This document shows, piece by piece, positions 1-64,000 of a DNA stretch of 64,000 nt. The stretch covers positions 30,224 through 94,223 of the forward strand of contig CAILCI010000037.1 in the NCBI GenBank assembly GCA_903832625.1, written 5' to 3'. Position numbers and translations under genes: made by a program. The notes below the pieces were generated by a model. That model saw nothing but the letters and a program-made list of their open reading frames with translations, did no database searches and was not told the origin of the DNA. Each line of letters opens with the position of its first letter. The first letter of the stretch is position 1. Source of the DNA: an uncultured Burkholderiales bacterium (GTDB taxonomy: Bacteria; Pseudomonadota; Gammaproteobacteria; Burkholderiales; Burkholderiaceae_C).

Positions 1-396
1 GGGCATGACGACGCGTTTTTCTTCTTCGTAGCGTGAGCTGCCGCCGCCGTAGCCGACGGCCAAGTCTTGCAACTGGCATTCGCCGCCTTGGTCGCAAATG
101 GGGCAATCGAGCGGGTGATTGATGAGCAAGAATTCCATCACCGACTGTTGTGCCTTGATGGCTTTGTCGCTCTTGGTGCGAACAATCATGCCTTGCGTCA
201 CGGGCGTGGCACAAGCGGGCATGGGTTTGGGGGCTTTTTCCACATCGACCAAGCACATGCGGCAGTTGGCCGCGATGCTCAATTTTTTGTGATAACAAAA
301 GTGCGGGATGTAAGTGCCAGCCTTTTCAGCCGCATGCATGACCATGCAGCCTTCTTGGACTTCTACCTTTTGACCGTCGAGTTCGATTTCAACCAT
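1..396 (-). CDS. nuoG: NADH-quinone oxidoreductase subunit G, N-terminal part (runs off the window start)
   Basis: Reverse-strand reading frame from ATG at 396 encodes a 2Fe-2S ferredoxin-like N-terminus (MVEIELDGQKVEVQEGCMVMHAAEKAG...CRMCLVDVEKAPKPMPACATPV); directly downstream of nuoF. Confidence 0.93.
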   Translation of the reverse strand, partial: MVEIELDGQKVEVQEGCMVMHAAEKAGTYIPHFCYHKKLSIAANCRMCLVDVEKAPKPMPACATPVTQGMIVRTKSDKAIKAQQSVMEFLLINHPLDCPICDQGGECQLQDLAVGYGGGSSRYEEEKRVVMP

Positions 397-408
397 GGTG
401 CTTGTCCG

Positions 409-1767
409 TCAAACGTACGCGCTGACCGAGCAGGTCTTGTGCGTGATGTGGTGTTCAAATTCGTGGCGGAAATGCTTGAGCATTCCGCGCACTGGCATGG
501 CAGCTGCGTCACCCAAGGCGCAAATCGTGCGCCCCATGATGTTTTCGGCCACGTTGTCGAGCAAGGCCAAATCGCTCTCGCGACCCTCGCCACGTTCGAT
601 GCGATCGACCATGCGCCACAGCCAACCCGTGCCTTCGCGGCAAGGTGTGCATTGACCGCAGGATTCGTGCTGGTAGAAGTAGCTCAGGCGTTGCAAGCTC
701 TTGACCATGCAGCGCGAGTCGTCCATCACAATGACCGCACCCGAGCCGAGCATGGAGCCCGCTTTGGCAATGGAGTCGTAGTCCATGGTGCATTGCATGA
801 TGATGTCAGCAGGCAACACGGGCGCTGAAGAGCCACCAGGAATCACCGCTTTGAGCTGGCGGCCTTGGCGCACGCCACCGGCCAACTCCAAGAGTTTGGA
901 GAACGGTGTGCCCATCGGAATTTCGTAGTTACCGGGGCGTTCCACATCGCCGCTGACCGAGAAAATTTTGGTGCCGCCGTTGTTGGGCTTGCCGCACTCG
1001 AGGTAGGCCTGACCGCCGTTGCGGATGATCCAAGGCACAGCCGCGAAGGTTTCGGTGTTGTTGATGGTGGTCGGCTTGCCGTACAAACCAAAGCTGGCAG
1101 GAAATGGCGGCTTGAAGCGTGGCTGGCCTTTTTTGCCTTCCAACGATTCGAGCAAGGCAGTTTCTTCGCCGCAAATGTAAGCGCCAAAACCGTGCGCTGC
1201 ATGGAGCTGAAAACTGAAGTTCGAGCCCATGATGCGATCACCCAAAAAGCCTGCTGCGCGGGCTTCTTCAAGCGCCGCTTCAAAGCGATCGTAGGTTTCG
1301 AAAATTTCGCCGTGAATGTAGTTGTAACCCACGCTGATGCCCATGGCATAGGCCGCAATCGCCATGCCTTCGATCACGATGTGCGGGTTGTGTTGCAAGA
1401 TTTCACGGTCTTTGCACGTCCCCGGTTCGCCCTCGTCAGAGTTGCACACCAAATACTTTTGGCCGGGGAATTGACGGGGCATGAAGCTCCATTTCAAACC
1501 CGTGGGAAAGCCCGCACCGCCGCGACCGCGCAAGCCGGACTCTTTGACCGTGGCAATCACTTGGTCTTGTGTCAAACCTTCGCCACCGTCTTGCGCCAAG
1601 ATTTTGCGCAAAGCTTGGTAGCCGCCGCGTGCCACATAGTCTTGCAAATGCCAGTTTTTGCCGTTCAAGTCGGCCAGGATTTGTGGACCCATGTGGCGGC
1701 CGTGGAAACAGGTTTCCTCAGCCGTTGTTTGGAATTGAGAAAGCACTTGTTGCAAATTCATGCTCAT
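409..1767 (-). CDS. nuoF: NADH-quinone oxidoreductase subunit F
   Basis: Recognisable NuoF sequence ([47 protein letters not shown]); start trimmed to MSMNLQQ, which overlaps the nuoE stop (ATGA). Confidence 0.96.
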
Positions 1768-2249
1768 TCCTCCACCGAACGCAAGCCTGCGACCAATTGG
1801 TCGATCTTGTCGTTGCTCATGTAGCTGCACATGTTGCGGTCGTTCACCAACAACACGGGTGCATCGGCGCAAGCGCCCATGCATTCGCCGGGTTGCACGG
1901 TGAACACGCCGTCGGCTGTTGTTTCGCCCACTTCAATGCCCAAGGTTTTGACCAAGTGCATCAAAGCGCCCTGCCCGTTGCGCAATTGGCAAGGCAAGTT
2001 GGTGCAGACGTTGATCTTGAACTTGCCCACGGGCTGTTGGTTATACATGTTGTAGAACGAAGTGACTTCGTGCACGGCCATCGGCGCCATGCCCAAGTAG
2101 TCGGCAATGGCGCGCTCACTCTCGGCGCTCACAAACCCTTGTTCTTGCTGAACGATGGACAAGCAGGCCATGACGGCTGACTGCTTTTGCTCATCAGGAT
2201 ATTTGGCAACTTCGCGGTCGAAGCGCTGTTTGGTAGCTTCAGAAATCAT
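1764..2249 (-). CDS. nuoE: NADH-quinone oxidoreductase subunit E
   Basis: 161 aa thioredoxin-like 2Fe-2S subunit; operon position. Confidence 0.95.
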
Positions 2250-3499
2250 CGGTCAATTTCCCCGAACACAATGTCCATCGTGCCAATCACCGCCACGGCG
2301 TCAGCAATCATGTGGCCGCGCGCCATCTCGTCCATCGCCGCCAAGTGCGGGAAGCCGGGAGCGCGGATCTTGAGGCGATAAGGCTTGTTGGCACCATCGC
2401 TCACGAGGTAAATACCAAACTCGCCTTTGGGATGCTCCACGGCGGCATAGGCCTCGCCTTCAGGCACGTGAAAGCCTTCGGTGAAGAGTTTGAAGTGGTG
2501 AATCAGCTCTTCCATGTTGGACTTCATGCCCTCACGGCTGGGAGCGGCCACCTTGTGGTTGTCGGTGATGACGGGACCGGGGTTGACGCGCAACCAATCC
2601 ACGCACTGTTTGATGATGCGGTTGGATTGACGCAACTCTTCGACGCGCACCAAATAGCGGTCGTAGCAGTCACCGGTTTTGCCCACGGGAATGTCAAAGT
2701 CCAAGCGGTCGTACACATCGTAGGGCTGTTGTTTGCGCAAGTCCCAAGCCACGCCTGAGCCGCGCAACATGGCGCCTGTGAAGCCCAAGTTTTTGGCGCG
2801 TTCGGGAGAGACAACGCCCACATCGACCAAGCGTTGTTTCCAAATGCGGTTGTCGGTCAGCAAGGTTTCGTACTCGTCGACCAGTTTAGGGAAGCGCTGG
2901 GTGAAATCGTCAATGAAGTCGAGCAAAGAGCCTTGGCGGTTTTCGTTCAAACGCGCCATGGTTTTGGCATTGCGAACTTTGCTGGCTTTGTACTGTGGCA
3001 TGGTGTCCGGCAGGTCGCGGTAGACACCGCCTGGGCGGAAGTAAGCCGCGTGCATACGCGCACCCGACACAGCCTCGTACATGTCAAACAAGTCTTCGCG
3101 TTCGCGGAAACAATAAATCAGAATGTTCATCGCGCCGCAGTCGAAACCGTGGCAACCCAACCACAGCAAGTGGTTGAGCAAACGGGTGATTTCGGCATAC
3201 ATCACACGGATGTACTGGGCGCGAACAGGCACGTCAATGCCCATCATTTTCTCGATGGCCAAGCAATACGCATGCTCGTTGGCCATCATGGACACATAGT
3301 CCAAGCGATCCATGTAGGGCAGCGATTGAATGTAGGTTTTGCTCTCGGCTAATTTTTCGGTGGCGCGGTGCAGCAGCCCGATGTGCGGGTCAGCGCGTTG
3401 CACCACTTCGCCGTCGAGCTCAAGCACCAAGCGCAGCACGCCGTGCGCGGCCGGGTGTTGAGGACCAAAGTTGAGGGTGTAGTTTTTGATGTCAGCCAT
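2246..3499 (-). CDS. nuoD: NADH-quinone oxidoreductase subunit D
   Basis: 417 aa, [22 protein letters not shown] motif. Confidence 0.97.
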
Positions 3500-3501
3500 G
3501 A

Positions 3502-4113
3502 TCAGTGCAACCCACCGTAGTTGTTTTCGCGGATGATGCGCGGTGTGATTTCGCGCGGCTCAATGGTGACGGGTTGGTACACCACACGTTTTTGATCGGC
3601 GTCGTAGCGCATTTCGACATAGCCCGAGGTTGGGAAGTCTTTGCGGAAAGGATGGCCCACAAAACCGTAGTCGGTCAAGATGCGACGCAAGTCGTTGTGA
3701 CCTTCAAACACGATGCCAAACAAGTCGAAGGCTTCGCGCTCAAACCAATTGGCCGAGTTCCACACGTCGCTCACCGAAGCCACCCAAGGCATGTCGTCAT
3801 TGGGCGCAAACACGCGCACACGCAAACGCCAGTTGTGGCTGATGGACAAGAGGTGGCTTACCACCGCAAAACGAGGCTGGTCTTCGAACTTGGAATGCGC
3901 GCCGTCTTTGTAGCTCGAATAATCCAAGCCACACAAGTCGATGAGTTGCTCAAAGCCCAAGCGTGCGTCGTCGCGCAAGGTGTGGGCAACAGCCAGATAG
4001 TCGTCTGCCGCCACGGTGAGCGTGAGCTCGCCAAGGGCGGCATTTAAATGTTTGATCTTGTCGCCCAGCACATCGTGCAATGCAGCTTCAAGTGTTTGGA
4101 TGGAATGACTCAT
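3502..4113 (-). CDS. nuoC: NADH-quinone oxidoreductase subunit C
   Basis: 203 aa, [39 protein letters not shown] motif. Confidence 0.96.
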
Positions 4114-4127
4114 TGAATGCTTTCCGA

Positions 4128-4604
4128 TCAGCGTGCAATGGTGTTTTCGCGGCGAATCTTGCTTTGCAATTGCAAGATGCCATACAAAAGAGCTTCAGCC
4201 GTGGGCGGGCAACCGGGCACGTACACATCGACGGGAACCACGCGGTCGCAGCCGCGCACCACGGAGTAGCTGTAGTGGTAGTAACCACCGCCGTTGGCAC
4301 ATGAACCCATGGACAAGACCCAACGCGGCTCTGACATTTGGTCGTAGACCTTGCGCAAAGCGGGCGCCATTTTGTTGCACAAGGTACCTGCGACGATCAT
4401 CAAATCTGACTGGCGTGGGCTGGGGCGAAACAACATGCCAAAGCGGTCGATGTCATAGCGGGCAGCGCCTGCATGCATCATCTCGACGGCACAGCAAGCC
4501 AGACCAAAGGTCATGGGCCACAGGGAGCCGGTTTTAGCCCAGTTCACCACGGAGTCAACCGATGTGGTGATAAAGCCTTCTTTCAATACACCTTCAATTG
4601 CCAT
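4128..4604 (-). CDS. nuoB: NADH-quinone oxidoreductase subunit B
   Basis: [23 protein letters not shown] and [15 protein letters not shown] motifs; start trimmed to [11 protein letters not shown]. Confidence 0.96.
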
Positions 4605-4617
4605 AGGGTTACCTCTG

Positions 4618-4980
4618 TTATTCCCAGTCCAGCGCACCCTTGATCCACATGAAGGCAAAGCCAGCCACGAGGATTGCAAGGAAGATCATCATGTCGATGA
4701 AGCCGATGAAGCCAATTTCCTTGAGCGCCACGGCCCAAGGGAACAAAAATGCAATTTCCAGATCGAACAAGATGAACAAAATGGCGATCAGGTAGTAGCG
4801 CACGTCAAACTTCATGCGCGCGTCTTCGAAGGCCTCAAAGCCGCATTCGTAAGGGGAGTTTTTTGCTTCGTCGGGACGGTTGGGCCCGAGGAGAAAGCCA
4901 AGCGCTTGGGGGGCAACCCCCACGCCTAAGCCCACGAGGATAAACAGGAGGACGGGTAGGTATTGTTCTAAGCTCATCAC
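4618..4980 (-). CDS. nuoA: NADH-quinone oxidoreductase subunit A
   Basis: 120 aa membrane protein, [33 protein letters not shown] motif. Confidence 0.96.
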
Positions 4981-5064
4981 AATCTCGCGGTAGGACTATT
5001 CGTTTAGTCTGCGAAGTTTGCCTGTCTTGGCTAACGCCAGATTGACAGGAAGACTTTTTTTGGA

Positions 5065-5149
5065 TGGTGCCGTCGGCGAGACTCGAACTCGCACAGCTTT
5101 CGCCACTACCCCCTCAAGATAGCGTGTCTACCAATTTCACCACGACGGC
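5065..5149 (-). tRNA. tRNA-Leu, anticodon GAG
   Basis: Reverse strand GCCGTCGTGGTGAAATTGGTAGACACGCTATCTTGAGGGGGTAGTGGCGAAAGCTGTGCGAGTTCGAGTCTCGCCGACGGCACCA: 7-bp acceptor stem, long variable arm, anticodon loop TTGAGGG, encoded CCA. Confidence 0.95.
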
Positions 5150-5159
5150 TGGGGACTTA

Positions 5160-5193
5160 TCAGCAAAAAGCGAAGAGGGATAACGCTTGCTGA
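5160..5193 (-). other. Bulged stem-loop between secG and tRNA-Leu (processing or termination site)
   Basis: Reverse strand TCAGCAAGCG...CGCTTTTTGCTGA pairs with a short bulge. Confidence 0.35.
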
Positions 5194-5252
5194 ACAGACC
5201 AAGAGTTTACCCTGAAAACTATGCGTTTTCTCTCTTGATTGGAGGTTTTGTT

Positions 5253-5621
5253 TTACTTGGTCGGAATTTGTCCAACGCCTGAAGCAGCCTCAGCGGCAAC
5301 AGGTGCAGCAGAGGCGGCATCTGCTGCCACCGGTGCGACTGCCGCAGCACCTTCAAGCACGCTGCCTGAGGACGCTGGACGCAAGTTACCAAAGTAAGCC
5401 AAGGCCAAAGTAGCAACAAAAAAGACAGTTGCCAAAACGGCTGTGGTGCGTGACAAAAAGTTCGCACCACCGCTGGCACCAAACAAACTGCCCGAGCCAC
5501 CGCTGCCAAAGGCCGCGCCCATGTCAGCACCTTTGCCGTGCTGGATCAAGATCAAGCCAATCATGCCCAAGGCAGACAAGAGTTGAACCAACTGGATGAT
5601 GTTCAAAAAAACGACGCTCAT
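5253..5621 (-). CDS. secG: Preprotein translocase subunit SecG
   Basis: LGMIGLILIQHGKGADMGAAFGSGGSGSLFGASG motif. Confidence 0.95.
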   Translation of the reverse strand: MSVVFLNIIQLVQLLSALGMIGLILIQHGKGADMGAAFGSGGSGSLFGASGGANFLSRTTAVLATVFFVATLALAYFGNLRPASSGSVLEGAAAVAPVAADAASAAPVAAEAASGVGQIPTK

Positions 5622-5647
5622 TTAAAACTCCAAAATATCAATCAATA

Positions 5648-6406
5648 TCAACGCGCTGCTGCTGCGATGATGGTCAAAAAGTCTGCGCTCTTGAGGGCTG
5701 CGCCCCCGATCAAGCCGCCGTCAATGTCGGCTTGCGCCAACAACTCGGCTGCATTGGCCGCGTTCATGCTGCCGCCGTACAAAATTTGCACGCGATCAGA
5801 ATGCTCGGTGGCCGCTTTGAGCTGCGCTCGCAACACAGCATGCACCGCTTGCGCTTGCTCGGGCGTTGCGGTTTTGCCGGTGCCAATCGCCCACACGGGC
5901 TCATAAGCCACGACGATTTCGCTGATGCAGTGGCCGTTGGCGTGAATCACAGCCGCCAATTGGCGCTTGACCACTTCTTCGGTTTTGCCTGCTTCGCGCT
6001 CGGCCAAGGTCTCACCCACACACACAATCGGCGTGATGCCTGCGGCCAAGGCGCGTTGCGCTTTGGCTGCCACTAAAGCATCGGTTTCCGCATGGTATTG
6101 ACGGCGCTCCGAGTGACCGACGATGGCGTAACGCACGCCAAAATCTTTCAGCATGGCACAAGAAATTTCGCCTGTGTACGCACCCTGCTCTTGTGCCGAC
6201 ACATCTTGCGAACCCAGCTCAATGCCGCTGCCCTGCGTGATCTGCTGCACCTGCGACAAATACGCCGCTGGCACACACACCGCTACTTGCGCTTTGCGCC
6301 CATTGAAAGCTTGCGCCAAACCGTGTTGTATCCCGCCCAGCAAAGCAGCATTGGCCGCCAAGCTGCCGTTCATCTTCCAATTGCCTGCAATGAGTTTTTG
6401 CTTCAT
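5648..6406 (-). CDS. tpiA: Triose-phosphate isomerase
   Basis: [38 protein letters not shown] motifs; start trimmed to MKQKLIAG. Confidence 0.97.
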
Positions 6407-7410
6407 CGCGCATTCCATGTCAAAACAATTTTTCCAATGTGCTGGTTGGACTCCATCAAACGATGGGCTTGCTCAGCACCGTCTTGCGACGCGGCATCAA
6501 ACGTCGAATGAATGACCGGCTTGATGCGCCCGCCTTCGATCAAAGGCCACACATGTTGGCGCAAATTGTTGGCAATTGCCGCTTTGAACGCCACAGGGCG
6601 CGGACGCAAGGTCGATCCTGTGATGCTCAAGCGACGGCGCAGCACGAGCCCAGCGTTGAAGCCACTCTCCAAGCCGCCTTGCACCGCAATGATGACCAAG
6701 CGGCCATCTTCAGCCAAGCATTCCACCTCGCGCGCCACGTAGTCGCCAGCGACCATGTCCAAGATGACATCGACGCCTTTGTCCTGTGTGATGCGTTTGC
6801 ATTCCTGCACAAAGTCTTGTGTTTTGTAGTTGATGGCGTGATCTGCACCCAATGCCAAACAAGCAGCGCATTTGTCATCGCTGCCAGCAGTGGCAATGAC
6901 GGTAGCGCCCCAAGCTTTGGCCATTTGAATAGCCGTCACCCCAATGCCGCTGGTGCCACCTTGCACCAACAACACCTCACCCGCTTTGAGTTGACCGCGA
7001 TCAAACACATTGCTCCACACGGTGAAGAATGTCTCGGGCAATGAAGCGCCTTCAACATCACTCAAGCCTTTGGGAATAGGCAAACATTGCGCCACAGGTG
7101 CCACGCACGCATCGGCATAACCACCGCCGGCCACCAGGGCGCACACGCGGTCGCCCACGCGCAAACCAGCGGCCTGCATGGCGGCTGCGTCACCCGATTC
7201 GATGACGCCAGCCACTTCCAAACCCGGCACATCGGATGCACCGGGCGGCACGGGGTACAGACCTTTGCGTTGCAACACGTCGGGGCGGTTGACACCGCTG
7301 GCCGAGACGCGAATCAATACCTCGCCCGCACCTGCCGTGGGCAAGGCGCGGCTGGATGGGCGCAGCACCTCAGGTGCACCCGGCTGCGTGATTTCAACAA
7401 TGCGCATCAT
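6403..7410 (-). CDS. NAD(P)H-quinone oxidoreductase, zinc-free MDR family (PIG3-like)
   Basis: [24 protein letters not shown]...[30 protein letters not shown]; start trimmed from the ORF-track call because the upstream residues lie in the pnp 3' end. Confidence 0.9.
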
Positions 7411-7426
7411 GGCTTTTGCGGTTGGC

Positions 7427-9583
7427 TTATTGCTGTTGTTGCTGCTGTTGTTCACCGTGGTGATCGCCACCGTGGTGCGCATCGGACGCAGGGCGTTCTG
7501 TCAAAGCTTTCATCGACAGCTTGACACGGCCTTTTTCGTCGGTTTCGAGCACTTTGACGCGCACGATTTGACCTTCAGCCAACACGTCGGTGACTTTGGC
7601 AATGCGCTCATGGCTGATTTGGCTGATGTGCAACAAACCGTCTTTGCCGGGCAACAAGTTGACCAAGGCACCGAAGTCCAAAATTTTGGTGATGGGGCCT
7701 TCGTAAATTTTGCCAATTTCAACTTCTGCAGTGATTTGCTCAATGCGACGTTTGGCTTCTTCGGCTTTGGCGCCGTCGGTGGCCGCAATGGTGATGGTGC
7801 CGTCTTCTTCGATGTTGATTTGGCAACCGGTTTCTTCGGTCAACGCGCGAATGACTGCGCCGCCTTTGCCGATCACGTCACGGATTTTCTCGGGGTTGAT
7901 CTTCATGGTGAAGAGCTTGGGTGCGAAGTCGGAAACTTGCGTGTTGGCTTCGCCCATGGCGTCTTGCATTTTGCCCAAGATGTGCATGCGTGCTTCTTTG
8001 GCTTGAGCCAGAGCGACTTGCATGATTTCTTTGGTGATGCCTTGGATTTTGATGTCCATTTGCAAAGCGGTGATGCCGTGGGTTGTGCCCGCCACTTTGA
8101 AGTCCATGTCGCCCAAATGATCTTCGTCGCCCAAGATGTCAGTCAACACCGCAAAGCGGTTGTCTTCTTTGATCAAGCCCATGGCAATGCCAGCCACGTG
8201 TGCTTTCATGGGTACGCCTGCGTCCATCAAGGACAAGCAGCCGCCGCAGACAGAGGCCATCGACGAAGAGCCGTTGGATTCGGTGATTTCAGACACCACG
8301 CGCAGGGTGTAAGGGAATTCTTCTTTACTGGGCAAGACCGCCACCAACGCACGTTTGGCCAAACGACCGTGGCCGATTTCGCGGCGTTTGGTCGAACCCA
8401 TGCGACCGACTTCGCCTGTGGCAAAGGGAGGCATGTTGTAGTGGAACATGAAGCGGTCTTCGTACTCGCCCGACAGTGCGTCAATGCGTTGTGCGTCGCG
8501 CTCTGTGCCCAAGGTGGTGATGACCAAAGCCTGGGTTTCGCCGCGTGTGAACAAGGCCGAGCCGTGTGTGCGTGGCAACACGCTGTTGCGAATTTCGATG
8601 GGGCGCACGGTGCGTGTGTCGCGACCGTCGATGCGGGGCTCGCCTGCCAAAATTTGGCTGCGAACAATGCGCGCTTCGATGTCAAACAACATGCCTTCGA
8701 CTTTCACGCCGTCGAACTCAACCGCGTCGGCTTTCAAGCCGTCCATCACGGCTGCATAAGCTTCGCGGCAGGCTTGGGTGCGGGCTTGTTTGTTGCGCAA
8801 TTGGTAAGCAGCGCGGAGTTTTTCTTCGCCCAAGGCGACGACTTTGGCGATCAAAGGCTCGTCTTTGGCAGGGGCTGACCAATCCCAAACGGGTTTGCCA
8901 GCATCGCGCACGAGTTCGTGAATCGCGTTGATGGCGATGTTGCCTTGTTCGTGACCGAACACCACAGCGCCCAACATGATTTCTTCAGACAGTTGCTGCG
9001 CTTCAGACTCGACCATCAACACAGCGGCTTCGGTGCCGGCAACAACCAAATCCATTTGGCTGTCTTTGCGCTGGGTTTGACCGGGGTTCAACACGTATTC
9101 GCCGTTGATGTAACCCACGCGGGCTGCGCCAATTGGGCTGGTGAAAGGAATGCCCGACACGCTCAAGGCGGCAGACACGGCGATCAAAGCGGCAATGTCA
9201 GCATCCACTTCTGGGTTGAGCGACACGGTGTGAACCACCACATGCACGTCGTTGAAGAAGCCTTCTGGGAACAGTGGGCGAATGGGGCGGTCGATCAAAC
9301 GGCTGGTCAACGTTTCGTGTTCGCTGGGTTTGGCTTCGCGTTTGAAAAAGCTGCCGGGGATCTTGCCTGCGGCATAGGTTTTCTCGATGTAATCGACGGT
9401 CAAGGGGAAAAAGTCTTGGCCGGGCTTGGAGGTTTTAGAGGCGACCACGGTGGCCAACACCACGGTGCCGTCCATGTCGAGCAACACTGCGCCAGAGGCT
9501 TGACGTGCGATTTCGCCCGTTTCCATCTTGACCGTGTGTTGGCCCCATTGAAATGTTTTCGTCACTTTGTTGAAGATTGACAT
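7427..9583 (-). CDS. pnp: Polyribonucleotide nucleotidyltransferase (PNPase)
   Basis: 718 aa; two RNase PH domains, KH ([27 protein letters not shown]) and S1 domain; upstream of rpsO product as in other proteobacteria. Confidence 0.98.
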
Positions 9584-9601
9584 GTGTTTTTCCTTGAAGG
9601 A

Positions 9602-9696
9602 TCAAGAGGTGTGAGGCCACCTCAACTGCCCCGAAGCCAGTTGCGCAACACACGATGCCATTCCCAAAAACAGGTGGGTGAACCACCTCACTTTTT
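9602..9696 (-). promoter_or_regulatory. Hairpins in the pnp leader / rpsO-pnp intergenic region
   Basis: TGAGG-CCA-CCTCA and AGGTGG-GTGAA-CCACCT inverted repeats just upstream of the pnp start. Confidence 0.4.
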
Positions 9697-9765
9697 GGAA
9701 TGACACAGCTTCGATTTGCGCCTAACGGGTCTCCAGAAAACTAAAAATACGGTGCAACAAGTGCA

Positions 9766-9799
9766 AAACGCCTGAGCTATCGAGATAACTCAGGCGTTT
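9766..9799 (-). terminator. Intrinsic terminator downstream of rpsO
   Basis: AAACGCCTGAG...CTCAGGCGTTT perfect inverted repeat, followed by TTTT on the reverse strand. Confidence 0.75.
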
Positions 9800-9816
9800 G
9801 TCATGAATTTGTTCGA

Positions 9817-10080
9817 TTACTTACGCAGGCCAAGTTTGGCGATCAATGCGGCGTAACGGTCAAAGTCTTTGGACTTGAGGTAGTCCAACAATTTACGGCG
9901 ACGGCTCACCATGCGCAACAAGCCGCGACGACCGTGGTGGTCTTTGGCGTGTTCTTTGAAGTGGGGCGTCAATTCGTTGATGCGAGCTGTCAAGATGGCA
10001 ACTTGCACTTCTGGGCTGCCCGTGTCACCGGCGCTGCGGGCGTTGGCCTTGACGACCTCGGCTTTGTTCAATGTGGTCAT
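9817..10080 (-). CDS. rpsO: 30S ribosomal protein S15
   Basis: 87 aa; [49 protein letters not shown]. Confidence 0.98.
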
Positions 10081-10189
10081 GTTTCTTCCTTTGATGTTTG
10101 ACTTGCGCTTTGGCCTTGGAAATAGGCCATGCGTGCTGCTTCGCTCAATGCAAAGCCCATCAAGTATAGCGCAAAACAGGATTTGAGGC

Positions 10190-11452
10190 TTAAAACCTTT
10201 GCATCACGCAACGGGTGGGCTGCTGCGCCATTTCTGGCGTGAGGCTCTTGATCACCCGAAAACCGTAGCTTGAACCCTCAATGTCAAACGGCACACCCGG
10301 CTCGCCTTGGTTGTCCATCAAGCCCACCACCAAAGACTGCTGAAACTGGTGATCGGCTGCACGCATGAAGCCGCGTTGACCAAATTTGTTTACCTTCACA
10401 TGCTCCAAAGCCCGCGCCACCAAAGTGGGATCGGCGCTTTTGGCCTGCTCCATGGCTTGTACCAAGGCTTCGATCATCAAAAACATGCGCATGTGCACGT
10501 AGTCGTCCGAGGGCTGCGGAAATCGGGCTCGGAAAGCTTGGTAAAAATCTGCCGACGCCTTGCCCGGCACGTTGGGCAGCCAATCGGCCACCGCCAGCAC
10601 GCGCCCCACGCCCGACATGCCAATGGCCGCAGGTGCGCCCAGCGCGTTGCCATAAAAGGTGTAGAACTTGCCTTCAAAACCCACATCGCGTGCGGCCTTG
10701 ATGAGCAGCGTCAAATCGTTGCCCCAATTGCCGGTGATGACCGCTTGCGCCCCGCTGGTCTTGATTTTGGTGGCGTAAGGCAAAAAGTCTTTCACGCGCC
10801 CCACGGGGTGCAGCTCTTCGCCTACGATTTGGATGTCGGGTCGCAAACTGCCCAACTGCGCCCTCGCCTCGCGCTGCACCGCTTGGCCGAAACTGTAGTC
10901 TTGGCCAATCAAGTAAACGCTTTTGAGGGCGTGGTCTTGCTTTAAAACGCTCATCAAGGCCGTCATGCGCATGTCGGCATGGGCGTCAAAACGGAAATGC
11001 CAAAAGCTGCAACGCTCGTTGGTGAGCGCAGGATCAACCGCGGCATAGTTCAAAAACACGGCGCGGCGACTGGGATCGCGCTCGTTTTGTTTGTTCAACG
11101 CGTCAATCAAACCCGCCGCCACCGCCGAGCTATTGCCTTGCAAAACGTAGTTAGCACCGCCATCAATGGCAGCGCGGAGGCTGGTTAACGCCTCTTCGGT
11201 TTGGCTTTTGCTGTCATAGCGTTTGAGCACCAACTCACGCGCGCCACCGGGCAAATGCACGCCACCGCGCTGGTTGACGCGCTCGACCGCCATCACCAAA
11301 TTGCGATAAGCCGCCTCGCCGGTGTTGCCAAACGGGCCGCTCAAACCCTCGATCATGGCGAGTTGAATGGGTTGTGCCGATGCCAACCCAGCCAAGCAAC
11401 ACAAAGCCGCCCCCAAGAAGAGTTTTCGGGCAGGGTTGAAATATGGATGCAT
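10190..11452 (-). CDS. ABC transporter substrate-binding protein, branched-chain amino acid type (Peripla_BP_6)
   Basis: Signal peptide ([16 protein letters not shown]) then [24 protein letters not shown]; no permease/ATPase neighbours. Confidence 0.85.
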
Positions 11453-11514
11453 GGAGTGAACCTCAGGCTGGAAAAAAATCACGTCAAAAAATCGCTAATA
11501 GTAATACAAATTAA

Positions 11515-12543
11515 TTATTTATCGACCAAATTCCACCTCGGCCACACATCAAACCCATAGTCGTACTGCGCCACTGCTTTGTTGGCTTGCAAGCGCATGG
11601 CCGCAGCCATGGCAATCATGGCGCCGTTGTCGGTACACAAATGCAGTTCGGGGTAATGCACGCGCACGCCGCGTTTGGCGCAGGCGGCGTTGAGTTGGGC
11701 GCGCAGTTGTCGGTTCGCGCCGACGCCGCCAGCCACCACCAAGCGTTGCAAGCCGGTTTGCTGCAAAGCGGCGAGTGACTTTTTGAGCAACACCTCCACA
11801 ATCGCAGCTTCGGTAGACGCTGCCAAATCGGCCTTGCGCGCTTGCAGTTGCTCGCCCAATTTTTGGCTTTGGGTGAGTACCGCTGTTTTGAGTCCGGCAA
11901 AAGAAAAATCCAGATCGCCGCTGTGCAGCAAGGGGCGGGGCAGCTTGAACGCCGTTGGATCGCCCTGCTCGGCCAGCTTGGACAACAGTGGCCCGCCCGG
12001 ATATGCCAAGCCCATGAGCTTGGCTGATTTGTCAAACGCCTCGCCCGCCGCGTCGTCGATGGTTTCGCCCAGCAAAGCATAGTCGCCCACACCGTCCACC
12101 CGCATGAGTTGGGTGTGTCCGCCCGAAACCAACAAGGCCACAAACGGAAATTCTGGCGCGTCGGCGCTCAAAAATGGCGACAGCAAATGCCCTTCCAAAT
12201 GGTGAACGCCCAGCACAGGTTTGCCCAGCGACGCGCCCAAGGCACAGGCCACGCCCGCCCCCACCAGCAAGGCACCCGCCAAGCCGGGGCCTCGGGTGTA
12301 GGCCACCACATCCACCTCGGTCAAGGTTTTTTCGGCTTGCGCCAAGACCTCACGCGCGAGCGGAATGACACGGCGAATGTGATCGCGGCTGGCCAACTCA
12401 GGCACCACGCCGCCATAGGCTTGGTGCATGGCAATTTGGCTGTGCAAAGCGTGCGATAGCAGCACCGGCAAGCCCGCGCTTTGGGTTTGCACCAGCGCCA
12501 CGCCAGTTTCGTCGCAAGACGATTCAATTCCTAAGATCAACAT
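11515..12543 (-). CDS. tsaD: tRNA N6-adenosine threonylcarbamoyltransferase TsaD
   Basis: [50 protein letters not shown] motifs. Confidence 0.97.
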
Positions 12544-12582
12544 AGCCCCCGAGTTTATGCGCTTGCGCGACAATGGCGGGCT

Positions 12583-13500
12583 ATGTCAATCAGCGCTTAC
12601 ATCAAAGAAATTGGCCGTGGCCGCGATGGCGCACGCGCGCTCACACGCGAACAAGCGGCAGATTTGATGGGCCAAGTGCTCGACCAAAACGTGTCCGATT
12701 TAGAAATCGGCGCATTTTGCTTGGCCATGCGCATCAAAGGCGAAACAGCGGCTGAAATGGCGGGCTTTTTAGACGCCGCACATGCGCGGCTCAACAACAT
12801 TCAGATCGCGCCCCATACCGATTGCGTGGTGCTGCCGAGCTACAACGGCGCTCGCAAACTACCTGTGCTCACGCCCTTGCTGGCGCATTTGTTGGCGCGT
12901 CAAGGCGTGGCCGTGGTCATGCACGGCACGCCGACCGAAAACAGCCGCGTCTCCAGCCTGTCCGTGCTGCAAGCCATGAAAGACGCTGCGTTCACGATGG
13001 CGAAAGCGCCAGCCCATGCGGTCTGCAGCGGCGAGGTGGTATTTGCGCCCACCGAGGTGCTCTGCCCCGGACTTAAAGCTTTGCTGGACGTGCGCCGCGT
13101 GGTGGGCTTGCGCAACAGCGCACACAGTTTGGTCAAGCTGATGAACCCCAGCACCAGCGCCAAAGCTTTGCTGCTGAGCAGCTACACCCACCCCGAATAC
13201 GCCGTGTCCATGGCCGAAACCTTGGCATTGACCCACACCCGCGCCCTGCTTTTGCGCGGCACCGAAGGCGAAGCCGTGGCCGATGCGCGGCGGCAACCGC
13301 AAATGGACGCCTTTGTCGCTGGCACTCGCACCACTTTGCTCGAAGCGCAAAGCGGCAGCTTGACGCAGTTGCCCGATTTGCCTGCCTTGGACGCGCAGGC
13401 CACGGCGCAGTACATTCAAGCGGTGCTGGCAGGCAACTTGCCCACGCCCGCGCCGATTGCAGCCCAAGTGCAAGCGGTGCTGAAAGCCCTGACTCTTTGA
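12583..13500 (+). CDS. ybiB: DNA-binding protein YbiB (TrpD2/anthranilate phosphoribosyltransferase-like)
   Basis: [55 protein letters not shown]. Confidence 0.88.
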
Positions 13501-13505
13501 AGCTT

Positions 13506-14276
13506 ATGAACCACCCTCACATCACCTTGGTAGGCGCAGGTCCCGGCGACCCCGAATTGCTCACCCTGAAAGCCGTCAAGGCCATTGCCAGCGCCAGCGT
13601 CTTGCTGGTGGACGATTTGGTCAGCGACGAAGTGCTCGCCCACGCCGCGCCCAGCGCCCGCGTGGTGCATGTGGGCAAGCGCGGCGGCTGCACGTCAACG
13701 CCGCAAAGTTTTATCCAAAAAATGATGGTGCAAGAAGCCCAGAGCGGCGAGCGCGTCGTGCGCCTCAAAGGCGGCGACCCATTTATTTTTGGTCGCGGTG
13801 GCGAAGAAGTCGCCTATCTGCAAAGCCACGGCATTGCGGTGACGGTGATCAACGGCATCACGGCGGGCTTGGCCGGCATGACCTCGCTCAATGTGTCGCT
13901 GACCCACCGCGATCATGCGCATGGCGTCGTCTTCATCACCGGACACGCCGCACCCGATAGCGCTCAAGCCGTCGATTGGGCGCAGCTCGCCCGCACCGCC
14001 GCGCAAGCCAAACTCACACTGGTGATTTACATGGGCATGAAAGGCGCAGCCCAGTTGCAAGCCGATTTGCTGCAAGGCATGGCCGCCAGCACGCCTGTGG
14101 CGGTCATCCATCAAGTCAGCCTGCCCGAGCAGCGCCATATCGTGTCCAGCTTGGGCGAAATGTGCGCCAGCATTGCGCAGGCGCAACTGGGCAGTCCTTC
14201 GGTCATTGTGGTGGGCGACGTCTTGCAAGGCTTGTTGCAACTGAGCCAAGCGCCACGCACAGAAAAAAGCGCATGA
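13506..14276 (+). CDS. cobA: Uroporphyrinogen-III C-methyltransferase
   Basis: LVGAGPGDPELLTLKAVK, RLKGGDPFIFGRGGEE motifs. Confidence 0.94.
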   Translation: MNHPHITLVGAGPGDPELLTLKAVKAIASASVLLVDDLVSDEVLAHAAPSARVVHVGKRGGCTSTPQSFIQKMMVQEAQSGERVVRLKGGDPFIFGRGGEEVAYLQSHGIAVTVINGITAGLAGMTSLNVSLTHRDHAHGVVFITGHAAPDSAQAVDWAQLARTAAQAKLTLVIYMGMKGAAQLQADLLQGMAASTPVAVIHQVSLPEQRHIVSSLGEMCASIAQAQLGSPSVIVVGDVLQGLLQLSQAPRTEKSA

Positions 14277-15514
14277 AAAGCTTTGACGCCATCATCGTGG
14301 GCGGTGGCGCTGCGGGCTTGTTTTGCGCAGGCGTGGCGGCGCAATTGGGCTTGAAGATTTTGCTGATCGACCACAGCGCCAAAGTGGCCGAAAAAATCCG
14401 CATCTCCGGCGGCGGCAGAAGCAACTTCACCAACCGCGAGTTGGATGTGCGCGCGCCACACACCCATTTTTTGGGCGAGAACCCCCAGTTTTGCCGCAGC
14501 GCACTCTCGCGCTACACACCGCAGCATTTCGTTGACTTGGTCAAGCGACACGGCATTGCGTTTCATGAAAAACACAAAGGCCAATTGTTTTGCGACCACA
14601 GCTCGCAAGACCTGATCGACATGCTGCTGCGCGAATGCGAGGCCAGCACCAACGGCGGGCAAGTCACGCGCTGGCAGTCGTGCAAAGTTGCAGCCGTGCG
14701 CCACCATGAGGGACAAGCGCAACGCTACGAACTCGACACCACGCAAGGCACCGTCAGCGCGGCCTCGCTGGTGATTGCCACGGGCGGTTTGTCCATCCCG
14801 CAAATTGGTGCCAGCGACTGGGGCTTTGAAATCGCCAAACAATTTGGCCTGCGCGTCGTCACGCCGCGACCGGGTTTGGTGCCGCTCACCTTTGACGCTG
14901 CGGCTTGGGCGCCCTACGCGCAGCTGTCGGGCTTGTCCTTGCCCGTGCGCCTTGAGACGGGTGACAAAAAAATACGCCAAAGTTTCAACGAAGATTTGTT
15001 GCTCACCCACCGCGGTCTGTCGGGCCCGGGCGTGCTGCAAATTTCAAGCTATTGGCAGCCGGGCGCAGACATTCGCATCAACCTCGCGCCAGAAATCGAT
15101 GTGCAAGCGGCTTTGCTGGCCGCCAAACAACATTCCAAAAAACGCATTGCCAACGAACTCAGCGCTTGGCTGCCGTCGCGCTTGGCCGACACCTGGGCCG
15201 CGCAAGACAGCGCTTGGCAGCGCCCTGTCATCGAAGCCAGCGACAAAGCCTTGGTGCAACTGGCCGAGCGCTTGAGCCGCTGGACGCTCACGCCCACAGG
15301 CACCGAGGGCTACAAAAAAGCCGAAGTCACGGTGGGCGGCGTGAGCACGCGAGACTTGTCGCAGCAGACCATGGAGTCCAAGCAAGCGGGGCTTTATTTC
15401 ATTGGCGAAGTGGTCGATATCACGGGCTGGTTGGGCGGCTACAACTTCCAATGGGCATGGGCGAGCGGCTTCGCGTGTGCACAGGGCTTGGCAGCTTCAA
15501 AAAGCCCGCTATAA
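14273..15514 (+). CDS. NAD(P)/FAD-dependent oxidoreductase, HI0933/YhiN family
   Basis: MKSFDAIIVGGGAAGLFCAGVAAQLG...KIRISGGGRSNFTN; start trimmed to the ATG overlapping the cobA stop (ATGA). Confidence 0.9.
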   Translation: MKSFDAIIVGGGAAGLFCAGVAAQLGLKILLIDHSAKVAEKIRISGGGRSNFTNRELDVRAPHTHFLGENPQFCRSALSRYTPQHFVDLVKRHGIAFHEKHKGQLFCDHSSQDLIDMLLRECEASTNGGQVTRWQSCKVAAVRHHEGQAQRYELDTTQGTVSAASLVIATGGLSIPQIGASDWGFEIAKQFGLRVVTPRPGLVPLTFDAAAWAPYAQLSGLSLPVRLETGDKKIRQSFNEDLLLTHRGLSGPGVLQISSYWQPGADIRINLAPEIDVQAALLAAKQHSKKRIANELSAWLPSRLADTWAAQDSAWQRPVIEASDKALVQLAERLSRWTLTPTGTEGYKKAEVTVGGVSTRDLSQQTMESKQAGLYFIGEVVDITGWLGGYNFQWAWASGFACAQGLAASKSPL

Positions 15515-15515
15515 T
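15488..15515 (+). promoter_or_regulatory. Candidate sigma70 promoter for rpsU
   Basis: TTGGCA (15488-15493), 16-nt spacer, TATAAT (15510-15515) about 125 bp upstream of rpsU; the -10 contains the upstream gene's TAA stop. Confidence 0.65.
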
Positions 15516-15639
15516 GCTAGGCTTTGCTGGCAAACCCCCGACGGCCTGATCAACTTAATGTCGGGGAAGACCGCAGACACGGCTCCCAAGCACGATCTTC
15601 TTGTGAACCCTCTGTTTGCACATTCGGAAACATTGTTTA

Positions 15640-15852
15640 ATGACCACCATTCGCGTAAAAGAAAACGAACCGTTTGACGTCGCTCTGCGCCGCTTCAAAC
15701 GCACCATTGAAAAATTGGGTCTGTTGACCGACTTGCGTGCGCGCGAGTTCTATGAAAAGCCAACAGCAGAGCGCAAACGCAAAAAAGCGGCCGCCGTCAA
15801 GCGCCACTACAAGCGTGTGCGCAGCATGCAATTGCCCAAGAAGCTGTATTGA
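15640..15852 (+). CDS. rpsU: 30S ribosomal protein S21
   Basis: [59 protein letters not shown]. Confidence 0.98.
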
Positions 15853-15880
15853 TCAGCCCCAGCGTTCGCTGGTAAAAACA

Positions 15881-15913
15881 AGCTCGCTAGGGACGCCTCA
15901 GCGGGCTTTTTTT
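15881..15913 (+). terminator. Intrinsic terminator downstream of rpsU
   Basis: AGCTCGCT-N11-AGCGGGCT followed by a T run. Confidence 0.75.
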
Positions 15914-15947
15914 ATTCCCATTTTCATTCCCTCACACTGGATTCACC

Positions 15948-16409
15948 ATGAGCCTCAAAGACCAAATCACCGAAGACATGAAAACCGCCATGCGCGCCAA
16001 AGACACAGCACGCTTGGGCGCGATCCGCTTGTTGCAAGCCGCCATCAAACAAAAAGAAGTCGATGAACGCGTGACTGTGGACGACGCCATGGTCATCGCC
16101 ATCGTGGACAAACTCATCAAGCAACGCAAAGACTCGGTGGACGCTTATGTCAAAGCTGCGCGTCAAGACTTGGCCGACATTGAAATTGCCGAAATGAAAG
16201 TGCTCGAAGTCTATTTACCCCAACGCCTCTCGGGCGAAGAAATCACGGCCGCCGTGCAAGCCATCGTCGCGCAAGTCAGCGCCGAGCTGGGCCGCGCAGC
16301 CGCAGCGGGCGACATGGGCAAGATCATGGGCGCAGTCAAAACCCAATTGGCAGGCAAAGCCGACATGGGCTTGGTCTCGGCAGCGGTCAAAGCAGCGCTG
16401 GCGGGGTGA
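15948..16409 (+). CDS. yqeY: GatB/YqeY domain-containing protein
   Basis: MSLKDQITEDMKTAMRAKDTARLGAIRLLQAAIKQKEVDERV; downstream of rpsU. Confidence 0.93.
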   Translation: MSLKDQITEDMKTAMRAKDTARLGAIRLLQAAIKQKEVDERVTVDDAMVIAIVDKLIKQRKDSVDAYVKAARQDLADIEIAEMKVLEVYLPQRLSGEEITAAVQAIVAQVSAELGRAAAAGDMGKIMGAVKTQLAGKADMGLVSAAVKAALAG

Positions 16410-16452
16410 TCTAAAAATTACTAGAACTTTTTAGCTATTTGTTTTAAGATTT

Positions 16453-16478
16453 CCTCTCGCCAAAAAATTGGCCAGAGG
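16453..16478 (+). promoter_or_regulatory. Hairpin sequestering the Shine-Dalgarno of the following small ORF
   Basis: CCTCT-C-GCCAA-AAAA-TTGGC-C-AGAGG: 10 bp with one C.C mismatch and AAAA loop; AGAGG is the SD 7 nt before ATG 16486. Confidence 0.55.
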
Positions 16479-16485
16479 ATGTTGA

Positions 16486-16584
16486 ATGAAGCAAGCCAGC
16501 GAGACTGTTCCCGTCAAGGCCAGCGTGCCACCCAAACGCCCGCCACCTCCCCCACCCCCAAGAAACGCGAAAGGCCAATCATGA
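16486..16584 (+). CDS. Proline-rich small protein (32 aa), MKQASETVPVKASVPPKRPPPPPPPRNAKGQS
   Basis: ATG with AGAGGA SD upstream; stop TGA overlaps the downstream ATG (ATGA at 16581-16584); not in the supplied ORF track. Confidence 0.6.
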   Translation: MKQASETVPVKASVPPKRPPPPPPPRNAKGQS

Positions 16585-17045
16585 ACAACCCACGCTACGA
16601 AACGCTTTTTTCAATTCGTTATGCGATTCGCGTGCATGAGAGAAGCTTGGCTTTTTGGGGCGCAATGGCAAATTTGCTCAAACTCATGTCAATCTTGAGC
16701 GGGTCAGCGGCCCTGATGTCGGTGGTCGGCGCTGAATCCAACACGGCTGTGTTTTTGGGGCTGGCGTTTGCTTTTTTCCAGGCACTTGAGTACAGCTTTC
16801 ATCCCACGGACAAAAGATACCAAGCGCTGGTTCAACGCAAAGTATTTGCCCAGTTGTACGCCAAACAAGCCAAATTCGACGACCAAGCGCTTGAAACGAC
16901 TTACCGTGAATTGGTTGCCGAAGATGAAACCACGCCCTTGAACGCCCTCAAAGAACTGGCCTACAACGATGTGGTCAAAGAACAAGGCAGCGACGAGTCG
17001 TATTGCTTTGCCAACAAGCATGTCTTCATGGCTGCACTGAGCTAG
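16581..17045 (+). CDS. Predicted two-TM protein with cytoplasmic helical tail (SLATT-like architecture, unproven)
   Basis: MNNPRYETLFSIRYAIRVHERSLAFWGAMANLLKLMSILSGSAALMSVVGAESNTAVFLGLAFAFFQALEYSFHPTDKRYQ; two hydrophobic segments; SD AAAGG 6 nt upstream. Confidence 0.75.
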   Translation: MNNPRYETLFSIRYAIRVHERSLAFWGAMANLLKLMSILSGSAALMSVVGAESNTAVFLGLAFAFFQALEYSFHPTDKRYQALVQRKVFAQLYAKQAKFDDQALETTYRELVAEDETTPLNALKELAYNDVVKEQGSDESYCFANKHVFMAALS

Positions 17046-17048
17046 GGC

Positions 17049-18440
17049 TTAACTCCCCGCAATCTTCATGCGGTTGATGAGCACAGAACCCACGGTTTTG
17101 GCACCCATCGTGTATTCGTCGGCACCAATGGCTTCTATGCCTTGGAACATGTCTTTCATGTTGCCTGCGATGGTGATTTCTTGCACCGGAAACGCGATGC
17201 GGCCTTTTTCCACCCAAAAGCCGCTGGCTCCGCGTGAATAGTCGCCGGTCACGTAATTCACGCCTTGGCCCATCATTTCTGTCACGAAGAGACCCGTTCC
17301 GAGTTTGCGCAACATTTCTTCCAGATCGTCGCGCTCTTGGGTTTGGCGCGAGCGCATGACCAAGTTGTGCGAGCCGCCTGCATTGCCCGTGGTTTTCATG
17401 CCAAGTTTGCGTGCTGAGTAAGTACTCAAAAAATAACCTTCAACCCGGCCTGCGTTCACCACTTTGCGCGCTTTGGTGACGACGCCTTCATCATCAAAAG
17501 GCGAGGAACCTTTGCCGCGCAACACATGCGGGTCTTCCAAAATATCGAGGTGTTTGGGAAACACTTTCTTGCCCAAGGAGTCGAGCAAAAACGTGCTTTT
17601 GCGATAGAGCGCACCTCCGCTGACGGCTTGCACAAAGCCGCCCAGCAAGCCTGCCGCCACGGGCGATTCAAACAACACCGGACATTGTGTGGTGGCGATT
17701 TTTCGGGCTTTCAAGCGGCTTAATGCGCGCTCTGCGGCGTAGCGCCCGACCTGCTCAGGAGAAGCCAATTCATCGGCCGAACGCATGGAGCTGTACCACG
17801 CATCGCGCTGCATTCCGTCGCCTTTTCCCGCAATGGGTGCAACCGAAATGCTGTGCCGCGAGCTGGCATAGCCGCCGCGAAAACCGTGGGTGTGGGCGCT
17901 GAAAAAATGGCTGTGCTGCGCCGACACGCCAGCGCCTTCGCTGTTGGTGATGCCCTTGGAAGTTTTGAGCGCAGCGGCTTCGCAACGCAAGGCGAGTTGC
18001 GCGGCATCTTCGCTGCTGATGTGCCAAGGGTGGTACAAATCCAAATCGGGATGATGCTGGGCAATGTCTGCTTCATCGGGCAAGCCAGCGACCGGGTCTT
18101 CAGCGGTGAAGCGTGCAATGTCATAGGCCGCTTGCACTGTGCGTTCAATGGCGGCGCTTGAAAAATCTGAGGTGCTGGCGTTGCCGCGTCGGTTGCCCAC
18201 ATACACCGTCACACCCAGCGATTTGTCGCGGTTGCGCTCCACATTTTCAAGCTCGCCTTTGCGCACCGACACGCTCAAGCCGTAACCTTCTGACACATCA
18301 ATGCCTGCGTTGGTCGCGCCTAATTTTTTGGCGTGCTGCAAGGCGAAGTCGGTTAAGTCTTCAAACTGTGAGCGGCTGTGGCTAAAGCCATGCGGCGTGG
18401 TTTGGGCGGAGGGTGTGGCGGTGTGGGTGGCTTTGCTCAT
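17049..18440 (-). CDS. pmbA: Metalloprotease PmbA/TldE
   Basis: ISVSEGYGLSVSVRKGELENVERNRDKSLGVTVYVGNRRGNASTSD-type TldE sequence; TGNAGGSHNLVM; start trimmed to MSKATHT. Confidence 0.95.
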   Translation of the reverse strand: MSKATHTATPSAQTTPHGFSHSRSQFEDLTDFALQHAKKLGATNAGIDVSEGYGLSVSVRKGELENVERNRDKSLGVTVYVGNRRGNASTSDFSSAAIERTVQAAYDIARFTAEDPVAGLPDEADIAQHHPDLDLYHPWHISSEDAAQLALRCEAAALKTSKGITNSEGAGVSAQHSHFFSAHTHGFRGGYASSRHSISVAPIAGKGDGMQRDAWYSSMRSADELASPEQVGRYAAERALSRLKARKIATTQCPVLFESPVAAGLLGGFVQAVSGGALYRKSTFLLDSLGKKVFPKHLDILEDPHVLRGKGSSPFDDEGVVTKARKVVNAGRVEGYFLSTYSARKLGMKTTGNAGGSHNLVMRSRQTQERDDLEEMLRKLGTGLFVTEMMGQGVNYVTGDYSRGASGFWVEKGRIAFPVQEITIAGNMKDMFQGIEAIGADEYTMGAKTVGSVLINRMKIAGS

Positions 18441-18480
18441 ATCGGCGGCTATGATACTTGGCTTACACATTTACATCTCT

Positions 18481-19140
18481 ATGTCACGAAAACCCAAAAA
18501 AGGTTATTACGTCAAAGGTCAGTTTGTTGCCGAGGGCAGCGAGCTTGATCTGGAACTCAAACGCGAGCTCAAAGGCACCGACAGCCTGAGCCGGACCGAC
18601 CGTAAACGCGAAAGCGACGAGCGCCAAGACGTGGGCGCAGAGTTGCTCACCCTGCGCTCAGATTTGAGCGAGCGCTTGCACGCCCAAGGACACATCAACG
18701 ACACACTGCGCGACGCAGTGGCCGAAGCCAAACGCATCACCAACTTCGAAGGCAAGCGCCGTCAAATGCAATACGTGGGCAAGCTCATGCGCAAGTTGAG
18801 CGATGAGGCATTTGCAGCCGTCTGCGATGCCATTACCGAGCAACGCGAAGGCTCCAGCCGAGTGACCTTGGCCTTGCACGAAGCCGAACAATGGCGCGAC
18901 CGTTTGGTCAAAGAAGACGCGGCGCTGGACGAATGGATGCAAGCCAACCCCAGCACCGACAGCCAACAATTGCGCGCCCTCATCCGCCAAGCACGCAAGG
19001 ACGACACAACCTCTAAAGCCGATGTCGCCAAAGGTTTGCTGCCGCGCCAAGGCCGCGCTTACCGTGAGATTTTTCAACTCGTCAAATCGCATCTGGGCGA
19101 GGAAGGCGATATTCCTGCGCCGGAAGACTTCGATGACTGA
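18481..19140 (+). CDS. yjgA: Ribosome biogenesis factor YjgA (DUF615)
   Basis: MSRKPKKGYYVKGQFV...RRQMQYVGKLMRKL. Confidence 0.9.
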   Translation: MSRKPKKGYYVKGQFVAEGSELDLELKRELKGTDSLSRTDRKRESDERQDVGAELLTLRSDLSERLHAQGHINDTLRDAVAEAKRITNFEGKRRQMQYVGKLMRKLSDEAFAAVCDAITEQREGSSRVTLALHEAEQWRDRLVKEDAALDEWMQANPSTDSQQLRALIRQARKDDTTSKADVAKGLLPRQGRAYREIFQLVKSHLGEEGDIPAPEDFDD

Positions 19141-19747
19141 TTGGCCCAGCCCCGACCTGCGCTGCGACGGCGTCAAAATTGGCATCGTCTCCATCAGCGA
19201 CCGCGCCTCCAGCGGCACTTACGAAGACAAAGGCCTGCCCGCGCTGCGCGAATGGCTGGCGCAGGCTTTGTACAACCCGATCGAAGAAGTCGCGCGACTC
19301 ATCCCCGACGAGCAAGCACGCATCAGTCAAACACTGATTGACTTGGCCGAGCTGGGTTGTTCGCTGATTTTGACCACTGGCGGCACGGGGCCTGCCAAGC
19401 GAGACGTCACACCAGAAGCCACACTGGCTGTGGCTGACAAGGAAATGCCAGGCTTTGGCGAGCAAATGCGCCAAATCAGCTTGCGCTTTGTGCCGACCGC
19501 GATTTTGTCGCGCCAAGTGGCGGTGATTCGAGGCAGCAGCTTGATCATCAACTTACCCGGTCAACCCAAGTCGATTCAAGAGACCCTGGGCGGCTTAAAA
19601 GACGCCGAAGGCAAGCAAGTCGTCGATGGTATTTTTGCCGCAGTGCCTTATTGCATTGATCTGATCGGTGGGCCGTATTTAGAAACGCGCGATGCGTTTT
19701 GCAAAGCCTTTCGTCCCAAAACGGCAGTTCATTCCAAGCGGGTTTAA
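19133..19747 (+). CDS. mog: Molybdopterin adenylyltransferase
   Basis: VKIGIVSISDRASSGTYEDKGLPAL, LILTTGGTGPAKRDVTPEAT motifs. Confidence 0.94.
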   Translation: MTDWPSPDLRCDGVKIGIVSISDRASSGTYEDKGLPALREWLAQALYNPIEEVARLIPDEQARISQTLIDLAELGCSLILTTGGTGPAKRDVTPEATLAVADKEMPGFGEQMRQISLRFVPTAILSRQVAVIRGSSLIINLPGQPKSIQETLGGLKDAEGKQVVDGIFAAVPYCIDLIGGPYLETRDAFCKAFRPKTAVHSKRV

Positions 19748-20160
19748 AACAGCTTTTTCAGCAGCTTTTTGATGGAATTGGTTTTCTTGGATGAAGGCGA
19801 GACCATGCGCGGTGTTTCACCCGACATGTCAAAGTAAACATCTTCAAAATGTACATTCCACTCGGGTAACTCTTGTTCAATCTCGAACAAGGGCTTGCAC
19901 TTGAGCAGCTGAAACACATAGAAATTAAAGCTCTCCACAAAGGCTGTGTATTGCGGCACAACCACGCCGTCGATGGGCTCAATATCGAGCCGCCAGCCGT
20001 GATGCAGACTTTCGCCCTCGCGCAGCAAGGTCAAAGGCGTGGTCATGGAAGAAAAGCTCACGCCATATTGTTCTAAGTCGAACACCACATAGCCCGAATA
20101 GGCTGTGGGCGACTTCATCACCACATGCAGGCGTTTGGGATGGATGTTGAGATAAATCAT
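19744..20160 (-). CDS. Hypothetical protein, 138 aa
   Basis: Full-length ORF between convergent mog and codirectional cysE; no family recognised. Confidence 0.7.
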   Translation of the reverse strand: MIYLNIHPKRLHVVMKSPTAYSGYVVFDLEQYGVSFSSMTTPLTLLREGESLHHGWRLDIEPIDGVVVPQYTAFVESFNFYVFQLLKCKPLFEIEQELPEWNVHFEDVYFDMSGETPRMVSPSSKKTNSIKKLLKKLF

Positions 20161-20163
20161 GGC

Positions 20164-20934
20164 TCAGTCCAACAATTGATTGATGCGCTCAGCCGAAAAA
20201 GTTTCTTGACGAGCGGCTTCGCTGGGGACGCAATCGCCCTTGGCCTGCATGTTGGAGAGTTTTTCAATGGCTTGCCACAGCATCGCAATTTGATGCTCTT
20301 GGCTGGAGGCGTTGTCGATCAAGCCGCGCAGCGCTTGGCTGACCGGATCGGTGTCTTCGGTAATTCCATAGGCGTTGAACTTGGGTTGCACCTGGGATAC
20401 ATCGGCACTCTCTCCTGTTTTGGATGGGATGATGCGCGCTGGAATTCCCACCGCAGTGGCGCCAGCAGGCACGGGCTTGATGACCACCGCATTGCTGCCG
20501 ATCTTGGCGTTGTCGCCCACCTCAAAGCCGCCCAGCACCTTGGCTCCCGCGCTGACGACAACATTTTTGCCAAGCGTTGGATGACGCTTGGTGCCCTTGT
20601 ACAAAGAAGTGCCGCCCAGTGTCACGCCTTGGTAGATGGTGCAACCGTCACCAATTTCGGCGGTTTCGCCCACCACCACGCCCATGGCATGGTCAAAAAA
20701 CACGCGCTGCCCAATGACAGCGGCGGGGTGAATTTCGATGCCCGTCAACCAACGCGCCACATGCGAGATGAAACGTCCCAGCCATTTGAGGCCGATTCCC
20801 CAGCAAAAATGCGCCCACCGGTGCATCACCAAGGCATGCAAACCGGGATAGCAAGTCAGCACCTCCCACAAGCTGCGCGCAGCAGGATCGCGGTCAAGAA
20901 TGCACTGAATGTCGGAGCGAAGACGAGAAAACAT
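20164..20934 (-). CDS. cysE: Serine O-acetyltransferase
   Basis: Hexapeptide-repeat acyltransferase: [45 protein letters not shown]. Confidence 0.95.
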
Positions 20935-20945
20935 AGGCCTCAAGT

Positions 20946-21704
20946 CTAGCGTTTATGGGCGGCCGCCAGCACCATGTGTTTGGCCACCCCACGCAAAATA
21001 TGTATTTCTTCCTCGCTCAAGCCTGCGCGGTTGAACAATTGGTTGAGCCGAGGCATGAGTTTTTTGGGTGTAGCGGGGTCTAAAAAACCAATCTCGGTCA
21101 GGGCTTGCTCCCAATGGCTCAACATGCCTGCGACTTGTTGCGCGTCGGCCAATGCGGGTTGGGCGGGCTGAGCAGCCAGCGCAGGCTCGCCCAAAGGCAC
21201 AGCAAAACCACCCAACGCCTGCCGCCAATCGTAGGCCAGCACCTGCACGGCAGAGGCCAAATTGAGCGAGCCGAATTTGGGGTCGGTGGGAATACTCAGA
21301 CAAGCGTGGCAGCGGTAAACGTCTTCGTTTCTCATGCCAAAGCGCTCAGAGCCAAACAAAAACGCCACGCCTTGCTGTGGTTGGCTTGTCTGCTGCGCCA
21401 CCAGAGTCGAAAAATGCTCGCGGGGCGCGAAAGTAGGCGGTCCAAAGTCGCGTGGCGTCATGGCTGTGGCGCACAGGTGGCTCACGCCGTCCAAGGCCTC
21501 ATCCAACGTATCCACGATGCGGGCGTTGTTGAGCACATCCAGTGCACCGCTGGCACGTTGGATGGTTTCTTCACGACGCAGCACGTTCGACCAACGCGGC
21601 GCGACCAACACCAAATCGGTGAATCCCATGACTTTCATGGCGCGGGCGGCTGCGCCCACATTGCCGGCGTGGCTGGTTTGAATCAGGATGAATCGGGTGT
21701 GCAT
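20946..21704 (-). CDS. trmJ: tRNA (cytidine/uridine-2'-O-)-methyltransferase TrmJ
   Basis: [38 protein letters not shown] (SPOUT). Confidence 0.93.
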
Positions 21705-21818
21705 GGGCGGTTTAGGGCAAGCGGTCACAAAAGCGTAAAATTGAGCTATTGTCGCTGCCCGCATCGCCGGCGCAGGTTTTTTAGCCCAAACGGCTCGTTG
21801 CGTTCTTCTTCACAATTT

Positions 21819-22697
21819 ATGTCGACCCCCACCACTCACCCCATGCTGAACACGGCCGTCAAGGCCGCCCGCGCTGCCGGCGCCATCATCAACCGTGCTG
21901 CCCTTGATGTCGAGGCCGTTCGTGTCTCGCAAAAGCAGGTGAATGACTTTGTCACCGAGGTCGACCAAGCCAGTGAACGCATCATCATCGAGACCTTGCT
22001 CACCGCCTATCCCGACCACGGCATCTTGGCCGAAGAATCGGGCTCGACGCACGGCAACCCCAACGCCAGCCATGTGTGGATCATCGATCCACTGGACGGC
22101 ACCACCAACTTCATCCACGGCTTTCCGGTCTATTGCGTGAGCATTGCTTTGGCGATTGACGGCAAACTCGATCAAGCCGTGGTCTATGACCCAACCCGCA
22201 ACGACCTCTTCACCGCCACCCGTGGCCGCGGCGCGTTTTTGAATGACCGCCGCATTCGCGTGAGCAAGCGCGTGCGCTTGAACGAGTGCTTGCTCTCCAC
22301 CGGATTTCCCTTCCGCCCCGAAGACGACTTCAACAAATACCTGCGCCTCATGGGCGAGATGATGCAACGCACCGCAGGCCTGCGCCGCCCCGGTGCTGCC
22401 GCGCTCGACTTGGCCTACGTGGCCGCAGGCTGGAGCGATGGATTTTTTGAACTCGGTTTACAGCCTTGGGACATGGCTGCAGGCGCGTTGCTGGTCACGG
22501 AAGCTGGCGGCTTGGTCGGCAACTTCACGGGCGAGTCCAATTTCTTGGAACAACGCGAGTGCATGGCAGCGAATTCGCGCATTTATGCCCAACTCGTGCC
22601 TCTGCTGAGTGGTTACTCCAAATTTGGCAGCGCAGACGCCAAGCGCGAAGCCAGCGAAGCAGGTAAAACCTTGAGCTTGTCGGGCAAAAACGACTGA
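21819..22697 (+). CDS. suhB: Inositol monophosphatase family protein
   Basis: [37 protein letters not shown] motifs. Confidence 0.95.
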
Positions 22698-22716
22698 ACC
22701 TGCTCGCACGACTGAC

Positions 22717-25335
22717 ATGAGCACGCCCGACCTCCACGACGGCCACACGCCCATGATGCGGCAGTACTTGGCGCTCAAAGCCGAGCACCCGAACACGCTG
22801 CTGTTCTACCGCATGGGCGACTTCTACGAGTTGTTTTTTGGCGATGCCGAAAAAGCTGTGCGCTTGCTCGACATCACCCTCACCCAGCGTGGCCAATCCA
22901 ATGGCCAACCGGTGGTGATGGCGGGTGTGCCGTTTCATTCGGTGGACACCTATTTGGCGCGGCTCTTAAAGCTGGGCGAATCAGTTGCCATTTGTGAACA
23001 AGTGGGCGATGTAGCCACCAGCAAAGGCCCGGTCGAGCGCAAAGTGGTGCGCGTGGTCACGCCCGGCACACTCACCGACAGCGCTTTGTTGAGCGACAAA
23101 AGCGAGGCCTTTGTGTTGTCGGTTCACCAAAGCGAGCGCAGCCGCTGCGGCTTGGCGTGGTTGAGCGTGACCGAAGGCCGCGTCTACTTGACCGAATGCG
23201 ACAACGACGCCTTGCCCGCATGGATCGCCCGCATCGCGCCCAGCGAATTGATTTACAGCGCCGAAGTCAGTCCTGCATTTGAATCTCGTTTAAAAGCCGT
23301 GTGTGCCGCCAGCGGCCTGCCCGCGCAATTGCGCCCCGCTTGGCAGTTTGACGCTGCTTTGGGCGCACGCAAATTGCTCGAACACCTGCAAGCCGCTTCG
23401 CTCAACGCTTGGAATGCCCAAGACGTGGTGCACGCCCACGCCGCCTGCGCCGCCTTGCTCGACTACGCCCAACACACCCAAGGCCGCGCCCTCACCCATG
23501 TGCATGCGGTGCAGGTGGTGCGCGACGACGCCTTGATCGACCTGCCGCCCACCACACGGCGCAACCTGGAGTTGGTACAAACCTTGCGCGGCGAAGATGC
23601 GCCCACGCTCTTTTCGCTGTTAGACACCTGCATGAGCGGCATGGGCAGCCGCGAGCTCAAACGCTGGCTGCTGGAACCCGAGCGCGACCGCCGCCAAGCC
23701 CAACTGCGCCTAGACGCCATTGCAGCCTTGCAGCACAGCGGCCATGGCGTGCCTTACAAAGCTTTGCGCGAAGCCCTCAAAGGCTCGGGCGATGTGCAAC
23801 GCATTTGCGCCCGAGTGGCCTTGCGCCAAGTGCGCCCGCGCGAGTTGGTGTCGCTCGCCCAAGCGCTGCGCAAAGCCTTGCACATCCAACCCCATGTGCC
23901 GCGCAGCGAATTGCTCGATCAGGTGGCGCAAGCCTTGGCCGCGCCGCCCGAATGCGGCGCCTTGATTGAACACGCCATCCATCCCGAGCCCGCAGCCTTA
24001 GTACGCGACGGCGGCGTGATGGCCGATGGCTTTGACGCCGAGCTTGACGAACTGCGCGGCATTCAAACAAATTGCGATGACTTTTTGCTGGCGCTGGAAG
24101 TGCGCGAGCGCGAACGCACCGGCATTGCCAATTTGCGGGTGCAGTTCAACAAGGTGCATGGCTTTTACATCGAAGTCACGCAAGGCCAAGTGGACAAAGT
24201 TCCAGCCAACTACACGCGCCGCCAAACCCTGAAAAACGCCGAGCGCTTCATCACGCCCGAACTCAAAGCCTTTGAAGACAAAGCCCTGAGCGCGCAAGAG
24301 CGTGCCTTGGCGCGAGAGAAATTTTTGTTCGAAGGCTTGCTCGATCAACTCCAAGTTTTTGTGCCTGCCCTCACCCGATTGGCGCAAGGCGTGGCCACGC
24401 TGGACGCGCTGTGCTGCTTGGCCGAGCGTTCGCACACCCTCAACTGGTGCGCGCCTGAGTTTGTCAAAACACCGTGCATTGACATCACCCAAGGCCGTCA
24501 CCCTGTGGTGCAAGATCGCTTGGCGCAAACCCACGGCACCACCAGCAGCGGTGCCAAAACCTTCATCGCCAACGACACACGGTTGGCGCACAACCAGCGC
24601 ATGCAAGTCATCACCGGCCCCAACATGGGCGGTAAATCGACCTATATGCGGCAAGTGGCGCTGATTGTGTTGCTTGCCAGCATGGGCAGCCATGTGCCCG
24701 CCTCGGCGTGTCGTTTGGGACCGATTGACGCCATCCACACCCGCATTGGCGCAGCGGACGACTTGGCCAATGCCCAATCCACGTTCATGCTGGAGATGAC
24801 CGAGGCCGCGCAAATTTTGCACGCCGCCACACCGCACAGCTTGGTGTTGATGGACGAGATTGGGCGCGGCACCTCTACCTTCGATGGTTTGGCTTTGGCC
24901 AGCGGCATAGCGTCGCATTTGCACGACAAAACACAGGCCTTTACCTTGTTTGCCACGCACTACTTTGAATTGACCGAATTCCCAGCCACTCACCGAGCAG
25001 CGGTGAATGTGCATGTGAGCGCGGCTGAGAGTGGCAGCAGCATTGTTTTTCTACATGAAATACAAGCGGGGCCGGCCAGCCGCAGCTATGGTATTCAGGT
25101 GGCGCGATTGGCAGGCATGCCCACACCCGTGCTCAACCATGCGCGGCATACACTGGCGTCTTTGGAAGCGGGGGCGGATGCCAGCCGTGTGCAAGTCGAT
25201 TTGTTTGCGGCACCGCCTGAACCCGAACCCACGGTAGTGACTCCTTTGCACAGCAAGTTGGCTGAGATCAACCCCGACACCTTGAGTCCACGCGATGCGT
25301 TGGACGCCCTTTATCAACTCAAAAAATTGCTATGA
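22717..25335 (+). CDS. mutS: DNA mismatch repair protein MutS
   Basis: 872 aa; [59 protein letters not shown]. Confidence 0.98.
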
Positions 25336-26162
25336 CGTATTGCGTTGGCATCAAACTCAAAGCTGGCTTGGTTTTTTTGTCTGACTCTCGCACCAATGCG
25401 GGGTTGGATCAAATCAGCACTTTTCGCAAAATGATTGTGTATGAGAAAACGGGCGACCGTTTCATGGTCTTGTTGTCGGCAGGCAATTTGTCCATCTCGC
25501 AATCGGTGCGCGAAATTTTGCAAGTCGAGCAACTCAAAGACACCCCCGAGAGCGAACCCATCACCATTTGGAACGCCACCAGCATGTTCGATGCGGTGCG
25601 CGTGTTGGGCTCGGCCATTCGCCGCGTGCGCGAGCGCGATGCAGAGGCGCTGCAAGCCTCGGGCGTGGACTTCAATGTGTCGATGATTTTTGGTGGCCAA
25701 ATTGGTGGCGAGAGCATGCGTTTGTTTCAGGTCTATTCGCCCGGCAACTTCATCGAAGCTACGGCTGAGACGCCGTATTTTCAAATTGGCGAATCCAAAT
25801 ACGGCAAGCCCGTTCTAGACCGTGTGCTCACGCCCGAGACGCCGCTGCACGAAGCGGCCAAGTGCGCGTTGGTGTCCATGGATTCGACCCTCAAATCCAA
25901 CCTGTCGGTGGGGCTGCCGCTGGACATGGTGGTTTACGAGGCTGATCGCTTGCAAAGCGACAAAGTGGTGTGCATTGACGAAAGCAACCCGTATTTTCAA
26001 ATGGTGCGCTCCAGCTGGGGCAACAAATTGCGCGAGGTGTTTGACGGCATTGAAGACCCGATGTGGGACAGCATTGCGCCTGCGCCACATCCGCTCATGC
26101 AAGCGTCCAACCGCTTGCAGGCCCTGAAAAAAATCAGCACACCCAAAGACAAACTCATTTAA
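25332..26162 (+). CDS. Anbu-type proteasome-like peptidase
   Basis: [34 protein letters not shown]: Ntn-hydrolase start with Thr2; ATGA overlap with the mutS stop. Confidence 0.9.
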
Positions 26163-26165
26163 GTC

Positions 26166-26987
26166 ATGATCGACCAGCCCTTGATTGTTTTCTCGCATGG
26201 CAACAGCTTTCCGGCAAGCACTTACAACGTGATGCTCAATGACTTGCGCCGGCGTGGTTATCGGGTGGAAGCGATAGAAAAATTTGGCCATGATCCGCGT
26301 TTTCCGGTAAGCGACAACTGGCCGAATTTGGTCGATCAACTGTGCGAATTTGTCAAGCCTCTGGCTCAACAGCAGCCGCTGTATTTGGTGGGTCACTCCT
26401 TGGGCGGCGTGTTGAGTTTGATGGCTGCTGCCAAGCTGCAAGACTTGGTTCAAGGCGTGGTGTTGCTAGATTCGCCAGTGGTGGGCGGCTGGCGCGCGCT
26501 CACGCTGTATTGGCACAAGCGTGTGGCGTGGAGTGAGATGTTCAACCCAGCATCCATTAGCAAAAACCGCCGTAATCAATGGCAGAGCCACGCCCATGCG
26601 CTTGAGCACTTCATGCAAAAACGTGCTTTTGCCAAATGGAATACGCAGGTTCTGATGGACTATGTGGCCCACGGCACCCACGATGTAGTCATCGAGCAAG
26701 AAACACAACGCTGGTTAAGCTTTGACCGCGACATTGAAACCGCCATCTACAAAACTTTGCCAGACAATTTGGAGCGTTTTTTCAAACAACACCCATTGGC
26801 TTGCAAAGTGTCTTTCATTGGTGGCTTGCAATCGCTAGAAATCAAACAAGCCGGAATGGCTTTCACCCGTCGGCTGACCCAAGAGCGCATTGCCATGCTG
26901 GATGGGACACATTTATTCCCCATGGAAAAACCCATCATGGCCGCCGCGGCAATAGAAGCCGCATTGCTTAATTTAGCGCAAGACTAA
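26166..26987 (+). CDS. Alpha/beta hydrolase
   Basis: LIVFSHGNSFPASTYNVM, LVGHSLGGVLS nucleophile elbow, DGTHLFPMEKP. Confidence 0.88.
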   Translation: MIDQPLIVFSHGNSFPASTYNVMLNDLRRRGYRVEAIEKFGHDPRFPVSDNWPNLVDQLCEFVKPLAQQQPLYLVGHSLGGVLSLMAAAKLQDLVQGVVLLDSPVVGGWRALTLYWHKRVAWSEMFNPASISKNRRNQWQSHAHALEHFMQKRAFAKWNTQVLMDYVAHGTHDVVIEQETQRWLSFDRDIETAIYKTLPDNLERFFKQHPLACKVSFIGGLQSLEIKQAGMAFTRRLTQERIAMLDGTHLFPMEKPIMAAAAIEAALLNLAQD

Positions 26988-26990
26988 GGC

Positions 26991-27836
26991 TTATTCAGCC
27001 CACACCACCAAGCCGCTCCAAGCGGTTGCCAGCACCAGCAAGCCAAAGGCAATGCGATACCAAGCAAACACCACAAAGCTGTGGCTGGCAATGTAGCGCA
27101 GCAACCAACGCACGCACAGCCAAGCACTGATAAAAGACACCACCAAACCCACGCCAAACATGGGCAAATCGTCCATGCTCAACAAGGCACGTTCTTTGTA
27201 AAGGCTGTAAGCGCCCGCGCCGATCAGCGTTGGGATGGCCAAGTAAAACGAAAAATCGGTCGCGGCCTTGCGCGACAAGCCCAGCAACATGCCCCCAATG
27301 ATGGTCGAGCCGCTGCGGCTGGTGCCGGGAATCATCGCCAAGCATTGCACCAAGCCGACTTTGAGGGCGTCGAGCACGCTCATGTCGTCCGCGCTTTGCA
27401 CCTGTGGCTTTTGTGCGGCATTCGCAGTGCCGTCGCGACCCCAAGCTTCCACCCACAAAATAATCAGCCCGCCCAAAATAAAGGTGCTCGCCACCACCAC
27501 GGGCGTGAACAAATGCGCTTTGATGAACTTGCCAAACAACAAACCGAGCACCACGGCAGGCAAAAAGCCAACCAAGACATTGAGCGCAAACAAACGCGCC
27601 GAGCGCTGCGTGGGCAAAGCCAACACCGTGGATTTTATTTTTTGCCAATAGACCAAAATCACCGCAAAGATGGCGCCCGTTTGAATGGCAATGTCAAACA
27701 CCTTGGCCTTGTCGTCGTCAAAGCCGAGCAACGAGCCCGCCAAAATCAAATGCCCCGTCGAAGAAATCGGTAAAAACTCAGTCAAACCTTCCACCACGCC
27801 CATGACGGCGGCTTTGAGCAACAAAACAATATCCAC
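26991..27836 (-). CDS. uppP: Undecaprenyl-diphosphatase
   Basis: [37 protein letters not shown] motifs. Confidence 0.97.
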
Positions 27837-27857
27837 AGCAAATCCCTTTCAGTTGGA

Positions 27858-27989
27858 GCGATTATCGATGTTGATGGCTACCTTGCCGCCACGGCCATCG
27901 CACAGGGCTTGATGGTCGCCACGCGAGACGTCGCACCTTTTGAAACCGCAGGACTCAAAGTGATCAACCATTGGACTGCGGGACATTGA
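27858..27989 (+). pseudogene. C-terminal remnant of a PIN-domain (VapC/FitB-type) toxin
   Basis: Open frame reads AIIDVDGYLAATAIAQGLMVATRDVAPFETAGLKVINHWTAGH*, matching the conserved PIN toxin C-terminus; N-terminal half and antitoxin absent. Confidence 0.75.
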
Positions 27990-28090
27990 GCCGCATTTCA
28001 CACACCCGTTTTTGCATTTCGTCGCATTTGGCTTGGACGCGCACTATGGAAATGGCATAGTTGCACCATTCATCGTTTTTTCTTCGAATC

Positions 28091-28504
28091 ATGCAACTCA
28101 CTCCCATCATTGCCATCCACATGAGCGCCGCTTTGAGCGCTGTGGTTTTAGGGCCTTTCGCACTGTGGGCGCGGTTAGGCAAAACCGTTCGACCTCGCTG
28201 GCATCGCGCTTTGGGCTATGCGTGGGTGACCTGCATGGTGGCTGCCGCCTTGTCTGCAATATTTGTTCGTGACTTTGGTGTGCCCAATGTGTGGGGCTAT
28301 ACGCCTATTCATCTATTTATCGTGGTGACCGCGTTCAGTCTGTTCAAAGCCTTCAAGGCTTTGGCACAGCGAGACATTGCCACCCACCGCCGTTACATGC
28401 AGCGTCTGTACGTGGGTGCTTGCTTGGTAGCAGGTGCGTTCACTTTGCTGCCAGGGCGCTATTTGGGCAATCTCATTTGGGGTAGCTGGCTGGGTTTGCT
28501 GTAA
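28091..28504 (+). CDS. DUF2306-type membrane protein
   Basis: MQLTPIIAIHMSAALSAVVLGPFALWARLGKTVRPRWHRALGYAWVTCMV...THRRYMQRLYVGACLVAGAFTLLPGRYLG. Confidence 0.85.
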   Translation: MQLTPIIAIHMSAALSAVVLGPFALWARLGKTVRPRWHRALGYAWVTCMVAAALSAIFVRDFGVPNVWGYTPIHLFIVVTAFSLFKAFKALAQRDIATHRRYMQRLYVGACLVAGAFTLLPGRYLGNLIWGSWLGLL

Positions 28505-28527
28505 ACCATCGTTTAAAGGAATTTACC

Positions 28528-29025
28528 GTGCAATTTATTCAATTCATTCCGCCTTGGGTGTTTCTTATTTTTGTGCTGCTGCTGTGGTTTGGGTTGGCAG
28601 GCACAAAAAACCGTCACGTCCCGTGGCGCATGCCCATTCTCGTGCCCGTGGGCATGAGTGTGTGGGCTGTGTCGGGCTTGCTCTTGAGTTATAAAAACAG
28701 CGAATGGCTGGGCTTTTCGCTGGCGATTTGGGCGGGCGTGAGTGGCCTGCTGGTGGTTTATTTTTCTAAAAAACCTTTTTCCAGTGATTTTTATTACGAC
28801 GCCACCACGCGCCGCTTTGCCATGCCAGGCAGCTGGATGCCGATGGCTATTTACATGGGCATTTTTCTGGTCAAGTTTGCGGTCGGCATGTTGAGCGCCT
28901 TACAGCCCGCGTTGACCAGCACGCCAGAGTTTGTGTTGGGCGTGAGCGCGGTGTATGGCTTGTTTTCTGGGCGCTTGCTGGCCAATGCTTGGCGGTTTGT
29001 GCGCCTCAAAAAAGAAAGTGTTTGA
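28528..29025 (+). CDS. Membrane protein, DUF6622-like, GTG start
   Basis: 165 aa with several TM segments (FIPPWVFLIFVLLLWFGL...); stop overlaps the next start. Confidence 0.75.
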   Translation: MQFIQFIPPWVFLIFVLLLWFGLAGTKNRHVPWRMPILVPVGMSVWAVSGLLLSYKNSEWLGFSLAIWAGVSGLLVVYFSKKPFSSDFYYDATTRRFAMPGSWMPMAIYMGIFLVKFAVGMLSALQPALTSTPEFVLGVSAVYGLFSGRLLANAWRFVRLKKESV

Positions 29026-30098
29026 TGATCAAAAAATTAATTTCCCTGCTCACCGTCTTGCTGTGCGCCACCCCTTCTGCTTGGGCGCAAGTGGGCATGA
29101 GAGAAGTCATGTCGCAAGACATGCACATCACGCTGATCTATCCCACATCGCAAATCAGCACCACACAACAACGTGGTCCATTTGAAATTGAAGTTGCCTT
29201 GAACGCGCCACTCAGCGCCAAAGCACGACATCTTATTGTTTTGTCTCACGGCACAGGTGGCAATGCGTGGGTGGACCATGCGCTGGCATCGACCTTGGCA
29301 CGCGCAGGTTTTGTGGTTGCACAGCCCGAGCACCGTGGCGACAACGCACGCGACTACAGCAAAGCAGGCCCGGAGTCTTGGCTGACGCGCCCATTAGAAA
29401 TTTCCGAGACTATCGACTGGGTTGCACAAGACCCGCAATGGGGCAAACAGCTTGACTTGCAACATGTGGGCGTGCATGGCATGTCCGCTGGCGGGGTGAG
29501 TGCTTTGGTGATGGCGGGCGGTCAGTGGCGCATGTTGGACATGGTGCAACACTGCGGCCAACATTTGGACGAAGACGGGGGCTTTTGCATGAACGGTTTG
29601 GCCAATCAACCTCTCAAACAAGCCTTGCGCAAAGCACGCTATACCTTGGGCATGAACACGTCTGAACAATGGCTGCCCGACAACGTCAAAGCTTTGCATG
29701 GTGCGCCTTCGCCATCGACCACTTCGCCCAACCCACGTCCTGATACACGGGTAGCCGCTGTCAGTGCGCTGGTGCCTTTGGCAGCCATCTTCACGCCAGA
29801 GAGTTTGTCGCGCATCGCGATTCCCTTGGGCGTCACGACAGCAGGCAAAGACGAGGTCTTGTTGCCCAAATTCCACGCTGAACGGCTGCTTGCCAACTGC
29901 TCGCGCTGCACGCTTTTGAGCGCCCATCCGCAAGCAGGACATTTTGATTGGCTCTGGCCTTGGCCTAGCGAATTGGCGCAAAAAATTGCAGCCCTCCAAA
30001 TCAGAGGTGGAATGCCTCATGCAGATTTCACGGCGGCACAACGACAATCGGGTTTTGATCGCATTGCGGCGTTTTTCAAAACCAATTTGGAGCCCTGA
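29025..30098 (+). CDS. Secreted alpha/beta hydrolase (dienelactone-hydrolase-like)
   Basis: N-terminal signal peptide (MIKKLISLLTVLLCATPSAWA); LIVLSHGTGGNAW, VGVHGMSAGGVSALVMAG. Confidence 0.85.
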   Translation: MIKKLISLLTVLLCATPSAWAQVGMREVMSQDMHITLIYPTSQISTTQQRGPFEIEVALNAPLSAKARHLIVLSHGTGGNAWVDHALASTLARAGFVVAQPEHRGDNARDYSKAGPESWLTRPLEISETIDWVAQDPQWGKQLDLQHVGVHGMSAGGVSALVMAGGQWRMLDMVQHCGQHLDEDGGFCMNGLANQPLKQALRKARYTLGMNTSEQWLPDNVKALHGAPSPSTTSPNPRPDTRVAAVSALVPLAAIFTPESLSRIAIPLGVTTAGKDEVLLPKFHAERLLANCSRCTLLSAHPQAGHFDWLWPWPSELAQKIAALQIRGGMPHADFTAAQRQSGFDRIAAFFKTNLEP

Positions 30099-30100
30099 GT

Positions 30101-31165
30101 TTGCCTCTCTTCATGCACATCCCCAAGCGAGAGCGCCAAGCCCTGCTCAAACGCCTGCTTGTTGTGTGGTGCGTGGCCTTGATCATTGCTCTCATGCAAT
30201 GGGTGGCAGCAAACTATGCCGTTGAAAAACTCACAATCTATTTGGTCTATTCGTATTCAATCAGCACCTGCGTTTGGTTTTTCAGCGATCCCTGTCGTTA
30301 CTTGATCAAAGGTGAACAGGCCAAGAGTTGGTTGAATCTGCCTTTTCTAGCGGTGGGCTCTGTGTTGGGTTATGCGTTGGGTACATGGATAGGCGACAGC
30401 TATGCGGGCTGGTCAACCTTTGATTTATGGCGTTTTGCACCCGCAAAGTTTGCCGGTCTGCTAGTCGGCTCCGCGTTCATCAGCGCGGCCTTTGTCGCCT
30501 ACTTCAAACAGCGCAGCAAAGCCGAGCGCATTGAGCGCGAAAAAACCGAAGCGCAACTGCGCTTGTTGCAGTCGCAGCTTGAGCCGCACATGTTGTTCAA
30601 CACCTTGGCCAATTTGCGCGTGCTCATGGCGCATGACGTGGCGCAAGCACAAACCATGCTGGACAATTTGATCGGCTTTTTACGCACCACACTGCAAGCC
30701 TCGCGTCAAACCCACCACAGCGTGCAAGCCGAATTTGCTTGCTTGAGCGACTATTTACAACTCATGCAAATTCGCATGGGTAATCGCCTGCGATTTAGGC
30801 TGGATACATCCAACGACGCTGCAACTCAACTCATTCCTTCGCTCATTCTTCAGCCTTTGGTTGAAAACAGCATTCGCCACGGCCTTGAACCCAAGGTTCA
30901 AGGCGGCGAATTGCGAATCAGCGCACAGGTGCTGCGACAACGCCTGTGCTTGCAAGTGAAAGACAGCGGCATGGGGTTTGAAGCCCTATCAAATGCGCCC
31001 AGCGCGTCTTATGGCTTGAGTCATGTGCGCCAGCGCCTGCACACCTTGTATGGCGCCGAGGCTGAACTGCGCATTGAAGACACGCCCACAGAGGGCGGCG
31101 CGTGCGTCACGTTGACAATACCTTTGTCCACAGCCGCTTCTAGCCCCAGCCACACTGTCGCATGA
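30101..31165 (+). CDS. Sensor histidine kinase, LytS/YehU type
   Basis: Four TM segments, then LRLLQSQLEPHMLFNTLANLRVL and LILQPLVENSIRHGLEP; start may be the ATG at 30113. Confidence 0.92.
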   Translation: MPLFMHIPKRERQALLKRLLVVWCVALIIALMQWVAANYAVEKLTIYLVYSYSISTCVWFFSDPCRYLIKGEQAKSWLNLPFLAVGSVLGYALGTWIGDSYAGWSTFDLWRFAPAKFAGLLVGSAFISAAFVAYFKQRSKAERIEREKTEAQLRLLQSQLEPHMLFNTLANLRVLMAHDVAQAQTMLDNLIGFLRTTLQASRQTHHSVQAEFACLSDYLQLMQIRMGNRLRFRLDTSNDAATQLIPSLILQPLVENSIRHGLEPKVQGGELRISAQVLRQRLCLQVKDSGMGFEALSNAPSASYGLSHVRQRLHTLYGAEAELRIEDTPTEGGACVTLTIPLSTAASSPSHTVA

Positions 31166-32013
31166 TGTCAAAACCCATCACCGCACTCATTGCCGAAGAC
31201 GAGCCGCTTTTAGCGCAACACTTGCGCCAAGAATTGGCACTGCTGTGGCCCGACTTGCAAATCACAGCCCACGCGGCAGACGGAACATCGGCACTCCAAC
31301 AGGCTTTGCAACATCTGCCCAACCTTGTGTTTTTGGACATCCGAATGCCCGGCCTGAGCGGCCTAGAAGTGGCCCACGCGCTGGCCGAAGACTGGCCAGA
31401 TGATCACACGCTGCCGCACATTGTGTTCGTCACAGCCTACGACCAATACGCACTGCAAGCCTTTGACGCGCAAGCGCTGGACTACTTGCTCAAGCCCGTG
31501 CAACGCGCTCGTTTGGCACGAACTGTCGAACGACTCCAGCTTGCACTGTCTGCCCCTGCCGACTTGAGCCACAGCGCACAAGCTGCCAGTGCGCAACAAC
31601 TCAGCACCTCGCTCAACCAGATTGAACAAGCCTTGGCGAAGCAAATTTCCCCAAACGCCTCGCTTCAAGCCGTGAGTCAAGCTACACCCAAATTGCAAGC
31701 CATTCAAGCAAGCGTGGGCACAGTGCTGCACCGCGTGCCTGTGGCCGATGTGTTGTTTTTTGCGGCAGCAGACAAGTATGTGCGCGTGGTCACGCAAGAG
31801 CGCGAATACCTCATCCGCACGCCCATCAAAGCCTTGTTGCCGCAGCTCGATGCTGATCAGTTTTGGCAGATTCACCGCAGCACCGTGGTGCAAGCCAGTG
31901 CCATTGCGCAGGCCAGCCGTGACGCACAAGGCAAAATTTGGCTGCGCTTAAAGCACCATCCTGAGCCGCTGGTGGTCAGCCGCTTGCACACCGATTTGTT
32001 CAAAGCCATGTAA
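31162..32013 (+). CDS. LytTR-family response regulator
   Basis: Receiver (ALIAEDEPLLAQHL...VFLDIRMPGLSGLEVA) plus LytTR domain (RVPVADVLFFAAADKYVRVVT...FWQIHRSTVVQ). Confidence 0.94.
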   Translation: MMSKPITALIAEDEPLLAQHLRQELALLWPDLQITAHAADGTSALQQALQHLPNLVFLDIRMPGLSGLEVAHALAEDWPDDHTLPHIVFVTAYDQYALQAFDAQALDYLLKPVQRARLARTVERLQLALSAPADLSHSAQAASAQQLSTSLNQIEQALAKQISPNASLQAVSQATPKLQAIQASVGTVLHRVPVADVLFFAAADKYVRVVTQEREYLIRTPIKALLPQLDADQFWQIHRSTVVQASAIAQASRDAQGKIWLRLKHHPEPLVVSRLHTDLFKAM

Positions 32014-32052
32014 TTGGCCAAAAACATGGCCGCAGCCCCCTAAAATCAGCGG

Positions 32053-33849
32053 ATGACCACATCTGCCGACAACGACCACAAGCCCAGCAATTTTTTACGT
32101 CAAATCATCGAAAACGATTTGGCTCAAGCCACCTATGCCAGCCGCCGCTGGGCAGGTAGCCCGGGGGATGCTGCGCATCATGCCGCTGGGCAGAGTGATC
32201 CCGCCAAAATTCGCACCCGTTTTCCACCCGAACCCAACGGTTATTTGCATGTTGGCCACGCCAAAAGCATTTGCCTGAACTTCGGTTTGGCACGCGATTA
32301 CGGCGGCGTGTGTCACATGCGTTTTGACGATACCAACCCAGAAAAAGAAGACACCGAATACGTCAACTCGATTTTGGACGCCGTGCAGTGGCTCGGATTT
32401 GGCTGGGACGCCAACGGCACATCGCACCTCTACCAAGCCAGCGATTACTTTGACTTCATGTACCGCGCCGCCGAGTACCTGATCGAATCCGGCCACGCCT
32501 ATGTGGACGAGCAAACCCCCGAACAAATGCGCGCCAACCGAGGCGACTTTGGCAAACCCGGCGTGGACAGCCCGTTCAGAAGCCGCACGCCCGCCGAGAA
32601 CCTCACCCGTTTTCGTCAAATGCGCGACGGCCAACTGCCCGACGGCGCTGCCGTGCTGCGCGCCAAAATTGACATGGCCTCGCCCAACATCAATCTGCGC
32701 GACCCAGCCATCTACCGCATTCGCCGCGCCACCCACCACAACACTGGCGACGCTTGGTGCATCTACCCGATGTACACCTTTGCCCATCCCATCGAAGACG
32801 CGCTTGAGCAAATCACCCACAGCATTTGCACACTCGAATTCGAAGACCAACGCCCGTTTTACGACTGGTTGATGGCGCGTTTGATCGAAGGCGGCTTGCT
32901 ACCCAGCCCACCGCCCAAACAATACGAATTCGCCCGCCTGAACCTGACCTACGTCATCACCAGCAAGCGCAAACTCGCGCAATTGGTCAACGAGCACAAA
33001 GTCAACGGCTGGGACGATCCGCGCATGCCCACCATCGTGGGTCTGCGCCGACGCGGCTACACGCCCGAGAGCATTCAACTCTTTGCCGAACGCATTGGTG
33101 TGACCAAAAGCGACAGCTGGATTGACTATTCCACCCTTGAAGGCTGCTTGCGCGAAGACTTAGAAAACAAAGCCCACCGTGGTATGGCCGTGCTCGACCC
33201 CGTCAAACTCGTACTCACCAACTGGGCCGAGGTGTTTGGCAGCGAGTCCTACACCGAAGACTGCCACGCAGCCGTTTTGCCCCACCACGGCGACGATCAG
33301 CCCGAACCCGCGCAACGCCACTTCAAAATTGGTCATGCCGTGTGGATTGAACGCGAAGACTTTGCCGAAGTGCCGCCCAAGGGCTACAAACGCCTCTTCC
33401 CCGGCAACGTGGTGCGCTTGAAAGCCGGCTACGTGATTGAATGCACTGGCTGCGCCAAAGACGCCAACGGCCAAGTGACCGAAGTTCACGCCAAAGTCAT
33501 CCCCAACACCAAAAGCGGCACAGCCGGTGCAGACAGCGTGAAAGCCAAAGCCGCCATCACGTGGGTGAGCGTGGCCGACGGGGTGAGCGCTCAAGTGCGC
33601 TTGTACGACCGCTTGTTCACCGAAGCCCAACCCGACGCAGGCGGCAAAGACTTTTTGGCCTCGCTCAACCCCAACAGCTTAAAAGTGGCGTCGGCCTTCG
33701 TCGAACCCTCACTGGCTGCTGCACAGCCCGACCAGAAATTTCAGTTTGAGCGGCACGGCTATTTTGTGGCGGATCGGGTCGATCATGTGCCTTTTGCAAC
33801 GCCTGTGTTCAATAAGGTGACGGGGTTGAGAGATACGTGGGGGAAGTGA
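32053..33849 (+). CDS. glnS: Glutamine--tRNA ligase
   Basis: RFPPEPNGYLHVGHAKSICLNFGLA, YVITSKRKLAQLV motifs. Confidence 0.97.
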   Translation: MTTSADNDHKPSNFLRQIIENDLAQATYASRRWAGSPGDAAHHAAGQSDPAKIRTRFPPEPNGYLHVGHAKSICLNFGLARDYGGVCHMRFDDTNPEKEDTEYVNSILDAVQWLGFGWDANGTSHLYQASDYFDFMYRAAEYLIESGHAYVDEQTPEQMRANRGDFGKPGVDSPFRSRTPAENLTRFRQMRDGQLPDGAAVLRAKIDMASPNINLRDPAIYRIRRATHHNTGDAWCIYPMYTFAHPIEDALEQITHSICTLEFEDQRPFYDWLMARLIEGGLLPSPPPKQYEFARLNLTYVITSKRKLAQLVNEHKVNGWDDPRMPTIVGLRRRGYTPESIQLFAERIGVTKSDSWIDYSTLEGCLREDLENKAHRGMAVLDPVKLVLTNWAEVFGSESYTEDCHAAVLPHHGDDQPEPAQRHFKIGHAVWIEREDFAEVPPKGYKRLFPGNVVRLKAGYVIECTGCAKDANGQVTEVHAKVIPNTKSGTAGADSVKAKAAITWVSVADGVSAQVRLYDRLFTEAQPDAGGKDFLASLNPNSLKVASAFVEPSLAAAQPDQKFQFERHGYFVADRVDHVPFATPVFNKVTGLRDTWGK

Positions 33850-33916
33850 TTCGGATTGCTTCACCAACCGATTACCATCAACCCGTCTCAATCCGAGACG
33901 CCACAACGAAGGTGAT

Positions 33917-34057
33917 ATGGCCAAAGGCGAACAACACAGCAACAAAATGACGAAAAAGCCTAAAAAGGACACGTCACCTCCCAAGACCTCCACCTCGGAC
34001 CGTCCCAACCCGCCCACCACGTATGTCGCACCACGCGGCAAAATCAAAAACAAGTGA
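33917..34057 (+). CDS. Small basic hypothetical protein (46 aa), MAKGEQHSNKMTKKPKKDTSPPKTSTSDRPNPPTTYVAPRGKIKNK
   Basis: ATG preceded by AAGGTG SD; stop overlaps the next GTG start (GTGA); below the ORF-track cutoff. Confidence 0.65.
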   Translation: MAKGEQHSNKMTKKPKKDTSPPKTSTSDRPNPPTTYVAPRGKIKNK

Positions 34058-34335
34058 CCTCTCCTGCCGTTTCATCAGTTCACACGTTGCGCGAGGCGCT
34101 AGCCGCCTTGCGCCAGAACGCGCTGACCGTCTCAGCTTTTTGCCAAACCGCACGCAGCCAAACGGCGCTGTTTGCGGCTCTGCCGCCCAAGTTTGAAGAG
34201 GTGTGGCTCAATGTGGTGGACAGGCTCGAATCGAGCGCATTGTTTAGCGAAGAAAGTTGCTCCTTCAGCCAAGTCGATTTGTTCGACAGCTTGGCTCAGG
34301 TGCTGGACAAAGCCCAAGCCAAACTGGGCGCTTGA
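34054..34335 (+). CDS. Conserved-looking hypothetical protein, 93 aa, GTG start
   Basis: MTSPAVSSVHTLREALAALRQNALTVSAFCQTAR...; translationally coupled to the preceding small ORF. Confidence 0.65.
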   Translation: MTSPAVSSVHTLREALAALRQNALTVSAFCQTARSQTALFAALPPKFEEVWLNVVDRLESSALFSEESCSFSQVDLFDSLAQVLDKAQAKLGA

Positions 34336-34455
34336 GCTGCTGCGCAGTCCCCCACTTTTGAAGCGAAGACACGCTTGGGTGACGCTTGGGTGACGCAAAA
34401 GCCTGCCAAAAAACGGCAAACTGGCGAACATTCAAAAAACACAAGGAGACACCCC

Positions 34456-35235
34456 ATGAACACGCAAGATTTGTTTTCTCTCAAAGGCCGCACCGCCATT
34501 GTCACGGGCGGTTCACGCGGCATTGGTCGCATGATTGCCGAGGGCTTTGTGCGCCAAGGCGCGCGTGTCTACATCACCGCTCGCAAAGCCGAGGCCTGTT
34601 TGCAAACCGCCAAAGAACTCTCCGCCTTGGGGCATTGCGTGGCGCTGCCTTTGGATGTCTCTAGCTTAGAAGGCGCACACGCCTTGCTGGCCGAATTCTC
34701 CAAACACGAAAAGCAACTCGACATTTTGGTCAACAACGCAGGCGCGGCCTGGGGAGCGCCCTTCAATGAATTCCCCGAATCGGGTTGGGACAAAGTGGTG
34801 GACTTGAACCTCAAAGCGCCCTTCTTTTTGACACAAACCTTTGCACCCATGTTGCGCGCTGCGGCCAAAACTCAGCACGCCAAGGTGATCAACATCGCCT
34901 CCATCGACGGCTTGTCGGTCAATCCGTGGGAAACCTATTCCTACGCCGCCAGCAAAGCCGGTTTGATTCACCTGACCCGCCGTATGGCGACTCGCTTGAT
35001 TGAAGACGGCATCGTCGTCAACGCGATTGCTCCCGGCCCCTTCGCCTCCGACATGAACAAAGAAGCCCGCGACCACGGCGACGAAGTGGCGCAGCGCGTG
35101 CCCGCCAAGCGCGTCGGCGAAGCCGAAGACATGGCCGCCGCCGCCATCTACTTGGCCTCCCGTGCCGGCGACTATGTGCTGGGTCATACCTTGGTGGTGG
35201 ACGGCGGTGTGACGCATGTGCGCGGCGCGGATTAA
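34456..35235 (+). CDS. SDR family oxidoreductase
   Basis: LKGRTAIVTGGSRGIGRMIAEGF, NNAGAAWG, YAASKAGL motifs; start trimmed to MNTQDLF. Confidence 0.93.
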   Translation: MNTQDLFSLKGRTAIVTGGSRGIGRMIAEGFVRQGARVYITARKAEACLQTAKELSALGHCVALPLDVSSLEGAHALLAEFSKHEKQLDILVNNAGAAWGAPFNEFPESGWDKVVDLNLKAPFFLTQTFAPMLRAAAKTQHAKVINIASIDGLSVNPWETYSYAASKAGLIHLTRRMATRLIEDGIVVNAIAPGPFASDMNKEARDHGDEVAQRVPAKRVGEAEDMAAAAIYLASRAGDYVLGHTLVVDGGVTHVRGAD

Positions 35236-35288
35236 GCCTGCAGGATAATTGCGGGCTAGATTCTTCTGCCCGCCCATATCCCTTGCCC

Positions 35289-35579
35289 ATGTCCGAAATA
35301 TTCACTGTCCGCATCGAACCCTCCCAATTGCAATACGACGTTGAGGGCGACCTCACATTGCTAGAGGCTGCCGACATGTCACGCGTGCAGTTGCCCAGTT
35401 CGTGCCGCAATGGCACCTGCCGCACCTGCATGTGCCGTTTGATCAGTGGCGAGGTGGCCTACAGCATCGACTGGCCGGGCTTGAGCGCCCAAGAAAAGGC
35501 TGAGGGCTATGTGCTGCCTTGTGTGGCGAGACCGACATCGAATCTGGTGCTAGAGCAAACCCAAGTCTCGGCGTTTTAA
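35289..35579 (+). CDS. 2Fe-2S ferredoxin-like protein
   Basis: CRNGTCRTCMC...GYVLPCVARP plant-type ferredoxin cysteine pattern. Confidence 0.9.
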   Translation: MSEIFTVRIEPSQLQYDVEGDLTLLEAADMSRVQLPSSCRNGTCRTCMCRLISGEVAYSIDWPGLSAQEKAEGYVLPCVARPTSNLVLEQTQVSAF

Positions 35580-35591
35580 GGCGCATCCAAG

Positions 35592-36263
35592 ATGACGCCA
35601 ATTTACCAAGACGAGCACATGCTGGTGCTCAACAAACCCAGCGGCCTGCTCTCGGTGCCTGGGCGCGGTCCTGACAAGCAAGACTGCCTGTCCAAGCGCG
35701 TGCAAGCCGTGTTTGAAGACGCACTGGTGGTGCATCGCCTCGACCAAGACACTTCTGGGCTGCTCATCATGGCGCGTGGCATTGAGGCGCAACGGCGCAT
35801 CAGCAAAGCCTTTGAAACCCGACAAGTGAGCAAGCGCTACAGAGCCGTGGTCGCGGGGCAGCCCACGCCTGACGCCACCCATGAACAAGGCTGGAGCTTG
35901 ATTGAGGGCGCGATTTTGCTCGACTGGCCCAACCGCCCGCTGCACATCATCCATCCCGACGGCAAGCCCAGCCAAAGCCGCTGGCGACTTGTAGAGGCCA
36001 GCGCCGAGGCCAGTTTGATTGAGCTAGAGCCCATCACCGGACGCACCCACCAGTTGCGGGTGCATATGCAAAGCATCGGCCACCCCATGCTGGGCGATTC
36101 GCTTTATGCACCGCCCGACATCCGCGCCATGACGCCGCGCCTCATGCTGCACGCCCAAAGCATCGGCTTGGCACATCCCTTCACAGGCGAGCCGCTGACC
36201 TTTGATTTGCCGCTGGCTTGGTCGGCGCAGTCGCCTTACTTGCTGGAGGATGCGCCAGCGTAA
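35592..36263 (+). CDS. RluA-family pseudouridine synthase
   Basis: VVHRLDQDTSGLLIMARG, EPITGRTHQLRVHMQSIGHPMLGD motifs. Confidence 0.93.
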   Translation: MTPIYQDEHMLVLNKPSGLLSVPGRGPDKQDCLSKRVQAVFEDALVVHRLDQDTSGLLIMARGIEAQRRISKAFETRQVSKRYRAVVAGQPTPDATHEQGWSLIEGAILLDWPNRPLHIIHPDGKPSQSRWRLVEASAEASLIELEPITGRTHQLRVHMQSIGHPMLGDSLYAPPDIRAMTPRLMLHAQSIGLAHPFTGEPLTFDLPLAWSAQSPYLLEDAPA

Positions 36264-36335
36264 GTCAGGCGTAGCCAATTGGGCGCAAACTTTGACCGTT
36301 TAACACTTAAAAACCAACCCTTTTTGGAGACCAAC

Positions 36336-37517
36336 ATGCGTGAAGTCGTCGTCGTCAGTGGAGTGCGTACCGCCATCGGAACCTATGGCGGCAGCCTCAA
36401 AGACACTCCCCCAACAGAATTGGCCGCATTGGTCGTGCGCGAAGCCTTGGCGCGTGCGCACACCGAGGGCAAAGATGTCGGTCACGTCGTGTTTGGCCAT
36501 GTGGTCAACACCGAACCCAAAGACATGTACCTCTCGCGTGTGGCAGCCATCAACGGCGGTTGTTCTGAAGGCACACCCGCTTTCAACGTCAACCGTTTGT
36601 GCGGCTCAGGCTTGCAAGCCATTGTGTCGGCCAGCCAAGCAATTTTGCTGGGCGACTGCGATGTGGCCATTGGCGGCGGCGCAGAAAACATGAGCCGTGG
36701 CCCTTATGCCTCGTTGAGCGCACGTTGGGGCGCACGCATGGGCGACAGCAAAATGGTGGACATGGTGGTCGGCGCGCTGCACGACCCGTTCCACACCATC
36801 CACATGGGCGTGACCGCTGAAAACGTGGCGGCCAAATTTGGCATCACCCGCGAGATGCAAGACGCGCTGGCCGTGGAGAGCCACAACCGCGCCGAAAAAG
36901 CCAGCAACGCAGGCTTGTTCAAAGATCAAATCGTGCCCGTCATGCTCAAGAGCAAAAAAGGCGAAATCGCCTATGCCACCGACGAGCATTTCCGCGCTGG
37001 CTGCAAGCTCGAAGACATGGCCAAACTCAAACCGGTGTTCGTCAAAGAAAACGGCACGGTCACTGCGGGCAACGCCTCTGGCATCAACGACGCTGCGGCT
37101 GCCGTGGTTTTGATGGAAGCCAAAACCGCGCAAGCCCGAGGCGCCAAGCCACTGGCGCGTTTGGTGTCGTATGCCCACACCGGTCTTGACCCCAAAATCA
37201 TGGGCATGGGCCCTGTGTCGGCCTCGCGTTTGGCGCTGCAAAAAGCAGGGCTCACCACGCAAGACATGGACGTGATCGAAGCCAACGAAGCCTTTGCCGC
37301 ACAAGCTTGCGCCGTCACGAAAGAGCTCGGCTTGGACCCTGCCAAAGTCAACCCCAACGGTTCGGGCATTTCGCTCGGACACCCCATTGGGGCGACTGGC
37401 GCACTCATCACCGTCAAAGCACTGCACGAATTGCAGCGCGTTCAAGGCAAATACGCCTTGGTGACGATGTGCATTGGTGGCGGACAGGGCATTGCTGCTA
37501 TATTTGAACGCCTCTGA
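36336..37517 (+). CDS. Acetyl-CoA C-acetyltransferase (thiolase)
   Basis: VVVSGVRTAIGTYGGSLKD, NRLCGSGLQAIVSA, GHPIGATGALITVK, CIGGGQGIA motifs. Confidence 0.95.
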   Translation: MREVVVVSGVRTAIGTYGGSLKDTPPTELAALVVREALARAHTEGKDVGHVVFGHVVNTEPKDMYLSRVAAINGGCSEGTPAFNVNRLCGSGLQAIVSASQAILLGDCDVAIGGGAENMSRGPYASLSARWGARMGDSKMVDMVVGALHDPFHTIHMGVTAENVAAKFGITREMQDALAVESHNRAEKASNAGLFKDQIVPVMLKSKKGEIAYATDEHFRAGCKLEDMAKLKPVFVKENGTVTAGNASGINDAAAAVVLMEAKTAQARGAKPLARLVSYAHTGLDPKIMGMGPVSASRLALQKAGLTTQDMDVIEANEAFAAQACAVTKELGLDPAKVNPNGSGISLGHPIGATGALITVKALHELQRVQGKYALVTMCIGGGQGIAAIFERL

Positions 37518-37532
37518 TTTTTGGAGATTGGC

Positions 37533-38033
37533 ATGATCGACACACTCGCCCCCGCCCGTGAAATCACCCTCGAATGGTCCGACGACTTGGCGTTGGACTT
37601 GGATTTCATGGACGACACACACCGCGAGTTTGTCGATCTGCTCGCCGCCACTGAAAGCGCCGACGACAGCCAAGTGCTGGCCTGCTTTGAAGAACTCATC
37701 ACCCACACCGAAGGCCACTTTGGCAGCGAAGACCAGTGGATGAAAGACACGCATTTTTCATCGAGCAACTGCCACGCCATGCAGCATGACGTGGTGCTGC
37801 AAGTCATGCGCGAAGGCTTGAAGCGTGGCCGCGAACAAGGCGACTTGAAACTCGTGCGTCAAATGGCACATGAAATCGGCATCTGGTTCCCGCAACACGC
37901 CCAAACCATGGACGCCGCTTTGGCCCAGCATTTGCGCGGTGTGGGCTACGACGCTGCTACAGGCAAACTCAGCCACCCTGAAGCGCTGCCTGCGGGAGAG
38001 ATTCACGGGTGTGGTGGGGATAGTTGTTCTTGA
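37533..38033 (+). CDS. Hemerythrin domain-containing protein
   Basis: MDDTHREFVDLL...HTEGHFGSEDQWM...CHAMQHDVVLQ...WFPQHAQTMD iron-ligand spacing. Confidence 0.88.
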   Translation: MIDTLAPAREITLEWSDDLALDLDFMDDTHREFVDLLAATESADDSQVLACFEELITHTEGHFGSEDQWMKDTHFSSSNCHAMQHDVVLQVMREGLKRGREQGDLKLVRQMAHEIGIWFPQHAQTMDAALAQHLRGVGYDAATGKLSHPEALPAGEIHGCGGDSCS

Positions 38034-38080
38034 GGTTGACTCACCACGTTGAAGTCACGGCTTAGACCTCGCACCACCTC

Positions 38081-39121
38081 TCACGCATATCTTTCCCGCG
38101 CCAACGCAGCGCCCAGTCCCAGCGCCTGCAATTTCTTCATCGCCACCTCACGCGGCATGGGTGCCAAGCCGCAATTGGTGCAGGCAATCAGGCGGTGTTT
38201 GGGCACGTATTGCAGGGCTTTGCCGATGGTGTCGGCAATTTGCTCAGGGGTTTCTATGTCTTCGCTGGCCACGTCAATCACGCCGACCATCACGTCTTTG
38301 TCTTTGAGCAAAGCCATCATTTCGGGCGGCACATGCGAGTGATAGCACTCTAGGCTGACTTGTTGGATGCTGCTTTTGGCCAAGGCGGGGAAGACTTTTT
38401 CGTATTGACGCCATTCGTCACCCAAGGTTTTTTTCCAATTGTTATTGGCCTCAATGCCATAGCCATAGCAAATATGAACAGCCGTGGTGCAGGTCAAACC
38501 TTGCGCGGCGCGCTCCAAGGCTTGCACGCCCCAGTCCGCCGCCTCGTCCAAGTAGACGTTGAAGGCAGGTTCGTCAAACTGGATGATGTCCACGCCATCG
38601 GCTTGCAGCGCTTTGGCTTCTTGGTTGAGCAATTCGGCAAAGGCAAACGCCATGTCGATGCGGCCTTGCACCGGGTCTTTGCCTTTGCCGTAAAAACGGT
38701 CGGCTACGGTGTCCACAATGGTCATGGGGCCGGGCAAGGTGAATTTGAGTTTTTTCTTGGTGTGAGCGCGTGCCAACTGGGCTTCGAAAGCGTGAACGCG
38801 GCCTTTCAAACGCAGGGGTGCGATGACCTGCGGCACTTGGGCGTCATAACGGTTGTTGCGAATGCCCATGGTGACTTTGTTTTCAAAGTCAATGCCCTCG
38901 ACCTGCTCCAAAAAACCGTGCACAAAGTGTTGGCGCGATTGCTCGCCGTCGCCCACCACATCCAAACCTGCGTCTTCTTGCGCTTTGATCCACAGCAAGG
39001 TGGCGTCGGCTTTGGCGCGCAGCAGGGCATCGCCCTCGGCCTGCCACTTGGGCCAGAGTTTGTTGGTTTCGGCCAGCCATTCGGGTTTGGGCAAGCTGCC
39101 TGCAATTGCGGTTGAAAACAT
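38081..39121 (-). CDS. Methionine synthase, cobalamin-independent MetE C-terminal domain type (core-MetE-like)
   Basis: 346 aa; AIAGSLPKPEWLAE, DIIQFDEPAFNVY, CYGYGIEANN, CTNCGLAPMPREVA motifs. Confidence 0.9.
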   Translation of the reverse strand: MFSTAIAGSLPKPEWLAETNKLWPKWQAEGDALLRAKADATLLWIKAQEDAGLDVVGDGEQSRQHFVHGFLEQVEGIDFENKVTMGIRNNRYDAQVPQVIAPLRLKGRVHAFEAQLARAHTKKKLKFTLPGPMTIVDTVADRFYGKGKDPVQGRIDMAFAFAELLNQEAKALQADGVDIIQFDEPAFNVYLDEAADWGVQALERAAQGLTCTTAVHICYGYGIEANNNWKKTLGDEWRQYEKVFPALAKSSIQQVSLECYHSHVPPEMMALLKDKDVMVGVIDVASEDIETPEQIADTIGKALQYVPKHRLIACTNCGLAPMPREVAMKKLQALGLGAALARERYA

Positions 39122-39161
39122 AAAAACTCCTCGGTGTTCAGAAATGGGGGAAACAATGACA

Positions 39162-39199
39162 TGCTGTGAGTCGGCGTGATCTGCCGAGTAAACACAGCA
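39162..39199 (-). promoter_or_regulatory. Nested stem-loop in the leader of the core-MetE-like gene
   Basis: Outer TGCTGTG/CACAGCA (7 bp perfect) around inner TCGGC/GCCGA (5 bp); no T run follows. Confidence 0.45.
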
Positions 39200-39220
39200 C
39201 GGCCAAAGCCGAAAAAAACC

Positions 39221-40216
39221 TCACAACGCAAACTCCTGCGCCAGCAATTCATACGAACGCGCTTGCGCCGCTGCATCGTGCGTCCAAGTGATGAGCACCA
39301 GTTCATCCACTTGCAAACGCTCGGCCAACTTGCGCAATTTATGGGCGACTTGCGGCGCGCTGCCCAGCAGCGCATTGGCACGCAGTTCAGCCAGCGCCAC
39401 TTGTTCAGAAGGCGTGTAGTCGCGCAGTGCTTCGTCAGGCGGCAAGATGGGCCCAATGCGTCCGCTGTTTCTGTCCATGCGCCAGCGGGCGCGGCTTTGG
39501 AACAAACGCAATGCTTCTTCTTCGGTGTCTGCGGCCAAGGCCCACACGCAGACGGTCGCGTGGGGTTTGGGCATGGCCTCGGATGGCCTGAAGTTGGCGC
39601 GGTACAGCGAGAGCGCAGCGTCTGCGCCTTGGCCGTCGGTGATGAAATAAGCAAAGGCATAGGGCAGGCTCAGGTGCGCAGCCAGTTGAGCGCCGTAGTC
39701 TGAGCTGCCCAGCATCCACACCTGCGGCGATGTGGGGCCGCTGGGATAGGCAAACACGCCGTGGCCGGGGTGTCCTGCGGGAATGGGCTCGCCCGTCACC
39801 CACGCCTGCAACTCCAGCACTTGTTGGGGAAAGTTGTCGGAGGCATGGCGGTCGGGGTTGAGCAATTGCGCGGTGCGGCCATCGCTGCCGGGGGCGCGGC
39901 CTACACCCAAGTCGATGCGCCCAGGCGCCAAGGCGTCGAGCACTCGAAATTGCTCAGCCACTTTGAGCGGCGCATAGTGCGGCAGCATGACGCCCGCCGA
40001 GCCCAAACGAATGCGGGTGGTGCGAGCGGCAATTGCTGCCATCAAGACCTCGGGTGCCGTGCCCACAATGCTGGGATGGCTGTGGTGTTCGCTGACCCAA
40101 AAACGGTGGTAGCCCCAGGCTTCGCAGCGTTGGGCAAGTTCTAAGGTTTGGCGAATGGCGGTGTCTTGTGTGCGCCCTGCGACGCCCACCGATTGATCGA
40201 GAACAGACAGTTGCAT
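39221..40216 (-). CDS. LLM class flavin-dependent oxidoreductase
   Basis: LSVLDQSVGVAGRTQDTAIRQTLELAQRCEAWGYHRFWVSEHH. Confidence 0.93.
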   Translation of the reverse strand: MQLSVLDQSVGVAGRTQDTAIRQTLELAQRCEAWGYHRFWVSEHHSHPSIVGTAPEVLMAAIAARTTRIRLGSAGVMLPHYAPLKVAEQFRVLDALAPGRIDLGVGRAPGSDGRTAQLLNPDRHASDNFPQQVLELQAWVTGEPIPAGHPGHGVFAYPSGPTSPQVWMLGSSDYGAQLAAHLSLPYAFAYFITDGQGADAALSLYRANFRPSEAMPKPHATVCVWALAADTEEEALRLFQSRARWRMDRNSGRIGPILPPDEALRDYTPSEQVALAELRANALLGSAPQVAHKLRKLAERLQVDELVLITWTHDAAAQARSYELLAQEFAL

Positions 40217-41916
40217 CAGGTTTTGGCGGCCTCGGCTTCTTGCAACATGCGCCACATGACTTTGCCGCTTCCGCTCTTGGGCAATGTGTCGACAAATTGC
40301 ACCTGCGTTGGCGCTTTGTAAACCGCCATGTTATCGCGACACCAGGCAATGATGTCGGCCTCGCTCACTTGCCCCTTGTGCGAGGCACGCAATACCACCA
40401 CAGCCTTGACCGTCTCGCCCCGATAGCTGTCACGTGAAGAAATGATGCACGCCTCTTGAATGGCTGGATGCTTGAACATCAAGGCCTCCACCTCGGCAGG
40501 CCAAACTTTGAAGCCCGCTGCATTGATCATGCGCTTCAAGCGGTCGGTCATGAAGAAATAGCCGTCCTCATCGACCCGACCCAAATCGCCGGAGCGGAAA
40601 AAACGTTTGCCATCTAGCTCAAAAAACGCGGCTTCGGTGGCGTCGGGTCGCTTCCAATAGCCGTTGAAGACTTCGGGGCCGTGCATAACAATTTCACCCG
40701 ATTCGCCCTGCGGCACTTCTTGCAAGGTGTCTGGATTGACAACCCGCGCATCGGTGCTCATGAAAGGAATGCCCAAACACTGTTGTTTGGGAGAGTCAGG
40801 CGGATTGCTGTGCGAAGGCGCGGCGGTTTCTGTCAAACCATAGCCTTCGGCATAGCGCAAGCCATACAACTCCCACAAACGCTGCGCCACAGCTTGCGGC
40901 ATGGCCGCGCCTCCACCGCCAATTTGAACCAAGCTTTTGAGGTTGAATTTGTCAAAATTGGGGCTGCCCAAAAGGTCAATCACCATGGTGGGGATGTTCG
41001 TCCAATGCGTGACGCCCCATTTGGAAATCAAGCGCCCCGCCAATTCACGGTCCCAGCGCGGCATGATGACAAAAGTCGCGCCCATGTAAATGCCCGAGTG
41101 CATCACGCTCACCATGCCGGTGATGTGAAACATGGGAACTACCAATAACGACACCACCTCATGCGAGCCATTGCCCCACAGTGCCGATGAAATGGCGTTG
41201 TGCATGAGACTGCGGTGCGGATGCATGCAGCCTTTGGGCAAACCTGTTGTGCCACTGGTGTAGGGCAACACCGCCAAATCTTCTTTGCCCACCAACAACG
41301 GACCCAACTCTGCCGTGCAAGCCACGGCATCGGTCCACGCATGGGTTTGACCGCCGTCCAAAACGGGTAGGGCATGGCGGGTAAGCAACCAATCGCGCCA
41401 GCCTTCAGCGGGGGCATCGTCGCCCGACACTTGGGCGTCAAACGCATCGGTGAACTGGGTCACGATGAGGTGCTTCAAGCGCTGATCGGCGGGCACATCT
41501 TGGTTGGCTTTGGCTATTTCGGGCGCCAAGTCGCCGGTGGTGATGGCCACGCGGGCATCGGGGTCGGTGATGTAGTGCTTGAGCTCTTCGGCGCGGTTCA
41601 TGGGGTTGACCGGCACGACCACCGCATTGGCACGCAAAATCGCAAAATGCGCAATGATGAGTTGAGGACAGTTCTGCATGTCCAGCACCACGCGGTCGCC
41701 TCTTTGCACGCCTAGACTTTGCAAATACGCAGCCAAGCGCTCGGCCTTGTGGCGCACCTCAGCGTAGCTGAGTTGGGTGCCCAAAAACACCAATGCGGTT
41801 TTATGCGGGTAGCGCCGAGCGCTGGTCTCTAAGTTGTCCCAAAGCGAGGTTTCGGGAACAGTGATGGCGTGGGGCAGGCGCGCAGGCCAAAAACGGTGGT
41901 GTGGTTTCATGCGCAC
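40216..41916 (-). CDS. Long-chain-fatty-acid--CoA ligase (AMP-binding)
   Basis: LPYTSGTTGLPKGCMHPHRS, GYGLTETAAPSHSNP, SGDLGRVDEDGYFF motifs. Confidence 0.94.
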   Translation of the reverse strand: MRMKPHHRFWPARLPHAITVPETSLWDNLETSARRYPHKTALVFLGTQLSYAEVRHKAERLAAYLQSLGVQRGDRVVLDMQNCPQLIIAHFAILRANAVVVPVNPMNRAEELKHYITDPDARVAITTGDLAPEIAKANQDVPADQRLKHLIVTQFTDAFDAQVSGDDAPAEGWRDWLLTRHALPVLDGGQTHAWTDAVACTAELGPLLVGKEDLAVLPYTSGTTGLPKGCMHPHRSLMHNAISSALWGNGSHEVVSLLVVPMFHITGMVSVMHSGIYMGATFVIMPRWDRELAGRLISKWGVTHWTNIPTMVIDLLGSPNFDKFNLKSLVQIGGGGAAMPQAVAQRLWELYGLRYAEGYGLTETAAPSHSNPPDSPKQQCLGIPFMSTDARVVNPDTLQEVPQGESGEIVMHGPEVFNGYWKRPDATEAAFFELDGKRFFRSGDLGRVDEDGYFFMTDRLKRMINAAGFKVWPAEVEALMFKHPAIQEACIISSRDSYRGETVKAVVVLRASHKGQVSEADIIAWCRDNMAVYKAPTQVQFVDTLPKSGSGKVMWRMLQEAEAAKT

Positions 41917-41964
41917 TAGGGTAGCGCTTGGCGGGGCAAAAACCCATTCGGGTAGCCCCTAAAG

Positions 41965-42000
41965 AAAAGGCTGACGCGTCACCTTCGCGTCAGCCTTTTT
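41965..42000. terminator. Bidirectional intrinsic terminator
   Basis: AAAAGGCTGACGCG-TCACCTT-CGCGTCAGCCTTTTT perfect stem with A and T tracts. Confidence 0.85.
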
Positions 42001-42015
42001 GTCATACCTTTGAAA

Positions 42016-42648
42016 TCAAGCGGCGTGTGCGCGTGCGCGGCGGTTGATTTGCCGCACCGACATCAGCGCATCCAAGAAGCCGCGCAGCCAATCCAAATCG
42101 ATGGGTTTTTGCAGCAACTGCACGCCGTCAGGCAAACCGCCTTTGGCGGAAATTTCGTCAGGGCTCATGCCGGTGATGACCACCACGGCCAAGCTGTTGA
42201 AGATGGTGTGCTCGCTCAAGGTGCGCAAGAACTCAAAGCCGTCCACATTGGGCATGCGCAAATCGGTCAGCAAGACCTGGGGCTGCATGGTGGGCATGTC
42301 CAACAAAGCTTCCATCGCCGACGAGTACATGATGGCATCGAGCGGCAAACCCCATTGGTCAAAATTGCTTTGCAACATAACGCGGGTGGCTTCGTCGTCT
42401 TCAACCACCAAAACGCGCAAACGGTCTTCACCTTGTGTGAGTGACGCGGGGGAAAGGTTGTGACGGCGTTGGTACTCTTGGATCGATTGCATCGAAATGC
42501 GACGATGACCCCCTTGTGTTTTCCAAGCTTTCAGGTCGTTTTTCTCAACCAATCCTTGAACCGTGCCGACGGAGACACCAAGTAGTTTCGCGGCGTAACT
42601 GGTTCCACAGTAGCCGTCGTAGGGTTCCTTAGAGGAAGAGAAATTCAT
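42016..42648 (-). CDS. Excisionase/MerR-like HTH fused to a response-regulator receiver domain
   Basis: YCGTSYAAKLLGVSVGTVQGLVEKNDLKAWKTQGGHRRISMQSI (HTH) then RVLVVEDDEATRVMLQ...VLLTDLRMPNVDGFEFLR...LQKPID (REC). Confidence 0.9.
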   Translation of the reverse strand: MNFSSSKEPYDGYCGTSYAAKLLGVSVGTVQGLVEKNDLKAWKTQGGHRRISMQSIQEYQRRHNLSPASLTQGEDRLRVLVVEDDEATRVMLQSNFDQWGLPLDAIMYSSAMEALLDMPTMQPQVLLTDLRMPNVDGFEFLRTLSEHTIFNSLAVVVITGMSPDEISAKGGLPDGVQLLQKPIDLDWLRGFLDALMSVRQINRRARAHAA

Positions 42649-42834
42649 TGCCAATTCCTTTTTGTTTAAGCAAAGCAAATATTTTTAAATCAAAACACCA
42701 TCAAGATGTAACCTTAATAATTATTTTACAGCAAATCGAAATCTCAAAACCATTAAAGCACGACAATTGTAGGTGATTTAGGTGTAAAAAATCAATTTTA
42801 AGGTTAAGAATAGTTAACTTTTGATTTTATTAAT

Positions 42835-42862
42835 AAAAACGGCACTCGAAAGTGCCGTTTTT
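42835..42862 (-). terminator. Intrinsic terminator downstream of ettA
   Basis: ACGGCACT-CGAA-AGTGCCGT with flanking A/T tracts. Confidence 0.8.
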
Positions 42863-42880
42863 TGCTTATCCTGTGCGCGT

Positions 42881-44542
42881 TTACTTGAGTGGTTTAAAAC
42901 GCACGCGTTTGGGTTTCGCGCCCTCCTCGCCCAAGCGTTTCTTCTTGTCAGCTTCGTATTCTTGGTAGTTGCCGTCGAAGAAAGTCCATTGCGAATCGCC
43001 TTCACAAGCCAAGATGTGCGTGGCAATACGGTCGAGGAACCAGCGGTCATGGCTGATACACATGACCGAGCCTGCAAACTCCAGCAAGGCGTCTTCTAGA
43101 GCGCGCAGGGTTTCAACATCCAAGTCGTTTGAGGGCTCATCAAGCAACAACACGTTGCCACCTGCAATCAATGTTTTGGCCAAATGCAGACGTCCGCGTT
43201 CACCGCCGGACAAGGTGCCCACGCGTTTTTGTTGGTCACCCCCGTTGAAGTTGAAGCGGCCACAATAAGCACGACTGGCCATCTCAAACTTGCCCACCGT
43301 CAAGATGTCTAAGCCGCCAGAGACGTCTTCCCACACAGTTTTGTCATTGGATAAGTCGTCCCGGCTTTGATCGACAAAGGCCATTTGCACGGTTTTGCCA
43401 ATCGAGACTTCGCCGCTGTCGGGTTGTTGCTGACCAGCAATCATTCGGAACAAAGTCGACTTACCTGCACCGTTGGGGCCGATGATGCCCACAATTGCGC
43501 CCGCAGGCACTTTGAAGCTCAGGTTGTCGATGAGCAAGCGGTCGCCAAAGGATTTGCTGACGTTTTTGAACTCAATGACTTCATTGCCCAAGCGCTCGGC
43601 GACGGGAATGAAGATTTCCTGAGTTTCGTTGCGTTTTTGATAATCGAAGTCGCTCAACTCTTCAAAGCGCGCCAAACGTGCCTTGCTCTTGGCTTGGCGG
43701 CCTTTGGGGTTTTGACGCACCCATTCGAGTTCCTTTTTCAAGGCTTTGGCACGGGCTTCTTCGCCCTTGTTTTCCTTCTCTAAGCGGTCTTGTTTTTGAT
43801 CCAACCAAGTGGAGTAGTTGCCTTTCCATGGGATGCCATGGCCGCGGTCAAGCTCCAAAATCCATTCGGCGGCATTGTCCAAAAAGTAGCGATCATGGGT
43901 GATGGCGACGACCGTGCCCGAAAAACGCGCCAAGAACTGCTCCAGCCAATCGACCGACTCAGCGTCCAAGTGGTTGGTGGGCTCGTCCAGCAACAACATG
44001 TCGGGCTTGGAGAGCAACAATTGGCACAGGGCGACGCGGCGTTTTTCGCCACCAGACAGTTTGCCAATCACGGCGTCCCAAGGCGGCAGTCGCAGCGCGT
44101 CGGCAGCGATTTCAAGCTGGTGTTCGCTGTCTGTGCCTGCGGCGGCAATGGTGGCTTCTAGCTCACCTTGCTCGGCGGCGAGTGCGTCAAAGTCGGCGTC
44201 GGGTTCGGCGTAAGCGGCGTAGATTTCTTCCAAACGGTTTTTGGCTCGCAAGACGTCGCCCATTGCGCCTTCGACCGATTGGCGCACAGTATCTTCGTCG
44301 TTGAGCTTGGGCTCTTGGGGCAAATAGCCAATCTTGATGCCGGGCATGGGCGTGGCCTCGCCCTCAATTTCTTTGTCCACACCGGCCATGATTTTGAGCA
44401 AGGTCGATTTGCCTGAGCCGTTCAAACCCAACATGCCGATCTTGGCGCCGGGGAAAAAGCTGAGTGAAATGTCTTTCAAAATGTGGCGCTTGGGCGGGAC
44501 AATTTTGCCGACGCGGTTCATGGTGAAAACGTATTGAGCCAT
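42881..44542 (-). CDS. ettA: Energy-dependent translational throttle protein EttA (ABC-F)
   Basis: MAQYVFTMNRVGKIVPPKRHILKDISLSFFPGAKIGMLGLNGSGKSTLLKIMAG; two ABC cassettes. Confidence 0.97.
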   Translation of the reverse strand: MAQYVFTMNRVGKIVPPKRHILKDISLSFFPGAKIGMLGLNGSGKSTLLKIMAGVDKEIEGEATPMPGIKIGYLPQEPKLNDEDTVRQSVEGAMGDVLRAKNRLEEIYAAYAEPDADFDALAAEQGELEATIAAAGTDSEHQLEIAADALRLPPWDAVIGKLSGGEKRRVALCQLLLSKPDMLLLDEPTNHLDAESVDWLEQFLARFSGTVVAITHDRYFLDNAAEWILELDRGHGIPWKGNYSTWLDQKQDRLEKENKGEEARAKALKKELEWVRQNPKGRQAKSKARLARFEELSDFDYQKRNETQEIFIPVAERLGNEVIEFKNVSKSFGDRLLIDNLSFKVPAGAIVGIIGPNGAGKSTLFRMIAGQQQPDSGEVSIGKTVQMAFVDQSRDDLSNDKTVWEDVSGGLDILTVGKFEMASRAYCGRFNFNGGDQQKRVGTLSGGERGRLHLAKTLIAGGNVLLLDEPSNDLDVETLRALEDALLEFAGSVMCISHDRWFLDRIATHILACEGDSQWTFFDGNYQEYEADKKKRLGEEGAKPKRVRFKPLK

Positions 44543-44619
44543 GTTGTTCTTTCTGGGGTCGCTGATGCAATAAAACGCTGATTATCCCAGCACCCGCAAA
44601 CCATGCCACAATAGACCCT

Positions 44620-44788
44620 GTTGCCGCCGCCAGTTGCCGCAACGTCAGCACTCCTGCTGAGGGCATGTAACAAACAGCTTTTACAAAAGACCCGTTTGTT
44701 TTAAGACACGCTCACTTGTAAATATTCTCAACTCAGACTGGGTGGCCTCGTGCCAAGAGAGTTGGGCTCATGCGTCTCATAAAGACGC
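44620..44788 (+). promoter_or_regulatory. Structured leader of the RhlE-like helicase gene (serial stem-loops)
   Basis: GTTGC/GCAAC; TCAGCA-CTCC-TGCTGA; AACAAAC...GTTTGTT enclosing CTTTT/AAAAG; CAACTC...GAGTTG enclosing TGGC/GCCA; GCGTCT-CATAA-AGACGC ending 6 nt before the ATG. Confidence 0.5.
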
Positions 44789-44794
44789 CACACC

Positions 44795-46657
44795 ATGAAC
44801 TTTGATGAATTGAATTTGGCTCCGGCCATTCTGAAAGCCGTACTCGAACAAGGCTACGAAACTCCCACTCCTATCCAAGCCCAGGCGATACCTGCTGTGC
44901 TGGAAGGCCACGATTTATTGGCAGGGGCACAAACCGGCACGGGCAAAACCGCCGCCTTTACCCTGCCCTTGCTGCACAAGCTGGCCATGAGCCGCAGTGT
45001 GGAAAACAAATTTGGCGTCTACGGCGTGCGTGCCTTGGTGCTCACCCCGACCCGCGAATTGGCGGCACAGGTGGAAGAATCGGTGCGCACTTACGGCAAA
45101 TACTTGCAACTGAGCTCGGCTGTCATTTTTGGCGGCGTGGGCATGAACCCGCAAATCAAGCGCATCAAACAAGGCGTGGACATTTTGGTTGCCACCCCTG
45201 GGCGCTTGCTCGATTTGCAACAACAAGGCGAACTCGATTTGTCCACCGTGCAAGTCTTGGTGTTGGACGAAGCTGACCGCATGCTGGACATGGGCTTTAT
45301 TCACGACGTCAAGAAAATCTTGGCCTTGATGCCCAAAGAAAAACAAAGCCTGTTGTTCTCGGCCACCTTCAGCGACGAAATTCGCGAACTGGCCAACAAC
45401 TTGCTCAAGGCTCCCAAGAGCATTCAAGTCACGCCCAGCAACACCACTGTCGAGCGCATCGCGCAAGTGGTGCACCCAGTGGGTCGCGGCAAGAAAAAAC
45501 CTTTGCTCGCACACCTCATCTCACAAAATGACTGGAGCCAAGTGCTGGTGTTCACCCGTACCAAATTTGGTGCCAACAATGTGGCCGAGTTCTTGACCAA
45601 AAACGGCATCAGCGCCATGGCCTTGCACGGCAACAAGAGCCAAACCGCTCGCACTCAAGCCTTAGCTGGCTTTAAAACAGGCGAAATTCGCGCCTTGGTC
45701 GCCACAGACATTGCGGCACGCGGCATTGACATTGACGAGTTGCCACACGTGGTGAACTATGAAATTCCCAATGTCTGCGAAGACTATGTGCACCGCATTG
45801 GCCGCACTGGACGCGCCGGCTCTAGCGGCGAAGCGGTGAGCTTGGTGTCGCTGGACGAAGAAGGTTTCATGAAAGAAATTGAACACTTCACCAAACAACA
45901 AGTGCCCGTGGTGGCTATTGAAGGCTTTGGCCCAGAACCCGATGAAAAAGCCGAACCCATCGCCATGGGTCGCCAAACCCTGTGGGGCGGCTTGGGTCGC
46001 CCACCTTCACGCGATGTGATGGCCGCAGCTGCCAAAGCAGCCCGCTCAGAAATGATGCAGCGTATGCGCGACAACAAAGGCGCGCAAGGCGGTGGCCGCT
46101 CTGGTGGTAACTCAGGGGGTGATGGCGCACGCGCTCCGCGCCCCAATGGACACGTCAGCCGTGACCGCCAAGACGTGCGCCCCGCCCGCGACGGAGAACG
46201 CGCATCGGCGCCTTTTGGTGATCGTCCTGCCCGTTCAGGCAACCGCCCGCAAGGCCAACGCCCAGCGCGTCAGTTTGACAACCGCGCACCGCGTGACGAC
46301 ATGGGCAGACCGCCTCGCGACGCTGCAATGCGTCCGCCCCGCGACATGACACCACGCCCACCGCGTGATGATCAACCCCGCGCACCGCGTCACGACGACG
46401 ACGATTACCAACCCCGCGCCAATGCGCACCTTGGCACGCAAAGCGGTGTCAATGCCTTTGGTCACAAAAACCAGGGCAGCGCCCAAAGACAACCCGACCC
46501 CACCCGTACCAGTGTTGACCTGATGACAGAGCGCAAACGCGGCGGCGGTGGATTTGGCGGCGGTGGCGGCTTTGGCGGCAATCGCCGAGGTGGCTCAGGC
46601 GGCGGCGGTGCTGGTGGCGGCGGCAACCGCAGAGGCGGCGGCGGTTTTAAACGCTGA
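44795..46657 (+). CDS. DEAD/DEAH box RNA helicase, RhlE-like
   Basis: [36 protein letters not shown]; long low-complexity Arg/Pro/Gly C-terminus. Confidence 0.95.
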
Positions 46658-46670
46658 TGGGCGCGATGCG

Positions 46671-47636
46671 CTAAGCCTGCTCGGGCGCTGCTTGACACTC
46701 GGGAACGGGCGTCAAGAGCGGCTCTTGCTTGTAAAAAGCCTTCAAATTCGCCAGCGCCAAATCTGCCATTGCACGCCGAGTTTCGTGCGTTGCGCTGGAG
46801 ATGTGCGGCGTCAGCACCACATTCGCAAATGTGCGCAGCTCTGAGGGCACCCTTGGCTCATCCCAAAAAGCGTCCAGCCCCGCGCCAGCAATGGCTTTGT
46901 CTTTGAGTGCCTGCGTCAAGGCTTGCTGATCCACGCAAGACGCCTGCGCGATGTTGATCAAATAGCCTTTTGCACCCAAGGCGCGCAACACCTCTTGGTC
47001 AACCACGGGGATATCGGCATCACGTCCCACTGTGGTGATGACCAAAAAATCGACCTCAGCCGCCAACGCTTGTGCGGTCTCAACAAAGCGATAGGGCATG
47101 TTGTCATTCGCCTGCGCATCGGTGTAAGCCAAGGTCATACCAAACCCCAAGGCTCGCTTGGCCAAAGCTTGTGCGGTGCGTCCTGAACCTATCAAACCCA
47201 AGCGCGAATTAGAGACTTTGCGTGACAAAGGAAATGCCTCAGACACCCAGTCGCCCGCTCGTAAAAAACGCTCGGCTTGTGGAATACGCCTTGCAGTGGC
47301 TAGGATCAAACCAAACGCCAAATCGGCAGCGTCTTCGCTCATGAGGCCGGGGGTATACGTCACCACAATACCTTTGGCTTTGGCCGCCGCCACGTCAATG
47401 TGGTCATAGCCTTCGCCAAAAATTGCAATCATCTTCACATTGGGCAGCATGGCGAGCAAATTGCGATCAACTTTGGCCTCATCGTCACCCACCAGCGCGG
47501 TGATGCGCGAGAGCACGCTCACGTCTTTCACATTGGCGTGGTCGTGGATGATGTAGTCCGCTTGCAGCCCGTTCATCATGAACGTGGGCAAGTTGGACAA
47601 CTGCATGATTTCCTGAGGCATGAGGAAGAGCTCCAT
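46671..47636 (-). CDS. D-2-hydroxyacid dehydrogenase
   Basis: RLGLIGSGRTAQALAKRALGFGM, GAGLDAFWDEPRVP, NVVLTPHISSAT. Confidence 0.92.
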   Translation of the reverse strand: MELFLMPQEIMQLSNLPTFMMNGLQADYIIHDHANVKDVSVLSRITALVGDDEAKVDRNLLAMLPNVKMIAIFGEGYDHIDVAAAKAKGIVVTYTPGLMSEDAADLAFGLILATARRIPQAERFLRAGDWVSEAFPLSRKVSNSRLGLIGSGRTAQALAKRALGFGMTLAYTDAQANDNMPYRFVETAQALAAEVDFLVITTVGRDADIPVVDQEVLRALGAKGYLINIAQASCVDQQALTQALKDKAIAGAGLDAFWDEPRVPSELRTFANVVLTPHISSATHETRRAMADLALANLKAFYKQEPLLTPVPECQAAPEQA

Positions 47637-47686
47637 CCATCTTTTAATTAAGAGTCAACTTTAACCGCTCGGCTAACATTCCGTAC

Positions 47687-48475
47687 ATGAATGCAGCGCT
47701 TTTACACACCGAGGGAACACCTCTTCTTAATTCGACGGCTGGCGTGGCAACTTTAACCTTGCGCCGCCCAAAACAACGCAATAGTTTGAACGATGAAGAT
47801 TTACAAATACTTCTGAATTATTTCGATGTAATCAATAACACGGCCATTGACGTGGTGGTTCTGCGTGCCAGCACTGACGGCCAGCGCCAACCTGTGTTCA
47901 GCGCGGGCTACAACGTGGCAGGTTTTGACGACGATGCGTTGGCACCGTTGCGGTTTGAACGCATCGTAGAGGCCTTTGAACAGCTTCGCCCCATCACCGT
48001 ATGCGCGCTCAACGGCAGCGTGTACGGCGGCGCAACTGATTTGGTGCTGGCCAGCGACTTTGTGGTGGCACAAACCGGCCTGTACTGGCGTATGCCCGCC
48101 TTGGCGTTGGGCTTGCATTACTACCCCAGCGGATTGCGCCGTTACATCAACCGCTTAGGGCTGAATCTGAGCAAACGCGCGTTTTTGTTAGGCGAAGCAA
48201 TGACCTTTGAGCACCTGAGCGACAGCGGCGTGTTTGAGGCCTTGGTAGCATCGAATGAGTTTGAGCCAACCTTAGAACGCGTGGTGCAACAACTCAGCCG
48301 CATGGCACCTCGCGCCTCCCAAGACACCAAAAAAAGCCTCAACGAAATTGCGGCGGGACACTACGACCAAGCGGTGTTGAGCGCCCGCTCGGAATCTTCG
48401 GCATTAGGCCAAGAGTTTGCTGAAGGACGGCAAGCTTTTGCACAGCGGCGTGCGCCACGTTTCAAAGAAATTTAA
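47687..48475 (+). CDS. Enoyl-CoA hydratase/isomerase family protein
   Basis: LTLRRPKQRNSLND, FSAGYNVAGF, ALNGSVYGGATDLVLASDFVVA. Confidence 0.9.
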   Translation: MNAALLHTEGTPLLNSTAGVATLTLRRPKQRNSLNDEDLQILLNYFDVINNTAIDVVVLRASTDGQRQPVFSAGYNVAGFDDDALAPLRFERIVEAFEQLRPITVCALNGSVYGGATDLVLASDFVVAQTGLYWRMPALALGLHYYPSGLRRYINRLGLNLSKRAFLLGEAMTFEHLSDSGVFEALVASNEFEPTLERVVQQLSRMAPRASQDTKKSLNEIAAGHYDQAVLSARSESSALGQEFAEGRQAFAQRRAPRFKEI

Positions 48476-48493
48476 ACCCTTAAGGAAAACACA

Positions 48494-48892
48494 ATGCGAC
48501 TTCTTCACACCATGTTGCGCGTCGGCGATTTGCAGCGCTCAATCGACTTCTACACCCAGCTCATGGGCATGAATTTGTTGCGCGTGACGCGCCGCCCAGA
48601 ACAAAACTACGACTTGGCGTTTGTGGGATACGGCACCAACCCCGGTCATGCGGAGTTAGAGCTAACTTACAACTACGGCGTGTCCAGCTATGAGTTGGGC
48701 ACGGCATACGGACACATTGCTTTGGGTGTGACCGATGTGTATGCGAGTTGTGAACGCATTCGTGCAGGCGGCGGCACGATCACACGTGAACCCGGCCCCG
48801 TCAAAGGCGGATCCACGGTGATTGCGTTTGTGCAAGATCCTGATGGCTACAAGATCGAGCTGATTCAGCGGGATCAGCCTTTTTTGGCGTAA
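48494..48892 (+). CDS. gloA: Lactoylglutathione lyase (glyoxalase I)
   Basis: [41 protein letters not shown]. Confidence 0.95.
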
Positions 48893-49200
48893 GCCGAGCA
48901 CCAGCCTTTGGCCGACACTTGCTTGCCAGCGAACAAGGGGCAAGCACCGGCTGCATCGCCAGCTTTGCCTTGGAACAAGGCGCAGTTACCGCAAACCTGA
49001 CCGACAGCGTATTTGGGGAATTTGGCTTTGTCAGCCTTGGTCGCGTCAGATTTGTAACCCAAAGCAGCTGCTTGTGGATCAGCATCGGCCACCATGGCTT
49101 GGGCTTGCGCAGACGTTGCCAGAGCAGCCACACCCGCGGCAGCGACTGTTTGCAACATGAAAACGCGACGATTGGTTGGAGTCGTGAAAGAGTTCATCAT
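48874..49200 (-). CDS. High-potential iron-sulfur protein (HiPIP), probable Tat signal
   Basis: [23 protein letters not shown] signal; CGNCALFQ...[19 protein letters not shown] cysteine pattern. Confidence 0.92.
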
Positions 49201-49370
49201 TTCAATCTCAAATTAAAAAATCCCAGAACATGCTGGATGCTGAATGCTAAACGCGTGCAGACCGATATGCACAAGCCATTGTAAATGCCCATTGTTGTGA
49301 CTCGGCTGTACGTAGCATATTTTCTCAAGCTGAGAAAGCGTCAAAAAACGCGTGGTGCGTCCTGAACCTG

Positions 49371-50390
49371 TCAACCCAAAGCACACGATGAGGCGCGAAC
49401 GCCTGTGCTTGGCACCTCAGCGCTTGCGGCAGCAACTGCTGATTGCACAGTGTTTTTGACCTGCACAATTTGCGCCACGATAGAGACCGCAATTTCAGCT
49501 GGCGTTTTGGCACCAATGGCCAAACCCACGGGGCCATGCAAGCGATCCAAGGCTTGTTCGCTCAGATCAAAATGTTCTTTTAAACGCTGTTTACGCACTT
49601 GTTGATTGCGCTTAGAGCCCAAGGCTCCAACATAAAAGGCCTCGGAATTCAAGGCTTCTAGCAGTGCCATGTCGTCCAATTTAGGATCGTGTGTCAAAGC
49701 CACTACGGCTGTGTGAGCATCGGGTGCCAATTGCGTCACCACATCGTCAGGCATTCCAGCCACGCGCGTCACGCCTTGCATGCCCAAAGTGGCCGCATAT
49801 TCTTCACGTGGATCGCACACCAAGACCTCAAAATCTAACAACTGCGCCATGTAGGCCACAGCTTGGCTTAATTGACCAGCACCGATGAGTAACAAGCGCC
49901 AACGCGGTCCAAACAAGGTGGTGAGTGTGCTGCCATCAAATTGCATGGCATCGCTTCTCGAAGCGTCACGCAGACTCACCGCTCCGTTGGCCAGCGTCAG
50001 GCTTCGCGCCACCAATTGGTGGGAGGCGGTGCGTTGCAGCACCTCCTCCACCCAAGCAGTGTCGGTCACCGGCTCTTGTACCAAACGCAAAGTACCACCG
50101 CAAGGCAAGCCAAAGCGGGCTGCTTCTTCTTTGCTCACGCCATAGGCCACCATGCTGGGGTGCGACAAATGGTCGTACTCACCGGCTTTGATTCGGGCGA
50201 TCAGGTCGTCTTCGACGCACCCACCCGAGACCGAGCCGCTGACCACGCCGTCTCCGCGCACCGCCAACAAAGCGCCGGGTGGACGGGGCGCACTGCCCCA
50301 TGTTTCCACCACGGTGACCAAGGTGACGCGCTGGCCGGCTTGTCGCCAGGCCAACACATCACTCAAGACGCGCAAATCCAAACTTTCCAT
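49371..50390 (-). CDS. XdhC family protein (molybdenum hydroxylase maturation)
   Basis: LVTVVETWGSAPRPPGALLAVRGDGVVSGSVSGGCVED; FYVGALGSKRNQQVR. Confidence 0.92.
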   Translation of the reverse strand: MESLDLRVLSDVLAWRQAGQRVTLVTVVETWGSAPRPPGALLAVRGDGVVSGSVSGGCVEDDLIARIKAGEYDHLSHPSMVAYGVSKEEAARFGLPCGGTLRLVQEPVTDTAWVEEVLQRTASHQLVARSLTLANGAVSLRDASRSDAMQFDGSTLTTLFGPRWRLLLIGAGQLSQAVAYMAQLLDFEVLVCDPREEYAATLGMQGVTRVAGMPDDVVTQLAPDAHTAVVALTHDPKLDDMALLEALNSEAFYVGALGSKRNQQVRKQRLKEHFDLSEQALDRLHGPVGLAIGAKTPAEIAVSIVAQIVQVKNTVQSAVAAASAEVPSTGVRASSCALG

Positions 50391-50414
50391 GCTGTGGACT
50401 TTTTGCTGTTTGGC

Positions 50415-52556
50415 TTAGGCTTGCTTGATCGCGTTGGCTGTGATCGGCAGGCGGCGGACGCGCTTGCCTGTCAATGCGGCCACCGCGTTGGCAATGGCGG
50501 GCACGACAACGGCTGTTGCGGGTTCACCAATACCACCGGGTTTTTCAGTGCTCTTGACCAAGACGATGTCAATCTTCGGTGCTTCATACATACGAACAGG
50601 TGCGAAGCTGTTGTAGTTGGTTTGTTGCACACGACCATTGTTCATCGTGATTTGGTGTTTCAAGCCTGCGCCCATACCAAAGATCACGCTGGACTGGATT
50701 TGAGCCTCGACCGTGTCGGGGTTGACCATGTGACCCACATCGGCTGCCACGGTGACGCGATGCACCTTGACTTCGCCGCTGGCGTCCAAGCTAACTTCGG
50801 CCACTTGCGCCATGTAGGTGTCATAGCCTTCCATCAACGCGATGCCCAAGGCATGACCGTTGGCCAAAGGCTTGCCCCAGCCTGCTTTGGTAGCAGCGAG
50901 TTTGAGCACATTGGCGAAACGGGGTTTGCCTGCCAGCAAGTCCATACGGTATTGGTAGGGGTCTTTGCCTGCAGCTTTGGCCATTTCGTCCATGAAGCTT
51001 TCGTTGGCGAATGCGTTCATGTTGTGGCTCACAGCACGCCAGTAACCCACGCGCACGCCGGTGTCGTGAATCACCAAGTCGTGCTTGGTGTTAGCAATGT
51101 TGTAGCCCGCCACAGCGGCTTCGGCCATGAATGGATCGAGCGTGTCTTTGGGCAAACCAAAGGCACGTTGGGTGACCGACTGTGATGCCACTTTGTAGTG
51201 GATGGCAGTGGGTTTGCCAGATGCATCCAAACCAGCTTTGACTTGCATCACGCCAGCGGGACGGTAGAAGTCATGCGTGATGTCTTCTTCGCGTGTCCAC
51301 AACAGCTTGACAGGTTTGTTGACGGCTTTGGAAATTTGCGCGGCTTGCACAATGAAGTCCAATTCCAAGCGACGACCGAAGCCACCACCCAAGAACGTGG
51401 TTTGCAAAGTGATGTCTTCAGGCTTGGCGCCCAAAGCAGCAGCCACTGCGCCTTGCGCGCCTTGTTGGAATTGCGTGGGTCCAATCAACAAGACTTTGTC
51501 GCCTTGCACGTGAGCCGTGAAGTTCATAGGCTCCAGCGGAGCATGTGACTGCATGGGCGTGACGTATTCAGCTTGCATAACTTTGGCAGCGCTCTGGAAG
51601 GCTGCGTTCACGTCGCCTTGAGGCTTGGTGATTTCCAGCACTTTGCCAGTGGCAGCGGCTTGACGGGTGGCGGAGATCACGCCCTCGTCGCTCAATGTTG
51701 CGCCTGCGCCTTCGTCCCATTGGATGGAGAGCAATTCGCTGGCTTTTTTGGCTTGCCACCAGTTGCTGGCCACAACCGCCACGCCGTCGTTGACTTGCAC
51801 CACGTCGAGCACGCCATTGACTGCTTTGGCTTTGGCTGCATCAAAACTCTTGACTTTGCCGCCGATGACGGGGCATTGAACAATCGTCGCGTAGACCATG
51901 CCGGGCAATTTGACGTCAATACCAAATTCGGCCGTGCCGTTGACTTTGGCCGGTGTGTCCACACGTTTGACGCGTGTACCCACGATTTTGAAATCTTTGG
52001 GATCTTTGATCGGTGGTTTTTCTGGCACGGGCATACGTGATGCGGCTTCAGCCAAATCGCCGTAAGTGGCTTTTCTGCCGCCTGGGCCTGTGACCACACC
52101 TTTGTTTGCTTTGAGCGTGTCTTTGTCCACGTTCCAGCGAGCGGCGGCGGCTGTGAGCAGCATTTCGCGCACTTGAGCGCCAGCGACGCGCAGTTTTTCC
52201 CAGCCGTCACGCACCGAAGTGGATCCGCCTGTGATTTGTGCGCCCAACAAGGCGTTGACGTACACCGCAGCAGGAGGCGCTGCGGCCACTTTGATTTGTT
52301 TGATGTCTACGTTGAGCTCTTCAGCGATCAACATAGGCATAGAGGTGTAAACACCTTGGCCCATTTCTGAGCGTGCTGACAACACGGTGATGGTGTTGTC
52401 GTCAGCAATGTGCACCCAAGCATTGGGTGTGTAGAGCGTGCCGGCAGCAGCGGCTTCGCCCATGGTGCCTGGCAGGTGAACGCCCAGCATCAGGCCGCCA
52501 GAGGCAACGGCGCCGGTTTTGAGGAAGGAACGGCGGGAGGTGGTGATTTGTGTCAT
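50415..52556 (-). CDS. Molybdopterin-binding large subunit of a xanthine-dehydrogenase-family oxidoreductase (isoquinoline 1-oxidoreductase beta-like), Tat signal
   Basis: TTSRRSFLKTGAVASGGLMLGV; TTFLGGGFGRRLELDFIVQA; start trimmed to MTQITTSRR. Confidence 0.92.
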   Translation of the reverse strand: MTQITTSRRSFLKTGAVASGGLMLGVHLPGTMGEAAAAGTLYTPNAWVHIADDNTITVLSARSEMGQGVYTSMPMLIAEELNVDIKQIKVAAAPPAAVYVNALLGAQITGGSTSVRDGWEKLRVAGAQVREMLLTAAAARWNVDKDTLKANKGVVTGPGGRKATYGDLAEAASRMPVPEKPPIKDPKDFKIVGTRVKRVDTPAKVNGTAEFGIDVKLPGMVYATIVQCPVIGGKVKSFDAAKAKAVNGVLDVVQVNDGVAVVASNWWQAKKASELLSIQWDEGAGATLSDEGVISATRQAAATGKVLEITKPQGDVNAAFQSAAKVMQAEYVTPMQSHAPLEPMNFTAHVQGDKVLLIGPTQFQQGAQGAVAAALGAKPEDITLQTTFLGGGFGRRLELDFIVQAAQISKAVNKPVKLLWTREEDITHDFYRPAGVMQVKAGLDASGKPTAIHYKVASQSVTQRAFGLPKDTLDPFMAEAAVAGYNIANTKHDLVIHDTGVRVGYWRAVSHNMNAFANESFMDEMAKAAGKDPYQYRMDLLAGKPRFANVLKLAATKAGWGKPLANGHALGIALMEGYDTYMAQVAEVSLDASGEVKVHRVTVAADVGHMVNPDTVEAQIQSSVIFGMGAGLKHQITMNNGRVQQTNYNSFAPVRMYEAPKIDIVLVKSTEKPGGIGEPATAVVVPAIANAVAALTGKRVRRLPITANAIKQA

Positions 52557-52573
52557 GTGTGTTCTCCTGCGGA

Positions 52574-53041
52574 TCAAGCTTTGCGCATTGTGGCGGCGGC
52601 GTCTTTGATGGCGGCGCGAATGCGACCGTACGTACCACAACGGCAGAGGTTGCCGCTCATGGCTTGGTCGATTTCAGCATCGCTGGGGTTTTTGTTTTTG
52701 GCCAACAAAGCGGCAGCGCTCATGAGTTGACCCGATTGGCAGTAGCCGCACTGGGGCACTTCGTGCTTGATCCAAGCAGCTTGCAAGGGGTGGCTGTTGT
52801 CGCTGGAGAGGCTCTCCACGGTGGCCACTTTTTTGCCTGAAACGGTGCTCAGGGGCGTTTGGCATGAACGAACGGGTTGGCCGTCCACATGCACGGTACA
52901 AGCGCCGCACAAGGCAGCACCGCAGCCGAACTTGGTGCCTGTGAGGCCCAGTTCATCTCGAATCACCCACAACAATGGGGTGTCTGTTTCGGCATTGGCT
53001 TTAGCAGCTTTGCCGTTGATTTGGAAATCGACGCTCATCAA
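52574..53041 (-). CDS. (2Fe-2S)-binding small subunit of the same oxidoreductase
   Basis: [58 protein letters not shown]. Confidence 0.95.
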
Positions 53042-53187
53042 AGGTCTCCTAGTCTGGAAAAGGAAAAACTATTCACCCAACTAGCTTAAAGTACCCTGAA
53101 CGATACAAGATCAGGCTTACCCCTAAGATAGACCCTGATGGACTCAGCTTTTCTCAAATTGAAACAACGAAACTAGGTTTTTCCCTT

Positions 53188-53823
53188 ATGAACGACATTG
53201 CCGACTTAAGAAAAAGTTACGAACGCGCCGAGTTGAATGAGCACGCCAGTGCCGAACAACCCTTGCAACAATTTGAGCAATGGTTAAAAGAAGCCATCCA
53301 AGCCGAAATTCCTGAGCCCAACGCCATGACTTTGGCCACAGTGGCGAGCAACCTGCGCCCCAGCACCCGCGTGGTACTCATCAAAGGTTACGACGCGCGC
53401 GGCATTGTTTGGTACACAAATTACGACAGCCGCAAAGGTCAAGAGTTGGCGGGCAATCCGTTTGCAGCGCTGCAATTTCATTGGGTGGAGTTGGAGCGCG
53501 TGGTGCGTATTGAAGGCCGCGTTGAAAAAATCAGCGACGCCGAGAGCGACGCCTACTTTGCCAGCCGCCCGCTCGATTCACGCATAGGCGCTTGGGCCAG
53601 CCCGCAAAGCCAAGTGATCGAATCGCGCACTATTTTGGTCGCCAATGCGGCCAAGTACGGTGCTCAGTTTTTACTCCAACCACCGCGTCCGCCACATTGG
53701 GGCGGCTACCGCTTGGTACCCGACCAATGGGAGTTTTGGCAAGGTCGCAAAAGCCGCCTGCATGACCGCCTGCGCTATAGCTTGAACGCTGGGCAGTGGC
53801 TGCGCGAGCGGCTGGCGCCTTGA
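53188..53823 (+). CDS. pdxH: Pyridoxamine 5'-phosphate oxidase
   Basis: [61 protein letters not shown]. Confidence 0.96.
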
Positions 53824-53840
53824 GTTTTTAAGCTTGCGTT

Positions 53841-54371
53841 TCAGTCAGACTTGACCTTGCTGGCAAAGGTTTTGATGAACTTTTGCACTTTGGGTGCCAC
53901 CACAAACGCGCAATAGCCTTGGTCGGGGTTATTGGCAAAGTAGTCTTGGTGGTAGGCCTCGGCTTTGGAATAGTTGGCCAAGGTCAATACTTCCGTCACG
54001 ATGGGCTGGCTTGCTACGGTTTGTGCCTGTGCAATGACGGCTTGCGCCACCTCGCGCTCCGCATCGCTGGTGACATAAATGCCGCTGCGGTATTGCGTGC
54101 CTGAGTCATTGCCTTGGCGGTTGAGGCTGGTCGGATCGTGGATGACAAAGAAAATTTCCAGCAATTCGCGCAAGCTGATGATGGCGGGGTCGTAGCTGAC
54201 CTTGACCACTTCGTTATGCCCCGTCGTTCCCGTGCAGACTTGTTGGTATGTGGGGTGTATGGTGTGGCCGTTGCAATAGCCCGACTCCACCGCCGTGACG
54301 CCTTGAACGCGCAGATAAACCGCTTCGGTGCACCAAAAGCAGCCACCGCCTAAAGTAATGAATGGGTTCAT
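53841..54371 (-). CDS. msrA: Peptide-methionine (S)-S-oxide reductase
   Basis: LGGGCFWCTEAVY, GYCNGHTIHPTYQQVCTGTTGHNEVV. Confidence 0.96.
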   Translation of the reverse strand: MNPFITLGGGCFWCTEAVYLRVQGVTAVESGYCNGHTIHPTYQQVCTGTTGHNEVVKVSYDPAIISLRELLEIFFVIHDPTSLNRQGNDSGTQYRSGIYVTSDAEREVAQAVIAQAQTVASQPIVTEVLTLANYSKAEAYHQDYFANNPDQGYCAFVVAPKVQKFIKTFASKVKSD

Positions 54372-54490
54372 GTTTTCTCCTACAGAATTGCAAATTTTTC
54401 TAAGTTAGAAAAGCCAAGAGCCTAACTCAAACACATACGATTTGTACGCTGTTCAAACATAAGACACATCGCTGGCAAGGATTGCAGTAA

Positions 54491-54507
54491 ACTAATAACC
54501 AATTAGT
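54491..54507. promoter_or_regulatory. Candidate TetR operator palindrome
   Basis: ACTAAT-AACCA-ATTAGT perfect dyad 18 bp upstream of the TetR start. Confidence 0.6.
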
Positions 54508-54524
54508 CATTAATCGTATTGCCT

Positions 54525-55181
54525 TTGATGCCATCCCGTCCAACTGCCATCGAAACGCCGCGGCGCACGCGGCGCAAAGAGACGCGCCCGGGCGAGCTAA
54601 TTGAGGCGGCGCTGAACCTGTTTATTGAAAAAGGTTTTGCTGCCACCAAATCAGAAGAGGTAGCGCAGCGTGCGGGTGTGTCCAAAGGCACCTTGTTTTT
54701 GTACTTCGCCACCAAAGAAGATTTGTTCAAAGCTGTGGTGCGCGAAAACATCAGCAGCTTGTTTCCCTCGTGGAATGATGAGCTGGCCAACTTCAAAGGC
54801 TCCTGCGGCGAGATGTTGGCCTACGCCATGAACAGTTGGTGGCACAGCATGGGTAAAACCAAAGCGGGCGGCATTGTCAAACTTGTCATGAGCGAGGCGC
54901 AAAATTTCCCCGACATCGCCTTGTTTTACCAACAAGAAGTCATCACGCCGGGAACGCAACTGCTTAAGAAAATCTTGCAGCGCGGCGTAGACAGCGGTGA
55001 ATTTCGATCGCTCGATTTAGAACAAGCTGTCTTTACCTTGGTCGCGCCGATGATTTATTTGATGATGTGGAACAACTCAATGGGCTGTTGCGTGAGCACA
55101 GTCAATCAAGACATGAAGCCCGAACAATTCATTCAACTGCAAGTGGATGTGTTGCTCAACGGTTTGAAAGCCAAACAATGA
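54525..55181 (+). CDS. TetR family transcriptional regulator
   Basis: LIEAALNLFIEKGFAATKSEEVAQRAGVSKGTLFLYFATKEDLFKAVV HTH. Confidence 0.93.
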   Translation: MMPSRPTAIETPRRTRRKETRPGELIEAALNLFIEKGFAATKSEEVAQRAGVSKGTLFLYFATKEDLFKAVVRENISSLFPSWNDELANFKGSCGEMLAYAMNSWWHSMGKTKAGGIVKLVMSEAQNFPDIALFYQQEVITPGTQLLKKILQRGVDSGEFRSLDLEQAVFTLVAPMIYLMMWNNSMGCCVSTVNQDMKPEQFIQLQVDVLLNGLKAKQ

Positions 55182-56329
55182 AAATAAGCAAAAGCAAACT
55201 CATCATCGCCGTGGTCGCGCTGGCATTGATCGCAGGCGTGGTGCGGGCTGTGGTGCACAAACGTGCGGTTCAACAAGCCTCAGCCGCACCCGCATCAGCG
55301 TCGCAAATTGAACTCGCCGCCAACGATGTGCTGACGCTCACAACGCAAAACCTCACGCAAACTTTGGAAATTTCAGGCACGGTCAAGGCGCTCAACTACG
55401 CCGTCATCAAAGCCCGCGTGGCCGGAGAGCTCAAAGAAATGACGGTGCGCGAAGGCGACAACGTCAAAGCCGGACAAGTTTTGGCGCGCATTGACCCGAC
55501 CGAATACCAACGCCGCTGGGCGCAAGCCAAAGAACAAGCCGACGCAGCCAAAGCCCAAATGGAAATTGCCCAACGCCAATGGGACACCAACAAAGCCTTG
55601 GTAAACGAGGGCTTCATTTCTAAAACCGCGCTCGACAACTCACAGGCTTCTTACCAAGGCGCAATTGCCAGCTACAAGGCCGCCATTGCAGGCGCCGATG
55701 TGGCGCAAAAGTCGCTTGACGACTCGGTGTTGTATGCGCCGTTTTCAGGGCAAATCGCAATTCGTTCGGCACAAGCCGGCGAGCGCGTGGCAATTGACGG
55801 CAAGGTGTTGGAGATGGTCGATTTGAGCCAGCTCGAAGTCGAAGTGCCTGTGAGCGCAAGCGATTCCGTCGATGTGCAACTCGGCCAAGTCGCCAAGCTT
55901 CAAATTGAAGACCGCGCAGAATTGCTGCTCTCCAAGGTCAAGCGCATCAGCCCCAGCGCACAAACGGGCAGCCGCAGCGTATTGATTTATCTGGGCATTG
56001 ACAAACCACAAGGCCTGCGCAATGGGTTGTTTGCGAAAGGCAGCTTGGCGCTGCGCGAAGTCAAAGCGCTGGCTGTGCCTTTGAGCGCGGTGCGCACCGA
56101 CAAAGCCCTGCCCTACGTGCAGTTGCTCACACCCAATGACAAACAACTCCAAGTCAGCCACCCAACGGTGAGCTTGGGACTGCGCGGCTATGTGGCACAA
56201 GACGCCAATGCAGAGCCTTGGGTCGCCGTGACTGGCGTGCCAGAGGGTGCACAAATACTCAAATCTAGCGTGGGCGCTTTGCGCGCAGGCAGCTTGCTCA
56301 CGACCACCCCTGCACCCAACGCACAGTAA
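55178..56329 (+). CDS. RND efflux periplasmic adaptor subunit
   Basis: VIKARVAGELKEMTVREGDNVKAGQVLARID; start trimmed to the ATG overlapping the TetR stop. Confidence 0.93.
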   Translation: MKISKSKLIIAVVALALIAGVVRAVVHKRAVQQASAAPASASQIELAANDVLTLTTQNLTQTLEISGTVKALNYAVIKARVAGELKEMTVREGDNVKAGQVLARIDPTEYQRRWAQAKEQADAAKAQMEIAQRQWDTNKALVNEGFISKTALDNSQASYQGAIASYKAAIAGADVAQKSLDDSVLYAPFSGQIAIRSAQAGERVAIDGKVLEMVDLSQLEVEVPVSASDSVDVQLGQVAKLQIEDRAELLLSKVKRISPSAQTGSRSVLIYLGIDKPQGLRNGLFAKGSLALREVKALAVPLSAVRTDKALPYVQLLTPNDKQLQVSHPTVSLGLRGYVAQDANAEPWVAVTGVPEGAQILKSSVGALRAGSLLTTTPAPNAQ

Positions 56330-56340
56330 GGCTTCACACC

Positions 56341-59300
56341 ATGTGGTTCACCCGTGTCAGTCTTCAAAACCCTGTATTCGCCACGATGGTGATGCTTGCC
56401 TTGGTGGTGCTGGGTGCGTTTTCTTACCAACGTTTGAAAATCGATCAGTTTCCAAATATCGATTTTCCGGTGGTCGTCATCACCACCGAATACCCCGGTG
56501 CTTCGCCTGAGATTGTGGAGAGCGAAGTCAGTAAAAAAATCGAAGAAGGCGTGAACTCGGTGGCGGGTATCAATGCCTTGACCTCACGCAGCTACGAAGG
56601 CTTGTCGGTGGTGGTGGTGGAGTTTCAACTCCAAATTGATGGCCGCAAAGGCGCGGAAGATGTGCGCGAAAAAGTCGCTGGTGTGCGTCCCAGTTTGCGC
56701 ACCGATGTCAAAGAGCCGCGCGTGGCACGCTTTGATCCTGCCAGCAAAGCCATTTGGTCGCTGGCCGTGGTGCCCGACAGCACAAAACTGCCCCCAGGCG
56801 GAGTTTTGCCCTCAGCGGTGGAGATGACCAATTGGTCCGACCAAATTTTGAAAAAACGTCTGCAAAACGTTCGCGGCGTAGGCGCGGTCAATGTGGTGGG
56901 TGGCTCCAAACGGGAGATCAACCTCTACCTCAATCCGCAAGCGATGGAATCGCTGGGCGTGAGCGCGGATCAAGTGGTCAACGCCGTCACCACCGAGGCC
57001 AAAGATTTACCTGTTGGCTCTTTGCGTTCGTTGGCGCAAGACCGCGTGATTCAAATTGCAGGCAGCTTGAAACGCCCCGAAGACTTTGGGCAAATCATTG
57101 TGGCGCGCAAAAACACCACGCCCATTCGGTTGTCGCAAGTCGCACGGGTCAACGATGGTGGACAAGAACTTGACAACCTAGCGCTCTACAACGGCCAGCG
57201 CACCTTGTTGATCACGGTGCAAAAAGCGCAAGACGAAAACACGATTGAGGTCATAGATGCCCTCAACAAAACCGTGGCCGATATTCAGAGCCAACTGCCT
57301 GCCGGTATGAGACTGGAGACCATTCAAGATGCCTCGCGGCCTATTCGCGTGGCGGTTGACAACGTGCGCGAAACCCTGATTGAAGGCGCCGCCTTGACGG
57401 TCTTGATTGTGTTTTTGTTTTTGAACTCATGGCGCTCCACCGTCATCACCGGCTTGACTTTGCCTATTGCCATCATTGGCACGTTTTTGTTCATGAACAT
57501 GTTTGGCTTCACCATCAACATGATCACACTCATGGCCTTGAGCTTGTGTGTGGGCTTGCTGATTGACGACGCGATTGTGGTGCGCGAGAACATCGTGCGT
57601 CATGTGCAAATGGGCAAAAGTGCGTTTCAAGCCTCGCTCGATGGCACCGAAGAAATTGGGCTGGCCGTGCTCGCGACCACCTTGTCCATCGTGGCCGTGT
57701 TTTTGCCCATCGGTTTTATGGACGGCATCATCGGCAAGTTCTTTCACGAGTTTGGACTGACCATCGTGGCGGCGGTGATGATCTCCATGTTTGTCAGCTT
57801 CACGCTGGACCCGATGTTGTCTTCCATTTGGCATGACCCGTCGATTCATGCGCATGGCGTGCACGACAGCAACAGCCTGTATGGCCGCACATTGGGTCGC
57901 GTCACCGCTTGGTTTGAGCGCAGTACCGACGATTTGGGGGACAGCTATCAACGCGCACTGGCGTGGTCTTTGAAACACAAACGCGCCACCTTGGCGCTGG
58001 CTGCGCTGACATTTTGGATCAGCATTTTCATGGTGCCTTTGCTGGGTACAGAGTTTGTTCCCAAGGCAGATTTCTCAGAAACTTCGGTGACCTTTTACAC
58101 GCCTGTGGGTTCTTCGCTGGAAGCCACCGAAGCCCGCGCCAAGCAGGTCGAGGCCATCATTCGTGAGTTTCCTGAGACCCGCTACACCTTGTCGACCATC
58201 AACACAGGATCGGCCAACGGGAAAATCTACGCCAACATTTATGTGCGTTTGGTCGACCGCAAAGACCGCAGCCGAAATGTGGACGAAATGTCTGCCGTTC
58301 TGCGCGAGCGGCTCAAGCGCGTGCCGGGCATCACCGTCACCCATGCGGGTTTGCTCGACAGCGTGGGTGGCAACAAACAAGTGGAGTTTTCGCTACAAGG
58401 CACAGATTTGCGCGAACTTGAGCGACTTGCTACTTTGGTGATGGACAAGGTACGCGCTGTGCCGGGCTTGGTCGATCTGGACTCCAGCGTCAAACCCAAC
58501 AAACCAACGGTGGAAGTGCGCGTCAAACGTGAGGCGGCCAGCGATTTAGGTCTTTCGCTGGGAAGCATTGGCAACCAATTGCGCACCTTGGTGGCGGGGC
58601 AAACTGTGACCAACTGGCGCGCAGCCGATGACCAAACTTATGACGTCAACGTGCGCCTAGCGCCCCAAGCGCGCGACGCTTTAGCCGACATTGAACGGCT
58701 GCCCTTTACCGTTGGCGTTGCCGCCGATGGAACAACCCGGGTGGCTCGGCTCAACCAAGTGGCCGAGGTGGTGGAGAGCACCGGCTCCAACCAGATCAAC
58801 CGCCGCGATTTGATGCGTGAAGTCGCCATCAATGCCAACGTTTACAACCGCTCGGCGGGCGAAGTCTCGGCTGACATCCGCAAAATCATGGACAGCATTG
58901 CGCTGCCGCCGGGCTACAAATACCAATTCAGCGGTTCGACCAAAAACATGCAAGAGTCGTTTGGCTATGCCGTCTCGGCCTTGGTGCTGGCCATTGTGTT
59001 CATCTACATGATTTTGGCCAGCCAATTCAAAAGCTTTTTGCAACCCATGGCGTTGATGACTGCCCTGCCCTTGACCCTCATTGGCGTGGTCTTGGCCTTG
59101 CTGATGTTTGGTTCTAGTTTGTCGATGTTCTCGGTCATTGGCATGGTCATGCTGATGGGCTTGGTCACCAAAAACGCGATTTTGTTGGTGGACTTTGCCA
59201 TCCGCGCTCGCGAGCCGCAAACCCTGGCCGACGGCAGCATACAAGCGGGTCTTGACCGGAGCCAGGCCTTGCTGTTGGCCGCCAAGGTGCGGTTGCGCCC

Positions 59301-59532
59301 AATTTTGATGACCACTTTGGCCATGATTTTTGGCATGGTGCCGCTGGCTTTTGCCATCTCAGAAGGCTCGGAACAACGCGCTCCCATGGGGCAAGCCGTG
59401 ATTGGCGGCGTCATCACCTCTTCGGTGCTGACCCTGGTGGTGGTGCCTGTGATGTATTGCTACATGGACGATTTGGCGCAATGGCTCAAGCGCCGTTTTG
59501 GCAGTCACAATGCAGCAAGCTCTGCCAGCTAA
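56341..59532 (+). CDS. RND efflux transporter permease
   Basis: 1063 aa; [55 protein letters not shown]; 12-TM RND architecture. Confidence 0.96.
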
Positions 59533-59584
59533 AATTCGCGGTTTGACTCATCAGCACCCAGACACACGTATTCGGAGTATCGAT

Positions 59585-60238
59585 ATGAACCCACAACAAG
59601 CCCGCTTCAACATGGTGGAACAACAAATTCGCCCTTGGGATGTGTTGGACAAAACCGTGTTGCACATCTTGTCTGAATTGCCCCGCGAAATTTTTGTACC
59701 CCAAGCCTTTCAAGCCTTGGCTTACACAGACACCACGATTCCCTTGGGACACGGCCAAGAAATGGTCGAACCCCGCATTGACGCACGCTTGATGCACGAT
59801 TTGCAGTTGCTTGGCCACGAACAAGTGCTTGAAATCGGCACAGGCAGCGGCTATTTGACCGCCTTGTTGGCCAAACGTGCGCAGCATGTGTTGAGCCTTG
59901 AAATCAATCCTGAACTCGCCCAAACCGCCAGCCACAACCTGCAACGCGCAGGCATTACCAACGCGCAAGTACGCGTGGCCAATGGCAGCAACGGCGCAGT
60001 TGTAGATGGTCCATTTGACGCAATTGTGTTGAGCGGCTCAGTAGCCGAAGTGCCCCCTAGCCTGTTGCAACAACTCAAAATCGGTGGCCGACTCATCGCC
60101 ATCGTGGGCGAAGAGCCCATCATGAGCGCCACGCTCTTTACCCGCACAGCCGACGCCAACTGGCGCAGCCAAGCGCTGTGGGACACCTCAGCGCCACGTT
60201 TACAAGGCTTTACAGAGCCGACACGTTTTCAGTTTTGA
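59585..60238 (+). CDS. Protein-L-isoaspartate O-methyltransferase family
   Basis: ARFNMVEQQIRPWDVLD; VLEIGTGSGYLTALLA. Confidence 0.9.
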   Translation: MNPQQARFNMVEQQIRPWDVLDKTVLHILSELPREIFVPQAFQALAYTDTTIPLGHGQEMVEPRIDARLMHDLQLLGHEQVLEIGTGSGYLTALLAKRAQHVLSLEINPELAQTASHNLQRAGITNAQVRVANGSNGAVVDGPFDAIVLSGSVAEVPPSLLQQLKIGGRLIAIVGEEPIMSATLFTRTADANWRSQALWDTSAPRLQGFTEPTRFQF

Positions 60239-60583
60239 ATGCACGGCATGATTGACCAAATTCGCCCCGAAGCCCTCAAGGCATGGTTTGTCCAACAGGG
60301 CGAGTCCGCCTTGGTGCTCGACGTGCGCGAGCCCTGGGAAGTGCAAACGGCCAGCGTTCAAGCCGACGGCTTTGATGTGGTCTGCATCCCCATGAACACC
60401 ATCCCGGGGCGCTTGGACGAGCTCCCCCGCGACACACCCATTGCCTGCTTGTGCCACCACGGCATGCGCAGTCAACAGGTGGCCGCGTTTTTGGTTCATC
60501 ACGGTTTTGAAACTGTCGCCAACATTGCTGGCGGCATCGATGCTTGGTCTGTTCAGGTGGACACTCAAGTTCCGCGCTATTGA
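60239..60583 (+). CDS. Rhodanese-like domain protein
   Basis: LVLDVREPWEVQTA; CLCHHGMRSQQVAAFL. Confidence 0.92.
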   Translation: MHGMIDQIRPEALKAWFVQQGESALVLDVREPWEVQTASVQADGFDVVCIPMNTIPGRLDELPRDTPIACLCHHGMRSQQVAAFLVHHGFETVANIAGGIDAWSVQVDTQVPRY

Positions 60584-60603
60584 AATTTGTTGGAAAGAAC
60601 AAA

Positions 60604-61962
60604 ATGTTGCTCACTCGTGTTGTGTTTCGTGCCCTGCCGCTGCAAGCAGCGCTGGCCTTGGCGTTTTCTTCGGGCGCTGTCCAAGCCCAAAGTTTGGTTG
60701 ATTTGTATGAACATGCACGCGGCTACGACGCCACCTATGTCGGCGCCAAGGCTCAATACGATGCCAATCTGTTCTTGGCCAACCAAGCCTTGGGCGGCGT
60801 TTTGCCCAACGTCGCGTTGACGACCAGCACCACGCGCAACTATTGGGACTATCGTCCGGATAACTCAGCAGTTGGTCTTGAAACGACTCGTTTCTATAGC
60901 TCAAGTCAAGCCTCATTGACGTTAAGCCAGCCAATTTATAGACCTGTTTTATGGGCGGCCTACAAACAAAGCGGCCCTCAAATGCAATTGTTTCTGGCGC
61001 AGTACGAAATGGCCGAGCAAGACCTGCTGGTGCGCGTCACGCAAGCCTACTTTGATGTCCTCAACAGCGAAGACAGCTTGGAGCTCATCCGTGCGCAAAA
61101 ACGTGCCGTAGGCGAACAACTGGCCTCGGCCAAACGCAATTTTGAAGTGGGCACCTCCACCATCACAGGCGTGCGCGATGCCCAAGCCCGTTACGATTTG
61201 AGCGTGGCGCAAGAAGTGGCCGCCGAAAACGATTTGCGCGTCAAACACTTGGCGCTGGACTTGGTGACTGGGGTTCAAAATGCAGCGCCCAAGCGCTTGA
61301 ACAACATCAAAGAGCTGATCCCCACACCCAAAGAAGCAGCAGAAAGCTTTGTCTCACAGGCCGAAGTCAACAGCCCTGTCATCAAACAAGCCAAACTCAA
61401 TTTAGACATTGCCCGCTTGGAAATTGACAAAGCTTGGAGCGCACACAAACCCACCATCGATGCGCAAATATCAGTGCAAGGCATTCGCAACGACGGCGGC
61501 GGCTCGAATAACTCAAGCGTTTCATCCCACATCTACAACCCCTCCGCCGCCTTGGTCATGAGCGTGCCAATTTTCGCGGGCTTTGCCACGCAAAACCGCG
61601 TCAGACAAACCGTGAGCTTGGAGCAAAAAGCCCAAGCCGACTTTGACGCTGCCACCCGCAACACAGCCCAAGCCACACGCACGGCCTACTTTGGCGTGGT
61701 CTCTGGCCTGAGCCAAATTGCAGCCTACGAGGCGGCAGAGGCCTCCAGCCAAAGCTCATTGGACTCCAACAAATTGGGCTATTCGGTGGGCGTGAACATC
61801 AACATCGATGTGTTGAACGCGCAAAGTCAGCTCTATCAAACCAAGCGCGATTTGGCCAAAGCGCGCTATGACGTGTTGGTGGGCAAGCTCAAATTGTTGC
61901 AAGCCGTGGGCACGTTGACGCCGCAAGATTTGCAGCCTATCAACAACTTATTGCAACCCTAA
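60604..61962 (+). CDS. tolC: TolC family outer membrane protein
   Basis: SLVDLYEHARGYDATYVGAKAQYDANLFLANQALGGVLPNVALT; start trimmed to MLLTRVV. Confidence 0.92.
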   Translation: MLLTRVVFRALPLQAALALAFSSGAVQAQSLVDLYEHARGYDATYVGAKAQYDANLFLANQALGGVLPNVALTTSTTRNYWDYRPDNSAVGLETTRFYSSSQASLTLSQPIYRPVLWAAYKQSGPQMQLFLAQYEMAEQDLLVRVTQAYFDVLNSEDSLELIRAQKRAVGEQLASAKRNFEVGTSTITGVRDAQARYDLSVAQEVAAENDLRVKHLALDLVTGVQNAAPKRLNNIKELIPTPKEAAESFVSQAEVNSPVIKQAKLNLDIARLEIDKAWSAHKPTIDAQISVQGIRNDGGGSNNSSVSSHIYNPSAALVMSVPIFAGFATQNRVRQTVSLEQKAQADFDAATRNTAQATRTAYFGVVSGLSQIAAYEAAEASSQSSLDSNKLGYSVGVNINIDVLNAQSQLYQTKRDLAKARYDVLVGKLKLLQAVGTLTPQDLQPINNLLQP

Positions 61963-61966
61963 GCGC

Positions 61967-63259
61967 TTATTTGAGGTAGGCCAACACCGCTTGCACCGTG
62001 CGCTCGGTTGCACCACGGTGTTGCTGAGAAAACTCGGCACAAGCGGCCACATGGGCATTTTCGTCTGCTCCGCTGCAAGCAATTTGCAGCGCCAAGGTGA
62101 TGGCGTGCGCCATGTCCTCGGCACGTTCAGCGGCACCCGCGGCAAGCGCCAATTCTGCTGCCAGCTCGAAGTTGAAGGTGTGCGGCCCCATCACCACGGG
62201 GCAACCGCAGGCGGTGGCTTCGATCAGATTTTGACCACCCAAGGGCGCAAAACTTCCTCCCAGCAATGCCACATCGGACAGGCCAAAATACAGCGCCATC
62301 TCACCCATTGAGTCACCCAGCCACAGCGTATTGCCATCGCCCAGCTCAGGGCCGCTGGCTGTCCATTGGCTGCGGCGCAACACTTGCCAGCCGCGTTGTT
62401 GCATGAGTTGCGCCACCTCATCAAAACGCTGCGGATGGCGCGGCACCACCAGCCATTGCGCTGCGCGTAAATGGGCTTGAGCGTCTAACGCGCTGTCTTT
62501 GAGGGCTTGGAGCGCGTCAAGCCAGAGGTTTTCCTCACCTTCGCGCGAACTGGCCAAGGTAATGACGGGACGCTGCAAACGCTTTTTCCACAGCAGCGCC
62601 TGCGCGAGTTGCGCGGTGTCAGCTTGGGCGTCAAATTTAAGATTGCCCAGCACTGCACGCACCTTGGCACCCAAGGCTTGCAAGCGCTGTGCATCTGCGG
62701 GGGTTTGCGCCCACACGCCCGATAGCCCAGCATAGGCAGGCCGCGAGAGCCACGCCAAGCGTTGTGCTTTACGTTGACTTTTTTCACTCATGCGTGCATT
62801 GACCAAGAGCAAAGGAATATGCGCTGCTTGGCAAGCATGAACCATATTTGGCCAAACCTCCGTCTCAAGCACTATGCCCGCTGCGGGTTTGAAATGCCTC
62901 AAGAATCGCGCCACGGCTTGCGGTGTGTCCCACGGCTGCCACACCTGTACATCGCCCTCGCGCAACAAAGTTTGACCTTGATTGCGCCCCGTGGCTGTGC
63001 CGTGAGTGAGCAAAATTTTGATCTGCGGCAAGGCTTGGCGCAGCCCTTCAAGCAATACCGCTGCCGCACGCGTTTCGCCCAAAGACACAGCGTGAATCCA
63101 CACGTATTGCCCACTGTGTGTTGCGCTGGTTTGGGCGTAATAACCAAAACGCTCTGGCACAGCTTCCAAATAACCTGGCTCAACTTGCCCGCGTCGGCGC
63201 AACTTGGCTTTGAGAACAGGCTGCAAAACCAACATCAACAAGCTATAGAAAAAACGCAT
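61967..63259 (-). CDS. waaA: 3-deoxy-D-manno-octulosonic acid transferase
   Basis: WIHAVSLGETRAAAVLLEGLR; GIVLETEVWPNMVHACQAAHIPLLLVNARMSEKS. Confidence 0.95.
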   Translation of the reverse strand: MRFFYSLLMLVLQPVLKAKLRRRGQVEPGYLEAVPERFGYYAQTSATHSGQYVWIHAVSLGETRAAAVLLEGLRQALPQIKILLTHGTATGRNQGQTLLREGDVQVWQPWDTPQAVARFLRHFKPAAGIVLETEVWPNMVHACQAAHIPLLLVNARMSEKSQRKAQRLAWLSRPAYAGLSGVWAQTPADAQRLQALGAKVRAVLGNLKFDAQADTAQLAQALLWKKRLQRPVITLASSREGEENLWLDALQALKDSALDAQAHLRAAQWLVVPRHPQRFDEVAQLMQQRGWQVLRRSQWTASGPELGDGNTLWLGDSMGEMALYFGLSDVALLGGSFAPLGGQNLIEATACGCPVVMGPHTFNFELAAELALAAGAAERAEDMAHAITLALQIACSGADENAHVAACAEFSQQHRGATERTVQAVLAYLK

Positions 63260-64000
63260 TATGCGCTCACCTTTTGCCATGCTTGCCAAACGGTCTCTAG
63301 GGTGGGTGCGGGTGGGTGAAACACAAACACTTGGCGCGTCAAACCCACCGGGCCGGTGCGCCAAGCGGTGTCAAAGTTGTAAATCTGAACATGTGGCAAA
63401 TCAAGTGCCACTGCGATGTGGCTCAAGCCACTGTCCACGCCAATCACGCCTTGGCAAGAGGACATTTGGTGGGTGAGTTCATCCAAGCTCAGACTCGGCC
63501 AAACCACGGCGTTGCGCAAGCTTGCGGCAATTTCTTGGCTTCGTTGCAACTCTTGTGCATTGCCATGCGGCAGCACCACTTGATAGCCCAAGTCGTTGAG
63601 GCGTTTGCCAAGGGTGAGCCAGCTCTGAAGCGGCCATTCTTTGTCGGCGCGTGATGTGCCGTGAACCAAGACCACACAAGGTTTTTGTGTTGGAATTGAT
63701 GATGGTGGTCTGTCTTGCGCCACCAAGCCGTAGCGCACCTCGGCCCCAAAGCTGTAGCCCAAAGCTTGAGCACACACCACACGCGACCTGACCAGAGCGT
63801 GAATATGGGGCTCAACCGCAATTGCCACATCGGCCACCCAGCGCGTAGGCGGTTCATAGCCTGAGCCCATGGTTCTGTTGGCCATGGCAAAGCGTTTGCC
63901 TTGCGACGTGGTGCGCGCCAGCCAAGACATCCAAGCCGATTTCGTCAGGCCTTGCAGGTCAATCACCGCGTCATAAGCCTCGCGCTGCAAGTCTGCTTTA
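63259..64000 (-). CDS. waaC: Lipopolysaccharide heptosyltransferase I, partial (runs off the window end)
   Basis: YDAVIDLQGLTKSAWMSWLA; HGTSRADKEWPLQSW; GVDSGLSHIAVALDLP. Confidence 0.92.
   Translation of the reverse strand, partial: KADLQREAYDAVIDLQGLTKSAWMSWLARTTSQGKRFAMANRTMGSGYEPPTRWVADVAIAVEPHIHALVRSRVVCAQALGYSFGAEVRYGLVAQDRPPSSIPTQKPCVVLVHGTSRADKEWPLQSWLTLGKRLNDLGYQVVLPHGNAQELQRSQEIAASLRNAVVWPSLSLDELTHQMSSCQGVIGVDSGLSHIAVALDLPHVQIYNFDTAWRTGPVGLTRQVFVFHPPAPTLETVWQAWQKVSA

Follow-up and report, generated by a model that had tools for sequence, protein, structure and literature searches.

A proline-rich microprotein gene overlapping a SLATT-fold membrane protein gene, a probable phage-exclusion cassette inserted between yqeY and pmbA

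Two overlapping genes between yqeY and pmbA

The window analysed here is a stretch of 64,000 nucleotides from an uncultured Burkholderiales bacterium. Between yqeY (15948-16409, + strand) and pmbA (17049-18470, - strand) it contains an inserted segment (16410-17048) that the related genomes examined do not have at this site. The segment comprises an AT-rich leader of 32% GC, running from the yqeY stop codon to the first inserted gene (16410-16485), and two genes on the + strand. The first gene (16486-16584) encodes a basic, proline-rich microprotein of 32 residues, MKQASETVPVKASVPPKRPPPPPPPRNAKGQS, with a net charge of +5. Its family-conserved part is the poly-proline tract PPKRPPPPPPP (16528-16560, + strand), followed by the basic C-terminal tail RNAKGQS. 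The second gene (16581-17045) encodes a 154-residue protein with two predicted transmembrane (TM) helices and a predicted SLATT fold, which is a relative of the phage family phrog_11791. Each gene has its own Shine-Dalgarno (SD) sequence: AGAGG (16474-16478, + strand) lies 7 nt before the ATG at 16486, and AAAGG (16570-16574, + strand), within the end of the proline-rich ORF, lies 6 nt before the ATG at 16581. The TGA stop codon of the first gene (16582-16584) overlaps the ATG of the second (16581-16583) in an ATGA arrangement. The two ORFs were found exactly where the original prediction, made from the bare sequence, had placed them, with an SD sequence for each and the ATGA overlap. An alternative ATG at 16479 would give an N-extended two-TM protein of 188 residues; it is unlikely to be used as a start because it abuts the SD sequence.

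The locus is single-copy in its genome. No sigma-70 site was recognised in the leader (16410-16485). The pair also lies behind rpsU-yqeY on the same strand, so that it may be expressed by read-through from this operon. The leader harbors a perfect dyad, CCTCTcgCCAAaaaaTTGGccAGAGG (16453-16478), which could act as RNA, in a hairpin where the SD of the proline-rich ORF is base-paired, or as DNA, in an operator-like palindrome. The predicted hairpin is strong (z -3.4, with a second figure of z -3.7) and the dyad is the sole copy in the genome. It might serve the window copy alone, as an operator or as a translational switch; since a dyad over this SD is not conserved in relatives, it is placed outside the general mechanism discussed below. 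A match of the region to the Rfam family SAM_alpha (E 0.71, below gathering, opposite strand) was regarded as noise.

Where the pair is missing, yqeY and pmbA are only 23-94 nt apart in several relatives and 150-380 nt apart in some, whereas the pair occupies this gap in the window. This bears out the earlier suggestion of an inserted cassette: the pair is here a stand-alone chromosomal cassette, and it is horizontally mobile. The same gap holds other material elsewhere. Seven same-genus loci (L062, L064-L066, L069, L070, L073) have a gene for a PotA-like ABC transporter ATPase in it, and two more (L047, L053) have short ORFs from apparently repeated intergenic elements.

Topology and fold of the two-TM protein

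TM1 is predicted at about residues 28-50 (16662-16730, + strand) and TM2 at about residues 53-73 (16737-16799, + strand). The N-flank of TM1 and the C-flank of TM2 are positively charged, and both the N-terminus and the helical C-terminal domain are predicted to be cytosolic. An AlphaFold2 model computed from a 16-row alignment (pLDDT 83.1, pTM 0.73) has a long N-terminal helix running into the TM hairpin, with a helical tail after it. Hydropathy and the model thus agree on the two N-terminal hydrophobic helices and helical tail first read from the translation.

We compared the model with viral structures using Foldseek. The top match was a SLATT protein of Pithovirus LCPAC406 (probability 1.00, TM-score 0.73, E 5.9e-3), and most of the named matches in the top 20 are annotated as SLATT; this best E is modest, as for small all-helical membrane proteins. 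Sequence and Foldseek searches of the PDB gave no significant match. Among profile collections, Pfam and PADLOC had no match for the window protein, and PADLOC none for the pair. NCBIfam returned SLATT_4 only (E=0.084, 12.7 bits versus a cut-off of 55), and PHROGs returned phrog_11791 (4.5e-14) and phrog_6315 (1.9e-5), both of function unknown. The proline-rich ORF had no PHROG match. SLATT_4 and SLATT_1 are also the commonest weak matches among the relatives described below, SLATT_4 in 11 of 16 and SLATT_1 in five, all below cut-off. The best of these were NF033632 (E 7.8e-4), NF033634 (18 versus 41 bits) and PF18181 (13.8 versus 26.3 bits), and no family member, the window protein included, passes a curated SLATT cut-off. 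The SLATT resemblance proposed in the original prediction is thus seen in the fold and in these weak profile matches. Because the fold matches but every HMM score falls below its cut-off, we refer to the protein, on the strength of its model, as SLATT-fold and place it outside the curated SLATT families.

Used alone as query, the window protein had no match in 101 relatives (its own genome aside), phages, plasmids, or viral and genome contigs, so that the PHROG profile and the relatives it yielded were needed to find homologues. The phrog_11791 search revealed distant relatives in related genomes (13-18% identical), in Pseudomonas phage TC7, and on Klebsiella, Rhizobium and Allorhizobium plasmids. 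The TC7 protein matches phrog_11791 at 1.2e-70; the family, to which the TC7 and window proteins are both matched, is recorded with neither a function nor a proline-rich partner. The final set includes 44 relatives in 16 lineages, grouped at 45% identity. The closest copy to that of the window is on a prophage (L126), with 37% identity over 137 residues and the same length. Carriage is about 2-3% of the genomes sampled (5/300, 7/369 and 9/299, with one chance match removed). A candidate relative with E 9.6e-4 (L113) was judged a chance match, as were some weak matches to SLATT models (for example L099 and L101-L103, in long ORFs).

SLATT proteins are predicted pore-forming effectors (PMC7159879). 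The DRT10 defence system requires its SLATT gene (PMC12632851), and an RT-associated SLATT has been noted in one further paper (PMC9122126). With the known SLATT effectors (SLATT_1, PF18181; SLATT_4, PF18186/NF033632; partners of CD-NTase, SLOG, GAP1 and DRT9/DRT10) the two-TM protein shares the long N-terminal helix, two-TM hairpin and helical cytosolic tail, the fold and weak HMM matches, and an accessory distribution. It differs from them in lying below every curated cut-off and in having no nucleotide-signal or reverse transcriptase (RT) partner gene adjacent. No SMODS, SLOG, GAP1 or RT gene was found beside the window pair, whose neighbours are rpsU, yqeY and pmbA, or beside the relatives, whose neighbours, as read from translations, are repressor, plasmid and housekeeping genes. 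Likewise, no CD-NTase gene of CBASS was recognised among the ORFs of window positions 12000-22000 or in the neighbourhoods read.

The proline-rich partner across lineages

Since the relatives were gathered from the membrane protein alone, the presence of a proline-rich ORF upstream of them is an independent test of the pairing. A small ORF with a C-terminal polyproline-plus-basic motif, a motif defined after most of the set had been seen, lies directly upstream in 15 of 16 lineages, compared with 50 of 461 (11%) control genes taken from the window and the collected loci (Fisher p=3e-13). Plain proline counts gave 35/38 against 54/481 controls. A small proline-tailed ORF sits directly upstream in each of the first four relatives, in every one of the 17 TC7-like viral contigs and in loci L074-L078, whereas L079 looks frameshifted. 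Of the four copies on phage or plasmids three have it too, and the Klebsiella plasmid shows a milder version. A later phylum-wide search added six more out of six (L106-L110 and L114). The ORF is absent from 14 of 14 loci matching the SLATT_1 or SLATT_4 models, several of these matches being weak or below cut-off, and its presence further distinguishes the pair from known SLATT effectors. The small ORF is thus a conserved partner of the two-TM gene, as had been proposed, and the pairing held when homologues without an upstream proline-rich ORF were looked for. All 21 peptides examined carry a net positive charge, and the partner peptide of a prophage copy (L084/L019) has a run of 22 consecutive prolines. 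A likeness to proline-rich antimicrobial peptides was set aside, as no signal sequence was seen in the proline-rich peptide.

The peptide gene is under purifying selection. In 14 distinct viral, TC7-like copies, its pN/pS is 0.35, versus 0.24 for the two-TM gene, and in the TC7-like copies variability at first, second and third codon positions is 0.17/0.17/0.50, about three-fold higher at the third. In the final 18 codons of the L007 group, a second lineage, variation was seen at 4 first, 3 second and 16 third codon positions. The conserved C-terminus reads GPNTISESRPVPPPPRRDP, and non-proline residues (NTISESRP...) are kept at the amino-acid level while third positions vary. In the window, the ORF is the only one among 630 of 25-80 residues with at least 10 prolines in the last 30 residues. 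Together with the recurrence across lineages and the coding pattern, this shows that the window copy is no chance ORF.

These patterns bear on whether the peptide itself matters. The proline-rich ORF might instead be a cis-acting leader, in which EF-P dependent ribosome pausing on polyproline before the overlap sets translation of the two-TM gene and the peptide is functionless. Such pausing would suit the position of the polyproline tract, near the stop codon and beside the SD of the two-TM gene in nearly all copies, and the ATGA-type overlaps or very short gaps between the two genes in most of them. A functionless peptide fits poorly with the conservation of its non-proline residues as amino acids. 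Moreover, PPP is not universal (PVPPRPKRDP, DPVPPKPKN and APPDPLPTK occur), the gap reaches 54-83 nt in L018 and L019, and RNA structure around the SD of the two-TM gene is not unusual (z -1.1), which leaves a leader-attenuator hairpin at that site unsupported. Because of the conserved residues, the absence of PPP from some copies and the ordinary RNA structure, we consider the cis-acting leader unlikely.

Two observations concern individual copies. In TC7 (MG707188.1; L008, 5917-6540), TC7_041 has been annotated from a start too far upstream, so that it spans the proline-rich gene, which itself has no annotation; the likely start is at 6001. Reading frames are broken in L021/L025, L022 and L079, by a split or stopped two-TM gene or an apparently shifted proline-rich ORF, which suggests that loss is tolerated.

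Genomic context and a possible role in phage exclusion

In phage TC7 the pair follows the gene for repressor C. All 17 related viral contigs have a same-strand repressor gene upstream, of several types that include exchanged N-terminal domains. On the L126 prophage the pair begins 30 nt after the phage repressor, and L007, L075 and L084 likewise have a repressor upstream, in some cases with small ORFs between. According to Pfam and PHROGs, representative upstream genes are S24/HTH or phage repressors. This same-strand position downstream of a repressor was seen in relatives and not in the window, whose copy has lost its repressor neighbour or never had one. Other copies are on plasmids, have a caspase-domain gene (L010) or a DNA methylase gene (L081) as neighbour, or stand alone in chromosomes.

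Two phage-exclusion loci, rexAB (PMC11077077) and bstA (PMC8585504), are placed behind phage or prophage repressors. The pair is reminiscent of lambda RexAB in being a two-gene unit downstream of a repressor with one inner-membrane product. RexAB, however, combines a 31-kDa DNA-binding protein, RexA, with RexB and its four TM helices (PMC11077077), whereas the pair consists of a 32-residue peptide and a two-TM protein, and no sequence relation between the two systems was seen. The bstA gene, too, lies downstream of prophage repressors in a range of Gram-negative bacteria, and some copies are on plasmids or independent of prophages (PMC8585504). In contrast to the pair, BstA acts at phage DNA replication sites with self-immunity conferred by a DNA element, and neither a two-TM architecture nor a proline-rich partner is described for it (PMC8585504). 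We found no earlier description of the pair in the open-access literature searched.

The original prediction suggested that the pair might serve in defence or stress, and the repressor genes adjoining its relatives strengthen this suggestion. On balance, and with slightly more confidence than doubt, we read the pair as a translationally coupled, mobile, two-gene exclusion module that came from temperate phages, with a SLATT-fold effector controlled by a cognate proline-rich microprotein. Counted against this reading is the window copy itself, which has neither a repressor neighbour nor a recognisable promoter. In such a module, the second gene would supply a protein of the inner membrane whose two-TM hairpin leaves both ends in the cytosol, and the first a short basic peptide as its dedicated partner. 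Prophage copies, lying just behind the repressor gene, are probably expressed in lysogens, where the pair would probably act as a superinfection-exclusion or abortive-infection device. Most likely, the peptide, made first, would use its polyproline/basic C-terminus to bind the helical domain in the cytosol, and the membrane protein would stay inactive or poised as a result. Infection by a foreign phage would then bring some event that disturbs this contact, and the released SLATT protein might open or depolarise the membrane and stop the phage. The gene order and coupling would fit a controller that is made first, and contact between the basic peptide and the cytosolic tail would be possible at the inner face of the membrane; the peptide could be an inhibitor or a co-effector. 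A more specific version, to which we lend a little less than even credence, is a new kind of phage-exclusion system in which the microprotein is a dedicated sensor or inhibitor of a SLATT-fold membrane pore and neither a nucleotide second messenger nor a reverse transcriptase takes part; the system would reside in the repressor region of temperate phages across Pseudomonadota and would have spread as a free-standing cassette of about 0.6 kb.

The small basic ORF upstream of, and overlapping, a larger ORF that looks membrane-active is also a layout that fits a toxin-antitoxin or addiction pair, in which the peptide would neutralise a two-TM toxin and the pair would mainly stabilise a mobile element. 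Copies on plasmids and alone in chromosomes would suit such a role; yet the strong link is to phage immunity regions rather than to plasmid maintenance, and Pfam, NCBIfam and PADLOC gave no match to a known toxin or antitoxin family. We find an addiction pair improbable. Lysogenic-conversion genes with no link to defence can be found after a repressor, too, and being expressed there does not alone imply defence. Instead of exclusion, the pair might have a housekeeping-like task for the lysogen (an envelope, ion or stress function), and some of its neighbours are small secreted or lipoprotein-like ORFs. This account is quite unlikely, given that elsewhere the SLATT fold goes with conflict systems (PMC7159879, PMC12632851) and that a patchy distribution, in 2-3% of genomes, together with strong divergence is suggestive of an arms race. 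It is highly implausible that programmed frameshifting in the C-rich tract joins the proline-rich part and the two-TM protein into one product: the two-TM frame is indeed open through the proline-rich ORF in the window, as the 188-residue ORF from ATG 16479, but stops in that frame 12-48 nt before the ATG rule out a fusion in L004, L005, L018, L020, L024 and L126, and the two-TM gene has its own SD.

Exclusion by the SLATT-fold protein under control of its peptide thus remains our preferred reading. As the pair directly follows the repressor gene in many temperate phages, and its larger product has a SLATT-like fold, it is probably a phage-exclusion device that has gone unnoticed and has moved into the chromosome here. 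Bacterial immune systems use SLATT proteins as effectors time and again, and a minimal two-gene version, whose sole evident partner is a peptide of 30-60 residues, would make the question of what gates them directly testable. The pair also adds a microprotein family that lacks annotation in the records examined, and it marks a locus of Pseudomonas phages as a candidate for exclusion.

Three neighbourhoods have further features. On the Rhizobium plasmid pRSpC104f (L010, 3439-5579), a caspase-domain gene and a small ORF directly precede an unlisted proline-rich/two-TM pair, possibly as one larger conflict operon. In L081 (4999-8039), the pair and a gene encoding an N6/N4 DNA methylase domain are divergently oriented, which may point to a restriction-modification system. 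Finally, in L003 (1993-2922) a transposase-like ORF, judged by eye to be of the IS1595 type, lies directly beside the pair.
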